Shown: positions 1 through 64,000 of the stretch, in pieces
Numbering within the stretch: position 1 is the stretch's first letter
Layout: every line of letters starts with the position of its first letter
Notes under the pieces: generated by a model
What the model was told of the DNA's origin: nothing
Databases searched by the model: none
What the model saw: the letters and a program-made list of their open reading frames with translations, nothing else
Origin: Chondrosia reniformis
Taxonomy: Eukaryota > Porifera > Demospongiae > Chondrillida > Chondrillidae
Length of the DNA: 64,000 bases
NCBI GenBank assembly: GCA_947172415.1
Contig: OX359197.1
Location: 6,387,673-6,451,672 of the forward strand
Direction of reading: 5' to 3'
Made by a program: the position numbers and the translations under genes

Positions 1-922
1 AATATGTCGACTACATATTATTAACCCAAACTGGAGAACTCAAAAAACATGGCCGTCCCATTCAATGCTGTCCTTCCTTCCTATTTACATATGTATGGGT
101 ACCCACACATGAAGACTATCAAGTGCCTTTAAAAACAGTAACCTCATCATGTTATATTTCAACAAACAATGTTTCTATGAATATCTTTCAAGTCTGAACA
201 AAGAGTGTATATATATAGCTATAAAGGCGAATCCTTTGATTATAGACAAGTTAGAACCATGTAAGATAGTTTTATTAGAACTGGATGTATCTAAAATTAA
301 TATATATTTTATATGTAAAGCAACAGTACTAGTCTGTATTAGTGATGCCAAGTACTGTATATAAATATCTATACCGCCATCCTGTCTGTATATGTAGACA
401 GATGTAGTACTTGTTTAAAAGGCTGCCGTAAAGATAAAGTAGTTTGGCTTGTATGTTTTCCAATTGATTAAAGGAATGACATGCTAAATTATCAAGCTAA
501 GGCATGTTATTGAATATACCCCTTGCTTGGTAAATAGCTTCTAATTATATCTCACTGATTGAATTGTTTATAACAGTATATCTCTTATTCCCACTGTTCT
601 AAGTTTTCTTAATATTGTTATGTGGTTTTCTTTTGGCTTCATGATAGCAAGGGTAATTAACTAAACCACTTACAATATTTAAAAACAGATATACAGTAAT
701 AAAGCATATTGTTGAAAATTGATTAATCTCATTCCTTCTAGCTCAAAATATCAAAGTTTGGTATCCTATGCCATCCTAACTTTGTATGTACTGCTATTCT
801 TTATATATATGTGCATCTACTATACAAAATGGTTCTAAGCTATTATTTTTTATTATTTTAATATGGCATATAATATAGAAAATACTATTTATGAATGGTG
901 AATTTAACATACAAATACTTAC
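1..922. other. Left-edge non-coding sequence, intron or flank of the FERM gene
   Basis: AT-rich sequence with no frame that I can connect to a gene. It lies downstream, in the sense of the minus-strand FERM gene, of a good GT donor at 922-921, so it is most likely intron. I searched both strands for FERM F2/F3 lobe motifs and found none. Confidence 0.5.
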
Positions 923-1856
923 CTAGTTTCAGATTGAAAAATCTGTTTTGGTGGCACAAAGAACTTCACATGCAGTTCCAAATTAAAGGGCGTACAAGCG
1001 CCAGCTATTTTTAATTCTCTCAGGGTTGGGTTTCTTAAGTTGAGCCACCTTTTCCTCCCATCTTTAGTTTTGTAGCTTAAGCTGAAGTAATCCGTTTCTT
1101 GTATGTGGAGCTCCTTCAAAACCTATAGTTTGAAGTGAAGATCTGCTAACATATTGAGTTATATGGATAATAGAAAAAGTATCATAACAGATTGAAACAA
1201 GTCCGATCGGTAAACATAGCCACAAAGGCTGGATGTGTGGATTTATACTTTGATAATAGGAAAAGTTATTATCTGTTCCTGAGCCATTGAGTCACATATA
1301 ATGACTATTGTAGCCATACTAGCAGTGTTCCTAGACTCGTATTCGACGCATACTTTTCAGTAGTGTATGAGAAAACACAAGAGGTTTTGTTAAATGTGAA
1401 TCAATTCTCTTTTCTCATTTCTATTAAGTTCGTTTATCAATACCCTAACAGACGTTGACGTTTTTCTAGACGATTACGCATATCGATATTTCCACACGAG
1501 CTATAGGGTAGCTACGTATGTGCAACTATAATAAAGCCACATAATGCTGAAATTCTGCATGGCATGTGTACACACACATATATAACTTATGTATATAGCT
1601 AATCCAGCTAGTATATAGCTTATGTTGCGTATACATTTAGATCTTAAAATGTACTATGAAATTAGCTAATTTCGAGGTAGCTTACTGCATCAAGAGCCGC
1701 TGATCCCACTGAATACTTGTTACATTCCCACACAACTTGACTGCGGCCGTTCCATGAAATTAATATCGGTACATGCGTCATTCTTATAAGAACAGTACAA
1801 CTATCTGCACTTCCACAATAACTCGGGTGTATCACATAAAACTGCTTGACCAACAC
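923..1856 (-). CDS. FERM-domain protein, N-terminal F1-lobe exons (partial, runs off left edge)
   Basis: Two minus-strand exons join cleanly. The upstream exon (about 1856 or 1804 down to 1686) ends at GCA|gtaagc and encodes a strand/helix stretch ending in VGSAALDA. The downstream exon (1122-923) begins after ctatag and encodes VLKELHIQETDYFSLSY, then WLNLRNPTLRELK and LELHVKFFVPP. This is the ubiquitin-like F1 lobe of FERM proteins, where a beta-hairpin is followed by the helix, the DYFxLxY motif, the R-W-L turn and the V-K-F-F/Y strand. The family links membrane proteins to the cortical cytoskeleton; PTPN3/4, FRMD and band 4.1 are members. The F2 and F3 lobes and any C-terminal domain lie outside the window, so the subfamily cannot be named. 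An ATG at 1856 could be the start; alternatively the exon begins after an AG at 1805. Confidence 0.72.
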
Positions 1857-1860
1857 ACAA

Positions 1861-4007
1861 ATTTAACTTTGTAACGCCTTTACTTACGGCTTATATTGGC
1901 GAGGTTAACCGCATTTTGCTATAAATGGCTTCCGTATATAGTTACTTTAATGAGACCGGATTTACCTATAGGAAATTGCTGGTAGCAGGTTGTATTCATT
2001 ATGTAAAGACATTTAACTTTTGATTCGTTGCATCATAATGTCACCTGATTACGATTTTGTCATTGAACTTTCATGATCCTAAATTTATCGTATATACATT
2101 TTATGTATGAAAAATCGACAACACAAAACCCGATTGACCATACACAAAAAAGGTTTACATTTTCTCCTGTGAAATACATACGGAGTATGATTCCAAAATA
2201 AGACACGATCTATTTTACATAATTAGATACATGGAATATTATAGCTATATGACCCCACTATTTATAAATGTCCCCCAAAACAAGGGTGTGAATTAAAATT
2301 TCCCTTTATAATTTTAAAAATGAGTTGAATTCATATGATCGACATCTTAATATGTGTGGGACAAGGATTCACAAAAGATAAAGATCAAGAAGAGGATAAA
2401 GATTCCTAGGGTCACTGAGGAAGGGGGTGGAGTTCCCAGAAACAGCTGTCTGGCCCAGTGGAGAAGAAAAGACTCCTGTAACTTCATCCAAAGCTCTCTC
2501 CGGGTTTAGTTCCGGTCCCTATAGGCCTTTTTACAGAGTAGGCATAGCATGTAAGAAAGTGGTGTATTAGATTTTTCATGTCAATATATAGATAATCTGA
2601 CCTGTAAAAACTGAGAATTTAAACATTGCATATATTTTTGTTAATAATGATAACAGTGTCCTGCATGTTTTTAATGCATGCCTTTGATTCATCATCATCT
2701 CATTATTTATGGCAACTCTGCAAAAGTGTATCTCTTCATACTATATATCTAACACATTAGTGATATTCTTTATGATAATATATGTTTGTATAACACAATC
2801 AATCAGCTAATATAGTTATCGTAATATTATTATTAGCTGTATATTTATAGGATTAACTTTATCCTCTCCCCTCATTAACCCTCTCCTCAAAAGGGGCAGT
2901 GAACAGGGTCAACTGTGAAGGCGATTATGAGGTAAATACACAATTTGATATCGCAGGCAATCAACCCCTTTACTGATTTCACTTCCATGACCTGTATATA
3001 CCTGGTATATGTGCGCATTGGTCACTATATACTGAACAAGTACATTATCATTGTATTATTTCTGAATCAAATTCAGTTAACATATATATACAAAATATTA
3101 ACACATATATATAGCCCATATATAAACAGATACAACCATATATACCTTAACAATAATGAAATTAGCTTTCTTCCTCTTCATTAGGGAATCAAATAAGCTG
3201 ATATGAATTGTTTTAAAATGTGAAACTATAATTTTGTTAACTCCACATTTTGAGAATAAACATATGATAACATATATTGCATTACATATTTGGTTCTTAA
3301 AGGCCAATACAAAAGTGTTGGAATCAGATAAGTTATATCAGTTGCACGCAATTTGATGGCAAAGACATTAAATTATATAAGTAATTATAGCTTAATAGCC
3401 GAATCAAGATTAATCGTGTTCATGTTTAGACCAATCCAGCAACAAAAGATAGTGTTTATTGTAGTACTGATGTTGCCATGATATCATGTGATAGAAGAGT
3501 CGATTGAAGTTCAAGAGGAAAAAATCACCATTTTCTACTTTTTGTCTTGATTTAGTCACATATTGACAGCTATATACAACCAACATGATTGCACTGGTGT
3601 ATAGGAAAGTGTATTAGGAAAACTTATTAGCACTCAAGGATGTGCAGGGCTTACGTATATATGCTATATACTTTTTCCTAATACTCTTTAGTTTTAGCAT
3701 ACACATATTTTATGCATGACCTTGCACACATATGATTGTATGCATTATGGCCACGTGCATATATAGGAACAGTTACATTGACTAGATACGTATATCTGTT
3801 GATACTCAGGCACCATTATTACTCAGTGAGTTTGAACTACATTGTCAAGGATACCAAATCTGTGTTAAATAGACATATTTAGATGATGCAATATGTATTT
3901 ACAATAAAATTATGTACAGCAACAGAGTCTATATGAGTTACTGAATGAGATAATCTGTGTAAGTGTCAGTTAGTCTTCTGTCAGTAAACCAGACTTGACA
4001 ATGTTGA
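1861..4007. other. Intergenic stretch between geminin and the FERM gene
   Basis: About 2.1 kb between the presumed FERM start and the geminin stop codon. It contains one copy of a dispersed repeat (2369-2572) and otherwise AT-rich sequence with short TA tracts. I see no exon with a recognisable protein motif. The 3' UTR of geminin and the promoter of the FERM gene must lie here, but no poly(A) signal or core promoter stands out. Confidence 0.5.
2369..2572 (+). repeat. Dispersed short repeat, CAGAAACAGCTGTCTGGCC family
   Basis: Matches stretches at 31437-31655, 36705-36860 and 46083-46170 on the plus strand, and 17455-17550 and 56945-57050 on the minus strand. The shared order is a start near ATTCACAAAAGAT, a block with GGGTCACTGA, the core CAGAAACAGCTGTCTGGCC, a GAAGA-rich stretch, CATCCAAAGCTCTC and CCTATAGGCCTTTTTAC. 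It is about 200 bp with no ORF, so it is most likely a SINE or MITE. Its ends and mobilising partner are unknown. Confidence 0.75.
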
Positions 4008-7000
4008 CTAGTCAATAAGCTTGTCAATAGCACCACTGTGACAACCAGGAGTATCAGCCTTCTCAACATCTGAAATCTTCTCCATCATTGAATAATAGTC
4101 TACTTGATTGACAAATGATTCGAGTTTCTTTAGCTTGCTTTTCAAAATGGCAACTTCAGTACATAGCTAGAGAAGGAAAAATAAAAATGGCATATTTTAT
4201 AAGTTATGACTAATTAGCATTTTATAGCAACTAAAACCTTTGAAGTTTTCCCACTCAGGATCATCTCAAAGTAATGACAAAACTTTGATGTAAGGAAGCT
4301 TAATAAAATAAATAAGTACATAGTACATAGATGGGTGCCACTTGTTTGAGCAGTTTTCTGCCCAAAATAACTTATTCCATTGTCAAATAAAATATAACTA
4401 CATGTCATTCGACATAACTCATTCCATCATTAGGAAATTCCTATTAAAAGTAAGGTAAGGTGAATATGCATATAAATTCCTAGGGGCAATTAAGAAAGCA
4501 TTATTTATGTAGGTCAAATGTTTCAGAGAGAATATCATTGCATTATTAGTATTTAATCTTTTTTTACATACATACGTACATGAAATAGATGGCATTTAAC
4601 AAGACTCGACTCAATATATGTTTAGAGACACTCGGTATAATACAATGCTCAGTATATTAAGACACTGTAACAATACACATACGTATGTATGTATATGTAG
4701 TATGTACAGCATTCAGTATGTACATAGTATATGTACATAGGTTAATCAGACTGTGAATACTGACAAAATCACTTATAAATTAGAGAAGAGACTATATAAA
4801 TCCACACCACATGGAAGTGTAATTTGAGAGTACAATCTCTTTTTGCAGTTGTGGAAGGAACACTTACTAAAGTCTTCAAACAACTAAAAAATTACAGCAA
4901 TACCAGTTGATTATATCATCATTGGAAAGCCACGACCAAATACCACAGAAAAAGAAGTCCACTCGCTCTGGTCCCTTAAATGTATGTACACACCCTTTAA
5001 AATACACTAGTAACAAAGTATGAGTGCTGACTTAATCATTTAGAGCAATACAAAGGAGCAACTCTGACATCCACTGCTACAGTTACAGTAGATACACACA
5101 AACCAACACAATTTAACCACTTAGTTACGCAATCACTACAAATCGTATGTATGTAATTTTGTAATTTCCCTAAACTTAACCATATTTCAGGCACCCAAAT
5201 ATGTATATATGCTGTATGCATTAATGTAATGATACACATGTACATGCAAACAATCAGAATGTATCGGACAAACTTGCTGAGACATTTTAAATTAGATCAC
5301 ATTAACACCAAGACACACAATCAAAGGTAAGGAAATTGTAAGGTTTCATTGTTATCGTTTATGCCAGAGGTTATACAGTGATCATACACTGTGCTTCACT
5401 AGACAGCAGATCCCAGGGAATTAGCAATGTAACCCAACCTGATTATAATACATTAATATTATTAAAACCTGATACATAGGAGAAACAGTAATATCTCAAA
5501 ACACCAATAGAATGCTTTTTATAGAAACATCACATGTTACTTAATACCCCAGGGGGAATTATCTATATAGCAGGTTTTAATAAGGCATATAATACTGATT
5601 TAATTTTCAAGCTATCAAATACTCTTGTAAAACCACTGGTAGTAGTAGCCGGTGCCCTAAATTCATATAATTCAATCACTAATTACTAATAGTTCATCAA
5701 CTACTCATCTTGGCGAGTTCGAAGTTTTGATTTTTTGTAAAATTCTTGACCGTAATCCGACCAATAACCTGCTAAGAAAGCAGCTGGTCTGCACCCACTC
5801 AGTTTCCAAATTACACTCACCAGCAATTGGCTAACACCATCAGTTCAGTTGGAATCACAATTACCAGCGCATGAAGAACAACTTCACACACACACAAACT
5901 TGCTTCAACCAAACACTATTGAAGAAATGTAAATCCTTTATACTGTTCCAAAGAAAGGTTTTCCTAAAGATTGGCACTTGTAGTTTCACTGAGTTACCCA
6001 AATGTATTCCAGAACATTGGTTGTTTTAATTAGGTAGACATAAGTACACATTCAGTATAATCTGTAAAACTTTCAGCTTTTCTTTCTTCCCATTGCTCCA
6101 AAAATCTCTTTCTGGGAATACACCTTTCATCAATCCCAGGAGTCCTCATTTGGTGTTTCTAAAGCTCTTATCTCTCAGAGCTTTATCTTTAACTGTGTTT
6201 CATCGACATATGTCTACCTTTTCCACTAAGGAGAGCATTTTCTAGTAATTGGGTGATCTCTTGTTAATAATATCAAATCACCTCTTTTCAAATTCAGTTA
6301 GTGACAGAAATACAATATATTATGTCCAAGATTTGTTGAAGTAGATAGTCATGCACAAATTAGCCAAGATAGCACAAAATTCTTGTCAAAATCTAATAAA
6401 GAAAATCTGTCCCTGTAATGTTATACAATCAGACGTAATCAAATCCTTCCTACATGATATACAAGTTACATCAAATTATTAATTTGGCTGTCATTAAAGG
6501 AGTAGTCCTAGGACCACAAAGGAAATGGCGGCTATATACATTTACGCAAATTCTATTAACACCAAATGGACACTAAAGCGTGTGTAATCTTTAGCAATAA
6601 CTGTTACGGAAACATTCAAATGTCATACCATCTTGCAGTGTACTTTGTATTAAATTGAAAGGTAGGCCGTGACACACTTAACAATCTGACCCAAGTGCAA
6701 TGAAAACGCTACCACATATCAAACACAATTTAGAGCATCCGTACATTTTTAATATTGTGTGCAACAAGGAGGGGCAGAAGCCTCTGATGATAGGACACAA
6801 ACATATACACATATAGAGGAATATATACAAGTGTAGAACTCAATGGAGTGAGCCCTTTTATCAAAAATACAGCTTTACCAACCAATTCACTTAATGTATC
6901 AACTGCTTTCAATTGGAATCATTTTATGTGTTGTTTGGTAGTAAGTAGATTAAAGAATACAATTGCTGTGCATAGTACATATATGGCTTATATAATGACT

Positions 7001-10000
7001 TCTGGACAATGTAATATGCATTTATGTTCAAAGAAGTAGCAGAATTCAAGGCTTTCATATTTGATAATTTGAAATAATAGGAACATTAACAGTGCTTTGA
7101 AGAACACTAAACTAGTTAGTAATGTTTACTAAAAAGAGAATGGACTGGCTTTAAGCAACCGTATCAAAGAAAACCAATCCTTAATTTCTTCTGTTACTCT
7201 GGGAAAGGAAGTAGTGGGAAAACCTTCTGGTTCAACAATTAGCCGAGTTGCCATGCCAACCAATTCAGCACCTGTGATCCTTGGTACTGCTATGGAACTG
7301 AAATGGTTGCCATGCAATAGCCAAACTAGTTCTTGTTGAGCTAATAGATATAGTTCAGCACCTCAACTTATGTATAAAACATAGCAATTAACACACCATA
7401 AACCATCATCAAATTATACATATACTTACACCCACTAAATTCACTTATTAAGCTAACGCACTACTGTAAGTATTCCACTTTTCGGTTTTGATGTCATAAT
7501 AACACAAGTCATTCAGGGTGATATTTGGATGAGATCAGGGTTGATAAAGAAATAAGTCTACACCTAAAGGTAACCAACCAGGCTCTAACAATAATGCCTA
7601 TTTAATCGTGATGAGGTTAGAAGGATGAGAGGGGAGGGGGAGGGGGATGGGACAGGATGAGAGGGAAGGGGGAGGGAGATGGGATGAGAGGGGAGGGTGA
7701 GGGATAACAACCTAAGGAATTATAGATAGCAATGAAGAATATTTAAACACTTTCATTTAATACCATAACTACCAGCTGATGGTGGGGATTCTAAAGCTTC
7801 TTACTGAAAGTCCTCCTAAAGGTAAACTGTTTATTGATTTACTTATTCAATTAACATGACAGTGTTGGATGAAATACTATGCACAGATAGTTTCAAGTAT
7901 TTAATGTAACTATTCGGCTTTATCAGTATGTTATATAACACAATACTAGACCAAGTCTTATACACACATATATACGTACATACAAGAATTCACAACCTGG
8001 TCCAACCAATAGAATTATGAATTTTTAAAATTGGTTAGAATACATTGACCAATGGGGAGCAATGCATGTGTATGGTGGTTTAATCTGCCAAACCACAGCA
8101 TCCTTTAAAGGAAAGCCATCTAAGGTTGTACAGCTTCCAGACTATACTGTGTCATCTTCTCTTCCTCTTCTCCACTCAGTAAAGTGAAATCATTTCCTGG
8201 CTACAGAAGCTCACCTTTAGAGCAAATCAAATTAAAAACCAGAAGAATTGAAGCAGATGTTCAGATCAGAAAACCACTTCATATATGAGGTGTAGTTAGA
8301 TTAGACAAATGTTTACTAAGTCGTCAATTAGGGACAAATAAGATAACATATTCAACATCTGCAGCTTTATGTACGTACGTACAAACAAACAAACATCAAG
8401 TTTAGCAAGATTTGAACTTTATCAACTCTGCCAACCAAGTGTCATTTAAAACGTCATCTCTCCCTTGCCTTGTTAATTCCTCAAAACCAAACTAGGCATG
8501 ATTTCAAAATGACCTGCATGTCAAAGGTTGCCTTAGTTACTAAACTCCCCCAAATTTGAAGTCCCCTAATTCAATCAATTATGACAACCAAGAAAAGATG
8601 ATGAAGTCATTACATAACATTTTGAGCTTTGAAAGTCCAACCTAGTAGGATTTCACTTTCTAAAAAAAGTTTTCTTTAAAAAGTATTATTAACCTTCTTG
8701 AAACTTTTTTCAGGTGGAACAAATAGAATGCAATGAGTGAGTCCAAAGCTGTCATTGCAGGCTAATTACTCCTACACTCGTTATATGGTCTGCTCTGAAA
8801 AGGAAACTTTCACGCGTGAATAAAACGGTAAAAACTGACCACTTACACTCAATCCTCAAATTACTAATATAATTTGGTTTTAGTCTTAACAATCACACAA
8901 TACAACAAAGTCCTAGGTAATAAGAACTTCATATAGACACTCAAAAGACAAAGGATGAGAACCGTCTAATGACAAGTCTTTGTTACTATATATGGTTATG
9001 TATGTTAAATAATGTAAGATTATTATATCATGTAAATTTGGATCCATCCTGTTCAGTTTATGGTTCCTGATAATCACAATTAACCACTAATGCAGCAGAC
9101 AAGACGACTGAGACACCGACATCCGTTTTACATAAACCTTTTTATAGAAGATTTTTAGTATATATGTACATACAAACATATGGTGGGAGACAAGGCAATT
9201 ATAGTGAACATTAAATATTAGCAAAACTCATTGAATTGGCTTTATGAATTCCTGTGAATGCTGACATCTATTTTCAGCTTCATACCTGTCCTTTGATAGA
9301 GTTGCAGCACTAAGTGTATAACACCTAAACTATATGTTTACATGCATGAGTCACAGTTTGGACACACAATGTTTATATACAACAAACAAACAATGGAGCT
9401 TGCACTCGTTACAAACCTCTTCGTTTTCAAAAAGGGTTTCCTGTAAAGCCAATCTTCGCTGCTCTGCCAGCTCCCTCCAGTATTCCTCCATTGTTACATC
9501 TTCAGAATCTATGTTAATTAGATGACAGCATACTTGAACGGACCAGAATTGGGAAATATCCCATAGTGCATAACACAATCTACGTATTACGGCAGACAAC
9601 AGATGCCTGTTGGGCATTCACAGAGGTCCAAAGATCTGCTTCCAACAAACTAACAAAGCACCACTTGATGGAATAAAGTTTATAACTTTCAACTACGTAG
9701 TTCATTAACCATAGCAACATTGTAACAATTAGGACCCATCAGTATTAAACATACAAAATAATTACTTCCTACGTACGTATATGCCTCTTTATTAATAGAA
9801 TTGTTGCTTGTACAATCTGAATTAACCTCCAAAGGTAACACAAGACAGATATCTATCTCAGAGATAGTCCTTTGAAGCATACAACCAAGTAAATGACACT
9901 TCATTGATGTCAGACACCAATTCTCACTAGAGGCAACCTTTCATCATTTGCTAGGCAACCTCACAAAGGCCTGGGCATGACAAGTTGGGTAGATTTAGAC

Positions 10001-12980
10001 CTGATGTATATAAGTAACAAGCAAAACAAATCCTCAAGTTGGCTTCCCTGATTTCATTAATTACTGGAGCAAAGCCTAGGAGTCATTGTGAACCAAACTC
10101 ATGGCTTCTTTCTAAGGTCCCACTGGGCCAGCTGATTGGTTGAAATCATTTTAGATGATTTCATGGAACACTATCTTGTATCATTTAAACATTTGCTACC
10201 TAATATCATCCTAAATTACCTTTTTAAAGTGAATAAAGACAGATGAGATGTTCATTTTAATTAAGTATGTAGATATCTCTTTACAAAGACCAGAGAAGAC
10301 ATCCATCTGGAGGAGATTCATTACACACAATGAAACCATGCACTTGTTTGAAACTCAAGTAACATCGATCAAAGAAAGAATTAACCAGTCACTTGAATCA
10401 GGAGGTTGGCAATTGGCAAGCATCAGCTGTATTTCTGTTGTAATTATCCCTAGCTACGTACTATCAATGCACTTGCGCATATGTACATAAAAAAGCCACT
10501 TCACAAACCTCTCTTTGAACTTTAGACTGTATGTGGTACTTAGCCTTTCGTAATTCTTAATTATCCATAAACACACTATCAACGAGATATAATTACAATT
10601 TTAAAGCTTTCCTATCAATCAATATATATTACAGATCAGTCCCATATATTTGTGTACACGCTCAGAGACAAAAGGATGTCTCTACGATTTCCTGTACACT
10701 AGATAAAGTGACACACACAAAAGTCTGCATTTCACGGTAAATAAGGAATTAATTTGTCTCCAAAGAGTCTACTGATGGTTTTGATCAAATGACACTAAAG
10801 AGAAGATTGGTGAAAGTTCCCAATAGGGCTACATTTTATTTGTCTGTGTCTCAAACATTACCTTTCAAAGTACCACTTTTCAATGAGTCTATTCGACTGG
10901 CCATTAATGGTGGATTTCACACATAAAAGATATATATATAAAGTGATAACCTCTCATATAATCAAAGCTGAATAGGAGAGTTTAAGGTTACAGCTATTTC
11001 CAAAACAAGTCATTTTTAAGAGTTAAGACGCACACACGTTGGATTCTGTATACTAATTCCAAGATGGGTAGAGACATTGCTGCATGTTGAAGCCAGTTCT
11101 TTATCTTTACGTTTAGATCTTTGGAATCCCAAATCGAATGAAGATAAAACATATTAAGGAACTCTATTGATGAATATGACAGCCAGTGATTGCCCAAGGG
11201 AATATTACTACATGACTTACATTTGCACAGATAAGGGTATATATATTGAATGTGAGGGTAATATATAGATTGCAATTTATCCAAATTACCGGTATAAGTA
11301 AAACATTGTGGTTAAAAGAATGTAAGATAAGCTTAAGGTGTAGGGACTAGTATATGGAATTACTGAGATATCAAACCAAAGTGTGTCAAAAGATTACAGA
11401 TGCGCGGGAAAAACTCACTATCTCCATTATTTAGACACAAACATTCAATTCCCCATATACATATGATAGTAGTTAGAATTACCACAAGAGCGTTCCCAGC
11501 AATCTTGGAACATGCTAGGAATGTTTTCAAAACTGAAGCACAAATCATTTCATCACACATAGTACGTAATGATATTTCATCACGTACATATATACGTACA
11601 TATGAGAAAGGAATGTTCTAAATTACAAAAAGTTATCAATTTGAATCCTGATAACTTAAAGAGATGATCTTTTGATGCAATAGAATAACAACTAAAAAGA
11701 GTGTTTAGTTATAAATTATCTTACTGTGTGTTGCCATACAATAGTTTTCTCACCATTTTTTCCCATGAGCGCTTGGTCCTTAATTGCGTCTTTTGAGTCT
11801 TCAGTTTGGACAGACTGCACCACACAAGATAAATAAATAAGTCTACTGCCTTAACAGACGCCAAGACATAATTCAAATACTTACTTTACCAAAGACACAA
11901 TTCACTTTATGCATTTAGACTTGAATGTGATTGTGCATATGATGTAGAGAGCTTTATAACTCATACAAAAATTGATTTTCAGCTAAGAATAGCAGCACTT
12001 CCAGGACCCTCTCAAAACATTGGCTTTTGAAAGGCTTGCTCATCAGAATGTACACTGAAGGCCTCAAATAACTTACCTTGTCAGAATATTCCTGCTTTAT
12101 TTCTTCACTTAAAGCAACTTCAACTTCATTTTCCTTGTTTTCAAGGTGCTGTCATGGAAGTACAAGAAATAGTTGTAGGGTTACTCACAATGGTATTCAT
12201 GACAGAACACCATCCACTTAGGTAAGATTAAGTGATAAGTAACCACAATGTTTTATCTATAAACATCACCCCCTTTGGGAAGGTGTTTGAATGAAGCAGT
12301 TGTAGGGTTTCCCTATACAGTTCCAATTCTAATTGTTTCTCTGGACCTGAACTACACATGACAGCCTTAAAACACTTAACTCTAATTTCATTGTTAATTG
12401 CAGTAATTAGATATAAACTTGGAACAATTTCTACTTGAAGTTGGGACATTGGTGTAACATTTTTAACATGTAAATTAACAAGATATTTGTAATGTGACAG
12501 CCAAAGTTGTACGTATATACGTAGTTTCACTCATACAAACAACATATCATGATATGACACACTGCAAAATGTATATAATTTCACTCACTTTAGCACTGCA
12601 AACCTTTTTGCCCTTCCCAAAGGCTGGTAACCGAGGAGACCCAGCTCCAACCAAGATTTTTGAATTTGAAGCATCAGATTGTAGAACACGCAGTACATTC
12701 TTTGGCCTGCCCCCGGGTATAACCCTCCCCTTCCACTTGGGAGAAAGTGAAAATTTAACCTAAAAAAACCAAAGAAACTGTTGGTCAATGCCATCTCAAT
12801 AAGGCATAGTTTGTGTTTTAAAATGAGAGAGGTGAGTTTGAATAAGGTAGGTATACTTTGGTGGAATCTTGCGATTAAATTGAGATACAACTATTTATTT
12901 CAACATACTGTTTTGCCTTGCTTCTTTGTGATTGTAGGCTTTCTTTGACTTTGAGTTCCGATTGTGGCTCTCTCTTTCAT
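4008..12980 (-). CDS. GMNN: Geminin, DNA-replication licensing inhibitor (6 exons, 208 aa)
   Basis: Exons: 12980-12909, 12759-12589, 12148-12077, 11814-11754, 9508-9417, 4166-4008. All have GT-AG boundaries, phases match and the sum is 209 codons. Geminin binds CDT1 and blocks MCM loading. The signature is the coiled coil starting MEEYWRELAEQRRLALQ and LFENEE, continuing in the last exon with LCTEVAILKSKLKKLESFV; the family hallmark is YW-x-x-x-A-E-x-R-R-x-A-L. N-terminal NVLRVLQSDASNSKILVGAG resembles the region just after the vertebrate destruction box. Exon 3 holds a KEN box (NKENEV), an APC/C degron, while I see no RxxL D-box at the usual place. Length is close to human geminin (about 209 aa). 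GEMC1 and multicilin share the coil but are longer, so geminin is preferred. The coiled coil is split by an intron of about 5.2 kb. The gene lies 297 bp downstream of HADHA on the same strand. Confidence 0.88.
7129..7350 (-). other. Unexplained open frame inside the long geminin intron
   Basis: An open minus-strand frame of about 70 codons lies inside the large geminin intron and ends at 7129. It reads as ordinary soluble protein (for example TRLIVEPEGFPTTSFPRV), but I recognise no family and no flanking splice sites that would attach it in frame to geminin. It could be a relic of a mobile element or chance. Confidence 0.25.
7618..7705 (+). repeat. G-rich purine tract in geminin intron
   Basis: About 90 bp of imperfect repeats of GGATGAGAGGGGAGGGGGAG on the plus strand, with many runs of three to five G. 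The sequence could form a G-quadruplex or triplex. In the geminin pre-mRNA it would be a C/U-rich tract. Confidence 0.7.
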
Positions 12981-13276
12981 CCTTATTCAAGCAACGTAAA
13001 TCAGTTGATGAGAATTAAACCTGTAATATGGAATATATACATTAAAATCCACAGTAGTGCGAGCAATTCGCTTTCCCTACCTACAGTGGCTTACTTTCAC
13101 AAGTTGATTTTAGCGCCGTCGATCGATAGATTACGGAAATTAAATAGTATACGGCCTTATCACGTGGTCGACACTTATTACATCATTACAGTACTATAAA
13201 TACCATACATTATTCTAAAGTTTAAAATATATTCTACATTATGTATCTCCGTTTCAAAGAATGCATTCTTCAGTGT

Positions 13277-16200
13277 TCACTTAATGTGGAACTTTCTACT
13301 GGGGTCTTTAGCATAGTCCTTAAGCATTTGTGCTGGTTCAAAATGGTCACCATATTTTTCCCGGAATTCATAGATCAAATCCAACATTTCAGAAGTGCCA
13401 AATGAGTCCAAATATCTAAATGGCCCTATAAGTTAAAAAAAGATGAAGAAATATAGGACTTCATATAATTACTGATAATTACAATTATTTGTAATTTATC
13501 AAGCTATGTACTTACAATCAATTAGTAAGTTGAGAATACTAACATCAGAAATTCAATTATACATTTGAAAGTTTTAAGAACAAAGGAGACCCAGGTAGAC
13601 CAGCAACTTTAGCTGATGGATCATTCAGGGAAGGTTACCTCAACCATGGTGTGCTGTTTAGTCTGACGAGTTACTGCACATACCTCCTAGGAATGGGGGA
13701 AATCCCAATCCAAAGACTGCACCAATGTCACCATCGACCTAATATGGAGGTGGAGTGTAAATGAATGGCATTAAAACATCAAGTTCACATAATGGATGGA
13801 TGGGTGGGGTGGATGAGAGAATGGATGGATGGATGAGTGGGGTGGATGAGAGAATGGATGGATGGATGAGTGGGGTGGATGAGAGAATGGATGGATGGTT
13901 GGTTTGATGGATGGATGGACGTCACAAAGGTTTCTAAGGTCAGGTTCCTTACTGGACTATTGAGGATTCCTTCCTGTAGACAGAACACAGCTTCATTGAC
14001 AAATCTAGAAACTAGTCTCATTTGTATCTCCTTGTCTTCATGTCTATTGTACACAGTGAACAAGATGAACTGAATCTGACAACAAAAGCAGCTTTGCACA
14101 TGAAACCATGTTGTCAAGGAACACACACAAAGCCAAAGAGGATTGGCCATTCACTAAATTCCTTTGTGCCACACAGGAGTACAATAAAATAAAATGTCTT
14201 TACAATCAGTGACCCATTCAATCCCAATGAGATCAGACAATAGGGAGCACGCCCAGCTGAGAGTGCCTAATTAATACTCACCTGTTTATCATAGAGAATG
14301 GTGCACATAGAACATGAGTCAATGGAAGGTCTATATATTAGTATTCAGCACAGAAAAAGGTTACATTAACACAGATTCACTAAAGTGAATAAGATAACAC
14401 TCCTTATAGACCTGGCTGGGAGTATGAAATAAAAGTGATAATTAAAATTATGTAATTTATTCACAAGCAAAACCTTAAAAGACAGAATGCAAGACTACCA
14501 GTCTAGATTAGTATAATTGAATTCTTGAGAAAGTTTAGTAACTCCAAATGATTTCTCATTGCCTGTGTAATTAGAGGGTTTCACACTTTTCTTCAGCACT
14601 CACTTTCCCTTCACAGGTATTCTGTATTTCTCCAATATTTGCTCAGCCTCTTTGTTGACGGCCTTTGATTTCCCCTTTCTACCAGAGTAAATGTAGCACC
14701 CTTTACCTGTCTTGCGTCCAAGGAATCCTGCCTCCACCATGCTCCTTAAGACACCCACATCTGATCCACCCATCCTGACACCAAGTTTTTGGCTTAAATC
14801 TTCAGCAACATGTGCTGCGACATCAATACCAACCTAGATGGATGGATGGGTGGTTGGATGGGTGGATGGGTGGTTGGATGGATGGATGGATGGATGGATG
14901 GATAGATGGATAGATGGATGGATGGATAGATGGATGGATGGATAGATGGATGGATCATAGATAGATAGGTGGATGGGTGGATGGATGTGTGGTGGGTAAT
15001 GAATTGATCTTATCACACAGCACCCTGCTAGAATCTATTAATCCATATCTTATCAAACCTCTAACAAACTTAATAAGGCACACCTTGGAAGTTTAATTGT
15101 AGTGAGTATATTATTTAATGTAACACCAGCAATGTAAGCGTGTGATCCAAAGTGTTGAAACAAAGGATACTCTAACAACATTTAACATCTTTTTAAACTA
15201 ATATTGATATGTTTAACTTTAATTTCTTTAATAATCCACATTAAAAGGAAACCAGCAAATGTAAACTGATTACCCTAAAAAGCTAGTACTATGTCATCAA
15301 TTTACCAATTAATACTAATAATTTGCACAGTGCAGTTGGATTTCAGGTAGGTGTCAATTAATCAAATATGCATGCTTCAATGGTGCTTCCTTACCTCATC
15401 GGCCAGGGTTGCCATGCCAACAGGGAACCCGAATTTCTTGCTAAGACTATCCAGTTTCTCAGGACCCAAGCCTTCCTATGTTAAATCAAATATTAACCAA
15501 ATTACTTTACTTCCTCATTAAAAAGACACTTACACTCTACAACAAGCAGTTAGATTAACAGACACTTTTGGATAGTCACTATGGAGTTGTGTATCTCCTT
15601 ACAAATAATATTATTCTGGTTGCAGGCCTATCCCAAAAATGAGTAAAACCCTATAATCATGGAACCCATGTTTGTCACACAGTGAGGTTGTCTACAATAA
15701 TACTTTAGATATCCCATCATGGGCAATGGGATGCAATGGGCGTCATAAGAAAGTGGTGATGCGGTGTGGACACATGTTTTAATTTCATTACTTCAATAGG
15801 GTAAGTTTTTAGTACAGAGTAGGTTCTATTGATAGACAGTTCAACATATTCTTCCCTATACTTCTCAAGGTTAATAATATTAATGTTTTGAGAATGAAGA
15901 CTATATAATTCACCTTAACACAAAAAGGAAGGTTTTAATCAAAGAAAGATGTTGCAATGCTCCTCTGTACTGCAGGTCACCAGACAGGAGCACTTTAATC
16001 CCTTTCCTGCAACCATTTGCCTCATGTTGTTAGAGGTCAGAGTGTAACAACCCCCAGTTGTACATTTACAAGGATTGGGAGTGAACCCGAAGCTCTACTA
16101 AACAATTGCCTGGTTCTCCTTCCAATACAGGCAGGGGAGAGATGTTCATGTATTGTCATCCTGAGTAGGTCCCCAATTAGCAATGTGTTAATAAATTTAC

Positions 16201-19200
16201 TGATGTAGAGCTTTCTCCTTATTTGGGACAAGAAAAATTAAATCTGTTCCTAAGGAGTATCTGTTGTGTAATGTTTTAAGAAAAAGGTTCACTTGACTGC
16301 TTGTTTGTTTACACTTCCCAAATATATATGCAGGTACAGGTCTGTAATGCCATCTTTGATTGGCCAGGAGCCACTACTGGTTGCCCAGGAACCACTACTG
16401 GTTGCCCAGGAGTCGCTACTGGTTACCTAGGAGCAACTATTGGTTGCCTAGGAGACATTACTGGTTGCCTAGGAACCACTACTGGTTGCCCAGGAGTCGC
16501 TACTGGTTACCTAGGAACAACTACTGGTTACCTAGGAGCAACTATTGGTTGCCTAGGAGACATTACTGGTTGCCTAGGAGCCACTATTGGTTGCCTAGGA
16601 GCCACTAGTGGAATTTCTAGTACTGAAGGTCCATTAGGTGATTACATAATATGGATGACATGTCTTCATGACTAGCCTGGAGCAATCTGATGCATTCAGC
16701 AAGCATAGGAGCAAGACATCTGGTTGTGTAGAAGCCAGGTCCATCCTTCACCACAATAACAGTCTTCCCCTGTCTCAGTCCCACGTCCACGGCAGCAGCT
16801 ACGCACAGAGGATGAACAACCTAACAACATGCTACAACTAATTTAGAGTAAAAGGCCCTATAGTGAAATAAACCTAGCGAGAGCATCACCTCACATCACA
16901 TAACTTCATCAATAGCAGTTGCGGCCATACAAAATGTAAAGTAAAATTTGACAATGGAGGGCATCAAATGGAATAAGCACGATGCAGCCACATGTATTAC
17001 TTGGTTGTACTATTTGGCAGAATGGCGCCAATTTTGAGGTTTAGCAGATTTTAGTTGGTTCAATCAAGCAATTGTAAAATATATATATAAGTAGGGAAGT
17101 CACAATGTAGCTTTGTGAATGAGCTAACTTTACACCATAAAATCACAATAACACAACTTTACACTTTCTTCTGATACACTTTATAACACTTCATAACATA
17201 CTGAATACATTAAGAATCTTTATACCGTATAGCCAGAAATGTTGGCACATTGGCAGTTTGAGAGCGATCTGCCAACATTTCAGCGGCTAAACTACACCGA
17301 ATGTAAGAGAAATGTCTTGAGAGAGTCTCGTCAGTAAAATCATTAAAATAAAATCCATCAAATGTCATAATTTAAGCAATCTGCCAATTCTCCCTGTCAA
17401 AATTATGATATATGCCATTGTTATAAGTTCAACCAAAATACCATTTTACATCTATTCTAGAGTAAAAGGCCTATAGGGAACTAAACCTAGTAAGAGGTTT
17501 GGGTGAAGATACAAGAGTCTTCTCCTTCTCCTTCTCCACTGGGCCATGTATAGCCTTCAATGAGGTAAACATGTATCATTACTACACAGCTTGCATACAA
17601 ATGGCTTGTTGCTAACCTCAACCTGTTAAAATGCCACATATTCACAGAACATTTGCAGATATTGAACTACGTAACTGTGGGATACACATTAAATATGATA
17701 TAAGAGTCCATTGAACGTATGTCTGTGATGATTAAATACAAGCTAACGCATAACCTACATAATTAAGCTACATACATGAGACGGAAGCAGTTTCAGAATT
17801 AACAGGAACCAATTAAATTCTAGCAATATTTAATTATTTCTCTCCTCAATTTACAGCTACTGATCACATGATGATCACATGATGATCACATGATCACTCA
17901 AACAAAAGGAGACAGAAAGTCCAAGGAAACCCATCACACAGAGTAACCAGAGTCTCGGAAAGCTCTGAAGCAAGTGACATCAGGCGCCTGTGTTATGGAA
18001 AGATATTCACCTTAGGAAATCGGTTCAAGTGCCATTGGAAACATTTAAATCAATTATCTCATTTTGGTTGCTATTTTCTAGTAGTATCAGGGCTGCATAG
18101 AGGGGGGCGGGAATGCCCCACCCCCTAGGATTAATTTGCCCCCCCCTCTAGACTTTGGGAACCCCCTAAACTGTTTTGACACCTTCATACCATTGCCCCC
18201 CCCAAAATTTTGAAAATTTTCATTTTGCCCCCTCAGGCCCCACGTTCTGCATACAGCCCCGAGTATAACTTTAGACCCATCTTGTTTAAATACGTAATAA
18301 AAAGAAGCCAGAAGTTTAACTTTTGATCCATCTTGTGTAATTATGAAATAAAAACGAAGCAAGAAGTTTAACTTTTGATCCATCTTGTAACAGGAAGTAT
18401 ACTCAATCAGTTGAATAGATTAATATGTACTTATTTCATATTTTCTGCTATTAGATTGTTAAAATAAGGTAGGAGGTAGGTTACTATGGTAACCATCTCA
18501 CCAGCTGTTTCTTTTGAAGTCTTATCAGTCGTAATGATCTCGAGAAGAGGCATCTTGTCCACTGGAGAGAAGTAGTGCATTCCCACGACCTGGGACGGTC
18601 TCTTACTTACAGAGGCAATCTAAATGAACAAGAAAGCTATAACACAATACACAAGGAAAGCTATCATTTCATTAACTGCTACTTTGGTAGGTTGTAATGT
18701 AGTGAAGGAAATTCCTAATAATATGGAGATTGCAGCATTAACATTAACATGCATTAGTTCGATGCCATACATTAATGATTGTACACGGGATAGAATTGGC
18801 TGATTTTTAGCTCAGAATGACTGAATGTAGTAAATGATTACACGCCATGGTTCTCATAAGCAAGCAAGACATTATTACTCATATGTGGTTTAGCTAAAGA
18901 TCAGCCAGTTTCATTGAGTTACCTGGGAGATGGGTAGAGCTGATGTATTGGAGGCAAAGATACAGCTTTCTTCGACAGCTGATTCCACTTCTTGCAGGAC
19001 TTTGTGTTTTATAGCGATATCTTCAAAGACAGCCTCAATCACCATGTCAACCTTATCAAATCCCTACATACCAGAGAGAGGGTGTCCATTAATTAGAGCA
19101 CATAGAAGGGTCTCTAAAGATGAAGTTGACTGACGGTGTAGTCCAATTGGGCACTTAGATTAGACATTGTCTGATCCCTCTCAAATGATGTCATAGCCCT

Positions 19201-22200
19201 CTTCTTAACACGAGTGCTCAGACTAAAAACAAAGGTAAATAACAACAAAATTAACGTAAACAAAACATAAGCACATCATCTACCTCATTAAATCTTAAAA
19301 AAACAAATAAACAACTTATAGGTAGGTATTTAGTAGTGGATTATAGGAGGGTTTTGGTGCTGAAACACCTCCCTTAGAGTTTGATTTTGTATTAGCTATA
19401 TTCCTTACACATGGGGGCTCGTATATAAGTTAGGACCTCTTTACAAATCTCTATATCTGTATCTGATAATTAAAGAGTATTCTAAAATGGAGGATAGGCT
19501 GGGAAGGAGGTCTATCCTACAAGACTTTTAGAGTTACTTGCCACGCATACGGACCCTGAATGTATTTGCTGGTATCCTCTGGCCAGACCCTTCTCAAAAT
19601 TGTCCTTCATTATCATGTCATAACCTTTCTGCAGGCTGATCTGCACTATACCAGCGCCCATCAGCCCCGCCCCCAGGACAGCAATGTTCTTGGTCTCCTT
19701 GGCGGGTTTACCAAACCTGTTCTTCTTGCACTCCGTCTGTCCAAAGAAGAGGCTCTTAAGGGCCTTGGAGTGACTTGTCATACCAAGTGCAGCAAAGCCC
19801 TAAGTGGTGAATGCAACAGATGTAATCAGGGTTCCTTAAGGTGGGGCAGGGGGGCATTCCCCCCTCTTAAAGGTATTTCCCCTCCCCCTCTGAAAAAGTC
19901 AAATTTCCGAATTTTAATGACAAAGTAACTGAATTAGGTTGCATCCTCAATTTTTTTTTCTGTAGTCTCCAGTGCACAGACCTTTGCTTCTGCTTCATAG
20001 CCAGCTACCAGACCCTTCTCCAGTCCCACCTTTGTAGCCTCTATTATCTTAAAGGGGGCGGGATAATGGCCGCCTGATTGCTTCATCACCTAGCAACATG
20101 AACAACAAAATGGCTGACTGCTATTATGACCAAACAAAGCATATATTATAATGGTTATTATTAATATATTTACATCAAATTACATGTTCTTTCAATTAAA
20201 TGGAATCTCAAGTGATTATTTGCTGTGTAAACCATTTTCAATTGTTTTCTTTTCTTATTCAACTTAAATGTGCCGTAATATCAAGCAGGACCTTTTGGGA
20301 CTTATGGCATTATAGGCCGATATTCTAGTTCCAGTCATATAAAGGTCTGATATGAACCTACCATCTTCTTGGCCTGACTGATGACATAGTTTCTCACATA
20401 CTGATTGTTGGTAGTCAAGTTGAACGTCAATCCTTTTATATTGGTCCACTTTCTATCTCTAGAAGGCATTGAAATTTCACCAGTTGTCAGTTTTCTAAAG
20501 GAATATCAAGAATAACATGTCCAAACCAATTTATATTGCAGTATTAGTATAACAAAGTGTACAATTAGAATAATATGTGAATGAAACATCTTCCACTCTT
20601 TGGGGTTGCTATGACGACTGTGACCACTTTGGGGTTGCTATGACGACTGTAACCACCTGTTACTAGCTCCAAAAGGAAGCTATAGTAAGGCAATTCGACA
20701 GAGGAATTCGTACCTAGCTGTGCTGACTGCTACTTCCTCAAGATACTCCAAATTCCTCTCTGCGATGTCCTTTATTCCTGGTCCTATTGGCTTCACTAGC
20801 TGGTCCACTAGACCCATCTTCTTGGCTTTGCCCGGTCTAATGTTCTTCCCTGTCAACATCATATCCAGAGCATCAGGAAGGCCAACCTACAAGTCATGCA
20901 CATAATGACACTAAGTATGCTTCAGATTCATGAGTCTTAATTCCCATAAAATCGTCGAATTACCACCAAACATTATTGTAAACTCCCATAATGCATATTA
21001 TTACAAACTCTAAAACTGTAAAACTCAACAAATATCGGTAAAACTCTGTAAACTTAACAATTATCAGTAAAACTCTGTAAACTCAACAATTATCAGTAAA
21101 ACTCTGTAAAACTCAACAATTATCAGTAAAACTCTGTATACTGCAAGAAATACATTTAAAACTTATTTAACACATAAGGTTGACATAGACACAGATTAAG
21201 CAACTAACCAGTCTGGGCAGCCTCTGTGTCCCTCCAGCACCCGGTAGCAGTCCCAGCATCACCTCCGGCTGACCCAGAATGGTCTTGGTGTCCTCCATGG
21301 CGATCCTGTAGTGACACCCCAGGGCCACTTCCATCCCTCCTCCCAGACAGGAACCTCCAATTGCTGCAACTACAGGCTTTGAGCAATCCTCCATCTTTTG
21401 AATCATAGACTGTCCATTTGTTGATATCGCAATTAGCTGGAGTGAGGGATACACTAATTAGTAACATTGCAAGAGTAGAAATATGCAATTAGCCATTAAA
21501 TATTCCCAAAGCTACAGTATATCAATGTAGCATATAAGGACGTAAGGATGGTGCTAGTATAGTGGCTTGTCTTTTTAGTTCTAATTGAGTAATTGAGTAG
21601 CTCTTCTGTATGCAGTAATACCCCACTATGACATTTAAATCGAGCATCAATAATTATAAATTTGGAAACAAGGTGTTTTGGGGCAAACCCTATTCTTTAC
21701 TAATAATTTTGTGACTAAGGTACATGACCTCAGAGAGTTTGACCCACAAAGGGTTACTAAGCCACGCCCCAAACACACCTCCTCTTCGTTGGCAGCAGCG
21801 TCCAACATCCCAATGTCAGCTCCTGCAATGAAGCATCCGGGCTTTGAAGAGATGAGAACAATACTCTTGGCTTCCGAGTTGTTGAAAGCTTCCGTCATCA
21901 CATCAACCAATTCTGTGCTGAAATCTTGTGACAGCACATTCACCTTAGGGAAATATAATGGTAGGGAGATCACGTGATGGAAAGGTGTGCCATAAATCCC
22001 AATATTTATTACCTTTGAGTTTGGAGAGTTCATTTTCACAACAGCAACTCCATCTCTAAGCTCCAGAGACAAATGTTTTCGGGTGCCTGATATGCAGAAC
22101 CGATAAAGTCAATCAAATATACAGCAACAGCTTATATGACTTACTTGTATCCTGCGTTGCGGATGAAGAAAGACATCTCGCATTGTGAAGCACTAACACA

Positions 22201-22326
22201 AGACCAGAGAATGCATACAGAAAGTTAATATATATCCAAATATTCCGTAAACTTGTAAAACTGACCTCCCAGCTGCCTGCTGCAAGCTAGAAGTTGTACG
22301 CTTTTTAACAGCCTATTTGCAGCCAT
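13277..22326 (-). CDS. HADHA: Mitochondrial trifunctional protein alpha subunit (18 exons, 769 aa)
   Basis: Exons: 22326-22266, 22192-22145, 22086-22013, 21943-21779, 21436-21209, 20886-20714, 20494-20362, 20089-19982, 19799-19555, 19222-19135, 19063-18923, 18619-18502, 16798-16677, 15475-15395, 14833-14604, 14043-13953, 13738-13684, 13425-13277. They total exactly 770 codons. The protein catalyses long-chain enoyl-CoA hydration and 3-hydroxyacyl-CoA dehydrogenation in mitochondrial beta-oxidation, in complex with HADHB. Residues 1-36 are a basic, Ser/Arg-rich presequence. The hydratase domain (about 40-250) has CFIAGADI, the oxyanion stretch [10 protein letters not shown] and [18 protein letters not shown] with both catalytic Glu. 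The NAD fold starts with GAGLMGAG near 369; [16 protein letters not shown] near 500 carries the catalytic His. The C-terminal domain has FLGRKTGKG and [14 protein letters not shown]. Exon 13 ends at a GC donor. Introns carry several minisatellites and two MITE insertions. Confidence 0.96.
13792..13918 (+). repeat. GGATG-type minisatellite in HADHA intron
   Basis: Tandem ATGGATGG and GTGGGGTGGATGAGAG units between HADHA exons 16 and 17. The unit resembles the larger array at 14836-14995 in a neighbouring intron, so both probably came from one founder. Its open frames on both strands are artefacts of the 4-bp period. Confidence 0.85.
14836..14995 (+). repeat. (GGAT)n/(GATA)n microsatellite in HADHA intron
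   Basis: About 160 bp of ATGG/ATAG tandem repeats beginning three bases outside the 5' end of HADHA exon 15 (exon edge 14833). The array directly abuts the acceptor AG on the minus strand, so the polypyrimidine side of this splice site is made of repeat sequence. Confidence 0.9.
16369..16615 (+). repeat. 21-bp minisatellite in HADHA intron
   Basis: About twelve copies of a 21-bp unit close to GCCACTACTGGTTGCCCAGG. It starts about 60 bp inside the intron that begins with the GC donor at 16676. Because 21 is a multiple of three and stop codons are absent, two plus-strand frames stay open and give seven-residue peptide repeats. No start, splice or homology evidence supports coding. Confidence 0.92.
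17224..17550. repeat. Composite of two dispersed repeats in HADHA intron
   Basis: The left part (from ACCGTATAGCC at 17224 to about 17420) resembles 36997-37144, which ends in the inverse sequence GGCTATACGGT. The pair therefore looks like a MITE with ACCGTATAGCC-type ends. The right part (17455-17550) is a minus-strand copy of the CAGAAACAGCTGTCTGGCC family, with GGCCTATAGGGA and TCTTCTCCTTCTCC. Confidence 0.6.
18088..18265 (-). mobile_element. CAGGGCTG-ended MITE, intronic copy
   Basis: About 170 bp that matches 39751-39916 in inverse orientation. The ends read CAGGGCTGCATAG and CATACAGCCC, i.e. short terminal inverted repeats. AGTAT occurs on both sides, suggesting a 5-bp target duplication. 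The interior is G-run and C-run rich and has no gene. Confidence 0.75.
19826..19915. repeat. MITE fragment related to the CAGGGCTG family
   Basis: A GGGGCAGGGGGGCATTCCCC-like stretch followed by AAGTCAAATTTCCGAATTTT echoes the interior of the elements at 18088 and 39751. It lacks recognisable ends and sits between HADHA exons 8 and 9. A further tiny piece, AGGGCTATATAGGGGGG, lies at 22851 in a COX5B intron. Confidence 0.5.
21020..21150 (+). repeat. About 30-bp tandem repeat in HADHA intron
   Basis: Four to five copies of a unit close to AACTCAACAATTATCAGTAA plus AACTCTGTAA, between HADHA exons 5 and 6. It is non-coding. Confidence 0.85.
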
Positions 22327-22376
22327 TTTTGCCTTCCTGATGTACTTTGACGTCACAGCTGTACTTTGTACTGAAA
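22327..22376. promoter_or_regulatory. 50-bp divergent promoter shared by HADHA and COX5B, with CRE
   Basis: The start codons of HADHA (minus, 22326) and COX5B (plus, 22377) are separated by only 50 bp. The palindrome TGACGTCA, a consensus CREB/ATF site, lies at 22348-22355, almost at the midpoint. No TATA box is seen on either side. Both 5' UTRs must be extremely short or overlap the other gene's leader. The arrangement suggests co-expression of a beta-oxidation enzyme and an oxidative-phosphorylation subunit. Confidence 0.8.
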
Positions 22377-23129
22377 ATGGCGTTAGTTAGGGCAGCTTTG
22401 AGAAGACTCAGTTTTGTCCCCTATCTTCGGCGGGTTCCAGCCATGGCCTTTTCCAAAGGTATAAACAATAAATTGGGTGATTCAGAATTAACTATGGGAA
22501 TAGTATGGAATGTAAAATGTAAAAAATATTTTTTAATTGAAAATGAATGCATTTTATCTGAATCTTGTTTATTTGCAGAGGCAACCATTCCTACCGACCA
22601 AGAGCAAGCGACGGGACTGGAGAAAGAGGAAATAGATGCCTTAATGGCTGGAAATGAAGTAAATTTATTTTATTATGTCGCGCGGGCATCAATAAGTGTA
22701 GATAGATTGTGTCCTTCAAAAGCTGTGTATTCCTTTTCTGTATTTTCTTATAGCTTTGTATGATCCAACTCTATCGTAAATATGTGTTTTTATGAGATCT
22801 TTTTTAATTAGGACTATTTATTCAGTGTGTGTGTGTGCTTTATTATGTGCAGGGCTATATAGGGGGGGATAATAAGTTAGGAAACAGTCTATTTTCCTTG
22901 CCCTCATATGATGTCAACCGTATATCTTTAGGATCCATTCAATATGAAAGTTGACGTTTCGCCTCATGGTACAAAGGAGAACCCAAAGCAGGTGTTTTCC
23001 ATATTTGACGAGCGTCTAGTTGGCTGCATATGCGAGGAGGATGCTACGTATGTTAACTGGATGAAACTAACCAAGGGAGAACCGCAGCGCTGCGAATGTG
23101 GCCACTGGTTCCAGCTTGCCCAGAAATGA
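22377..23129 (+). CDS. COX5B: Cytochrome c oxidase subunit 5B (3 exons, 119 aa)
   Basis: Exons 22377-22458, 22579-22658 and 22932-23129 join with matching phases (120 codons including stop). This is the nuclear-encoded, zinc-binding subunit on the matrix side of complex IV. The N-terminus, MALVRAALRRLSFVPYLRR, is a basic amphipathic mitochondrial presequence. The mature part has ATGLEKEEIDALMAGNEDPF, then VGCICEED and QRCECGHWFQL. The zinc ligands are the Cys pair in GCICEE and the Cys pair near the C-terminus. That second pair is C-E-C here, one residue shorter than the C-x-x-C of mammalian COX5B; I believe other invertebrates share this form but cannot check. Transcribed divergently from HADHA. 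Confidence 0.95.
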
Positions 23130-23382
23130 CTTGTCTCACTTGACTGTATCTGGATTTATGAATTAGGATCTAGCATTTCTCTAGCCTACTGTTCACTCTC
23201 TATCTTTTCTGTATGTTACAAGTTGGTGTTTAATGATATATCAATGTGTTTCATTTAAATAATATGAATCATTAGTAATACCAATATGGCGTAAAAAAGA
23301 AAAAAAATGGCGCGGACGAAAATTAATGTTACTATGGCAACTGTAAAGAATATGGCGTTTGATTCAAGTTGATTCTACATTC

Positions 23383-26300
23383 ATGGACCGAAGAGGAAAG
23401 ATAACAAAGGATTTTGGTGGAATAACGATATCGTCTGATTTTGACTCTGGTAATTTGGACTCAGCACTGCTCGATAAAAATGGCCCTCAAGACGAAAAGG
23501 TTTACTTCACTTTATCCACAGCCCCCGATTGTGCTGGTACACCATTTGAAAATGGAAACAGAACGTGGTTCTATTTTAAGGTAGTTGTTCAAGCGAATTC
23601 TCAAGGAAAAACTCTACACTTTATCATCACAAACATGAACAAACAGATTCGTCTTTATCAACAGGGTCTTACCCCAATTGTGAGGTCCTATCCGGGGAAG
23701 GGCCACTGGGAGAGACTGAGGACCAGTGTAGCAAGCGAGGTGCGAGGAGAAACACTCTCCATACATGCATACATACACCATTATAGTTGAACTTGGGAAT
23801 ATCCAATTGAATATCCAGCTGGGGTAATCCTAGTCTGATGAAATCATACCCTATACTTGCGCAATAGTTGTTTCAGTAGGGTAATCCCAACTACGTAGTA
23901 TATAGGCTACTTTTCAGAGAGCCAAATATAATTTGTCGTAATTGTTTAATTTTATTTTTACCCAACGTGTCTCCTGTACTCATGGTGTAGATTGAAGATG
24001 GTTCAATGAAGTTGACCTTTGAATATGTTGTTCCTGATGCACAAAAGAGGACGACACACTTTGCCTACTGCTATCCCTTCGCCTACAGTGAGTGCCAGCT
24101 ACTTCTCTCCCGACAAGACCAGAAGTACGCATCGGCCAATCCTAATCCTTCACCAGATGACATCTACTATCACAGAGAACAGCTTACAACCTCCCTAGAA
24201 GGAAGGAGGATTGATCTGCTGACTGTGTCTTCACATCATGGCATCACAGAAGAAAGGGAAGACAGGCTGGAGGGACTATTTCCTGAAGTGGAAACTGAAA
24301 GAGCAAAAAGGTTCTCAAATAAAAAGGTACATGCATATGTACGCACATCGTCTGTTCTTTAAACCTCATCCATATGGCCATATTATGATGAAGTTCAATT
24401 ATACTATAAATTGTTTATAATCTAAACATTGATGCTAGATTTGTTCATTTTCATCCAACAGGTGGTGTTAATCAGTAGTAGGGTACATCCAGGGGAAACC
24501 CCTTCTAGTTTTGTATTTAATGGATTTTTACGTTTCATACTCCGACAAGAAGACCAAAGAGCTATGATGCTCAGAAAGAAGTTTGTATTTAAGCTAATTC
24601 CCATGTTAAACCCTGATGGAGTCGCTAATGGTCATTACAGAACAGACACGCGAGGTGTCAACTTGAACAGATTCTACTGCAATCCAGACAAGTCTCTGCA
24701 TCCTTCCATATATGGAGCTAGAAGCTTATTCCTTTACCATCATCACTGTACTGAGAAAGTGGGTGTGTCCATGGAAGGGTCCTCCCCTTTTTCAGGAGAT
24801 TACCTGAAGGCTACAGAAGAGAGTGGTGTGGCTTTCTATGTTGATCTTCATGGCCACGCCTCCAAAAGGGGTTGCTTCATCTATGGCAATCATTTCGAAA
24901 TGGATCAACATCAAGCACAGTGCATGTTGCTTCCCAAGCTAATCTCACTAAACTCCGCCCACTTTGATTTCCAAGCTTGCGTCTTCTCTGAGAAGAACAT
25001 GCATGCCACAGACAAAAATGGAATGTCTAAGGAAGGGAGTGGGCGGGTGGCCCTTCACAGTGCCTCGGGACACCTCCACTGGTGGGCAGTTGAATCACAC
25101 ATAGTGATAACATACATACACAGGATTTAATACACCTTTTGTTTAGATGTACATATGTACATACATGTAGTGTTGTCAATCCCTCCACCATCCCACCAAT
25201 TTACATTAAACCAAGTCGGCTTCTAAAAAATGTGTACTACATATGTTTCCCAAAATGTACGTTTACCTGTTCATAAAACTGTTAGTAGATTCTCACTAGT
25301 TTAGTCTGCCTCATGGTGAACTATGTACCTAAGAACGTACCTCCCCAATCATTAGCTTTACTCCTTACTTGGTTACATGTAGCTATACCTTAGAGTGCAA
25401 CTACAACAGTGGACGTATCGTTAACAGTCTCTCACTGGCTACCTGTGATGGTGGGCGGAGTACTCCTCCTCCAGAAGGATCCCTATTTCCTCATAAATAC
25501 TCACTGGAAGACTTTGAAGAGGTATAACCAGTTTGTCCTGTGTTGTAGTTGTGGTTTTATTATCAGTTTAAGTACGTATGTGCAAAAGTGTCTTCCATCA
25601 ATTCAATCTACATATGTACGTATGTAGAAAATCATATATATTATTATTTAAGTGCATTGTGTGTGCACACTAGGCTATTAGCCCAAAACAGCACTATAAA
25701 AAGCTGTTGTTCTCGTGCTAGGTTGGTCGAGGGCTGGCTGTGGCAATGTTGGACATGTGCCAGATGAACCCGTGGTCTAGGATCCCCACCAGCCAGTTTG
25801 GGTCATTGTCCAACATTAGACTGAACCTCCTCCAGCAGGTACAGCAGACCAGAAGTAGTAAGAAAGGAAGAAATGAACCTAAACGGAACCTAAAGTAAGT
25901 TGTATGTACATGTATGTATGTACAAGGGCAGCTATTTTTCAACAGGGAATGTGTGATATTGTAAGGGTGGGTGTGTCTGTCCAACCTCTAGTGATAGTTG
26001 ATCATGTGGGGTGGGCGTGTCTGTCCAACCTCTAGTGATAGTTGATCATGTGGGGTGGGCGTGTCTGCTCAACCTCTAGTGATAGTTGATCATGTGGGGT
26101 GGGCGTGTCTGCTCAACCTCTAGTGATATATGAGCATGTGGGGTTGGGTCTGATTGGATGCGTCCACTCGTGTGTGAAGAGAGGTACATTTGTACATACG
26201 TATATTTCCATACAGGCAGAAAAGTTTCACTGAAACCAAATTGCTCAATCAATGTGGGCGAAGTGCCTTTTCTTGTTCTGATACTTCTTTTGGGAAGCTC

Positions 26301-27618
26301 AAAAGTGAAGATTCGCAGGATTTAAAGCATTCCTTGGAGGCTATGCCACTCTCAGCCGGATGGAGCTGCAAGAAGTGCAAAAGAACCACATCAGCTGTTG
26401 CGAAGAAGAAGTCCTCTCCGATTCAGAGTAAGCTCCTTAATTAGTTCGTCGAGATAGAGAATTGAATGTCCTACCTAGCCATCTGGTATAGCGGAGGAAA
26501 AAAGAATGAAAAATTGAAATGTATCCTTATCCAAAGCTCTGTATATATACGAATGTGTACATACGTAGGTATGTATATATGTGTACTAGTGTTCAGTTTA
26601 TTCGTCATATTGTTACAATGCATGTACTGTACGTAGTTGTACCTTCTCGACATACATATGTACATAATAGGCATTGGAACCAAAGTGGTGTTCTAGATAT
26701 AGTATTTCATTCACAGATATCAAGGGTTCAGATAACCTGGCCAAAAAGACACACCCCCAATGTGCCCCTCCCACCCACTGTGAGAGAATAGTCATTAAAC
26801 CATCCCTAGCTAATCTTTTAAGTAGAAGTGAAGAAATTGAAGTAGCCAAACTGGGATGTGGAAAAACAACCCTCGTTAAGCCATCTGTGAAAGGTTCCAT
26901 AAAGATTTTAAAGAAAGGATCAAAGTAAGGGAAATGATGGAAATGACTTGGTTAAAATACTGTAAGTCAATAAATGATCCCTTGTGACTACTGTTATGTC
27001 TCTATTTAGGATACCTCTACGTGTTGAATACGAGAAATTCAAGAAGCATTTTGCAAAGCAATCCACATCAGCTGCCCAAGGAGCTCAGCCAATTAAGGGA
27101 TCCTTGACCACACCCACAAGCTCCTTTAAAAAACAAGCTTGCAGGAATATTGTGGCTGGTCCATGTCAGCTGTCAGAAATGGAACCAGGAGTGGATTTTG
27201 TGGAACGAGCTGAAGTACAGCAGTTAAAACAAACTTTGTCAGAGAGGACGTGGACACACAGGGTAAGCTGCCAGTGGAGGTATAGTCTAGCTTTGTTCAT
27301 AAAGCAGTCTTACATGCATATTGCATATATTCAAACCAGTCTGCCATATTGTATACCTGCCCTACTTACAATCGTAATTTTGTACGTATGTATTATGTAC
27401 ATATTCAAATATGGGTATAAGTGTCAGGAATTTATTTAGAACTTAAATTTTCTCTTTTGCAGAAGAAACTGTTGGAACGTAGACAGTCTTTGCAGTATCC
27501 ACCAAATATTACATCTCCCCTGCACCTCCCCAGACACAATCACGTGAGATCATGCAGTAGGGCAGCACTCATGGGGCAAACCCTTCTATCTAAACAGACC
27601 TGTTCAGAAGTTATGTAA
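23383..27618 (+). CDS. AGBL5: Cytosolic carboxypeptidase-like protein 5, tubulin deglutamylase (9 exons, 817 aa)
   Basis: Exons: 23383-23739, 23991-24326, 24462-25081, 25383-25521, 25722-25894, 26216-26427, 26717-26924, 27010-27262, 27463-27618; the sum is 818 codons. CCP5 is an M14D metallocarboxypeptidase that removes branch-point glutamate from polyglutamylated tubulin. The N-domain has [11 protein letters not shown] and [13 protein letters not shown]. Zinc ligands are in HPGE (about residues 240-243) and the His of DLHGH (about 361). NPDG (about 281) and NLNR bind substrate; the catalytic Glu is in YTLECNYN, rebuilt across the exon 3/4 junction. GSGRVALH and LNSAHFDF are typical of CCP5. 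The C-terminal about 300 residues are basic, low-complexity and poorly conserved, as in vertebrates. The start ATG (23383) follows an in-frame TTG-initiated extension; an out-of-frame ATG at 23352 ends after six codons. Confidence 0.94.
25965..26141 (+). repeat. 44-bp minisatellite in AGBL5 intron
   Basis: Four near-perfect copies of a 44-bp unit containing GGTGGGCGTGTCTGTCCAAC and TAGTTGATCATGTGG, between AGBL5 exons 5 and 6. Non-coding. Confidence 0.92.
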
Positions 27619-28334
27619 TCCCTTCCATATATATGTATAATGCTCCCACCACATTCATTCAAACTGGAGTTATGTATTACTACATGCTTTCTATATAATA
27701 CATATATATATTCTATGTCTGTAGGACGTAGGATCACACAAAGAGAAATTGGTCACTTATGCAGCCTTTGTCAAACAAAAAGCTTATAGTGACACTCGTC
27801 TCAACAATTCCTTTTAATATATTTAACACATCTTCTGTAATAAAGAAATCCATGGAAATACGTATTATATACAGAATGTATCTTATAGCTGCCAGGGATG
27901 AACTTGTGAACTGTTGTTTCATCAACCATAGTATACTGAGTAGATTTTACAGTGCCATCTTACTTTAATACTATTTGTACAGACTGAAGTAAATGATTCT
28001 GTTTATTAAATTATACAATTTTTAGTTTTTGTGGTATAAACAGAATTAGCTAGTCTCATGAGTCACTTGTAATTGGGCCCTGGACACCACACAAATCGTG
28101 TCTACAGAAAGAACAAGATGTGGATCAGTTGAAGACACATAATATTATAATCCTGACATTGGCCTATATACAGCTATAATATTGCAATAAACACTCAAGG
28201 TCATATCATGCACTGGAGAGACTAACTGTTCTTCCTCTGTATACACGATAGGATGAGATCCATCTGTACGCTCTGATAACCTTTGCCTAACAAACAGGAA
28301 TAAAGCATCTTGTGAAGAAGTTAAGTTGGCATAA
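27619..28334. other. Convergent 3' ends of AGBL5 and ANTXR-like copy A
   Basis: Holds the 3' UTR of AGBL5 (left part) and that of the minus-strand ANTXR-like copy A (right part). From about 28084 to 28334 the sequence is almost identical to 33294-33545 behind copy B. No other gene is visible. Confidence 0.7.
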
Positions 28335-31300
28335 TTAAACCCCTCGGTAACATACTCGAAATGTCTCCCAACAGGTTGGTGTTTGTGTTGGCTTTTGGTT
28401 CGGTGTAGGTCTAGTTTCTGGAGTTGTATGTGTGGCTACTATTTGCGCATCCTACATAGATAGATAAATTATGCATTAATAAAAAGAAAAAAAGCGCCCG
28501 ATGTGGGGCTCGAACCCACGACCCTGGGATTAAGAGTCCCATGCTCTACCGACTGAGCTAACCGGGCTGGTGTAACGGAAAACAATAACAAGTCGTATTT
28601 ATAGTGCAAGAAGAAATTAGCTGTACCTTCGCTTTCTCTAACTTGTTTCCTTCCTCTGTCGCACCTTTATCTCCCCATTGCACCTTTGTGGTAGATCAAC
28701 CGATGCTTATTAGGTAGTAGTCTAATACTGTATACTTACTTTTACTGGTTTAATCCCTCCGGCTCCTCCCCCTCCATATAAGGACGTATCTACAGTTGCC
28801 CATGTCTTGGGAGGTCTGGCTGGTGGCTATTGAAACAACAGAAGAGAAATGAAATATCATTTGCCAAGGTGCCATCTACAATCTAGGTCTCAATTTTCTA
28901 AATACTCCAAACCAAGACAACAAAGCAATAATAATGTAAACTAACCTCTTTTGGTCTTCCAGGAGGCAATCTTTTGGCCACCTTCTACAGAGTATATAAT
29001 AATAATACATGCTAGTAAATTGAAATACCAACTAGTCTCTAAATCTCAACATATTGATTCTGATGCTAAACCTAGGTACATTAATAGAACAATTGTCTAT
29101 ACAGTAAGATCCAAAGACTGCTAATAGGTAGACTTAAGGATTAATCTACACTTTGTAATCTTACCCCTCTGATGAATGGGAGGAAGAACCACAGAAGAAG
29201 CAATCCTACAACTGCTAGAATCAGAATGAGAAAGAGAAAGAACAGTCCAACACCCAACCCTGTTGCATCACTCTACAAAGTCATAGGAGAGAGGAATCAA
29301 TTTCAAGGAAACGCCAATTATTAGGCTTAATTAGGTGTCATTCTATAAACCTACTAACAATGAATATACATCCTGTCTATATGCAATGTACATACATTAC
29401 CTACTAAATACAGTACCTGTGCCAAACCTCCAGTCTGAGAACAATCTTGTTGTACTATGAGCACTTCACTAGCTCTTACAAATACCTTACCATTGAATGA
29501 AATATCTACAGTCCAGTTTCTACATATGTAGGTATGCAGAGAATACATTAAAATAGGAAGCTGGCATGTATATACCTTACCATATACCCCCTTAATATTA
29601 GCGTGCCATTAATGTTGAAGAAATTAGTGATACGATATCAATGTTCGCTAAAATGTTTTTATTACACATGTGCAGTAGTGTGGAGTAAGTATTTACAACA
29701 AAACACTAAATTTAATGGATGCTAATAAGTCATATATGGTAAAACACTAATATTAATGGTTTACAGCATACAAAATCAACTAGTCTATGAAATTGCTCAG
29801 ATAAATTACAAATACAATTTTAAATATATACCACCAGTAGCTCCTTGATCTAATCTCTTCATAGACCAACTCACCCAGGAGAGAGGCCGGGATTAGCACA
29901 AAGTGCCATTGATCCATTAGCTATTTGAACATCTGTAGTCTCCTTGGTGACGCCATTCAATGTAAATCTACACTTTTGTGTATCTGATTCAATGACAAAT
30001 TTTTTAAATCCAGTTCCCTCTAGAGTGAAATCTGTATTTGAATATAAAGTAGAAAGATATTGGCAAGTACTAGTTAATTAAACTAATTGATAGTTTCCAA
30101 TGTAATTTTGGAAATTGTAAGACTTTCATAGGACTGGGTCTCTGATGAATGGTGGAGTTACTAGAAACAGCACTGTCTCAACCAGTGAGCAAGGAGAGGA
30201 TACATCCTCATTCTATATGTGTTATACTGTTATGTGTATGTCTACCCAAGTCATAGAAAATTCGCTTTCATTGTAACCTAATACTAAAAGCAATAAATAT
30301 ATACCACCAGTAGCTCCTTGATCTAATCTCTTCATAGACCAACTCACCCATATAAGTGAGAAATCTATTATACCCAATGAAATATATACAATGTATATAG
30401 ATATTTCAATATACCACTTCTATGTTTCGGTAATTGTATTCATATTATGTATATACATTTTTATACAGTCCTGTTAATCTGTTAGTAAACTACAGATCAT
30501 GTGACATTGTTTATTTACTAAATTTCTCATCCAGTCAAAACAAGCTGTGAGAGAGGTCCAGTCATGAGGTATTGGAACTTAATTGAAATACTCATTCAAG
30601 AGGCTGGTCTTGTGACAATATATTAGTTGCTATGGTTAACCATATAAGGTAAGGGATGACTGCTTCAAACCTAAACAACCTCTTAATATATGTAGTACAT
30701 TTGATAACTGACATACCAGTATGGGGAACTTAATTGTATCTATAGTATTACTATATTAATATAAATAAATATATTCAACTTGACATTAGATTGATCTATA
30801 GTATAATTTTCCTTTTATAGTGACTCATGGGCCCCAACTTGGCCTTGTGCTTTTTTGCACTTTAATAAATATTATTATCATCATTATTATTATTATTATA
30901 ACAAATGCAGCCATTATTAATGTTACATATTTAAGATAAACAAACTACATAATATATTATAGACATTTGCCTGCTTCTTATGAGAAATATAATACTCACT
31001 TGAGCAAGTAGAATTAGTAGTTGATATGATTCTAGTTATTTCAGTGCATACTCTTTTTGAAATAAGCAGTGAACACGTAGTCGTGAGTGCATTTGCTTCT
31101 GCTTGGCAGGTGAATGCATCCTTGCTTGCCAATCCTTTCAACTGCAAAATTTGGCAAGAAGGTTTACTTGATAAAACCAATACACTAGTTTTACAGATTC
31201 ATGCATTACCTTGCTACTTGTAAAGTGATAACCAAACCACAAGTATTAAGAGTATGTATACAAATTGGTTATGCATATAAAGCTTTAAGATTAGGTACCT

Positions 31301-32905
31301 GATCAAATAGATCACTTCTAGATCCAATTACAACTGCCATTATCACAGCACCAAGCTCCTTTACTGTATGACTCTAAATAACAAATAACCAAAAAATATT
31401 ACATGTGTCTTTCTAATGTCTATTCATAATAATGCTGAAGATTCACAAAAGATCAAAAAAGACAAAATTTCCAGGGTCACTGATGAAGGGTGGAATTCTT
31501 AGAAACAGCTGTCTGGCCAGTGGAGAAGAAGAGAAGGAGAAGGAGAAAACTCTTGTATCCTCATCTAAAGCTCTCACTAGGTTTAGTCCCCAGACCCTAT
31601 ATGTCTTTATTCTAAAGTAGATGTAGCATGTAAGAAAAATGGTGTATTCATGCAGTGAATATAGTTGTGTAATTATAACATGACTATATTACACTATATT
31701 ATACTATATTATACTATATTATACTTGCTGGTGTACCAATAATGTACCAGTGAATAAGTCTCGTTTACATCCGATAAACCCCCATCAGAGATGACAATAA
31801 TAATGCTAAGACGTGATTCCCCAACACTCCTTATGGAAGACAGTGCCTACAGGGATGACAAGAGATTGTTATAAAGGCGATAAGAGTTATTAATTAAGAG
31901 CAAATGTAAAAAAATAGAACCTTTACTAGTGTATATTTCATATCACAAGGTGACACAAGTAGATTTAATATAAAAATATAAAAATAACAAGTATTGCAAA
32001 AATGCTGGTTACCATGGTATCACGTAATAAAACTTGATAATAACACTGAATGGAGTTATCTATGTGCACATACATGTATATATCACATTATAGGGGTTGT
32101 GAATGTGGGTGCCATACCAATTGAAGGCCACTACTGAGAAAGGTAAGGCCACCTGGATTTACCATCTTCAGTTTGCTAATACCTTCCTGTATACCTTGAG
32201 AATCCTCCACTTTTGTCAAGGGCATTTGAACAACTGCAGCATCTTCCCAACTGAATGTTATGTAACTTAATCTAAACTCTTGACTGACCAAAAAAAGAAA
32301 GTATATTAATACAAGTAACAAGTACAATTGCACAATTAATGGGGAAAAGTGAGGTATTGTTGAACTTGATGTGACTTACTTTGTGAAGGTTCCACTGATG
32401 CTCTCAACAAAAGGAACTATTGAAGTAGTAAAAATGTCCAGAGCACTTTGTGAGCTAACATAAAGGAAATAAGACATTGGTTACAAGTGTGTACTCTGAG
32501 CTGACAATATATGTATATACACAGAGATGTACCGACAACAATAGCCTTACCTTCTCCCCTCTCTCTCTCTCTCTCCTCACCACTCACATCACTCCCTCAC
32601 TTCCTACTACAAAGTACTATAAGGGATAACTAATTACTAATTACTTATATTCCCGAAACTAAAACATTTATACGAATCGTAAACAATAACATGCCTCCAT
32701 TACTAATAGTCTATATTGGTAGAGAATTGTAAATTCACGATCCAAAAATCGGTAGTTTTATAACTACATGTCTGCTACTACAGTCTAACAAGTACCTGTC
32801 TATAACAAAGTACAGGTCATAATCGCCTTGACATCCACCACTGACGCCTTTCCAACTCAAGCCGAAGTAGAGCAATACCGTCAACAGTATTCCGAGATGT
32901 CTCAT
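28335..32905 (-). CDS. ANTXR-like type I vWA receptor, copy A (13 exons, 444 aa)
   Basis: Exons: 32905-32796, 32454-32380, 32283-32118, 31846-31748, 31373-31299, 31141-31000, 30031-29875, 29519-29417, 29272-29165, 28984-28946, 28826-28740, 28683-28627, 28451-28335 (445 codons). Residues 1-22 are a signal peptide. The vWA domain begins [17 protein letters not shown]; the MIDAS set is complete: DSSQS (D-x-S-x-S), Thr in GGLTFLSSG, Asp in VISDGG. An Ig-like membrane-proximal domain follows, then a helix in [20 protein letters not shown] and a cytosolic tail with [20 protein letters not shown] and [19 protein letters not shown]. Those two tail blocks are diagnostic of the ANTXR1/2 (TEM8/CMG2) family, which binds collagen and laminin and couples to actin. 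A tRNA-Lys gene lies in the last intron. Tandem with copy B. Confidence 0.9.
28495..28567 (-). tRNA. tRNA-Lys (anticodon CTT), intronic
   Basis: The minus strand begins GCCCGGTTAGCTCAGTCGG and folds into a standard cloverleaf. The 7-bp acceptor stem (GCCCGGT with ATCGGGC, one G-U pair), the D-arm with AGCTCAGTCGGTAGAGC and the T-arm GTGGGTTCGAGCCCCAC are intact. The anticodon loop is ACTCTTAA, giving CTT. No CCA is encoded, as expected for a nuclear gene. It lies in the last intron of ANTXR copy A on the same strand; copy B has no tRNA at the equivalent place. Confidence 0.96.
30815..30902 (+). mobile_element. Solo 3' tail of a non-LTR element
   Basis: GGGCCCCAACTTGGCC, then GCACTTTAATAAAT and a run of ATT/ATC triplets. 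The GCACTTTAATAA plus triplet tail also ends the LINE at 60310, so this is probably a 5'-truncated LINE or SINE copy. It sits in an intron of ANTXR copy A. Confidence 0.55.
31437..31655 (+). repeat. Dispersed short repeat, CAGAAACAGCTGTCTGGCC family
   Basis: A nearly full copy of the family at 2369-2572, from GATTCACAAAAGATC to ATGTAGCATGTAAG. It lies in an intron of ANTXR copy A, antisense to that gene. It is absent at the matching intron of copy B, so it inserted after the tandem duplication or was lost from B. Confidence 0.75.
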
Positions 32906-33545
32906 TATCTGTCCTCGCCACCAACTGAAAAAGCTATTAAATAAAGCGATATATACGACAGCAACTTCGAAGGAATCACGACTTGAGTACTAATTTAAAG
33001 AATGACTTCTTTCTCGTTTCTCTATACACATAGCAGCCATACAGAGGGCGTGTTATATAGCAACACGGATTATCTAAACCATACGTATTAGGTAAGCTTC
33101 AATAATCCTTGATAGAAATCCATACGTGATCACGAGGGAATCAGATTGCATTTTAAATTTTAATTAAACCCAAGTATTTGCACAAACTGAACAGATTTAA
33201 TAGTTTCTGACACTGTAAAGTGCATAAATTAAGCTTTGTGGTATTAACAGAATTAGCTAGTCTCGCGAGTCACTTGTAGTTAGTTGGGTCCTGGACACCA
33301 CACAAATCGTGTCTACAGAAAGAACAAGATGTGGATCAGTTGAAGACACATAATATTATAATCCTGACATTGGCCTATATACAGCTATAATATTGCAATA
33401 AACACTCAAGGTCATATCATGCACTGGAGAGACTAACTGTTCTTCCTCTGTATACACGATAGGACGAGATCCATCTGTACGCTCTGATAACCTTTGCCTA
33501 ACAAACAGGAATAAAGCATCTTGTGAAGAAGTTAAGCTGGCATAA
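32906..33545. other. Spacer between the two ANTXR-like genes
   Basis: Contains the promoter and leader of copy A next to 32906 and the 3' UTR of copy B (about 33250-33545). No additional ORF. The 3' UTR part is a near-identical repeat of 28030-28334. Confidence 0.75.
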
Positions 33546-36500
33546 TTAAACCCCTCGGTAACATACTCGGAATATTTCCCAACAAGTCGGTGTTGGTTTT
33601 GCCGGAGGTTGATATCCTGGCGTTATATGTGTAGATACTACCTTCGCATCCTACACAGACACACAAACTAGATTAATAGGACTTTGCCAAGTGCAATTAA
33701 CTCCCTTCACATAAACAAAGCTAGCTGGTTGTGAAATACAGTGGATGGAAAAACATATAATTTTAGCATAAGAAAAATTCAACAATTCCACACCTTTGCT
33801 TTCTCTAACTTGTTTCCTTCCTCTGTCGCACCTTTATCTCCCCATTGCACCTTTGTGGTAGATAAACAGATGATTATTAGGTGGTAATCTAATGGTGTAC
33901 ATTTAATTATTCTGCTTACTTTTACTGGTTTAATCCCTCCGGCTCCTCCCCCTCCATATAAGGAAGCATCTACAGTTGCCCATTTCTTAGGAGGTCTGGC
34001 TGGTGGCTATTGAAACAACAAAAGAGAAAGAGGTTACAATCAATCTACACCTTGATATTCTGCAAATCTTTATCAGATGCTAACCACATCAATAAGAAGT
34101 TATGGCTGTAGTAGTCAATAGTTGGGCTACCTGATTCAGCCTTGTTGCCATAGGCAACTAAATAGGCTACCTGATTCAGCCTTGTTGCCATAGGCAACTA
34201 AATAGGCTACCTGATTCAGCCTTGTTGCCATAGGCAACTAAATAGGCTACCTGATACAGTCTTGTTGCCAGGGGCAACTAAATAGGCTACAGGACACATG
34301 CTGCAGGATAACCTTTGAGAGAATGCACCTTATTAGAAATGCCTGTTTCTATAGCAACAAACTGGTTGCTGTGTTAATGTGTGTCAGGGTTAGTAGATGT
34401 ACTCCAGGGGAATGAAATTTGAAGACACTCATGTGAAGCACGAGGTGTTGAGTCTATATTTCGCCCGTCTGTACTTGTAGCATAACAGCATCACATTTTT
34501 ACACAATAAGTTTAATTATACAAAGCAAAACCTCTTTCTCTGGTTCTTCAGGAGGTAGTCCGCCGGCTATCTTCTACAGAAAGTATACATGTACACATCA
34601 GTAAATTGAAATGTCAACTATTCCATAATTCTAAAGAGTCACATATTCTAACCATCTGTTACAGTACTTAAGAAGCTATGACTAAATGGAGCAATCTTGT
34701 AATCTTACCCCTCTGATGAATGGTAGAAAGAACCACAGAAGAAGCAATCCTACAACTGCTAGAATCAGAATGAGAAAGAGAAAGAACAGTCCAACACCCA
34801 ACCCTGTTGCATCACTCTACAAAGGGAAGAGGGATTAGTGATACTTAACTAAATATTCATATATGTACAAAATTAGTATACATATATACATACATACATA
34901 CTTGTGTGAATATAAAAACATAATATATATACGTACATAAAAACATATCAGAGAGATATATATTTAAGTGATGCACTGTTGAACATCAATAAGAAAAGTG
35001 TGTAAGAAGCTAATACCATTAAAACCAGAACAAATGGTTTAGTTGCAAGTGCAGTGCTCTGCCACTGAACCATAATATATACCCACAGCAATACGTCCCT
35101 CTAAAAGCCACTTTGTTCTCATGTAGTAAACCAATTAGAGGTCATTTTTTAAACCTGAACATCACACAGTGGAATCTCATTATAATGAAGCTCAAAGGGA
35201 ACCATAAAAAGTTTCTTAAATCGAATATTCACTATACTGAAAGTATATATAGGTATACAACTTTTGCTGGGGCTAGCAAAGTACTTCACTATACTGAGAC
35301 ATCCAGAGATTCTACAGTACCTGTGCCAAACCTCCAGTCTGAGAACAATCTTGTACTGTGAGCACTTCACTAGCTCTGACATATACCTTACCATCGAACG
35401 AAACATCTACAATCCAGTTTCTACATATGTAGGTATGCAGAGAATACGTTAAATGCAAAAACTATAGTTAATGCAACACACATATGTTCAAAATTAACCA
35501 GTTTATTAATTCACTTCAATTATTTACAATGAAGAACCACAGGTGGCCATTGCTTTTATTCAAGTGTGAGGAATCATTATCTTTTAAAATTTCCTTGAAC
35601 ATTCTGAAACAACTGCACTTTCATTTTTATTTCAATCAGTAATTGAATTACAATTTTAAATATATACCACCAGTAGCTCCTTGATCTAACCTCTTCATAG
35701 ACCAACTCACCCAGGAGAGAGGCAGGGATTAGCACAAAGTGCCATTGATCTATTTACTTGAACATCTGTAGTCTCCTTGGTGACGCCATTCAATGTAAAT
35801 CTACACTTTTGTGTAGCTGATTTAAATTTGTTAAATCCGGTTCCCTCTAGAAAAACATCTATTTTTGGATAAGAGAGAATACGAAGTAGAAAGATTAGAT
35901 GATAGGTACTTTATTCTAACTGTACCAAACTTATCTTTGAGATGGTTCATCTTTAGTCTTTTGAGCATCCAGAGACACAGTTCTAGAGACAAACTGTATC
36001 TCTGGATGCTCAAAAGACTGAAGATGAGCCATCTCAAAGTAGAAATAAATTGACAAGTATTAGCTCACTACTTTTCAATTTATATAAAATTAATGGATCA
36101 TATTACTAATATTAATATGTAATTAGTAAATTGTACGTCTTCATGGTTATGTGCGTAATATTACTGATGAAGACAAACAAGACCATAGCACTATGTACGA
36201 CTTCCAGAAGAAACCTGATTGTGATCCGTTTAATAAAATTCTACATATAAAGTATCTTTGAGATGGTTCATCTTTAGTATTTCGAACATCTAAAGACAAA
36301 GGATGAATCATTTCAAAGATAAGTTAAATGCAGTAGAAGAAATTCCTATAATCTGATTCTAAGTGTTCTTGTGAAAATATTTATGGGATGAATTATAAAT
36401 CAGTACATTTTACAGATCATGTGACATTGTTTATTTACTAAATTTCTCATCCAGTCAAAACAAGCTGTGAGAGAGGTCCAGTCATGAGGTGCCCGACTGA

Positions 36501-39006
36501 CTGGCTACTAGCAGTAATAACACAGCACTGAAGCACTCTCTTTAATTGAATGGAACTTAATTGAAATACTCATTCAAGGAGGCTGGTCTTGTGACAATTG
36601 GTCATGTCTTTCAATAGCTCATCTCATTTGTCATGGTAACAGAAGACTTCTATATATGGAAGCTACTATATATAGCAGCTGCTTTAAGATTATTGTAGCC
36701 ATTAAGCGCACACAAAGACTCCCAAGGAAATTGATCAGAAACAGCTGTCTCACCCAATTGAGAAGGAGGAGAAGACTCTTGTATCCTCATCCAAAGCTCT
36801 CGCTAGGTTAACTTCCCTATAGGCCTTTTTACTCTAAAATAGATGTACACTAGCTTGTAATACTCTACATTGCCAGATTGCAGCTGCTACACTTAGTTAA
36901 CCATATAAGGCAAACAATATATGGTTTCTAAATCTAAACACCTGATAACTGATAACATGTAAAACTTCATTAATTTTATCTATTCAACATATTGTACAAA
37001 CGGAAACTTTGTCAGATTGGTGGTTTTGAGAGCAATCCACCAATATTTCAACCGCCAAACTACATTGAATGTGGGAGAACAACTGTCTTGTAAGTAAAAT
37101 CCACCAAATAGTTTTCCTGCCAAAATTTCCGGCTATACGGTATTCATTATATATGGATATGTACTACATACAGTATATACGTAGCTTCACTGTATCCATA
37201 TATATATTATAAAGTCTTACAAAAATTACTAACACTTCACTTACTTGAGCAATGGCAAGTTGAAGTAATTGTAGTTATTTCAATGCATGCTTTATTTGAA
37301 ATAGGCAGCAAACACATGTTTGTAAGATCGCTTGCTTCTGCATGGCAGGTGAATGCATCTTTACTTGCCAACGTTTTCAACTGCAAAATTTGGCAAGAAG
37401 GTTTTATCTGGCAATACCAACACACTGGTTTTACAGATTGAATTGTATTGATTTGCTACTTGTAAAGTGATAATCAAACCACAACTCTTAAATTCACACA
37501 CAAAAACCGGAGAAATAAGTGCAAATCTGAGTTTTCTTCCCACTCCAACTCCCATATTACATACCTGACTTATAAGAGCACTTCCCACTCCAACTCCCAT
37601 ATTACATACCTGACTTATAAGAGCACTTCCCACTCCAACTCCCATATTACATACCTGACTTATAAGAGCACTGCCCACTCCAACTCCCATATTACATACC
37701 TGACTTGAAACAGCCCTACCCACTCCAACTCCCATTATCACAGCACCAAGCTCCTTTATTGTATCACTCTACACAAAATACAAAATAACCAAAAGTAACA
37801 TATTTCTCATTAAATTGGTCTTCTATATTTGCTAAATGTTCATATGTACATACGTATGTATGTAGTGAATTTAAGCATAATAAATATAATGACAACACGT
37901 CTATAATGTACCAGCATATAGGACGCATCTTCATCTGATAGAGATCCATCAGTGATGACAATAATAATGCTAAGACGTGATTCCCCAACACTCCTTATGG
38001 AAGACAGTGCCTATAGGGATGACAAGAGATTGTTATAAAGGCGATAAGAGTTATTAATAAGAGTAAATGTATAAAAATAGAACCTTTACTAGTGCATATC
38101 TCATATCACGAGGTGACAAAAGTGGATTTAATATAAATTTGAACAAGTATTGCAAAAATGCTGGTTACCATGGTATCACTTGATAATAAAATAGAATGGA
38201 GTTACTACTATGTACACATACATGTATCACATTATAGGGTTTGTGAATGTGGATGCCATACCAATTGAAGGCCACTACTGAGAAAGGTAAGGCCGCCTGG
38301 ATTTACCATCTTCAGTTTGTCAATACCTTCCTGTATACCTTGGGCATCCTCCACTTTTGTCAATGGCATTTGAACAACTGCAGCATTTTCCGAACTGAAT
38401 GTTATGTAACTTAATCTAAACTCTTGACTGACCAAAAAAAGAAAGAATATTAATACAAGTAACAAGTACAATTGCACAATTAATGGGGAAAAGTGAGGTA
38501 TTGTTGAACTTGATGTGACTTACTTTGTGAAGGTTCCACTGATGCTCTCAACAAAAGGAACTATTGAAGTAGTAAAAATGCCCATAGCACTTTGTGAGCT
38601 GAAAGAGGTTGACAAAATATATTTAATGATCTCATCTTCTCCTCCTCCCTCTCTCCTCACTACTTAAATAGCACTCACTCCCTTAATTCTTTACTAGGAT
38701 AACTATATTATAATTATATAATTATCTATTCCCGAAACGAAAAGCATTTTATACGAGTCAAATAAGAAAACGATAAGATGCCAAATCAATATTACTAATA
38801 TTATTTATCATAATCTATCGTAAGGCACAGCATTGTTATCCACGCTCCAATTGTTTACTAAATTTTAGTAACACTCCACTACCGTCAAACAAGTACCTGT
38901 CTATAACAAAGTACAGGTCATAATCGCCTTGACATTCACCACTGACGCCTTTCCAGGACAAGTCGAAGTAGAGCAATGTCGATAACAGTATTCCGAGATG
39001 TCTCAT
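33546..39006 (-). CDS. ANTXR-like type I vWA receptor, copy B, with multiplied splice donor (13 exons, 433 aa minimum form)
   Basis: Exons: 39006-38897, 38598-38524, 38427-38262, 38010-37912, 37768-37700 (minimum form), 37380-37245, 35858-35711, 35420-35321, 34816-34709, 34573-34532, 34006-33920, 33850-33794, 33650-33546; the sum is 434 codons. Exon order, phases and domains equal copy A: signal peptide, vWA with DSSQS, GGLT and ITDGS (complete MIDAS), an Ig-like domain, a TM segment identical in protein to copy A, and the tail blocks [15 protein letters not shown] and [12 protein letters not shown]. Exon 5 differs. After [10 protein letters not shown] the exon end plus donor is repeated every 45 bp, giving four in-frame donors at 37700, 37655, 37610 and 37565. 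Later donors would add 15, 30 or 45 residues beside the vWA ligand face. Copy B also has diverged Ig-domain residues, for example [16 protein letters not shown]. Confidence 0.88.
34125..34284 (+). repeat. 40-bp minisatellite in ANTXR copy B intron
   Basis: Four copies of a 40-bp unit with GGCTACCTGATTCAGCC and the internal palindrome TTGCCATAGGCAA. It is absent from the matching intron of copy A. Confidence 0.93.
35930..36045. mobile_element. Fold-back (long inverted repeat) element
   Basis: Two arms of about 45 bp (GAGATGGTTCATCTTTAGTC ... and its near-perfect inverse ending GATGAGCCATCTC) flank a spacer of about 10 bp. The transcript would form a long hairpin. A degraded relative with GAGATGGTTCATCTTTAGTA and GATGAATCATTTC lies at 36255-36325. 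Both are in an intron of ANTXR copy B. Probably a MITE or fold-back transposon; a small-RNA precursor is the alternative. Confidence 0.75.
36705..36860 (+). repeat. Dispersed short repeat, CAGAAACAGCTGTCTGGCC family
   Basis: Diverged copy with CAGAAACAGCTGTCTCACCC, CATCCAAAGCTCTCGC and CCCTATAGGCCTTTTTACTC, inside an intron of ANTXR copy B. It is at a different intronic position from the copy in gene A. Confidence 0.7.
36997..37144 (-). repeat. MITE-like repeat with ACCGTATAGCC end
   Basis: Shares blocks such as GAGAGCAATCCACC, CGCCAAACTACATTGAATG and a GGCTATACGGT end with 17224-17420 in a HADHA intron. No coding capacity. Confidence 0.5.
37536..37740 (-). repeat. 45-bp tandem repeat duplicating an exon end with its splice donor
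   Basis: Five occurrences of ATGGGAGTTGGAGTGGG spaced 45 bp on the minus strand. The first four are each followed by AGTCAGGTATGTAAT, a strong donor. Unit 1 ends GCTGTTTCAAGTCAG; units 2-4 are almost identical to each other (GCTCTTATAAGTCAG). The array lies across the end of exon 5 of ANTXR copy B and is open in the exon frame; one translated unit is [15 protein letters not shown]. Confidence 0.93.
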
Positions 39007-39506
39007 GCTCTTTGATCCGCCCTGATTATTGTGGACTCGACATCAACTGAAGAAACTATTAATTGTGTAAAACAACACGACCAAAGGATTGGAGTCAACA
39101 CGACCTCTATAGTCTCTATTGCCGCAGCCATACAGAGGGTTGTGTTTACGCGTTCTTATATAGCCCCAAACCACGTGCGCCCCATCCCTGAATAAAAACA
39201 GACTCTTAATTGATTTTAACTGCAGATAGAGATGATTATCTAGCCAGATTAACCAGAAAGTTTGGATACCCTAGACTCTCTATGATTATATAGGGATGAA
39301 GCTATCTGATATTACTAGAGAAAACAGCCCGAGAATAAGTGGACCATTGTGGTCTAAAACCTTCAGCTTAGTTCACTGTAAATCCTGTTCCAATTTGACT
39401 CAAATTACTATAACTGCATGCTAATCATCAACCATTGCAAAAAACAGGTTCTCAAGAATGAATACACATGTATAAAATCAATTAATCATGCATAGAATAG
39501 AATAAG
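39007..39506. other. Intergenic spacer between ANTXR copy B and HURP-like gene
   Basis: Promoter side of ANTXR copy B and 3' UTR of the DLGAP5-like gene. GC-poor, no ORF with recognisable motifs. Confidence 0.6.
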
Positions 39507-42500
39507 TCAGTTCAACAAATTGGGATTTTGAAAAAGTGCAGCAGTGTTTCCTCCTGGCAAGTCCTGAAGATCTTCAACTTCAATCTTGCATGATTTCCTA
39601 GAGTTACTCGTCAGTCGAGATGCCCTTCTTACTGGGGTAAGACAGAAGTCAATGTTGGCTGTAGATAGATTTCTAAGAAGAAACAAGAAATAGAAGCAAC
39701 ATTAATAATGAACAGTCTTTTTACAAACATTGTCATTATGAAACACATGTCAGGGCTGTATGCAGAACTTGGGGCCAGAGGGGGCAAAATGAATATTTTC
39801 AAAATTTAAGGGGATAATGATATGAGGGCATCAAAACAGTTTAGGGGATTCCCAAGTCTAGGGGCGGGGCTAAATCAATCCTAGGGGTCCCCCTGCCCCC
39901 CCTCTATGCAGCCCTGCATGTCCTGACTTCATATATATAATCATATAATGATCCAATGAAAACAGACTAAAGGATTAAATGTCAGTGTTACTGACCGTAA
40001 CATTCGATTCCTCGGAGAGAGAGCAGAGTACATTCTAATAGATCCTCTCCGGCCACTGAGACGAGCTGGACTACTGCGAGCTAAAGATACAGTACACAAT
40101 GATATAGGTTTCTGAGTAAGAACCAGTAGCTCAGCACAAAACCCACATTTTCTCCTCTTTGTCTTCTTAGGTGTTGGGGTAAATGAGATAAGCTGCCCTA
40201 TGGGGCAGTTGTTAGCTTGGTCTTCCTGCTTCAAGAAATCCAAGGTGCTGTTTAAATCCTCATCCTCAAGAACAGGGGGAGATGGCAGAAGTGAGGGCTC
40301 CAGGTAGGACACTGGAATGCTATCGGCGTCTGGAGAATTGCTCACTAAGGCAGCATTGGCACTGCCACTAGATGAGGTATCAAGGCCTGTCAGCTTGGCA
40401 GCAAACTTGACCATTTCTCTTACACAATTATCAGATGACTCGTGTTTGCTGGATATTCTCAAACTTCTTCTGACTTGACTGGTGACTTTGGTTGCTCTGA
40501 GAGATGGAGTTGACTTCTTTGGTGTTTTGAAGATTACAGGTACGCGTGGGTTCTTGAACTCTATAAGGATTGGTTCATCAACCGTCTCTTTCTGCATTCT
40601 CTTTGCCTTTTCTCTCAACTCCTTTAGCTTCTTGCGTTGTTCAATCCTTCTTGGATCACTGTCGGCAGTGCCTTTTGTTGTCTTAGTCTTGTTTGATGCC
40701 TTCTACAGTTATTCAAATACAAGTGTATTATCAATACACTGGCTAGCTATGCACACATACATGTAAACATACAAATACTATTAAAAGAACTTACCTTCTT
40801 CCGTCCTTTCTTTTTTACTGTTCCCTCCTCCCCAAGGTACTTCCAATTGTTCTGTTCCATTATTGATAGTTTTTCAAACTTTTTGAAAATGTCCTCCACT
40901 TGAAGGTATACCATGTCCCAGAAAGCTTGTAAATCATCAGCATAGACAGGCTGTACTGCATTTGGATCCTAAATCAAACGTTCACATATGAATTTATTGA
41001 GCACCAGTAACAGTTCCTACATAGATGCTATCATTACCTCAGCTTGGCTGCAAAGTGACTTGAACTGTCTCAACTTTTCATTTATCAATAGCCTAGTCTG
41101 ACACACTGCACTCCGGATGGTATCTAGTGCTGCATGCATATGACTTACAGTAGAGGTATGCATTGAAGCCTTGCCAAAGACTTATAGCCACATGTACGTA
41201 CCTTCCTGCATGTCTTCTGCACTCTCTTCCTCAGCTGCCTTCTTTTCCAAATCATTTAGCTTTCTCTCCCAAGTCTCCATCAGTTCCTTCAAGGCATCCA
41301 CCTCTCTGTCATGCAGGGAGTGGAAGGTGGCCATATCGGGGGCTCTGGCAGGCTCTTCCTCCAAGCTGTCATTAAGTACATCTTGCAACACTCCCGGGGA
41401 AGGAGGTGGAGCTGAACGGCTGACCAAAAGTTGACTTCTAGTCATGTAGCATTTGGTTGATCCAATCCTAGAATTAGATTTTGGACTGTCACAAAGCAGC
41501 TTCTTTATCAGCGGCGTGACCCGACGGTCAGAACTGCTACATGCAGCAACACCTTCGCTCTGTGAGAGCACTGGACTGTTCATCAGGTCTTGTGCAGGCA
41601 CATAGGAGAAGCTATTTTCATGACTGGGAGATGGAGAACCTCGCATGAATGTGACCTATGGAAATGAATGAATACTCAGGTTGAGTTCAACAAATACATA
41701 CATAGAATTCAAAAGCGATATACTCAGAAGCAGTGGATAAGGTCAAAGAGAGAGGTACGTACTAGGTGTAGGAGAACGGTGTTATAATAAATTTAAGACT
41801 TACCATGGAATTTTTTGGGTTGTAAGTTTTGTCTGGTTTCTCCTTGGTGTCCATCCTCAGTGTAAAGGTGAAACCACTTGTCTGCTTCATTTGACCATCA
41901 TATCCTCCAAACCTGCCATTAAAAGTAACTAAATACACTTCTTTCCGAGCTAGCCTATCAACTCATACATACCAAGGTCTACCAGCTAAAGAGATGTTGT
42001 TTTCACTCACCGATAAGGGCTCATGGGCTTTTCAAAGTCAGTAAATGCTTCGCTAAAGCTGGATATGGGTTTGGGGACCCCAGCTAGCCAAGTATCCACT
42101 GATGCGGTCTCTCTTCCCTTGCTCGACTCGGTGACCGTCTCAGAAGGTTTGGGTAGAGGATTCGCTTTTACTGGGCGAGGCTTAACCGCAGTCTTTTTGG
42201 TGGGTTTGGAGTTCGCAGGTTGCTTTCCAGTAATATTCTTTGTTTGAGAGCGCGTCACTGGTCTAGAAATATCAGGTTTCTGAACCTTCGCTGCCGCTCT
42301 CTTGCTGCCTGCCTGCTTTTTCACTTCAGCTTTGAGTTTCTTGATGTCTCCTGTCTTCTCTACTTCCTTTGATTTGGTAGCACGCTTGCCATGTTGGCAT
42401 ACAAATGATGCAGGCTTTACAACTGGTGGCGCGACACCGACCACGAACGGCTTTTTGCGATTTTCTCTTTCGTGTCTGAGTTTAACTTCTTTTTCCTTCA

Positions 42501-42782
42501 ACCAAACCTCTAGCTGCTTCTTACGTAATATTGACCCCTCTAAATAAGATTGTTGACATGCAAACAGAACAACGTTTGAATAAAGTTTAGCTTACCAGAT
42601 TCTTTGACAGTTGTCGATTTCTTTTGATTCTCCTTCTCCTCTTTGGCTATATCACGCCTAGACATAATCGTTTCTTGACGAGCATCTTTTCTCTTTTGTC
42701 TGTTGTATAGTTCGCGTTTCTCTTTAGCATTAATATTCGTAAGAGTTGATTTGGCCTTGAACGTTAACTTTCTTCTATCCAT
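39507..42782 (-). CDS. DLGAP5: DLGAP5/HURP-like spindle protein with GKAP domain (8 exons, about 805 aa)
   Basis: Exons: 42782-42596, 42539-42011, 41912-41804, 41655-41202, 41129-41038, 40968-40795, 40702-39996, 39672-39507 (806 codons). The central GKAP/DLGAP region is clear: ALDTIRSAVCQTRLLINEKL, LRQFKSLCSQAEDPNAVQPV, ADDLQAFWDMVYLQVEDIF and FEKLSIMEQNNW. The N-terminus is long, basic and coiled-coil prone (EKRELYNRQKRKDARQE; KEKEVKLRHERENRKK) with PVTRSQTK. That layout fits HURP, which bundles kinetochore microtubules in the RanGTP pathway, rather than neuronal DLGAP1-4. A KEN box is visible in exon 1 (EKENQKK). Near the C-terminus GQLISFTPTPKKTK resembles the end of vertebrate HURP. A 66-nt stretch (about 40084-40149) inside the penultimate exon has GT..AG ends, is a multiple of three and encodes hydrophobic, Cys-rich residues; it may be a small retained intron, which would give about 783 aa. 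Confidence 0.78.
39751..39916 (+). mobile_element. CAGGGCTG-ended MITE
   Basis: Starts CAGGGCTGTATGCAG and ends CTATGCAGCCCTG, which are inverted repeats of each other. It is flanked by CATGT on both sides, consistent with a 5-bp target duplication. The interior matches 18088-18260 in reverse. It sits in the last intron of the DLGAP5-like gene. Confidence 0.82.
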
Positions 42783-42943
42783 CGCCGATAGCTAGCTTCT
42801 GTTTGAAATCTGGAATAGCACACGGAAAAATGAACTTCGTCGTCGCTTATGAAATGGCGCTATAAAAATTTAAAATTGACCAATCAAATACCGTGGGTAC
42901 ACGTGACCACTATATTAGCTTGTTGCAGATCACATGATTCGTA
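42783..42943. promoter_or_regulatory. 161-bp divergent promoter of the DLGAP5-like gene and the secreted-protein gene
   Basis: Start codons of the two divergent genes are at 42782 (minus) and 42944 (plus). The spacer contains GACCAATCAAAT, a CCAAT-box match for NF-Y, near 42879 and TTTGAA near 42801. A CCAAT box plus a CHR element (TTTGAA) is the usual makeup of G2/M cell-cycle promoters, which would suit a HURP gene. Function is inferred. Confidence 0.5.
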
Positions 42944-44674
42944 ATGAAGCCAGGAAAGATGCTACGCTTGCTTGAGATTCTAGCACTGTTCTCAGGAGCC
43001 GTATACTCCTGTCAACCCCCAGATTGCGAATTCCCCGACTGTGGCACTTGCGGTAAGGGATCCTACAGCATTGGCCTTTCTCAAACTAGTATATATAAGG
43101 AGTCACCATTATACACATGGAAAGCCAAGGAACTCACCATTATCTAAGGACCATATTTATCCAATATTAATATGGTAGATGTGTGTTAAGAGCGCCCTTT
43201 CTTCCTAACTATGACCCTTTAAAATTTTATCAATACTCCAAAAATGATGTAATTATTTGTAATTTATAATTATTCTCTATGATTATTGTTAAATGAGAAA
43301 TGGTGAATGACTCCAGAAACTCTTAACCACACAGAGCAATTTTGTTAAGAGTAGAATAATGGAGGTGATTCTTTTCCTTGTAGGCAATGCATGCTGTTCG
43401 TTGGAGTTCAGGTTTGGTGGGTTTAAGCAAATAATTTCCGGTTTGGAACCAGTTGATTCAATATGCTGTATCCTTTACAGGTGTTGATGTAAACACAATT
43501 AATGAGACAATCAGCAAATCCTTGAAAGATGGTAGGAATATAATGGCGACAACGATAAGGTTGTTAGTCTCTTCACCATACTCACACTCCTCCATATTTA
43601 TGTAAACAGGAGGTGCAGACAAGCGTTATCGTTACAATGGTTACTCTGACATGAGAAAGTACAAGATTCCCAATGGTGCCAAGTTCTTAATTCAGGTACA
43701 AACAGCATTTAATAAATTATTTAGTTGCAGGGGATACCTTGGTAACAGGCTAGTAGTACATCTGTTCCTATACAAGGAGTAACAGATAGTGAATTAACTA
43801 ATGAAAATTTGTGGTTATTATATAACTATCCTTGAAATTTCCTATCTATTAAATACTTAATTAGAGCATAGATTGTATTAGAATTTTCATTATGTTATGC
43901 TTAGGGTCAGCATGAAACCTTAAAAATGCACTACAACGACACTTTGAACTTTCTCCTACTGGCCAACACAACCAATTTTACAGAAGTCAAGGTAAGCGTA
44001 GGTTCTCCCCTTAGCCACTCAAAAAGATGGTCGAGTCATCAGCATGCACTGCCCACTATATGTGAGAAGTTATTTGGTAATTGCATAACACTACCTGACA
44101 TATACGTATAATTATTAGGAGTTTAGACCTTTCTATTCCTGTAGGCCTTCTCTATATCCCAGATTTATGGAGCCTACTGTGATGATGGTCAGAATTACAA
44201 GAATATTGTTGGTTTTGTAAAGGGACTAAGTAAGAGCTAATACATTATTAGCTTGTAGTTAGTTTAAGAGGGAAAGCATGAGGGAGGCATTGCTGTGGCA
44301 ATTGTAGCTCAAATTAGCGGCAGAGCAACTGCTGGTCATAACTAGCTGTCCTGGGTTCGATTCCCAGCATTTGCTTCTTTCGTTTTTTTTCTCTTTATGA
44401 TGTTTGACTGGTTATAATTACTTGTGGTTTGATTATCACTTCGATTATTCATTAGTATTAACACATTGCATATCCATGGTCACATTCCATTATTTTTACT
44501 TACCTCCCCCTAGTATGACATTATCTCTTTGACACTGACCATATGTTGTATAGTCCACTTGTGGTTTGCTCTCGAGATAACTGTGTGCAACCAATCACAC
44601 TTCTAAATGTACTCATATCTTGTCTAGGTTTGGATTTTGAGCAAAAGACTGTGTTTGGCTGTACAAACAAGTAG
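42944..44674 (+). CDS. Secreted cysteine-rich protein of unknown family (7 exons, 165 aa)
   Basis: Exons: 42944-43052, 43384-43416, 43481-43531, 43610-43695, 43905-43991, 44145-44229, 44628-44674 (166 codons, all GT-AG, phases consistent). MKPGKMLRLLEILALFSGAV is a signal peptide, so the product is secreted or luminal. The mature N-terminus is Cys-rich (CQPPDCEFPDCGTCGNACCS, eight Cys in 20 residues). The remaining about 115 residues are of mixed character, with DKRYRYNGYSDMRKYKIP, possible N-glycosylation sites (NET, NDT, NTT, NFT) and AYCDDGQNYKNIVGFVKGL, ending FEQKTVFGCTNK. No transmembrane segment. I do not recognise the family; the shape suggests a small soluble binding or defence protein. 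Divergent from the HURP-like gene. Confidence 0.8.
44297..44376 (+). pseudogene. tRNA-like sequence (degenerate tRNA or tRNA-derived SINE head)
   Basis: Has an A-box-like TAGCTCAAATTAGCGGCAGA and a perfect T-arm CTGGGTTCGATTCCCAG. The anticodon stem GCTGG/CTAGC encloses TCATAA, a six-base loop with CAT. The acceptor stem pairs poorly. It lies in the last intron of the secreted-protein gene. Best read as a tRNA pseudogene or the promoter part of a SINE. Confidence 0.6.
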
Positions 44675-45411
44675 AAGTCCCGTTACCTGATTGAGTAACC
44701 AGTTTATCATTTATGCATAATAAGCCACATTGCTTTAGGTATATAACTTTTTACTTTATTTCTACTACAGATATCTATTGCACCTAAACATATTCCTATG
44801 CACAAATATCATATATACAGTTGTATTTTCAGCTGATGAATGAAGCATTTCTGATATATAATTTATTTTCCAAACAATGTTATACAAAAATGAGAATTTG
44901 TGGAACCTTGGACAACATTCACTAACATTCATAAAGCATATCCATTGAGTTTTGCAAATTTATCATTCATATATATTTGCCCTATCTCTCACCATACATT
45001 AATTTTCTATACTAGTACTGCTAGTGTTGCGTTTTAGTGCTACTGCAACTATTGCAACTGTATTAAACATATATGAAGCCGACAATTGGTGTCTACTTCA
45101 TATAACATGTCCAATGAGTTTATAAATTTTTCCCTATCTCTCACCCCATATGTAATGTAAACATTCTAATTTGAAAATTGTATGTACATGTGTGAAATTA
45201 CCCATATGTTACAAATTGAGCAAACAATTTGAAGCTATAGATATGTATGTCTATAATTTACTGTGGCAAATATGGGTGGCCATGTTTTTATACCATCCTT
45301 ACTTAGTAATTAAGACTTTGATGAGGAATGAGAATTAAGCCATCGTATTCCAGTTAGTAATAAGCATACCAATTATAGTATATATATTTCACATTTCATA
45401 GGTATATCAGT
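44675..45411. other. Intergenic spacer with a dispersed AT-rich repeat
   Basis: No gene. The stretch from about 44910 to 45200 contains TATCTCTCAC, ATTAATTTTC, CTACTGCAACTATTGCAAC and GACAATTGGT blocks. They recur in similar order at 52990-53170, so both are probably copies of one old element. Confidence 0.5.
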
Positions 45412-48400
45412 TCATGCTACAGTAAACTGCCAATCAAAGTCTGTTACTCCATCCTTACAAGTGCATTTGGTATCCGGGTTACAGCAAGGATCAATCTTAT
45501 TGGTCAGATCCAACTTGTCTAGCTGTGCAGGAGGCCTTGGTCCCAGGGAATGATTGTGTTTCTCCACAACAGCATTGATAGCATCAATAACCTCTTTATA
45601 CTTATTTGCATCCAATTCAAACTAAACATTTAAAGTAAAAATGATGAAAAAACAAATCTAAAATTCCAATCCAACATAACTATGTAACAGCAATCATACA
45701 CACTTGTATACGTATATCAATACTTTTGATTGCATTAATCCAATACAATATGACATTCAGCTTTTATTACATACCTTTTCTGATGGATCATGTCCCAAGT
45801 GGAAAAGAAGAGGTGGATCATGTTTCTATAACAACAAAGTTAGCCAAAGAAAAATGTCTGTAATATTAATGAAATCAAAATGGCTGAACACAAGTGCTAA
45901 CCTCTGGAGGCTCAAGTCCAAAGCCAGACCTAGTGTAGTAGTGCGCCTTGTACACCCCATACCTTACAGCCATCAGTGTGGTAGCTCGGTAGTAGAATAT
46001 GGTATCCCGGACGCCTGCAGCCACAGAACACATTCTCACATCAGTGAGGAGACATGTTGCATGTGGCATAATAAAGTGTGTATGCGGGTGAATTCCCAGA
46101 AACAGCTGTCTGGCCCAGTGAAAAGAAGAGAATTAGAAGGAGAAACCTCTAGTATCCTCATCCAAAGTTAATTTTACACATAAATTGATATCTCACATCT
46201 AAGCTAAGTTTCAGGCATACTTTGTTCTCCATTCATTAGTACAGGGACTAGCGAAACTGAATCAAGTGTTTTGTTCGGAAGGCTGACACCAGCCAGTTCA
46301 GCATAGGTAGCCAGCATGTCCAGTTGACTGGCAATTGAATATGATACCTGTGGAAACAGAGCAATTTAATTGAAATCATATACATATAATTAGAATGTAT
46401 TTTTTTGTAATTTAATAGCTTACATTTGCGGCAGGGATTTTTCCTGGCCAATAAAAGATTCCTGGAACTCTATATACATCATAAACACATAAATGCATAT
46501 AAACGTAAATTAGGTGTCTAAAGCACACATACCTATTTCCTCCCTCCCATGTCTGCCCCTTTTCACCTCTTAAGAGGCCGTTAGATCCACCATTTAGGTC
46601 CTTATCCATCCAAGCTCCATTATCACTGCATGAAGAGATGAAGTGATTTGCAGGCCCTTTGCACTATGCATGAACAATTATTTGGCTATGCCTATAATAA
46701 AATCTATAGGGAATTAGTGGTTGTGCACCTGCTGAAGAGGACTAGAGTGTTATTCTCCAATCCCAGGCTTGCCAGTTTCTGCAAAATGAGTCCTATACTT
46801 GCATCCATCTCCTCTGTAGCGTCGCCATACAGACCTCTGTATGACTATATAGCAATACAAAAATCAGTATGGTGGCGGGGGAAAAAAAGAAAAAACCAGG
46901 TCCCACCGAGATTCGAACTCGGATTGTTGGATTCAGAGTCCAAAGTGCTAGCCATTACACCATGGGACCGCTAGGAAAGGCAGGAGGTAAGTAGTATATA
47001 TACATAGGATAGATGGCTTACGCTGTTCAGAAATTGCTTCGAAGCAAAGAGCGGTACATGAACCTCGTCGTACGACATGAAAAGGAAGAAAGGATTGTCC
47101 TACAATAAGAAACACAATCGCCAGTTGCATTACCATTACAAAGCGCTTGATACACTTAAAACAGTTTGCCTTATTTCTTTCAATGAAATCCAAAGCTTTC
47201 ATCTAGAAATAGTGAAATGAATAGTGAAAAAATAGTAATGTTGATAGACACATTACATTCAAGGAAGTTCAGAACTAACATTATATCTTGGAGTGAGAGT
47301 GGACAAATTAACTGGTTGCTCAATGATTTTCTCTCCATCATACAACGGCACACCATGCCTGCAATAAAATTAATCATCAGAACACTAAATTAATTATCTT
47401 GAGGTTCCTCTACATAATCAGTTAACTAAGGAAAATTTTGGAATTAATGGGATATTCAATTAACCAGGGCTCTCATACAAAAATGAATTTGTTTCTGAAA
47501 ATTTATGAAATATGTACACTATGTGAAGCTTATAGTGAATATTAAAACAGGATCTAGAAATTTATGAAGGGGGTGCTAGGTTATATTGGAGTGTAACAGA
47601 AAAGAGATAAGTGAAATTTGAACTAAACAAGTATATTTTATGATCACAATCTCACCAGTCTTTGGTAAATTCGTCACATTTGGGGGGACACCCCTCATCT
47701 TGGGGATACGGGAGCCCATAAAACTCATCAAAGCCTCGTTCAGTTGGTAGAGCATTCAAATGTCCAAGATGCCACTTCCCAATCTAAAATGTTGGAGTGG
47801 AAATGAAGACAATTTTATAATACACAACAAAAGATCACATAACATTCTTACAAGAGCGTTTGTTCAACAAGTATAGGATTGGGAATTGTAAATAAAATGT
47901 GCAGATAACTTACTATTGAAGAATTGTAGTTGGCTTGCTTCAACATGCTAGCAATGGTCACTTCATCTGAAGGAAGGCTACCTTCAGAGTTAGGTAGAAA
48001 TACTCGGAAAGCCTGCAGCATGGGTATCAGGAAAACAGTCTTCATCAAACAACATTGCAATATATAGTGGTACTATTCTATACATCTACAAATGGCAGAT
48101 GTTTAGAAGCAAAAAGAGAAAGCCGTATTGAAGTAGAGCTCAAGGTAAGAGAAACCAAAGGTTAACAGGTTCCGTTAGGCTCCACCACTCCCCCTGGTTG
48201 AACTGCCACTCTCCCTGGTTGAACTGCCACTCCCCCTGGTTGGACTGCCACTCCCCCTAGTTGAACTGCTAGCAACCATTTTTATGATTTTCCTTCTAGC
48301 TGACCAGACAATGTTGTATTGTACGTAAGTTATGTTTTTGATTTCTATTTCAGTAGTTGTATGTTTGAAGTTTTACTCACCAAATCCAGTGGATACTGTA

Positions 48401-49501
48401 GAAGGGGAGGATAGATATAGTACAATTAATTAATACCAACCAAGTTACCATGGAAAAGATCTAGCTCACTTTATGGTCAGTGAATATTCCATTTCTAATG
48501 GGCAACCTTCCTGTATTACATACAAACATAATATTTTAAGCTGTATGCACTTATGATGGTATATATTTGCAATATACTGTATGTATTTCATCTTTCAGGT
48601 TTGTTACATATAGGGCATTTAGTCTGTTTCGAGGTATAGGAGCGTAATGCTACTTAACTACACATGAATCACTCTCAGGTAAAAATCAATTATTAAGTTC
48701 CATACAACAGCAAATATACATTACTAACAAAAAAGTTTTAGAAGGCTAAATTACTGTATACCAGCTAACAGATATTATATATGCATGTGCACACATGACA
48801 CTCCCAAAGGACACTCCCACACCTGCCACACCCACTCACCACTGCTATATAAACATTAGCCTATAAGTCTATTGATGGTCCTTACCTGTAAGTAGGCCAC
48901 TTCTTGAGGGTGTACAAATTGGATAGGCACTGTAAAACTGGGTTAACTTCATGCCCTCTCGAGCAAGTTTATCAATATCTGCATACAAGAGGAGACACAT
49001 TTCAATATGTTGAAACTCAAAAGAGATTAATAGGATACAGTGACTGACGAAGTAATCTGACAAGTTTGTCGTTTGCAGTTAAGGTCGTATATTAACTTAC
49101 TCGGAGTCCTAATGGTTGGGTGCCCATAGCAACCGACATCTCCATATCCGAGACTGTAGGAAGAGAAGACCTCTCAGAGATGACCAAAGGTCACACTGAC
49201 AGGTCACTGAACTGGTACGTATATGGGCCTACTAACTAGCTGTAGCTAGATGGGGATCCAGAACTTCGGAATGGAGGTTCACAGACAAATACATTGGACT
49301 TAAATATTTACAGCACTGTTAGAGGAAAAGGAGGCTGGACCCTCAGGGTCCGCCTCTAGATCTGCCAACTACCAGGTTATAATCTATAGCTACGGCAACT
49401 TACTCGTCTGCTAAGAAGATAACGAAATTTGGAGGACGCGCTACGGCTACGCTAATCACCGAGAGTATTTGTACGAGAAGAGGTAATTTCCAAGCGGCCA
49501 T
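45412..49501 (-). CDS. Arylsulfatase of the ARSA/GALNS type (17 exons, 490 aa)
   Basis: Exons: 49501-49404, 49153-49101, 48978-48886, 48510-48470, 48395-48381, 48012-47914, 47783-47656, 47358-47280, 47202-47170, 47099-47022, 46844-46729, 46625-46533, 46469-46424, 46347-46221, 46014-45902, 45825-45775, 45621-45412; exactly 491 codons. A signal peptide ([20 protein letters not shown]) precedes [20 protein letters not shown], with the metal-binding Asp pair. [12 protein letters not shown] holds the Cys converted to formylglycine. Further active-site elements are IGKWHLGH (Lys), SSDNGAW (Asp-Asn) and [11 protein letters not shown] (Lys). [12 protein letters not shown] and [14 protein letters not shown] resemble GALNS; the C-terminal [10 protein letters not shown] recalls ARSA. 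It likely removes sulfate from glycans or glycolipids in lysosomes or outside the cell. It includes a 15-nt microexon (YPLDL) and one GC-AG intron. A tRNA-Gln sits in an intron. Exons 2-3 are duplicated at 63528-63797. Confidence 0.92.
46083..46170 (+). repeat. Dispersed short repeat fragment, CAGAAACAGCTGTCTGGCC family
   Basis: Fragment with GAATTCCCAGAAACAGCTG, TCTGGCCCAGTG and CATCCAAAG in an intron of the sulfatase gene, antisense to it. Confidence 0.75.
46898..46969 (-). tRNA. tRNA-Gln (anticodon CTG), intronic
   Basis: The minus strand begins GGTCCCATGGTGTAATGGCT. The acceptor stem GGTCCCA/TGGGACC is perfect and the discriminator is T, as in eukaryotic tRNA-Gln. The anticodon arm TTGGACTCTGAATCCAA gives CTG and the T-arm is CCGAGTTCGAATCTCGG. 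It lies between sulfatase exons 10 and 11 on the same strand. Confidence 0.96.
48175..48268 (+). repeat. About 22-bp minisatellite in sulfatase intron
   Basis: Four to five copies of a unit close to CCACTCCCCCTGGTTGAACTG, between sulfatase exons 5 and 6. Non-coding. Confidence 0.88.
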
Positions 49502-49847
49502 GTTAAATGAACTAGAAAATTCTTGTGTACATAGCTATGTACATAGCTGCATACCCTTCTAACATGTGACTGAGAGCATATGTTATACCTGTTTTATATT
49601 CACGTGCTTACAATAACACTGTGGAGACAGTTAAAAATAGTTATAGATAAAACAATAAATAGAGAACATTTATTGGTTGCTTGGCTGTCACCAGTCACTA
49701 ATCAAACAGGAGCATCTGATGGAAGATGTCAAGAGTATAACATAGTACCTTCACATATGAACATGCATACACAAGTGTCAATTATGTGCAAGATATAGAT
49801 TAAAGTCAGAATTTGTATACAGTATAAGCACAGTCATACTTACAAAA

Positions 49848-52769
49848 TCATTGAACCAATTCAGCTTGATTAGAATCAGTATCTGCTGTAGCTGCTACAC
49901 TTTTAGCTACATTATCCATGGAATCCCCAGTGAGTTGAGGTCGAATGTCTAAATGATGCTCATCAGCTACTATATAGGGAGAATTCAAAGCAAGAGTATA
50001 TACATTTAATTTCCATATAAAAGAGGAAATACAGGATGGATAACAACTGCTGCTGCTTGTAGAGAAGTTGGGCACCTGTAACGTTTCTTCTCTTTTGAAA
50101 GAAGCATACACCAACTACAACTCCAACAACTAAACAAGCTATGGCCCCGATTATGATAATTGTTAAAACAATGGCTATAATTACACCAGTGTCTAAATAA
50201 AGAGAAAAAAGCTATTATCAATGAAAGTAGTCCAACCTTACTAAACAAATGATGAGTCCATAAATTAGTTTGCTTACCCAAAGAAGAGTCATCTCTGGTG
50301 GTGGTTGCAGTGACATTGCTTATTGGCGTGGAAGGTGGTCTGGTTGTCTCATTACCATTGGTTAATGGAGTTGGTGTCTCTTCTGTGCCTGCATATAGGG
50401 AACATTACCATGTGCATATAATCATTATGTAGATTCCTCTATGTCAAATTTAATCTTCCCATTACAAAACACAGATACCTTAGTAGACCATGACATAGGA
50501 CGCATGAATGATAGTCTGACCAGTAAGCTTAATTATTATTCACATGTATATTCACTCACCTTATTTGTGTATACAACCACACCCACATACACCACACCAA
50601 ACATTCATTATCACTTATATGATGCACCACCTCCGAACTCGGTGCTTGTATGTGGCTGTCTGGGAAGTGCGGCCTGGTAGTTTTAAGTGGCGATGGCTTA
50701 ATGTGCCCAGGCAGTCGGGCTATGTACCTGGGCGGACAGCCTGGTAGCCTTAAGTGGCAATGGTTTATAAATGTCCAGGTATAGCCCTGTGCTCCTTAAC
50801 CACTTTTGGTTTGCTTTTATACATTATATTATGCATAAAATCACTAAAATACTGAAACTTTAATTTAACATGTATGTATATACACACCTTCACTGGTTTC
50901 ATTTGTAATAGGATTACAATTGCTTCCTAAGCCATTGGAAAAGAAGATATGTAATTTCACTTATCATTACCAGAGATTACATGATATATAATATCACCTA
51001 GAACATCCACTCACTCAAAGTAAATGTAATAACACTGCTGTATGAAGTCTCTGAGAAGTAGCATCTAATCGCTAGTGTATTACATATAAACCAAAATTGA
51101 GTTGAAACTAGTCCTTCCTCCGATTGCAAAACAACTGAATCATTATATCCAAATTTATCATCGCATTGATCATCCACAACCACCTTTGAAGAAAGAGTGT
51201 TACCCGGAGTCACTTCAACTAGTGGCGTTTTACAGGTAAAACTGCATATTTCAGTGGAATTGATCTCGTTGTGTGGCTGACAGTAAGATGTTGCACTGCT
51301 GAAAATAGATGTACCATTGCCTTCATACTTCTCGTCAAATTCTACATAAATATACCAAGGTATTGATAACTCTTTTCATTAAATTGAAACTATTGACTAG
51401 ATATAAATTCATAGTACCTGGGTGGTATGGTTTAATAAAACATAACTTGTAAGGCAAATTGGGGTTGCTAATCTGGAAAGCCAAGGTAACTTGGAAGATA
51501 ACTTTCCTCTACCTTCTAACATGGCTGCAGCTATGTAGAGTACTTTTTGGGTCGGTAACTCACGACTACCATTTGAACACTTTGAACTTTCCCACTAGAA
51601 TGATGACAGCGAGACGAGAACTGTTGGAGTAGAGGCAAACTAGGTTCAGTGTTCTTTCTGAAGTATGCTGCCTGGGCCTCTGGCTTCAGGTAGATCTAGT
51701 TAAAGTAGTTTTGTTCCAAGTTACCTTATATAACCCAGCTTCGCCTTATTTTATTTTTATTGTAAACATCACACAGAGGTATTAATGATGTCATTTTTTC
51801 TAAGAAATTGCTCCAGGCGTTGCGCAAGAATTTTGTGAAACAGCTTGCCTATGGTGGGTGCTAGGACTATTGGTCTGAAATTGGAGGGTTCTCTAGGATT
51901 TCCCCCTTTAAATATCAGTTTGACACGTCCCTGGCACCAACTTTTAGGTGGTTCTTTACTCTTCAGGAGTATAGTGGAGTACAGTGTTGTTAGGAAGTGA
52001 TGGCATGACGGCAATCTCCAGAGTACTTGGTAGCTTATGCCATCATCTCCAGGGGCTGAATTTTTATTTGAATTCTTCAGGAGTTTCTTCACCAGTTTAG
52101 GTGTGATAGGAGAAAGGTCAAAGGTCAAAGGGGTGGCTTGGGGCTACCTTTGGGAGTACATCGTAAACCCAGGTTGGGAGACCTTGATAGTTGTATCTTT
52201 GGGAAAAATTCTCCTTGAAATATATGTAGCAGGTATTTGCTGAGAAGGAGGGTTCTTGCTTAGCTGGATCACTATTACAGACTGAAAGATCATGAGCAAA
52301 CTTCCATCTGTTCTCCCAAAAGGCTCTTTCTTGTTTCTGTGCTGACTTATTCTGCCTAGCTATAGCTATCTTAGTGGTTTTAGTTACTTTGTTATGTGCT
52401 CTAACCAGGGTGAAAAAGTTTTGGGGCGCCTTTTAGATGTTTCTTCTCGCTTCTTTTTTCATCTCATTTCTGTGTCAGCTTGTTTTGGGTTCTTTTTAGT
52501 TGATTCGGATGGTGTTCTCTTCTTTTACTTGCGCGCTCCCGTAAGAGCACGTGCGTCTTCAAAATGGTTCTCAAAATTTAGACAAAGTTGTTTGTTGCAT
52601 CTTCAGGTGAAATTTCTTTTCGAGATAGGCTTTGGTGTAATATTTATGTAATATATATTCAGCACAACTCACCTGTTATTTGGCACTCCGCCACAGTTCC
52701 TCCTTTACCTAGGAAGTTGTAAACTAGTATATTAAAAAATAATGCCAAGGCTGATCGCATGTTCTGCAT
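49848..52769 (-). CDS. Stalked type I membrane protein, unknown family (6 exons, 270 aa)
   Basis: Exons: 52769-52673, 51341-51015, 50926-50888, 50388-50278, 50192-50076, 49969-49848 (271 codons). Every internal boundary is phase 1, typical of extracellular modules that shuffle. MQNMRSALALFFNILVYNFL is a signal peptide. One exon encodes a single about 109-residue ectodomain with six Cys and several NxS/T sites (SSATSYCQPH, CSFTCKTPLVEV, STQFWFICNTLAIRCYF). A Thr/Pro/Ser-rich stalk follows (TEETPTPLTNGNETTRPPST). The helix VIIAIVLTIIIIGAIACLVV is followed by the stop-transfer QKRR. The cytosolic tail (VADEHHLDIRPQLTG, ending QAELVQ) is about 45 residues and lacks Tyr. I do not recognise the ectodomain; a divergent Ig-like fold is possible. 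Intron 1 holds LINE debris. Located between the sulfatase and the Ig/FN3 receptor gene. Confidence 0.78.
50612..50805 (+). mobile_element. 5'-truncated LINE copy (3' UTR only)
   Basis: From GATGCACCACCTCCGAACTC to AGCCCTGTGCTCCTTAACCA it closely matches 60078-60265, the 3' UTR of the LINE in the Ig/FN3 gene. It includes the same internal duplication of CCTGGTAGCCTTAAGTGGC. It lies in an intron of the 270-aa membrane-protein gene, antisense to it. Confidence 0.85.
51700..52640 (-). mobile_element. Degraded non-LTR retrotransposon, N-terminal RT part
   Basis: The minus-strand frame ending at 51769 carries the start of a reverse transcriptase: NSAPGDDGISYQVL, PPKSWCQGRVKLIFKGGNPR, PSNFRPIVLAPTIGKLFHKI and LAQRLEQFL. 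Upstream, frame-shifted remnants read ENRWKFAHDLSVC. No catalytic YADD block remains here. It belongs to a different lineage from the element at 56430 (protein motifs differ). It occupies intron 1 of the 270-aa membrane-protein gene, on the same strand. Confidence 0.85.
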
Positions 52770-53254
52770 AATATACATTATAACAACCGCATTCTAAAAT
52801 TTCCGAAAAAGCTCTGGATATTACGACCACATATCGATTTCGACTGAAGTAGGCGTAGGCATGCATGCAGTTCGAATTCTAAGAATTTTGTGTTTATATA
52901 ATAATTTCTTAGAAGAGTCTATGTTGTATCGTGATTTCTAGGAACTTAGCACAATTTCTTATAGAATCAATGATCTTCTAGCTGCAGGTGGCTTTTAGAA
53001 ATTTTGATCTTATATTTACCTTATCTCTCACTGTGCATTACTAACATTTAATGTACATTTAGATGTACATTTAGTGCTGCAACTATGGAGTGATAGATAT
53101 GAAGTTGTAACAATTGGTATCAAAATTTACATTTATAAAGCAAGTCTACTGAGTTTAGAAATTTTGATGACTTATTAATACAAGTATCGTAATGGAAACA
53201 AGTAACTGATACGTACATTTTCTTATTTTTTATCCAAGTGCATGTTTTATCTAT

Positions 53255-53510
53255 ACAGGAGACCCAGGTAGACCAGCACCTTCAGCTGATGGATTCTTTC
53301 TGTTGAAATACTAATATCTACAAAAGTATAAGATGCCCCTTGGCAGTTCAAATTCTAAGAATCTTCCAGCACCTTCAGTTGATGATTCTACAAAAGTATA
53401 AGATGCCCCTTGGCAGTTCAAATTCTAAGAAGCACCTTCAGCTGATGATTCTACAAAAGTATAAGATGCCCCTTGGCAGTTCAAATTCTAAGAATCTTGC
53501 ATTTTATTTT
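53255..53510 (+). repeat. About 65-bp tandem repeat
   Basis: Three copies of a unit containing CACCTTCAGCTGATG, ATTCTACAAAAGTATAAGAT and GCCCCTTGGCAGTTCAAATT. The leading GGAGACCCAGGTAGACCAGC also occurs at 13586, before AGCTGATGGATCATTC in a HADHA intron. The array therefore grew from a dispersed element. Confidence 0.8.
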
Positions 53511-54059
53511 AGGTAAGTACCCTTAAATTTCTTAGAAGAGCTTGCAATAATCTATTTTTCTTATCCAGAGGGTTATAAATGTATATTCTGAGGGTAATTA
53601 TATTATTCATGAGGATTTCTAGGAAAAGTCCAATTCTTGGAATCAAAAGATCTGTAGATTCAGGTGCATTAATGGATAAATGTAGTTGCCATGCAGAATT
53701 GGCTCACTAGTATATAGCATTATCATCAGGAGAAGAAGTGATCACTGCATCCCTTGATATAACTCTGCAGACAGAGAGACTGAAATTTGCTGGATTAAAG
53801 AGAAAAGTTTCATGAGTACAAGGTGGTGGTCACTGCCTATATTTCTGCCTATTTCTGCTGATTACCTTCACATCACTCTTCATATCTCCTCTTACCAGGA
53901 AATAGTCAATGATCGATTATTTTGTAGGTCCAGCCTCTCCCTGGACATATCCATGTGTGTTTATGTATCTCCTTATGCTCATAGTAGGTGTTCAGTATCT
54001 TGAAACCGTTCTCTGCGCTGAAACTCAGTAACCTTCTCCCACTGTCATTCTCCACAGCT

Positions 54060-54600
54060 TCACCCTGCTTTCCATGCAATTACACCTTCCCACCGAGTCA
54101 CATTATTGCCAACCCTTGCATTTAGATCACCCATGATCACCACCTTATCGCCTCTGGGAGCCCTATATAACACCTCCTGCAGTACTGAGTAGAAATCATC
54201 TTTGATGTCGTTGTCTCTATCATCTGTTGGAGCATAGACCTGCACCAGCGTCAGCCACACCCCCGTGATCTTCATTCTCAGCGTTACGCACCTTTCAGTG
54301 ACGCACCTCCAGCTTTTCACACAATCTGCCCATCGCTCTGCTATCACTATGCCCACTCCACTTTTTGCTCTGCCTTCTGTCACTCCTGCATACACGTATC
54401 TAGCCCCATCGATCGCCGTCATCCTGTTCCTCGCTTTCGTTTCGCTGACTCCCAGAACATCGAGGTTATACCGTTCCAACTCCCGAATCAACTCAGTTTC
54501 CTTATTCTTGACAGATCTGACGTTCCATGTTCCTAGCCTATATATTGTTCTTTCATTTCCAAAGCGGCTGGCATCCTTGCTGCTCCGGTGGGCTGTCAAA
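54060..54600 (-). mobile_element. LINE APE-type endonuclease fragment
   Basis: A continuous 179-codon frame: YRLGTWNVRSVKNKETELIR, YNLDVLGVSETKARN, RAKSGVGIVIAERWADCV, LTLVQVYAPTDDRDND, DKVVIMGDLNARVGN. These are the catalytic blocks of an apurinic-like endonuclease from a non-LTR element (the type often mis-annotated as CFDP2-like). The N-terminal Asn, the E of SET and the D-x-N of GDLNA are intact. No reverse transcriptase follows, so it is a fragment. Confidence 0.88.
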
Positions 54601-54731
54601 AGGTAGATGATTTACCCGACGTGGAGGACTACTGCTCCACCATTTTCTCACACCTATATTGTTGCATATAAATAGTCCATCCATATAGCTTATGTCAAAA
54701 TTAATTATATATTAATTTTGACTGCAGAATC

Positions 54732-57700
54732 ATGCAAGCTGCAAGATCAAAGTGGCTTTCACCATGGCTGACATTGCAATTGAACTTTCTATTACTGAGT
54801 AATTATGGTGAGATATAGATAACTCAGCCTACAAAAAAATTAATGTGAATACTAATCCATTGCAATTGGATACTTTTAACTTTAACACATTCAATTCCCT
54901 GCTATTGCTATTTTGCAGTTTGTATTTGCCTACAAATTTCAATAAGGATGGAGCCAAATGGTTCTCCAAAATGTCCTGGGGATTCAGTGACACTCTACTG
55001 TAACCACACCAAGACCACACACAACCCCGGCTGGAGGGTGAGGGGGAACGGTCTTCCCCAGTTTGGGTTTGCTCAGTTTGGAGTAGAACCTCTAGTAGGT
55101 CACTCTCTAGAGCAGAGTGATCTGGTTGAGGAGATCCTCACCATAGCAACAGTCCAACCCAAATTTGATGGCTTTACTTATACCTGCTTGTACAGTATCA
55201 TTGAAGGAAATGTTATCAGTGATCCAGCTGTGGTACTGCAGGTTATAAGTATGTATATATATTATTTATATAGGCTGAATAATATGTATATAAGCATGAG
55301 TATATATACTGTTGCACTAGATAATACTAACTGCACTTATATTTCCAAGGACAGCTAATTTTTTATGATGACTGAAAGAAGTAATAAAGTTCCATTAGTA
55401 AATGAGTTTGATTTGAAATAAGTTACTTCTGAATCATCATATCAATAGAAGTTGACAAAGTAACATCTTCTACAGTTCCAGGTGTTTTGAGAGTCGTGTT
55501 ACATTTGACTCAGTAAACAAACTCTCTCATTCACACACTCTTTGCTACATTTTCATTCAAATCATTCCTAGAAACCTACAAATGTGACATTGTTGAAATA
55601 CAGAACATCTGATAGGGGATCTGGGAATTTAATCTATACATTGTTTCAATTACTTTATTAAGTTCTAATTTAGAGATAAATTAATGATTATAAGATTAAT
55701 TTATAATCAATTTAATCGTATTACACTATATACAAATGGCTATATATAGTTATGTCGTGGTGAAGCAATATGTACTTATTGCATGTTTACAAGCCATCAA
55801 TTGCAAGTTTATTATATATATATATATATATATGCTCAGATGTGTTGACACCTATAAGAGGATTGCAAATATCTGGTATTTTGGACACGTCAGCTCATCT
55901 GTCTTGGGAGCATGATGACCCTTGTGTTGCAGTGGACCATTATGAAATACTGGTCACTCCGACTGGTTCACCCAATTCCAAATCCATGCCTCCATATTCA
56001 TCTGATATACTGTCTTTCACTCTCACCAATCTAATTTCAGAAACATCTTATAAAACTGAAATTTCAGTTGTTACAAAAGATGGAAATAAGAGTCAAGCCA
56101 TGATAATTAACTTCAGGACATCAGGTAAATTTAGACATCTTAGACACCATCATCATCATTCTTCCCCTCCTCCTCCTCTTCATCACCATCATTGTCATCA
56201 TCATCGTCACTGCCACCGCCATCATTATTATTAGAACACTTCCCTGAAAAGCATGGGGTAGTTGATATAAAAAAGTAGAAAGTGGAGTCTCTATACTCAA
56301 TTATAAGGGCTTATCATGCAGTTGCTATAAAGTGAAAAAGGACTGCAGCTGGTTATCAAACAATTGACTTTTGTGTGTGTTGCCTTATTGTTAGAGTGTA
56401 TATATATATATATATATATCCTTATAGCCAGGCGATAGTACAGCACAATCTCAAATTTGTATACTGGAATGTACAAGGGTGGTCCAATTGTGATAAAGGG
56501 GCTGTAGAACGGGGTGTTAGAACCAATGACATAAGGACCCAAGCTATCTCTGTGTTGCAACCTGATGTACTTGCTATGACTGAAACATGGTTACAGAATA
56601 ATGAGTCTGTAAAAGTAGATAATTATAAGTGGGTAGGGAATAATCGAAAGCAGACACACCAAAGAGCCTTGTGTGGGTCAGGGGAGTGGGCCTCTTAATC
56701 AGTAATAATATAGCCTAACCACCAAGTATGACATTCAGGTACTAGATGACTCACACGAGGATATCCTGTGGGTATTGCTTGATGCAACTAGGGAGGAGGA
56801 TAGAGAAGACAGCCTAGTAGTGTGTGTGTGCTATTTGCCACCATTCAGTAGTTCCAAGAGGGGGCAACCCTGACGCGTTTTTTGGTAGTATGATAGACTC
56901 TTTACACCAATGAAAAATCTAAGATACCATTTTCCTACATGGTATATGCCTATTCTGTAAAAGAGCCTATAGGTGAACTAAGCCTGAAGAGAGCTTTGGA
57001 TGAAGATATATACAGGAGTCTTTTCTTCCTTCTTTCATCTTCATTATCATAGTCTAGGCTCTGTTGTTATATGTGGGGATCTAAATGCTGTGATGTGGTT
57101 GTGATGTAGACCTCCATGAAGACTATGTTGGAATTATTCCCAGTATAGGAAGTCAATTGATGAAGTTAAGAACCCAAGTGGAGATATGTTGCTGCAGTTT
57201 TTAAGGGACTGCAAGCTATGTATGGTTAATGGAAGGTCTGGTAAGGACAACTTTACTTGTGTATCCCCAAAGGGACGATCTGTAGTCGATTACTGTATAG
57301 TGGAGTGTGACTACTTCTATAACGTGACTAACTTTTCAGTTACAACACTATCAGAGTTTATGGAAGAGAATAACATAGTGGAAGCAGAGCGGTTGCCTGA
57401 TCATTCAATAATCAGCTGGGAAGTAGATGGATGTGCCAACATACATGAATAAGACAGAGCAGAGTAGTAAAGGAGTACGCCTGTCCATCAATGAGGAGTA
57501 CCTTACTAACAAGGAGCTGGAATTAGAAGCTATCCTGGATGACATTAATAGCCTGACAAATAGTGATCAAGGAGCTCTAGATGATGTGTATAATAGACTG
57601 TCAGTGCTACTTAGAGATAGTGCTCAAAAGAACATAAAGAGAAGAAATGTTAAAAAGGGAAGATTTAGAGCCAGGAGGAACCAGCCTTGGTGGAACAGAG

Positions 57701-60700
57701 ACTTATGGAAAATGAAAAATGAGTTCAAAAAAGCTGAAAGGGTTTGGCTGCAGAGTAAGAATAAGGCCAAAAGGAGAACATTAAGAGGCGTATACATTCT
57801 AAAGAGGAAGGCTTATTCTAAAGCTACTAGGCAGGAGAAAAGGAAATTCAATGCAGACAGAGAGGCATACATTGAGAGGCAGTTGCACTCAAACCCACAA
57901 AAGCTATATAAAGAGCTTAGGAAGGTTGGAATAACTGGGAAAGGTCATAGGTCCCTTCCTAATGAAGTAAAAAAAGAGGACGGCTCAATTGTAAGTGGTA
58001 GGGCTAAGGTAGAAGACACATGGAGGAAGTACTTTGATAAACTGCTTAATATGAATGACCAGACACCACAGGAAAGGGAACAAGGGAGTCGGAGTATACC
58101 ATCCCAAGACTGTGAGCAAGCTTCAGTATATGCCAAAACAGAGCTGATACCAACTCAATGGCGCATTGGTACAATAGTACCCATCCCTAAAGCATGTACC
58201 AAGGATCCACTGGATCCAAGCCAATACAGGGGAATCACAGTACTCTTGGTGGTGTACAAGGCCCTATGTAAGATACTAGGAAATAGGCTAGTGGGAGTAA
58301 TTGAAGGCGAGAAGTTATTAAGTGACGAACAAAATGGGTTTCGAGGATGCATTGACCATGTATTGGCTCTTAGCCTGCTAAGTGAAATGAGACTGAAGGA
58401 TAAGAAGGATACATTTTTGTGCTTTATAGACTTAAAGAAAGCATATGACTCTGTAGATAGAAATCTTTTATGGAAAAAAATTGGAGCTAAGAGGTATCCA
58501 AGGCAGCTTCTTAGGCATGCTGAAGGAGATATACCAATGCCAGGTCAGAGTAGGTGAAGGCTCTAGTGGATCATTTAGTGTAGGAAGAGGCCTTAGGCAA
58601 GGATGTATCCTTCTACCACATTATTTAGCCTCTTTATTGATGACATCCGGACTGCACTAAAGACTAACAAAAGAGGAGTTGCCTTAGGAAAGGAAAGAAT
58701 AGCTCACCTGTTATATGCAGATGATTTAGCTCTCATTGAATCTAGTGAGGAAGACCTACAGAAAAGTCTAAATTTAGTAGGGGATTGGTGTGAGGCAAAT
58801 GCCTTGGTGGTTAACAACTCAAAGTCAGGTGTGTTGCATGTCAGGCCTAGAAAGAAGCAGAGAACTAACAGCCGGTTTACAATTAAAGGATGTAGTGTGG
58901 AGGTGGTTGAAAGATATATATAACTATCTGAGCCTCCCCATTACTGAACACTTGGACCTTTTCAAGATGATGGAAGAACGTGTTGCAAGCAGTAATAGAG
59001 CCCTAAGCACTCTTATATGTAAATGTAGAGATATTAAACCTCAGTTTGTATTGTTGTCTAAGCTGTATAATACCTTAGTAACCCCAGTCATGGATTATGA
59101 GGCTGAAGTATGGGGGGTTAGGTCACTTGAGAGGAGGGTAGATAAGGTACAGAATATAGCCTTAAGGGGTTTCCTAGGGGTAGGAATACATCACCCTATC
59201 ACAGCCTTAGAGACAGAAAGTAATTGGATTCCTGCAAGGTGGAGAGTTAGGATGAAAGTAGTGTTGTACTGGCAAAAGCTCTTAATCAGGCCAGATTCCG
59301 TAATTGTTAAAAGAGTAATCAATTGCATATTAGCTAATAATATAAAGGTTGAATGGGTCTCAAAGATTGTTAGCATATTTGATAAGTTGAAGCTAGAGGA
59401 TCCTACTGACTGTAAGAGCCTATCCAGCAATGAGTTTAGAGCAGTTGTATTCAGTTGCCTTAAGAGAGAGCTACAAAGTGAATGGAAGGAAAGTATAGCC
59501 AGTAGCAGTAAACTGCAAGACTTAGCTGGCCTACTGTCTATTAGTGAGCCTAGTTATAGTACTGATATTAGAAATAGAGAAGTTAGAAGCCTTATTTCTA
59601 AGATAAGATAAGAGGAGGCACAGCTAGACTGAGAGTAGAAGAGGGTAGATGGTCTAGAATAGAGAGGAGTGAGTGTCTGTGTCAGCACTGTGAATCACAG
59701 GAAGTAGAAGACAGTAACCACTTCATTCTTAGGTGTGAAAAGCTTATAAAATGAAAGAAGTAGCTTAATTGTTTGAGGAGTTAAGAGAGAGGGTTGCTGA
59801 ATTTGATAGTAAACGAGATAGTGAAAAGCTGATAGTGGCACTGACTGAGGCTTGCAGGAGTACTAAAATCGGGTTTTTAATATTAAAAATGTAGAAAAGA
59901 CGGAACTACATCGGATAATAACCCCATGGCTCCCTCCCCTCTGTATATTTCACTTATATTTTATGGATATTTTATTACTTTCTTATTACTTTTGCGTATA
60001 CATGCACCTACATTATCTACATTACCCACATCATCCCACTCTGTAAATCACCCTTCACCTTTTATTTCACTTGAACTTAATAATGCACCACCTCCGAACT
60101 CGTTGCTTGTGTATGTGACTGTTTGGGAAGTGGGCCTGGTAGCCTTAAGTGGCAAGGGCTTAATGTGCCCAGGCAGTCGGGCTGTACCTGGGAGGACGGC
60201 CTGGTAGCCTTAAGTGGCGATGGTTTATACGTGTCCAGGTATAGCCCTGTGCCCCTTAACCAGAACTGGTTGGCATTTATCTACATCTCAATGTATGTAC
60301 ATGCATGGGCACTTTAATAATAATAATAATATATATATATATATACATGTTTGATCTCGTTATATAAATACATCTTTATGCCTTTGGTTATATAGTTCAG
60401 TTGGCAAGTAACAGCTCAGAAGTAACAGCAGAACGAATTATAAACTGTGAGCAAAACTGCAAAGACTACATACTTCTGCATTTCACCGTCCCATTATAAG
60501 GACTAAGTGTATTTTGTGTCAATATTTTTTACTTCTATAGGTACAGAAAACCTGGAAATATGTGCTGTAATATTCTCATGCATTTTAACAGTTCTTATAA
60601 TTATAGTAATCTTTGTAGTAGTAGGACTCCTCTTATGCTTTCTGACTACCAGGAGGAGGTAAGTTGCAGTATAACACAGCATACTATTAGATATTCCGAA

Positions 60701-61467
60701 GTGCGAGGGAGTGTGATTCAAATATACAAATCTTTATTGTATTGTTTACTCCAGGGGCACTTTTGTTTCTTTAACATTCCCCTCTAATGTATTACAATTC
60801 ATTGATAATGGCTAAAGAATATATAATTAAAATTAAGTGAATAACTAAAACTGTAGGTTGTTTATTGCATACATTTTCTAAAAGTTAAGCTCAGTAGCAG
60901 AGGTGGGAGGAAGAGAGCAATAGTGTGTGTTGCATTCCATTTTCATAAAAATGTCATCTCATTCATTACCACATAACTCAAGGATACAATTATTACTGGA
61001 CTGTATTTGGTTGGTTGCAATTTTAAGAGAAGCTACAAAGTACTTTTGTATTTTATAGGAAGCAAGCCAACAAAACAAGTTGTCCCCTACCCTGTAACGA
61101 AGAGGCCCCAATTGAATTCAAGAGTGATAATCATCAATCAAATGCCAACCCATCCAACACAAATTGTCAAAGTGGAACAGATTCTGTTTTCATATTAAAC
61201 ACAAGTGGCAACGTAAAGTTCAATATTAGTGAACAGGCCCCAGCTGATACTGATATAGTTTGGACTGAGAACCAGGTGTATGCCACTCACAGACAACTAT
61301 CTACAGGATCTGATAGCTCTGGTAGCGACTATGGGAGGGGGTTGCCAAGCAACAGCAATGTTAGGGGCATTAGAGGGGGACCAAAAGGGCATCTCTATGA
61401 GCCCATACAAAAAAGCAATGTACATCAATATGCTACTTATGGATCCTCTGATACTACATCCGTCTAA
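54732..61467 (+). CDS. Ig + FN3 type I receptor with tyrosine-bearing tail (5 exons, 405 aa)
   Basis: Exons: 54732-54807, 54919-55248, 55840-56124, 60541-60658, 61059-61467; exactly 406 codons with consistent phases. MQAARSKWLSPWLTLQLNFL is a signal peptide. The Ig-like exon has CPGDSVTLYCNHTKTTHNPG, W-R-V-R-G-N-G and the second Cys in GFTYTCLYSIIEGN. The FN3 exon has PIRGLQISGILDTSAHLSWE, DHYEILVTP and ETSYKTEISVVTKDG. The TM exon reads CAVIFSCILTVLIIIVIFVV and ends TTRRR. The 136-residue tail contains Tyr motifs VYATH, DYGRG, LYEPI (Y-x-x-I) and YATYG, plus Ser-rich SSGSDYG. Ig and FN3 exons are each flanked by phase-1 introns. The layout is that of a cell-surface recognition or adhesion receptor; the ligand is unknown. 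Intron 3 carries a LINE of about 3.9 kb. A second Ig exon of the same subfamily lies at about 61985-62350. Confidence 0.85.
56130..56235 (+). repeat. CAT/CAC triplet-rich simple repeat after the FN3 exon
   Basis: Imperfect CATCAT/CACCAT/CTCCTC triplets beginning a few bases after the FN3 donor (GT at 56125). Reading through the donor would add a His/Pro-rich tail and stop. It is intronic. Confidence 0.85.
56430..60345 (+). mobile_element. Non-LTR retrotransposon (endonuclease + RT), frame-shifted, in Ig/FN3 intron
   Basis: About 3.9 kb in sense orientation. The endonuclease start is NLKFVYWNVQGWSNCDKGAV with SVLQPDVLAMTETWLQ. RT pieces: WRIGTIVPIPKACTKDPLDP, SQYRGITVLLVVYKALCKIL, DEQNGFRGCIDHVLAL, FCFIDLKKAYDSVDRNLLW (as LCFIDLKKAYDSV) and the catalytic LLYADDLALIES. 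A C-terminal stretch with CQHCESQEVEDSNHF follows. Several frameshifts break the ORF (for example near 58550 and 58900) and a copy of the short dispersed repeat interrupts it at 56945-57050, so it is dead. The 3' UTR ends in GCACTTTAATAATAATAATA. Type is CR1/L2/jockey-like. Confidence 0.92.
56945..57050 (-). repeat. Dispersed short repeat inserted into the LINE
   Basis: Minus-strand copy of the CAGAAACAGCTGTCTGGCC family (GTAAAAGAGCCTATAGG, AGAGCTTTGGATGAAGATAT, AGGAGTCTTTTCTTCC). It lies inside the endonuclease region of the LINE and so is younger than it. Confidence 0.65.
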
Positions 61468-61984
61468 TGCCATATATATATACTCTAACAAAGATCTGTT
61501 AGATCTACACCTTTGGAGTAGGCATTCGTATAATACATAAAACTATCTACTACTAAACTATATACATTGAAAAAGCAACAATTAACTTCTTAGCAAGGAA
61601 GATGTGTGTATATTAAACTGTATGTTGTATGGGAGTGATAATCAGAACTGTTACAGTAACCGTGTATATATATATACGTATGTATAAGAAGTGGTGTCAA
61701 CGTTAAACTTTATTGTATGTATATATATATAGTGCTGTATGGGGCAAAATTTAGCCCTAGTGTGAAACTGCACACGATGCACTTAAATCATTCATTATGA
61801 CGAAATAATCCTATTTCGTAGAATCTCATTTCCATGTATATGCGAAATCGGATCACACCCCAATAATAAGGAAGGGGTGTAAAATACTAAGATCTTAGAA
61901 AAATAGAGCACGGGCATTTACAAGCTAACTGATTAATTCAGCTTGATCCCATTCGTTTCCCTTCTGAAGCAATGAGGAGCGTAG
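61468..61984. other. 3' UTR and spacer after the Ig/FN3 receptor
   Basis: Contains the 3' UTR of the receptor with TA microsatellites (TATATATATACGTATG near 61660 and 61720). No gene. Confidence 0.6.
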
Positions 61985-62350
61985 CCTTCGACTTGTACCG
62001 ATATCCGAGTCAATGGCTGACAATGGCATGGCCATTACTGCACAAATGGAGTCCACAGGAGGACCGCTGTGTCCTGGTTCCACAGTGAGGATCCACTGCG
62101 TGCACACAAGCACCTCACACAATCCAGGTTGGAGGGTGAGGGGTGAGGGCTTGCCTAAACTTGGTTATGCCCAGTTTGGCCTGCCACCTCTGGTTAATCA
62201 TACTTTGGATCAGGAATCCAAAGAGGTTGAGATTCTGGCAAATGAAGCTGTTAAGAATACGTATGATGGATTTCAGTATAGCTGTCTGAACAGTATTCTT
62301 GGACGTGATGTTGTCAGCAATCCACCTGTAACATTGAGAGTGATTGGTTA
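61985..62350 (+). CDS. Second Ig-like exon of the same receptor subfamily (isolated, probably partial gene)
   Basis: An open frame ends ..VTLRVIG at a donor (62350, ATTG|gttagt). It aligns throughout with the Ig exon at 54919-55248: CPGSTVRIHCVHTSTSHNPG, W-R-V-R-G-E-G-L-P-K-L-G-Y-A-Q-F-G, and YDGFQYSCLNSILGRDVVSN. Both Ig Cys are kept. No signal-peptide exon is found upstream and no FN3, TM or tail exon follows; instead a minisatellite and a sulfatase fragment come next. It may be a truncated paralogue, or an alternative exon continuing beyond the window. The upstream boundary is uncertain. Confidence 0.65.
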
Positions 62351-62604
62351 GTTATGACTCTTTGTTCATATAATAAATCATCAATTAGTTAAAATGTACC
62401 TGATTGGTTAACTGGTATTTTTGTCATTCTTTGTAGATACTCTTAGCTCACTGAGCAACTTAGAAGTATCCAAAGTATCAGTATAGTGAATCATCCTCAG
62501 TTGTTCCAATAAGGTGTGAATCACCTGGTGATTCAGAAGGATCCATATATTTGAAGTAGTCATGGGTGTGTCGCCATTTGCACATCCCATTCCACTGCCT
62601 CCTT

Positions 62605-63500
62605 TTCTTTGGATTAGGCCTAGTGGCTTCGACTGAAATTTAGTCCCCCCAAATTCACAACTCCATTTTCTTAGGATTAGGCCTAGTGGCTTCGACTGAA
62701 ATTTAGTTACTACAAATTCACAACTTCATGTTCTTAGGATTAGGCCTAGTGGCTTCGACTGAAATTTAGTCACTCCAAATTCACAACTCCATTTTCTTGG
62801 GATTAGGCCTAGTGGCCTCGACTGAAATTTAGTCACTCCAAATTCACAACTCCATTTTCTTGGGATTAGGCCTAGTGGCCTCGACTAAAATTTAGTGAAA
62901 TTTAGTCACTCCAAATTCACAACTCCATTTTCTTAGGATTAGGCCTAGTGGCTTCGACTGAAATTTAGTCACTCCAAATTCACAACTCCATTTTCTTGGG
63001 ATTAGTCCTAGTGGCCTCGTTTGAAATTTAGTCACTCCAAATTCACAACTCCATTTTCTTGGGATTAGGCCTAGTGGCCTCTGCCTTGTTTGAAATTTAG
63101 TCACTCCAAATTCACAACTCCATTTTCATTGGATTAGGTCTAGTGGCTTCGATTGAAATTTGGTCACTCCAAATTCACAACTCCATTTTCATTGGATTTG
63201 GCCTAGTGGTTTCGACTGAAATTTGGTCACTCCAAATTCACAACTCCATTTTCATTGGATTAGGCCTAGTGGCTTCGATTGAAATTTAGTCACTCCAAAT
63301 TTATAACTCCACTTTCATTGGATTAGGCCTAGTGGTCTCATTTGAATTTAGTCACTCCAAATTCTCAACTCCATTTTCTTGGGATTAGTCATAGTGGCCT
63401 CGTTTGAATTTAGTCACTCCAAATTCACAACTCCATTTTCTTGGGATTAGGCCTAGTGGCCTCGACTAAAATTTTGTCACTCCAAATTCACAACTCCATT
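62605..63500 (+). repeat. About 62-bp minisatellite, roughly 14 copies
   Basis: Unit close to GGATTAGGCCTAGTGGCTTC + GACTGAAATTTAGTCACTCC + AAATTCACAACTCCATTTTC. Copies differ by point changes and small indels. A minus-strand open frame through three units is an artefact. The array separates the isolated Ig exon from the sulfatase fragment. Confidence 0.95.
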
Positions 63501-63509
63501 TTTTTTTGA

Positions 63510-64000
63510 TACAATGATGGTCCTTACCTGTAAGTAAGCCACTTCTTGAGGGTGTACAAATGGGATAGGCACTGTAAAACTGGGTTAACTTCATGCCCTC
63601 TCGAGCAAGTTTATCAATATCTGCATACAAGAGGGAACACATTTCAATATGTGGAAACTCAAGAGATTACTAGGATACAGTGACTGACAAAGTAATCTGA
63701 CAAGTTTGTCGTTTGCAGTTAAGGTCGTATATATATTAACTTACTCGGAGTCCTAATGGTTGGGTGCCCATAGCAACCGACATCTCCATATCCGAGACTG
63801 CAGAAAGAGAAGACCTCTCAGAGACGACCAAAGGTCACACTGACAGGTCACCGAACTGGTACGTATATGGGCCTACTAACTAGCTTAGCTAACAGATGGT
63901 GATCCAGAACTTCGGAATGGAGGTTCATCCAGACAATGATAATGGACTTAAATATTTACAGCACTGTTAGAGGAAAAGGAGGCTGGACTCTCACCTTGAT
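63510..64000 (-). pseudogene. Truncated near-identical copy of the sulfatase gene (exons 2-3), continues past window
   Basis: From about 63515 to the window end the sequence matches 48873-49345 almost base for base. Exon 3 (63620-63528) keeps the [11 protein letters not shown] motif with only silent changes seen; exon 2 (63797-63745) is unchanged. Splice sites are intact. Exons 4-17 should lie below 63510 on this strand, but that space holds the minisatellite and an Ig exon. This copy therefore cannot encode a whole sulfatase here. Exon 1 would lie beyond 64000. Confidence 0.85.

What the first reader, a model, noticed from the sequence alone, without database searches (positions are those of the whole stretch)
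37536..37768. A splice donor multiplied by a 45-bp tandem repeat could make a vWA receptor with a variable loop
Seen: exon 5 of ANTXR-like copy B ends with CAG|GTATGT, and this exon end plus donor is repeated at exact 45-bp spacing, giving four equally strong donors (37700, 37655, 37610, 37565). The repeat is open in frame, so each later donor adds 15 residues (one unit [15 protein letters not shown]) with no frame change. Paralogue A has a single donor. Known: in vWA domains this strand ([10 protein letters not shown]) leads to a loop on the MIDAS face. Inference: tandem duplication has created a length-variable insert beside the ligand site by alternative 5' splice choice, and repeat-number polymorphism could diversify it between individuals. 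Units 2-4 are nearly identical, implying recent expansion.
Basis: partly seen in the sequence, partly recalled or inferred. Interest (0 to 1): 0.85.

Follow-up and report, generated by a model that had tools for sequence, protein, structure and literature searches.

The report
Repeated splice site in sponge receptor
In one of two neighbouring sponge genes for a cell-surface receptor, a short stretch of DNA that includes an exon end and its splice site is repeated, so the cell has four near-equal places to cut the message and could make the protein with 0, 15, 30 or 45 extra amino acids; whether it does so, or benefits, is not yet shown.

Summary
On the minus strand, exon 5 of ANTXR-like copy B (37768-37700) ends in CAG|GTATGT. 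A 45-bp unit spanning exon end and donor is repeated, giving four donors (after 37700, 37655, 37610, 37565) identical from base -7 to +26. Of the three forward frames only the receptor's is open. The unit was found nowhere else in the genome. Copy A has one donor. Both copies read as intact 13-exon genes. Two chromosome lengths match Chondrosia reniformis odChoReni1.1 to the base.

Donor 1 gives a von Willebrand A domain that aligns without a gap at the junction to human ANTXR2. The other donors would insert 15, 30 or 45 residues, by recall at the start of helix 6, near but not in the metal-site loops.

No transcript or population data were available, so donor use and repeat-number polymorphism are untested. 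The indirect signals conflict: normal length and (by recall) G-runs favour donor 1; predicted RNA accessibility favours donors 2-4.

Repeats across a splice junction are known: the human CBS 31-bp VNTR has the same anatomy. I read this as a new, in-frame member of that kind, more likely tolerated than adaptive. RNA run ERR10177766 and the alternate haplotype would decide.

The parts
37700..37768 (-). Copy B exon 5 as ended by donor 1 (69 nt, [23 protein letters not shown])
   Evidence: Homology to copy A exon 5 and ungapped alignment to ANTXR2 at the junction
37655..37699 (-). Added unit 1 ([15 protein letters not shown]), ends at donor 2
37610..37654 (-). Added unit 2, ends at donor 3
37565..37609 (-). 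Added unit 3, ends at donor 4
37536..37564 (-). Partial last unit; gives donor 4 the same downstream bases as the other donors
37245..37380 (-). Copy B exon 6 (begins [10 protein letters not shown]), the acceptor side of the junction
33546..39006 (-). Whole copy B coding model, 13 exons, 433 residues with donor 1
28335..32905 (-). Copy A coding model, 13 exons, 444 residues; paralogue with a single exon 5 donor
31299..31373 (-). Copy A exon 5 with its single donor CAG|gtacct

Best explanation
A recent in-frame minisatellite expansion across the exon 5 / intron 5 junction of ANTXR-like copy B has turned one splice donor into four donors that are alike over 33 bases. The splicing machinery can join any of them to exon 6, so transcripts with 0, 1, 2 or 3 copies of [15 protein letters not shown] are expected, in unknown proportions. 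Shown: the array, the four alike donors, the open frame, the intact gene model. Inferred: that more than one donor is used; that the 0-unit protein is the working receptor; that the longer forms are tolerated because frame and domain ends are kept, not because the loop was selected. Each unit ends with helix-start-like residues (SALISQ) in front of LKTLAS, so a longer form could rebuild the helix start and push the extra residues out as a surface loop.
For: Array and donors; both copies intact from start to stop with matching splice ends; Ka/Ks of A against B 0.57 over 432 codons; donor 1 product ungapped against ANTXR2 at the junction; array donors score 10.5 on a matrix of the 22 other A/B donors, which score 4.7-9.8 (rough, many of the 22 are paralogous); the anatomy recurs in human CBS and AGGT repeats with introns across several copies occur in fission yeast.
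Against: No transcript was seen. Signals on donor choice disagree: opening energy 5.6 kcal/mol for donor 1 against 2.4-2.7 for donors 2-4 in the exon 5-intron 5 fold would favour the long forms, while the normal length would favour donor 1 alone. Copy A's only donor gives 2.3-7.2 kcal/mol by flank length, so this measure does not separate used from unused donors. An added cysteine per unit should be costly if long forms were abundant.
Confidence: 0.5

Rival explanations
1. Silent array: only donor 1 (37700) is used and the three added units are always removed as intron.
For: Donor 1 gives the normal vWA length. The unit has GGG runs after every donor and between donors; by recall, G-runs favour the upstream of two competing donors in mammals. 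A paper seen in passages reports that silencer-like elements between competing 5' sites suppress the intron-proximal one, and that a G-triplet motif did so for 3' sites (PMC1877881).
Against: The downstream donors have the same bases and are predicted easier to open.
Confidence: 0.2
2. Constitutive long form: the intron-proximal donor 4 (37565) is used and copy B always carries 45 extra residues.
For: Donors 2-4 predicted more accessible than donor 1; SRSF1 is reported to favour intron-proximal 5' sites in human cells (PMC5585400, passages).
Against: A 45-residue, cysteine-adding insert in the vWA domain; the Pfam VWA match of the 3-unit form stops before the insert (64.9 bits, to residue 174) while the 0-unit form matches through it (70.4 bits, to residue 186).
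Confidence: 0.12
3. One reading: a selected, length-variable loop beside the ligand site, set by donor choice and by repeat number between individuals.
For: Frame-keeping unit, four alike donors, recent expansion, position on the metal-site side (by recall).
Against: Unit composition unlike a binding loop; about 12% chance of an open in-frame unit without selection; no polymorphism or expression data.
Confidence: 0.12
4. Copy B is decaying or not expressed and the array is of no consequence.
For: Ka/Ks is high in parts (0.98 over 79 codons of the extracellular remainder, with only 5 synonymous changes); B has a weak exon 10 donor, GAG|gttttg.
Against: All 13 exons open and in frame; Ka/Ks 0.57 overall and 0.41 in the membrane and cytoplasmic part.
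Confidence: 0.05
5. Assembly artefact.
For: Tandem repeats can be mis-assembled.
Against: A 200-bp array is far shorter than a HiFi read, and the primary assembly has consensus quality 69.8 (PMC12181767, passages).
Confidence: 0.01

Closest known systems
Human CBS 31-bp VNTR, c.1444_1467+7(16_21)
   Same: The unit spans the last exon bases and the first intron bases, so each copy carries a splice donor; 16-21 copies, polymorphic (PMC2630376, passages); at the exon 13 / intron 13 boundary (PMC1395315, passages). By recall, RT-PCR evidence of alternative splicing there was reported by Lievers 2001 (not held).
   Different: 31 is not divisible by three and there are many more copies; more repeats go with lower enzyme activity (PMC5188458, passages). 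The sponge unit is 45 bp, in frame, four donors, in a receptor ectodomain.
Human CBS c.844_845ins68
   Same: Tandem duplication of an intron-exon junction puts two alternative splice sites close together (PMC2630376, passages).
   Different: By the title of its cited reference it concerns the 3' splice site (the passage says donor); one duplication, with strong preference for one site.
AGGT tandem duplication, intron gain (Schizosaccharomyces SPOG_01682 and SOCG_00815, potato RdRp)
   Same: Short AGGT-containing tandem repeats (24 bp in fission yeast) with introns that start and end among the copies (PMC4974935, passages).
   Different: There the repeats make a new intron; here they multiply the donor of an existing one.
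ANTXR1/ANTXR2 receptors
   Same: vWA domain, transmembrane stretch, anthrax-receptor C-terminal region.
   Different: Anth_Ig domain not matched in B and below cut-off in A; donor array in B.

Membership tests
ANTXR receptor family | vWA domain closest to ANTXR1/2 | tested here: met
   Pfam VWA 70.4 bits in B, 54.9 in A; 16 of 18 solved sequences matched by B's vWA part are ANTXR1/2 or chimeras of ANTXR2
ANTXR receptor family | Metal-site residues DxSxS, T, D (motif by recall) | tested here: met
   Read in the copy B translation: VIDSSQS, GGLTF, ITDG; copy A has ISDG at the third
ANTXR receptor family | Ant_C cytoplasmic region | tested here: met
   32.5 bits in B, 35.7 in A, cut-off 25
ANTXR receptor family | Anth_Ig extracellular domain | tested here: inconclusive
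   A 18.9 bits, below cut-off 26.9; no match in B at E 0.01
ANTXR receptor family | Single transmembrane helix | not tested
   Exon 9 encodes a long hydrophobic stretch by eye; no predictor was run
Splice-junction VNTR of the CBS kind | Repeat unit contains exon end plus donor | tested here: met
Splice-junction VNTR of the CBS kind | Repeat number varies between chromosomes | not testable with these tools
   Alternate haplotype GCA_947172445.1 exists but is not held; a scan of genome contigs for the unit core found 0 matches
Splice-junction VNTR of the CBS kind | More than one donor used | not testable with these tools
   No transcript data held
Intron gain by tandem duplication | New intron with GT and AG inside the array | tested here: inconclusive
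   Each unit begins GTATGT and ends CAG, but is 45 nt against 56 nt for the smallest of the 24 introns in the A and B models; the protein outcome would equal donor choice

The most novel reading that the evidence does not exclude
A sponge vWA receptor whose extracellular domain is made in several lengths from one allele by choice among four alike tandem donors, with heritable repeat-number changes altering the set of lengths between individuals: a splice-driven, frame-locked length diversifier next to a ligand face.
Probability: 0.12. Interest if true: 0.75.

Novelty: new member of a known kind. Interest (0 to 1): 0.36.

Why it matters
Four donors that match over 33 bases, in a natural gene with an unexpanded paralogue next door, make a clean natural test of how position alone decides 5' splice-site choice in an early-branching animal. 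If several donors are used, it shows how a minisatellite can become in-frame protein length variation; if only one is used, it shows how such repeats stay silent.

Tried and rejected
Rejected: assembly artefact (short array, HiFi assembly). Rejected: dispersed element; the 29-base unit core with up to 3 mismatches has 4 matches in the 117-Mb genome, all in this array. Rejected as strong evidence: the open frame by itself (about 12% by chance). Considered: G-quadruplexes; folding with and without a quadruplex term gave the same minimum energy for all three stretches folded. Considered: 45-nt introns inside the array; shorter than any of the 24 introns in the A and B models.

Considered: other arrays of the same sort. 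Exact patterns of three CAGGTATGT (74 matches, which I group into 13 arrays) or three CAGGTAAGT (15 matches, 4 arrays) at 29-59 base spacing; the reversed-pattern controls gave 24 and 5 matches. Of the 17 arrays 3 keep all spacings divisible by three: this one, L063 and L064. L064's donors run antisense to a RING-like frame, named by eye; L063 shows long repeat frames. I ran no family search on these or on the other 14, and searched no other donor spelling.

Paper searches on tandem donors, VNTRs and competing sites were read as listings only as far as shown: 15 of 1,782; 20 of 49; 10 of 38; 12 of 33; 6 of 6; 0; 7 of 7; 4 of 4. The closest cases were CBS and AGGT intron gain; one search also lists intronic VNTRs that affect splicing of ABCA7 and MIR137HG, not read. 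A search for ANTXR in sponges showed 12 of 43 papers, none holding the term anthrax toxin receptor. These searches do not show that the thing is unpublished.

Full report
What was checked. The minus-strand sequence and Tandem Repeats Finder show the array as described: 37536-37735, period 45, 4.4 copies, no indels. Exon 5 of copy B ends at 37700 with CAG and is followed by GTATGT; the same exon end and donor recur at 37655, 37610 and 37565. The partial last copy gives donor 4 the same downstream 26 bases as the others, so the four donors share bases -7 to +26. The three added units differ at a single synonymous base.

Where it is. Two chromosome lengths of the window's genome (C7 8,459,200 and C13 6,903,244; [quoted passage not shown] Not everything is equal: the total is 117,379,552 bases in 15 contigs against 117.37 Mb in the text and 117,390,217 bp in a figure legend, and contig C1 is 10,409,357 against 10,413,042 for the longest scaffold in that legend. 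The species call rests on this comparison. The assembly used PacBio HiFi reads; one RNA-seq run and an alternate haplotype are deposited.

The genes. Homology between the two copies, and splice ends that agree, give 13 exons for each, open from start to stop: 433 residues for B and 444 for A. B matches Pfam VWA (70.4 bits) and Ant_C (32.5, cut-off 25); A matches both and has an Anth_Ig match below cut-off; B has no Anth_Ig match at E 0.01. Of 18 solved sequences matched by B's vWA part, 16 are ANTXR1/2 or chimeras of ANTXR2. Searching the genome with B's vWA part gave 11 matches: 9 on these two copies and 2 weak ones elsewhere (E 0.011 and 0.041, 21% and 24% identity). Ka/Ks between A and B is 0.57 over 432 codons, 0.59 in the vWA region, 0.98 in the extracellular remainder (79 codons, 5 synonymous changes) and 0.41 in the membrane and cytoplasmic part.

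What the donors would make. Donor 1 joins ...[11 protein letters not shown] to LKTLASKD..., which aligns without a gap at this point to ANTXR2 ...CVGVLDFEQAQLERIAD.... Copy A is two residues longer here. Donors 2-4 add 15, 30 or 45 residues between that Gln and Leu. By recall of the ANTXR2 fold this is in the first turn of helix 6, after the strand-to-helix loop on the metal-site side; I could not measure distances. Each unit repeats the end of the strand, the loop and the helix start, so a longer form could use the last unit's SALISQ to start the helix and push the rest out (inference). Against a binding role, the unit has no charge, is mainly hydrophobic and glycine, and adds one cysteine each.

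Which donor is likely used. There is no transcript evidence here. With a score matrix from the 22 other A and B donors (many of them paralogous, so rough) the array donors score 10.5, above all 22 (4.7-9.8); copy A's exon 5 donor scores 7.0. Predicted opening energy of the nine donor bases is 5.6 kcal/mol for donor 1 and 2.4-2.7 for donors 2-4 in the exon 5-intron 5 fold; the order held at all four flank lengths tested, with gaps of about 1.3 to 3.6 kcal/mol. Copy A's only exon 5 donor gave 2.3 to 7.2 kcal/mol over the same flank lengths, so the measure does not separate used from unused donors. Accessibility leans to the downstream donors; the normal product leans to donor 1. G-runs after and between the donors would, by recalled mammalian rules, lean to donor 1; SRSF1 is reported to favour the intron-proximal site and hnRNP A1 the distal one (PMC5585400, passages). 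The signals do not agree, so I expect mixed use, at about even confidence.

How unusual. The window alone holds 17 separate tandem arrays (my merging of the 24 rows), so repeats touching exon ends are to be expected in this genome. Exact searches found 17 arrays with three or more CAGGTATGT or CAGGTAAGT at 29-59 base spacing; the reversed control patterns gave 24 and 5 matches, against 74 and 15. Three of the 17, this one included, keep all spacings divisible by three. This one lies on an exon end supported by homology; I did not search the other 16 for genes with the family libraries. An open unit that keeps frame has about a 12% chance by luck.

Comparison with what is known. The human CBS 31-bp VNTR, written c.1444_1467+7(16_21), has the same anatomy: by its name 24 exon bases plus 7 intron bases per unit, 16-21 copies, polymorphic (PMC2630376, passages), at the exon 13 / intron 13 boundary (PMC1395315, passages), with more repeats linked to lower activity (PMC5188458, passages). 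CBS 844ins68 shows a duplicated junction with strong preference for one site (PMC2630376, passages). Fission-yeast genes with repeated 24-bp AGGT segments and introns across them are described in PMC4974935 (passages). The sponge case is therefore a new member of a known kind. Its distinguishing points are that the unit divides by three, all four donors are intact and alike, and the target is a receptor's vWA domain.

Verdict. The reading as a diversity-generating receptor loop is possible but unproven, and less likely than a tolerated repeat with mixed or single donor use. One existing RNA-seq run and one existing alternate haplotype would settle the main points.

Noticed in passing
30294-30350, 29821-29877, 35657-35713: A 57-base stretch that starts at the end of exon 7 and runs into intron 7 of both copies (GG|GTGAGTTGGTCTATGAAG...) has an extra copy inside intron 6 of copy A, 98% identical to the one in copy B (the 29821-29877 place is worked out from the exon ends). 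A second duplicated donor region in the same gene pair.
   Followed up: no
34709-34816 and 29165-29272: The transmembrane exon and its edges are 98.4% identical over 128 bases between copies A and B, against about 80% in the 5' part, as after gene conversion.
   Followed up: no
36411-36490 and 30491-30570: An 80-base stretch in intron 6 is 100% identical between copies A and B, more than the coding exons.
   Followed up: no
34125-34290: A second minisatellite (40 bp, 4.2 copies) lies in intron 10 of copy B.
   Followed up: no
35935-36039 and 36241-36333: Two near-perfect palindromes (arms 48 and 45 nt, 94% and 78%) with shared sequence lie in intron 6 of copy B, like a small inverted-repeat mobile element.
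   Followed up: no
28494-28567: A tRNA-Lys (ctt) gene predicted by ARAGORN inside intron 12 of copy A, same strand.
   Followed up: no
39510-42791: Minus-strand coding stretches just upstream of copy B look like a DLGAP5/HURP-type gene (name by eye from the translation, no search).
   Followed up: no
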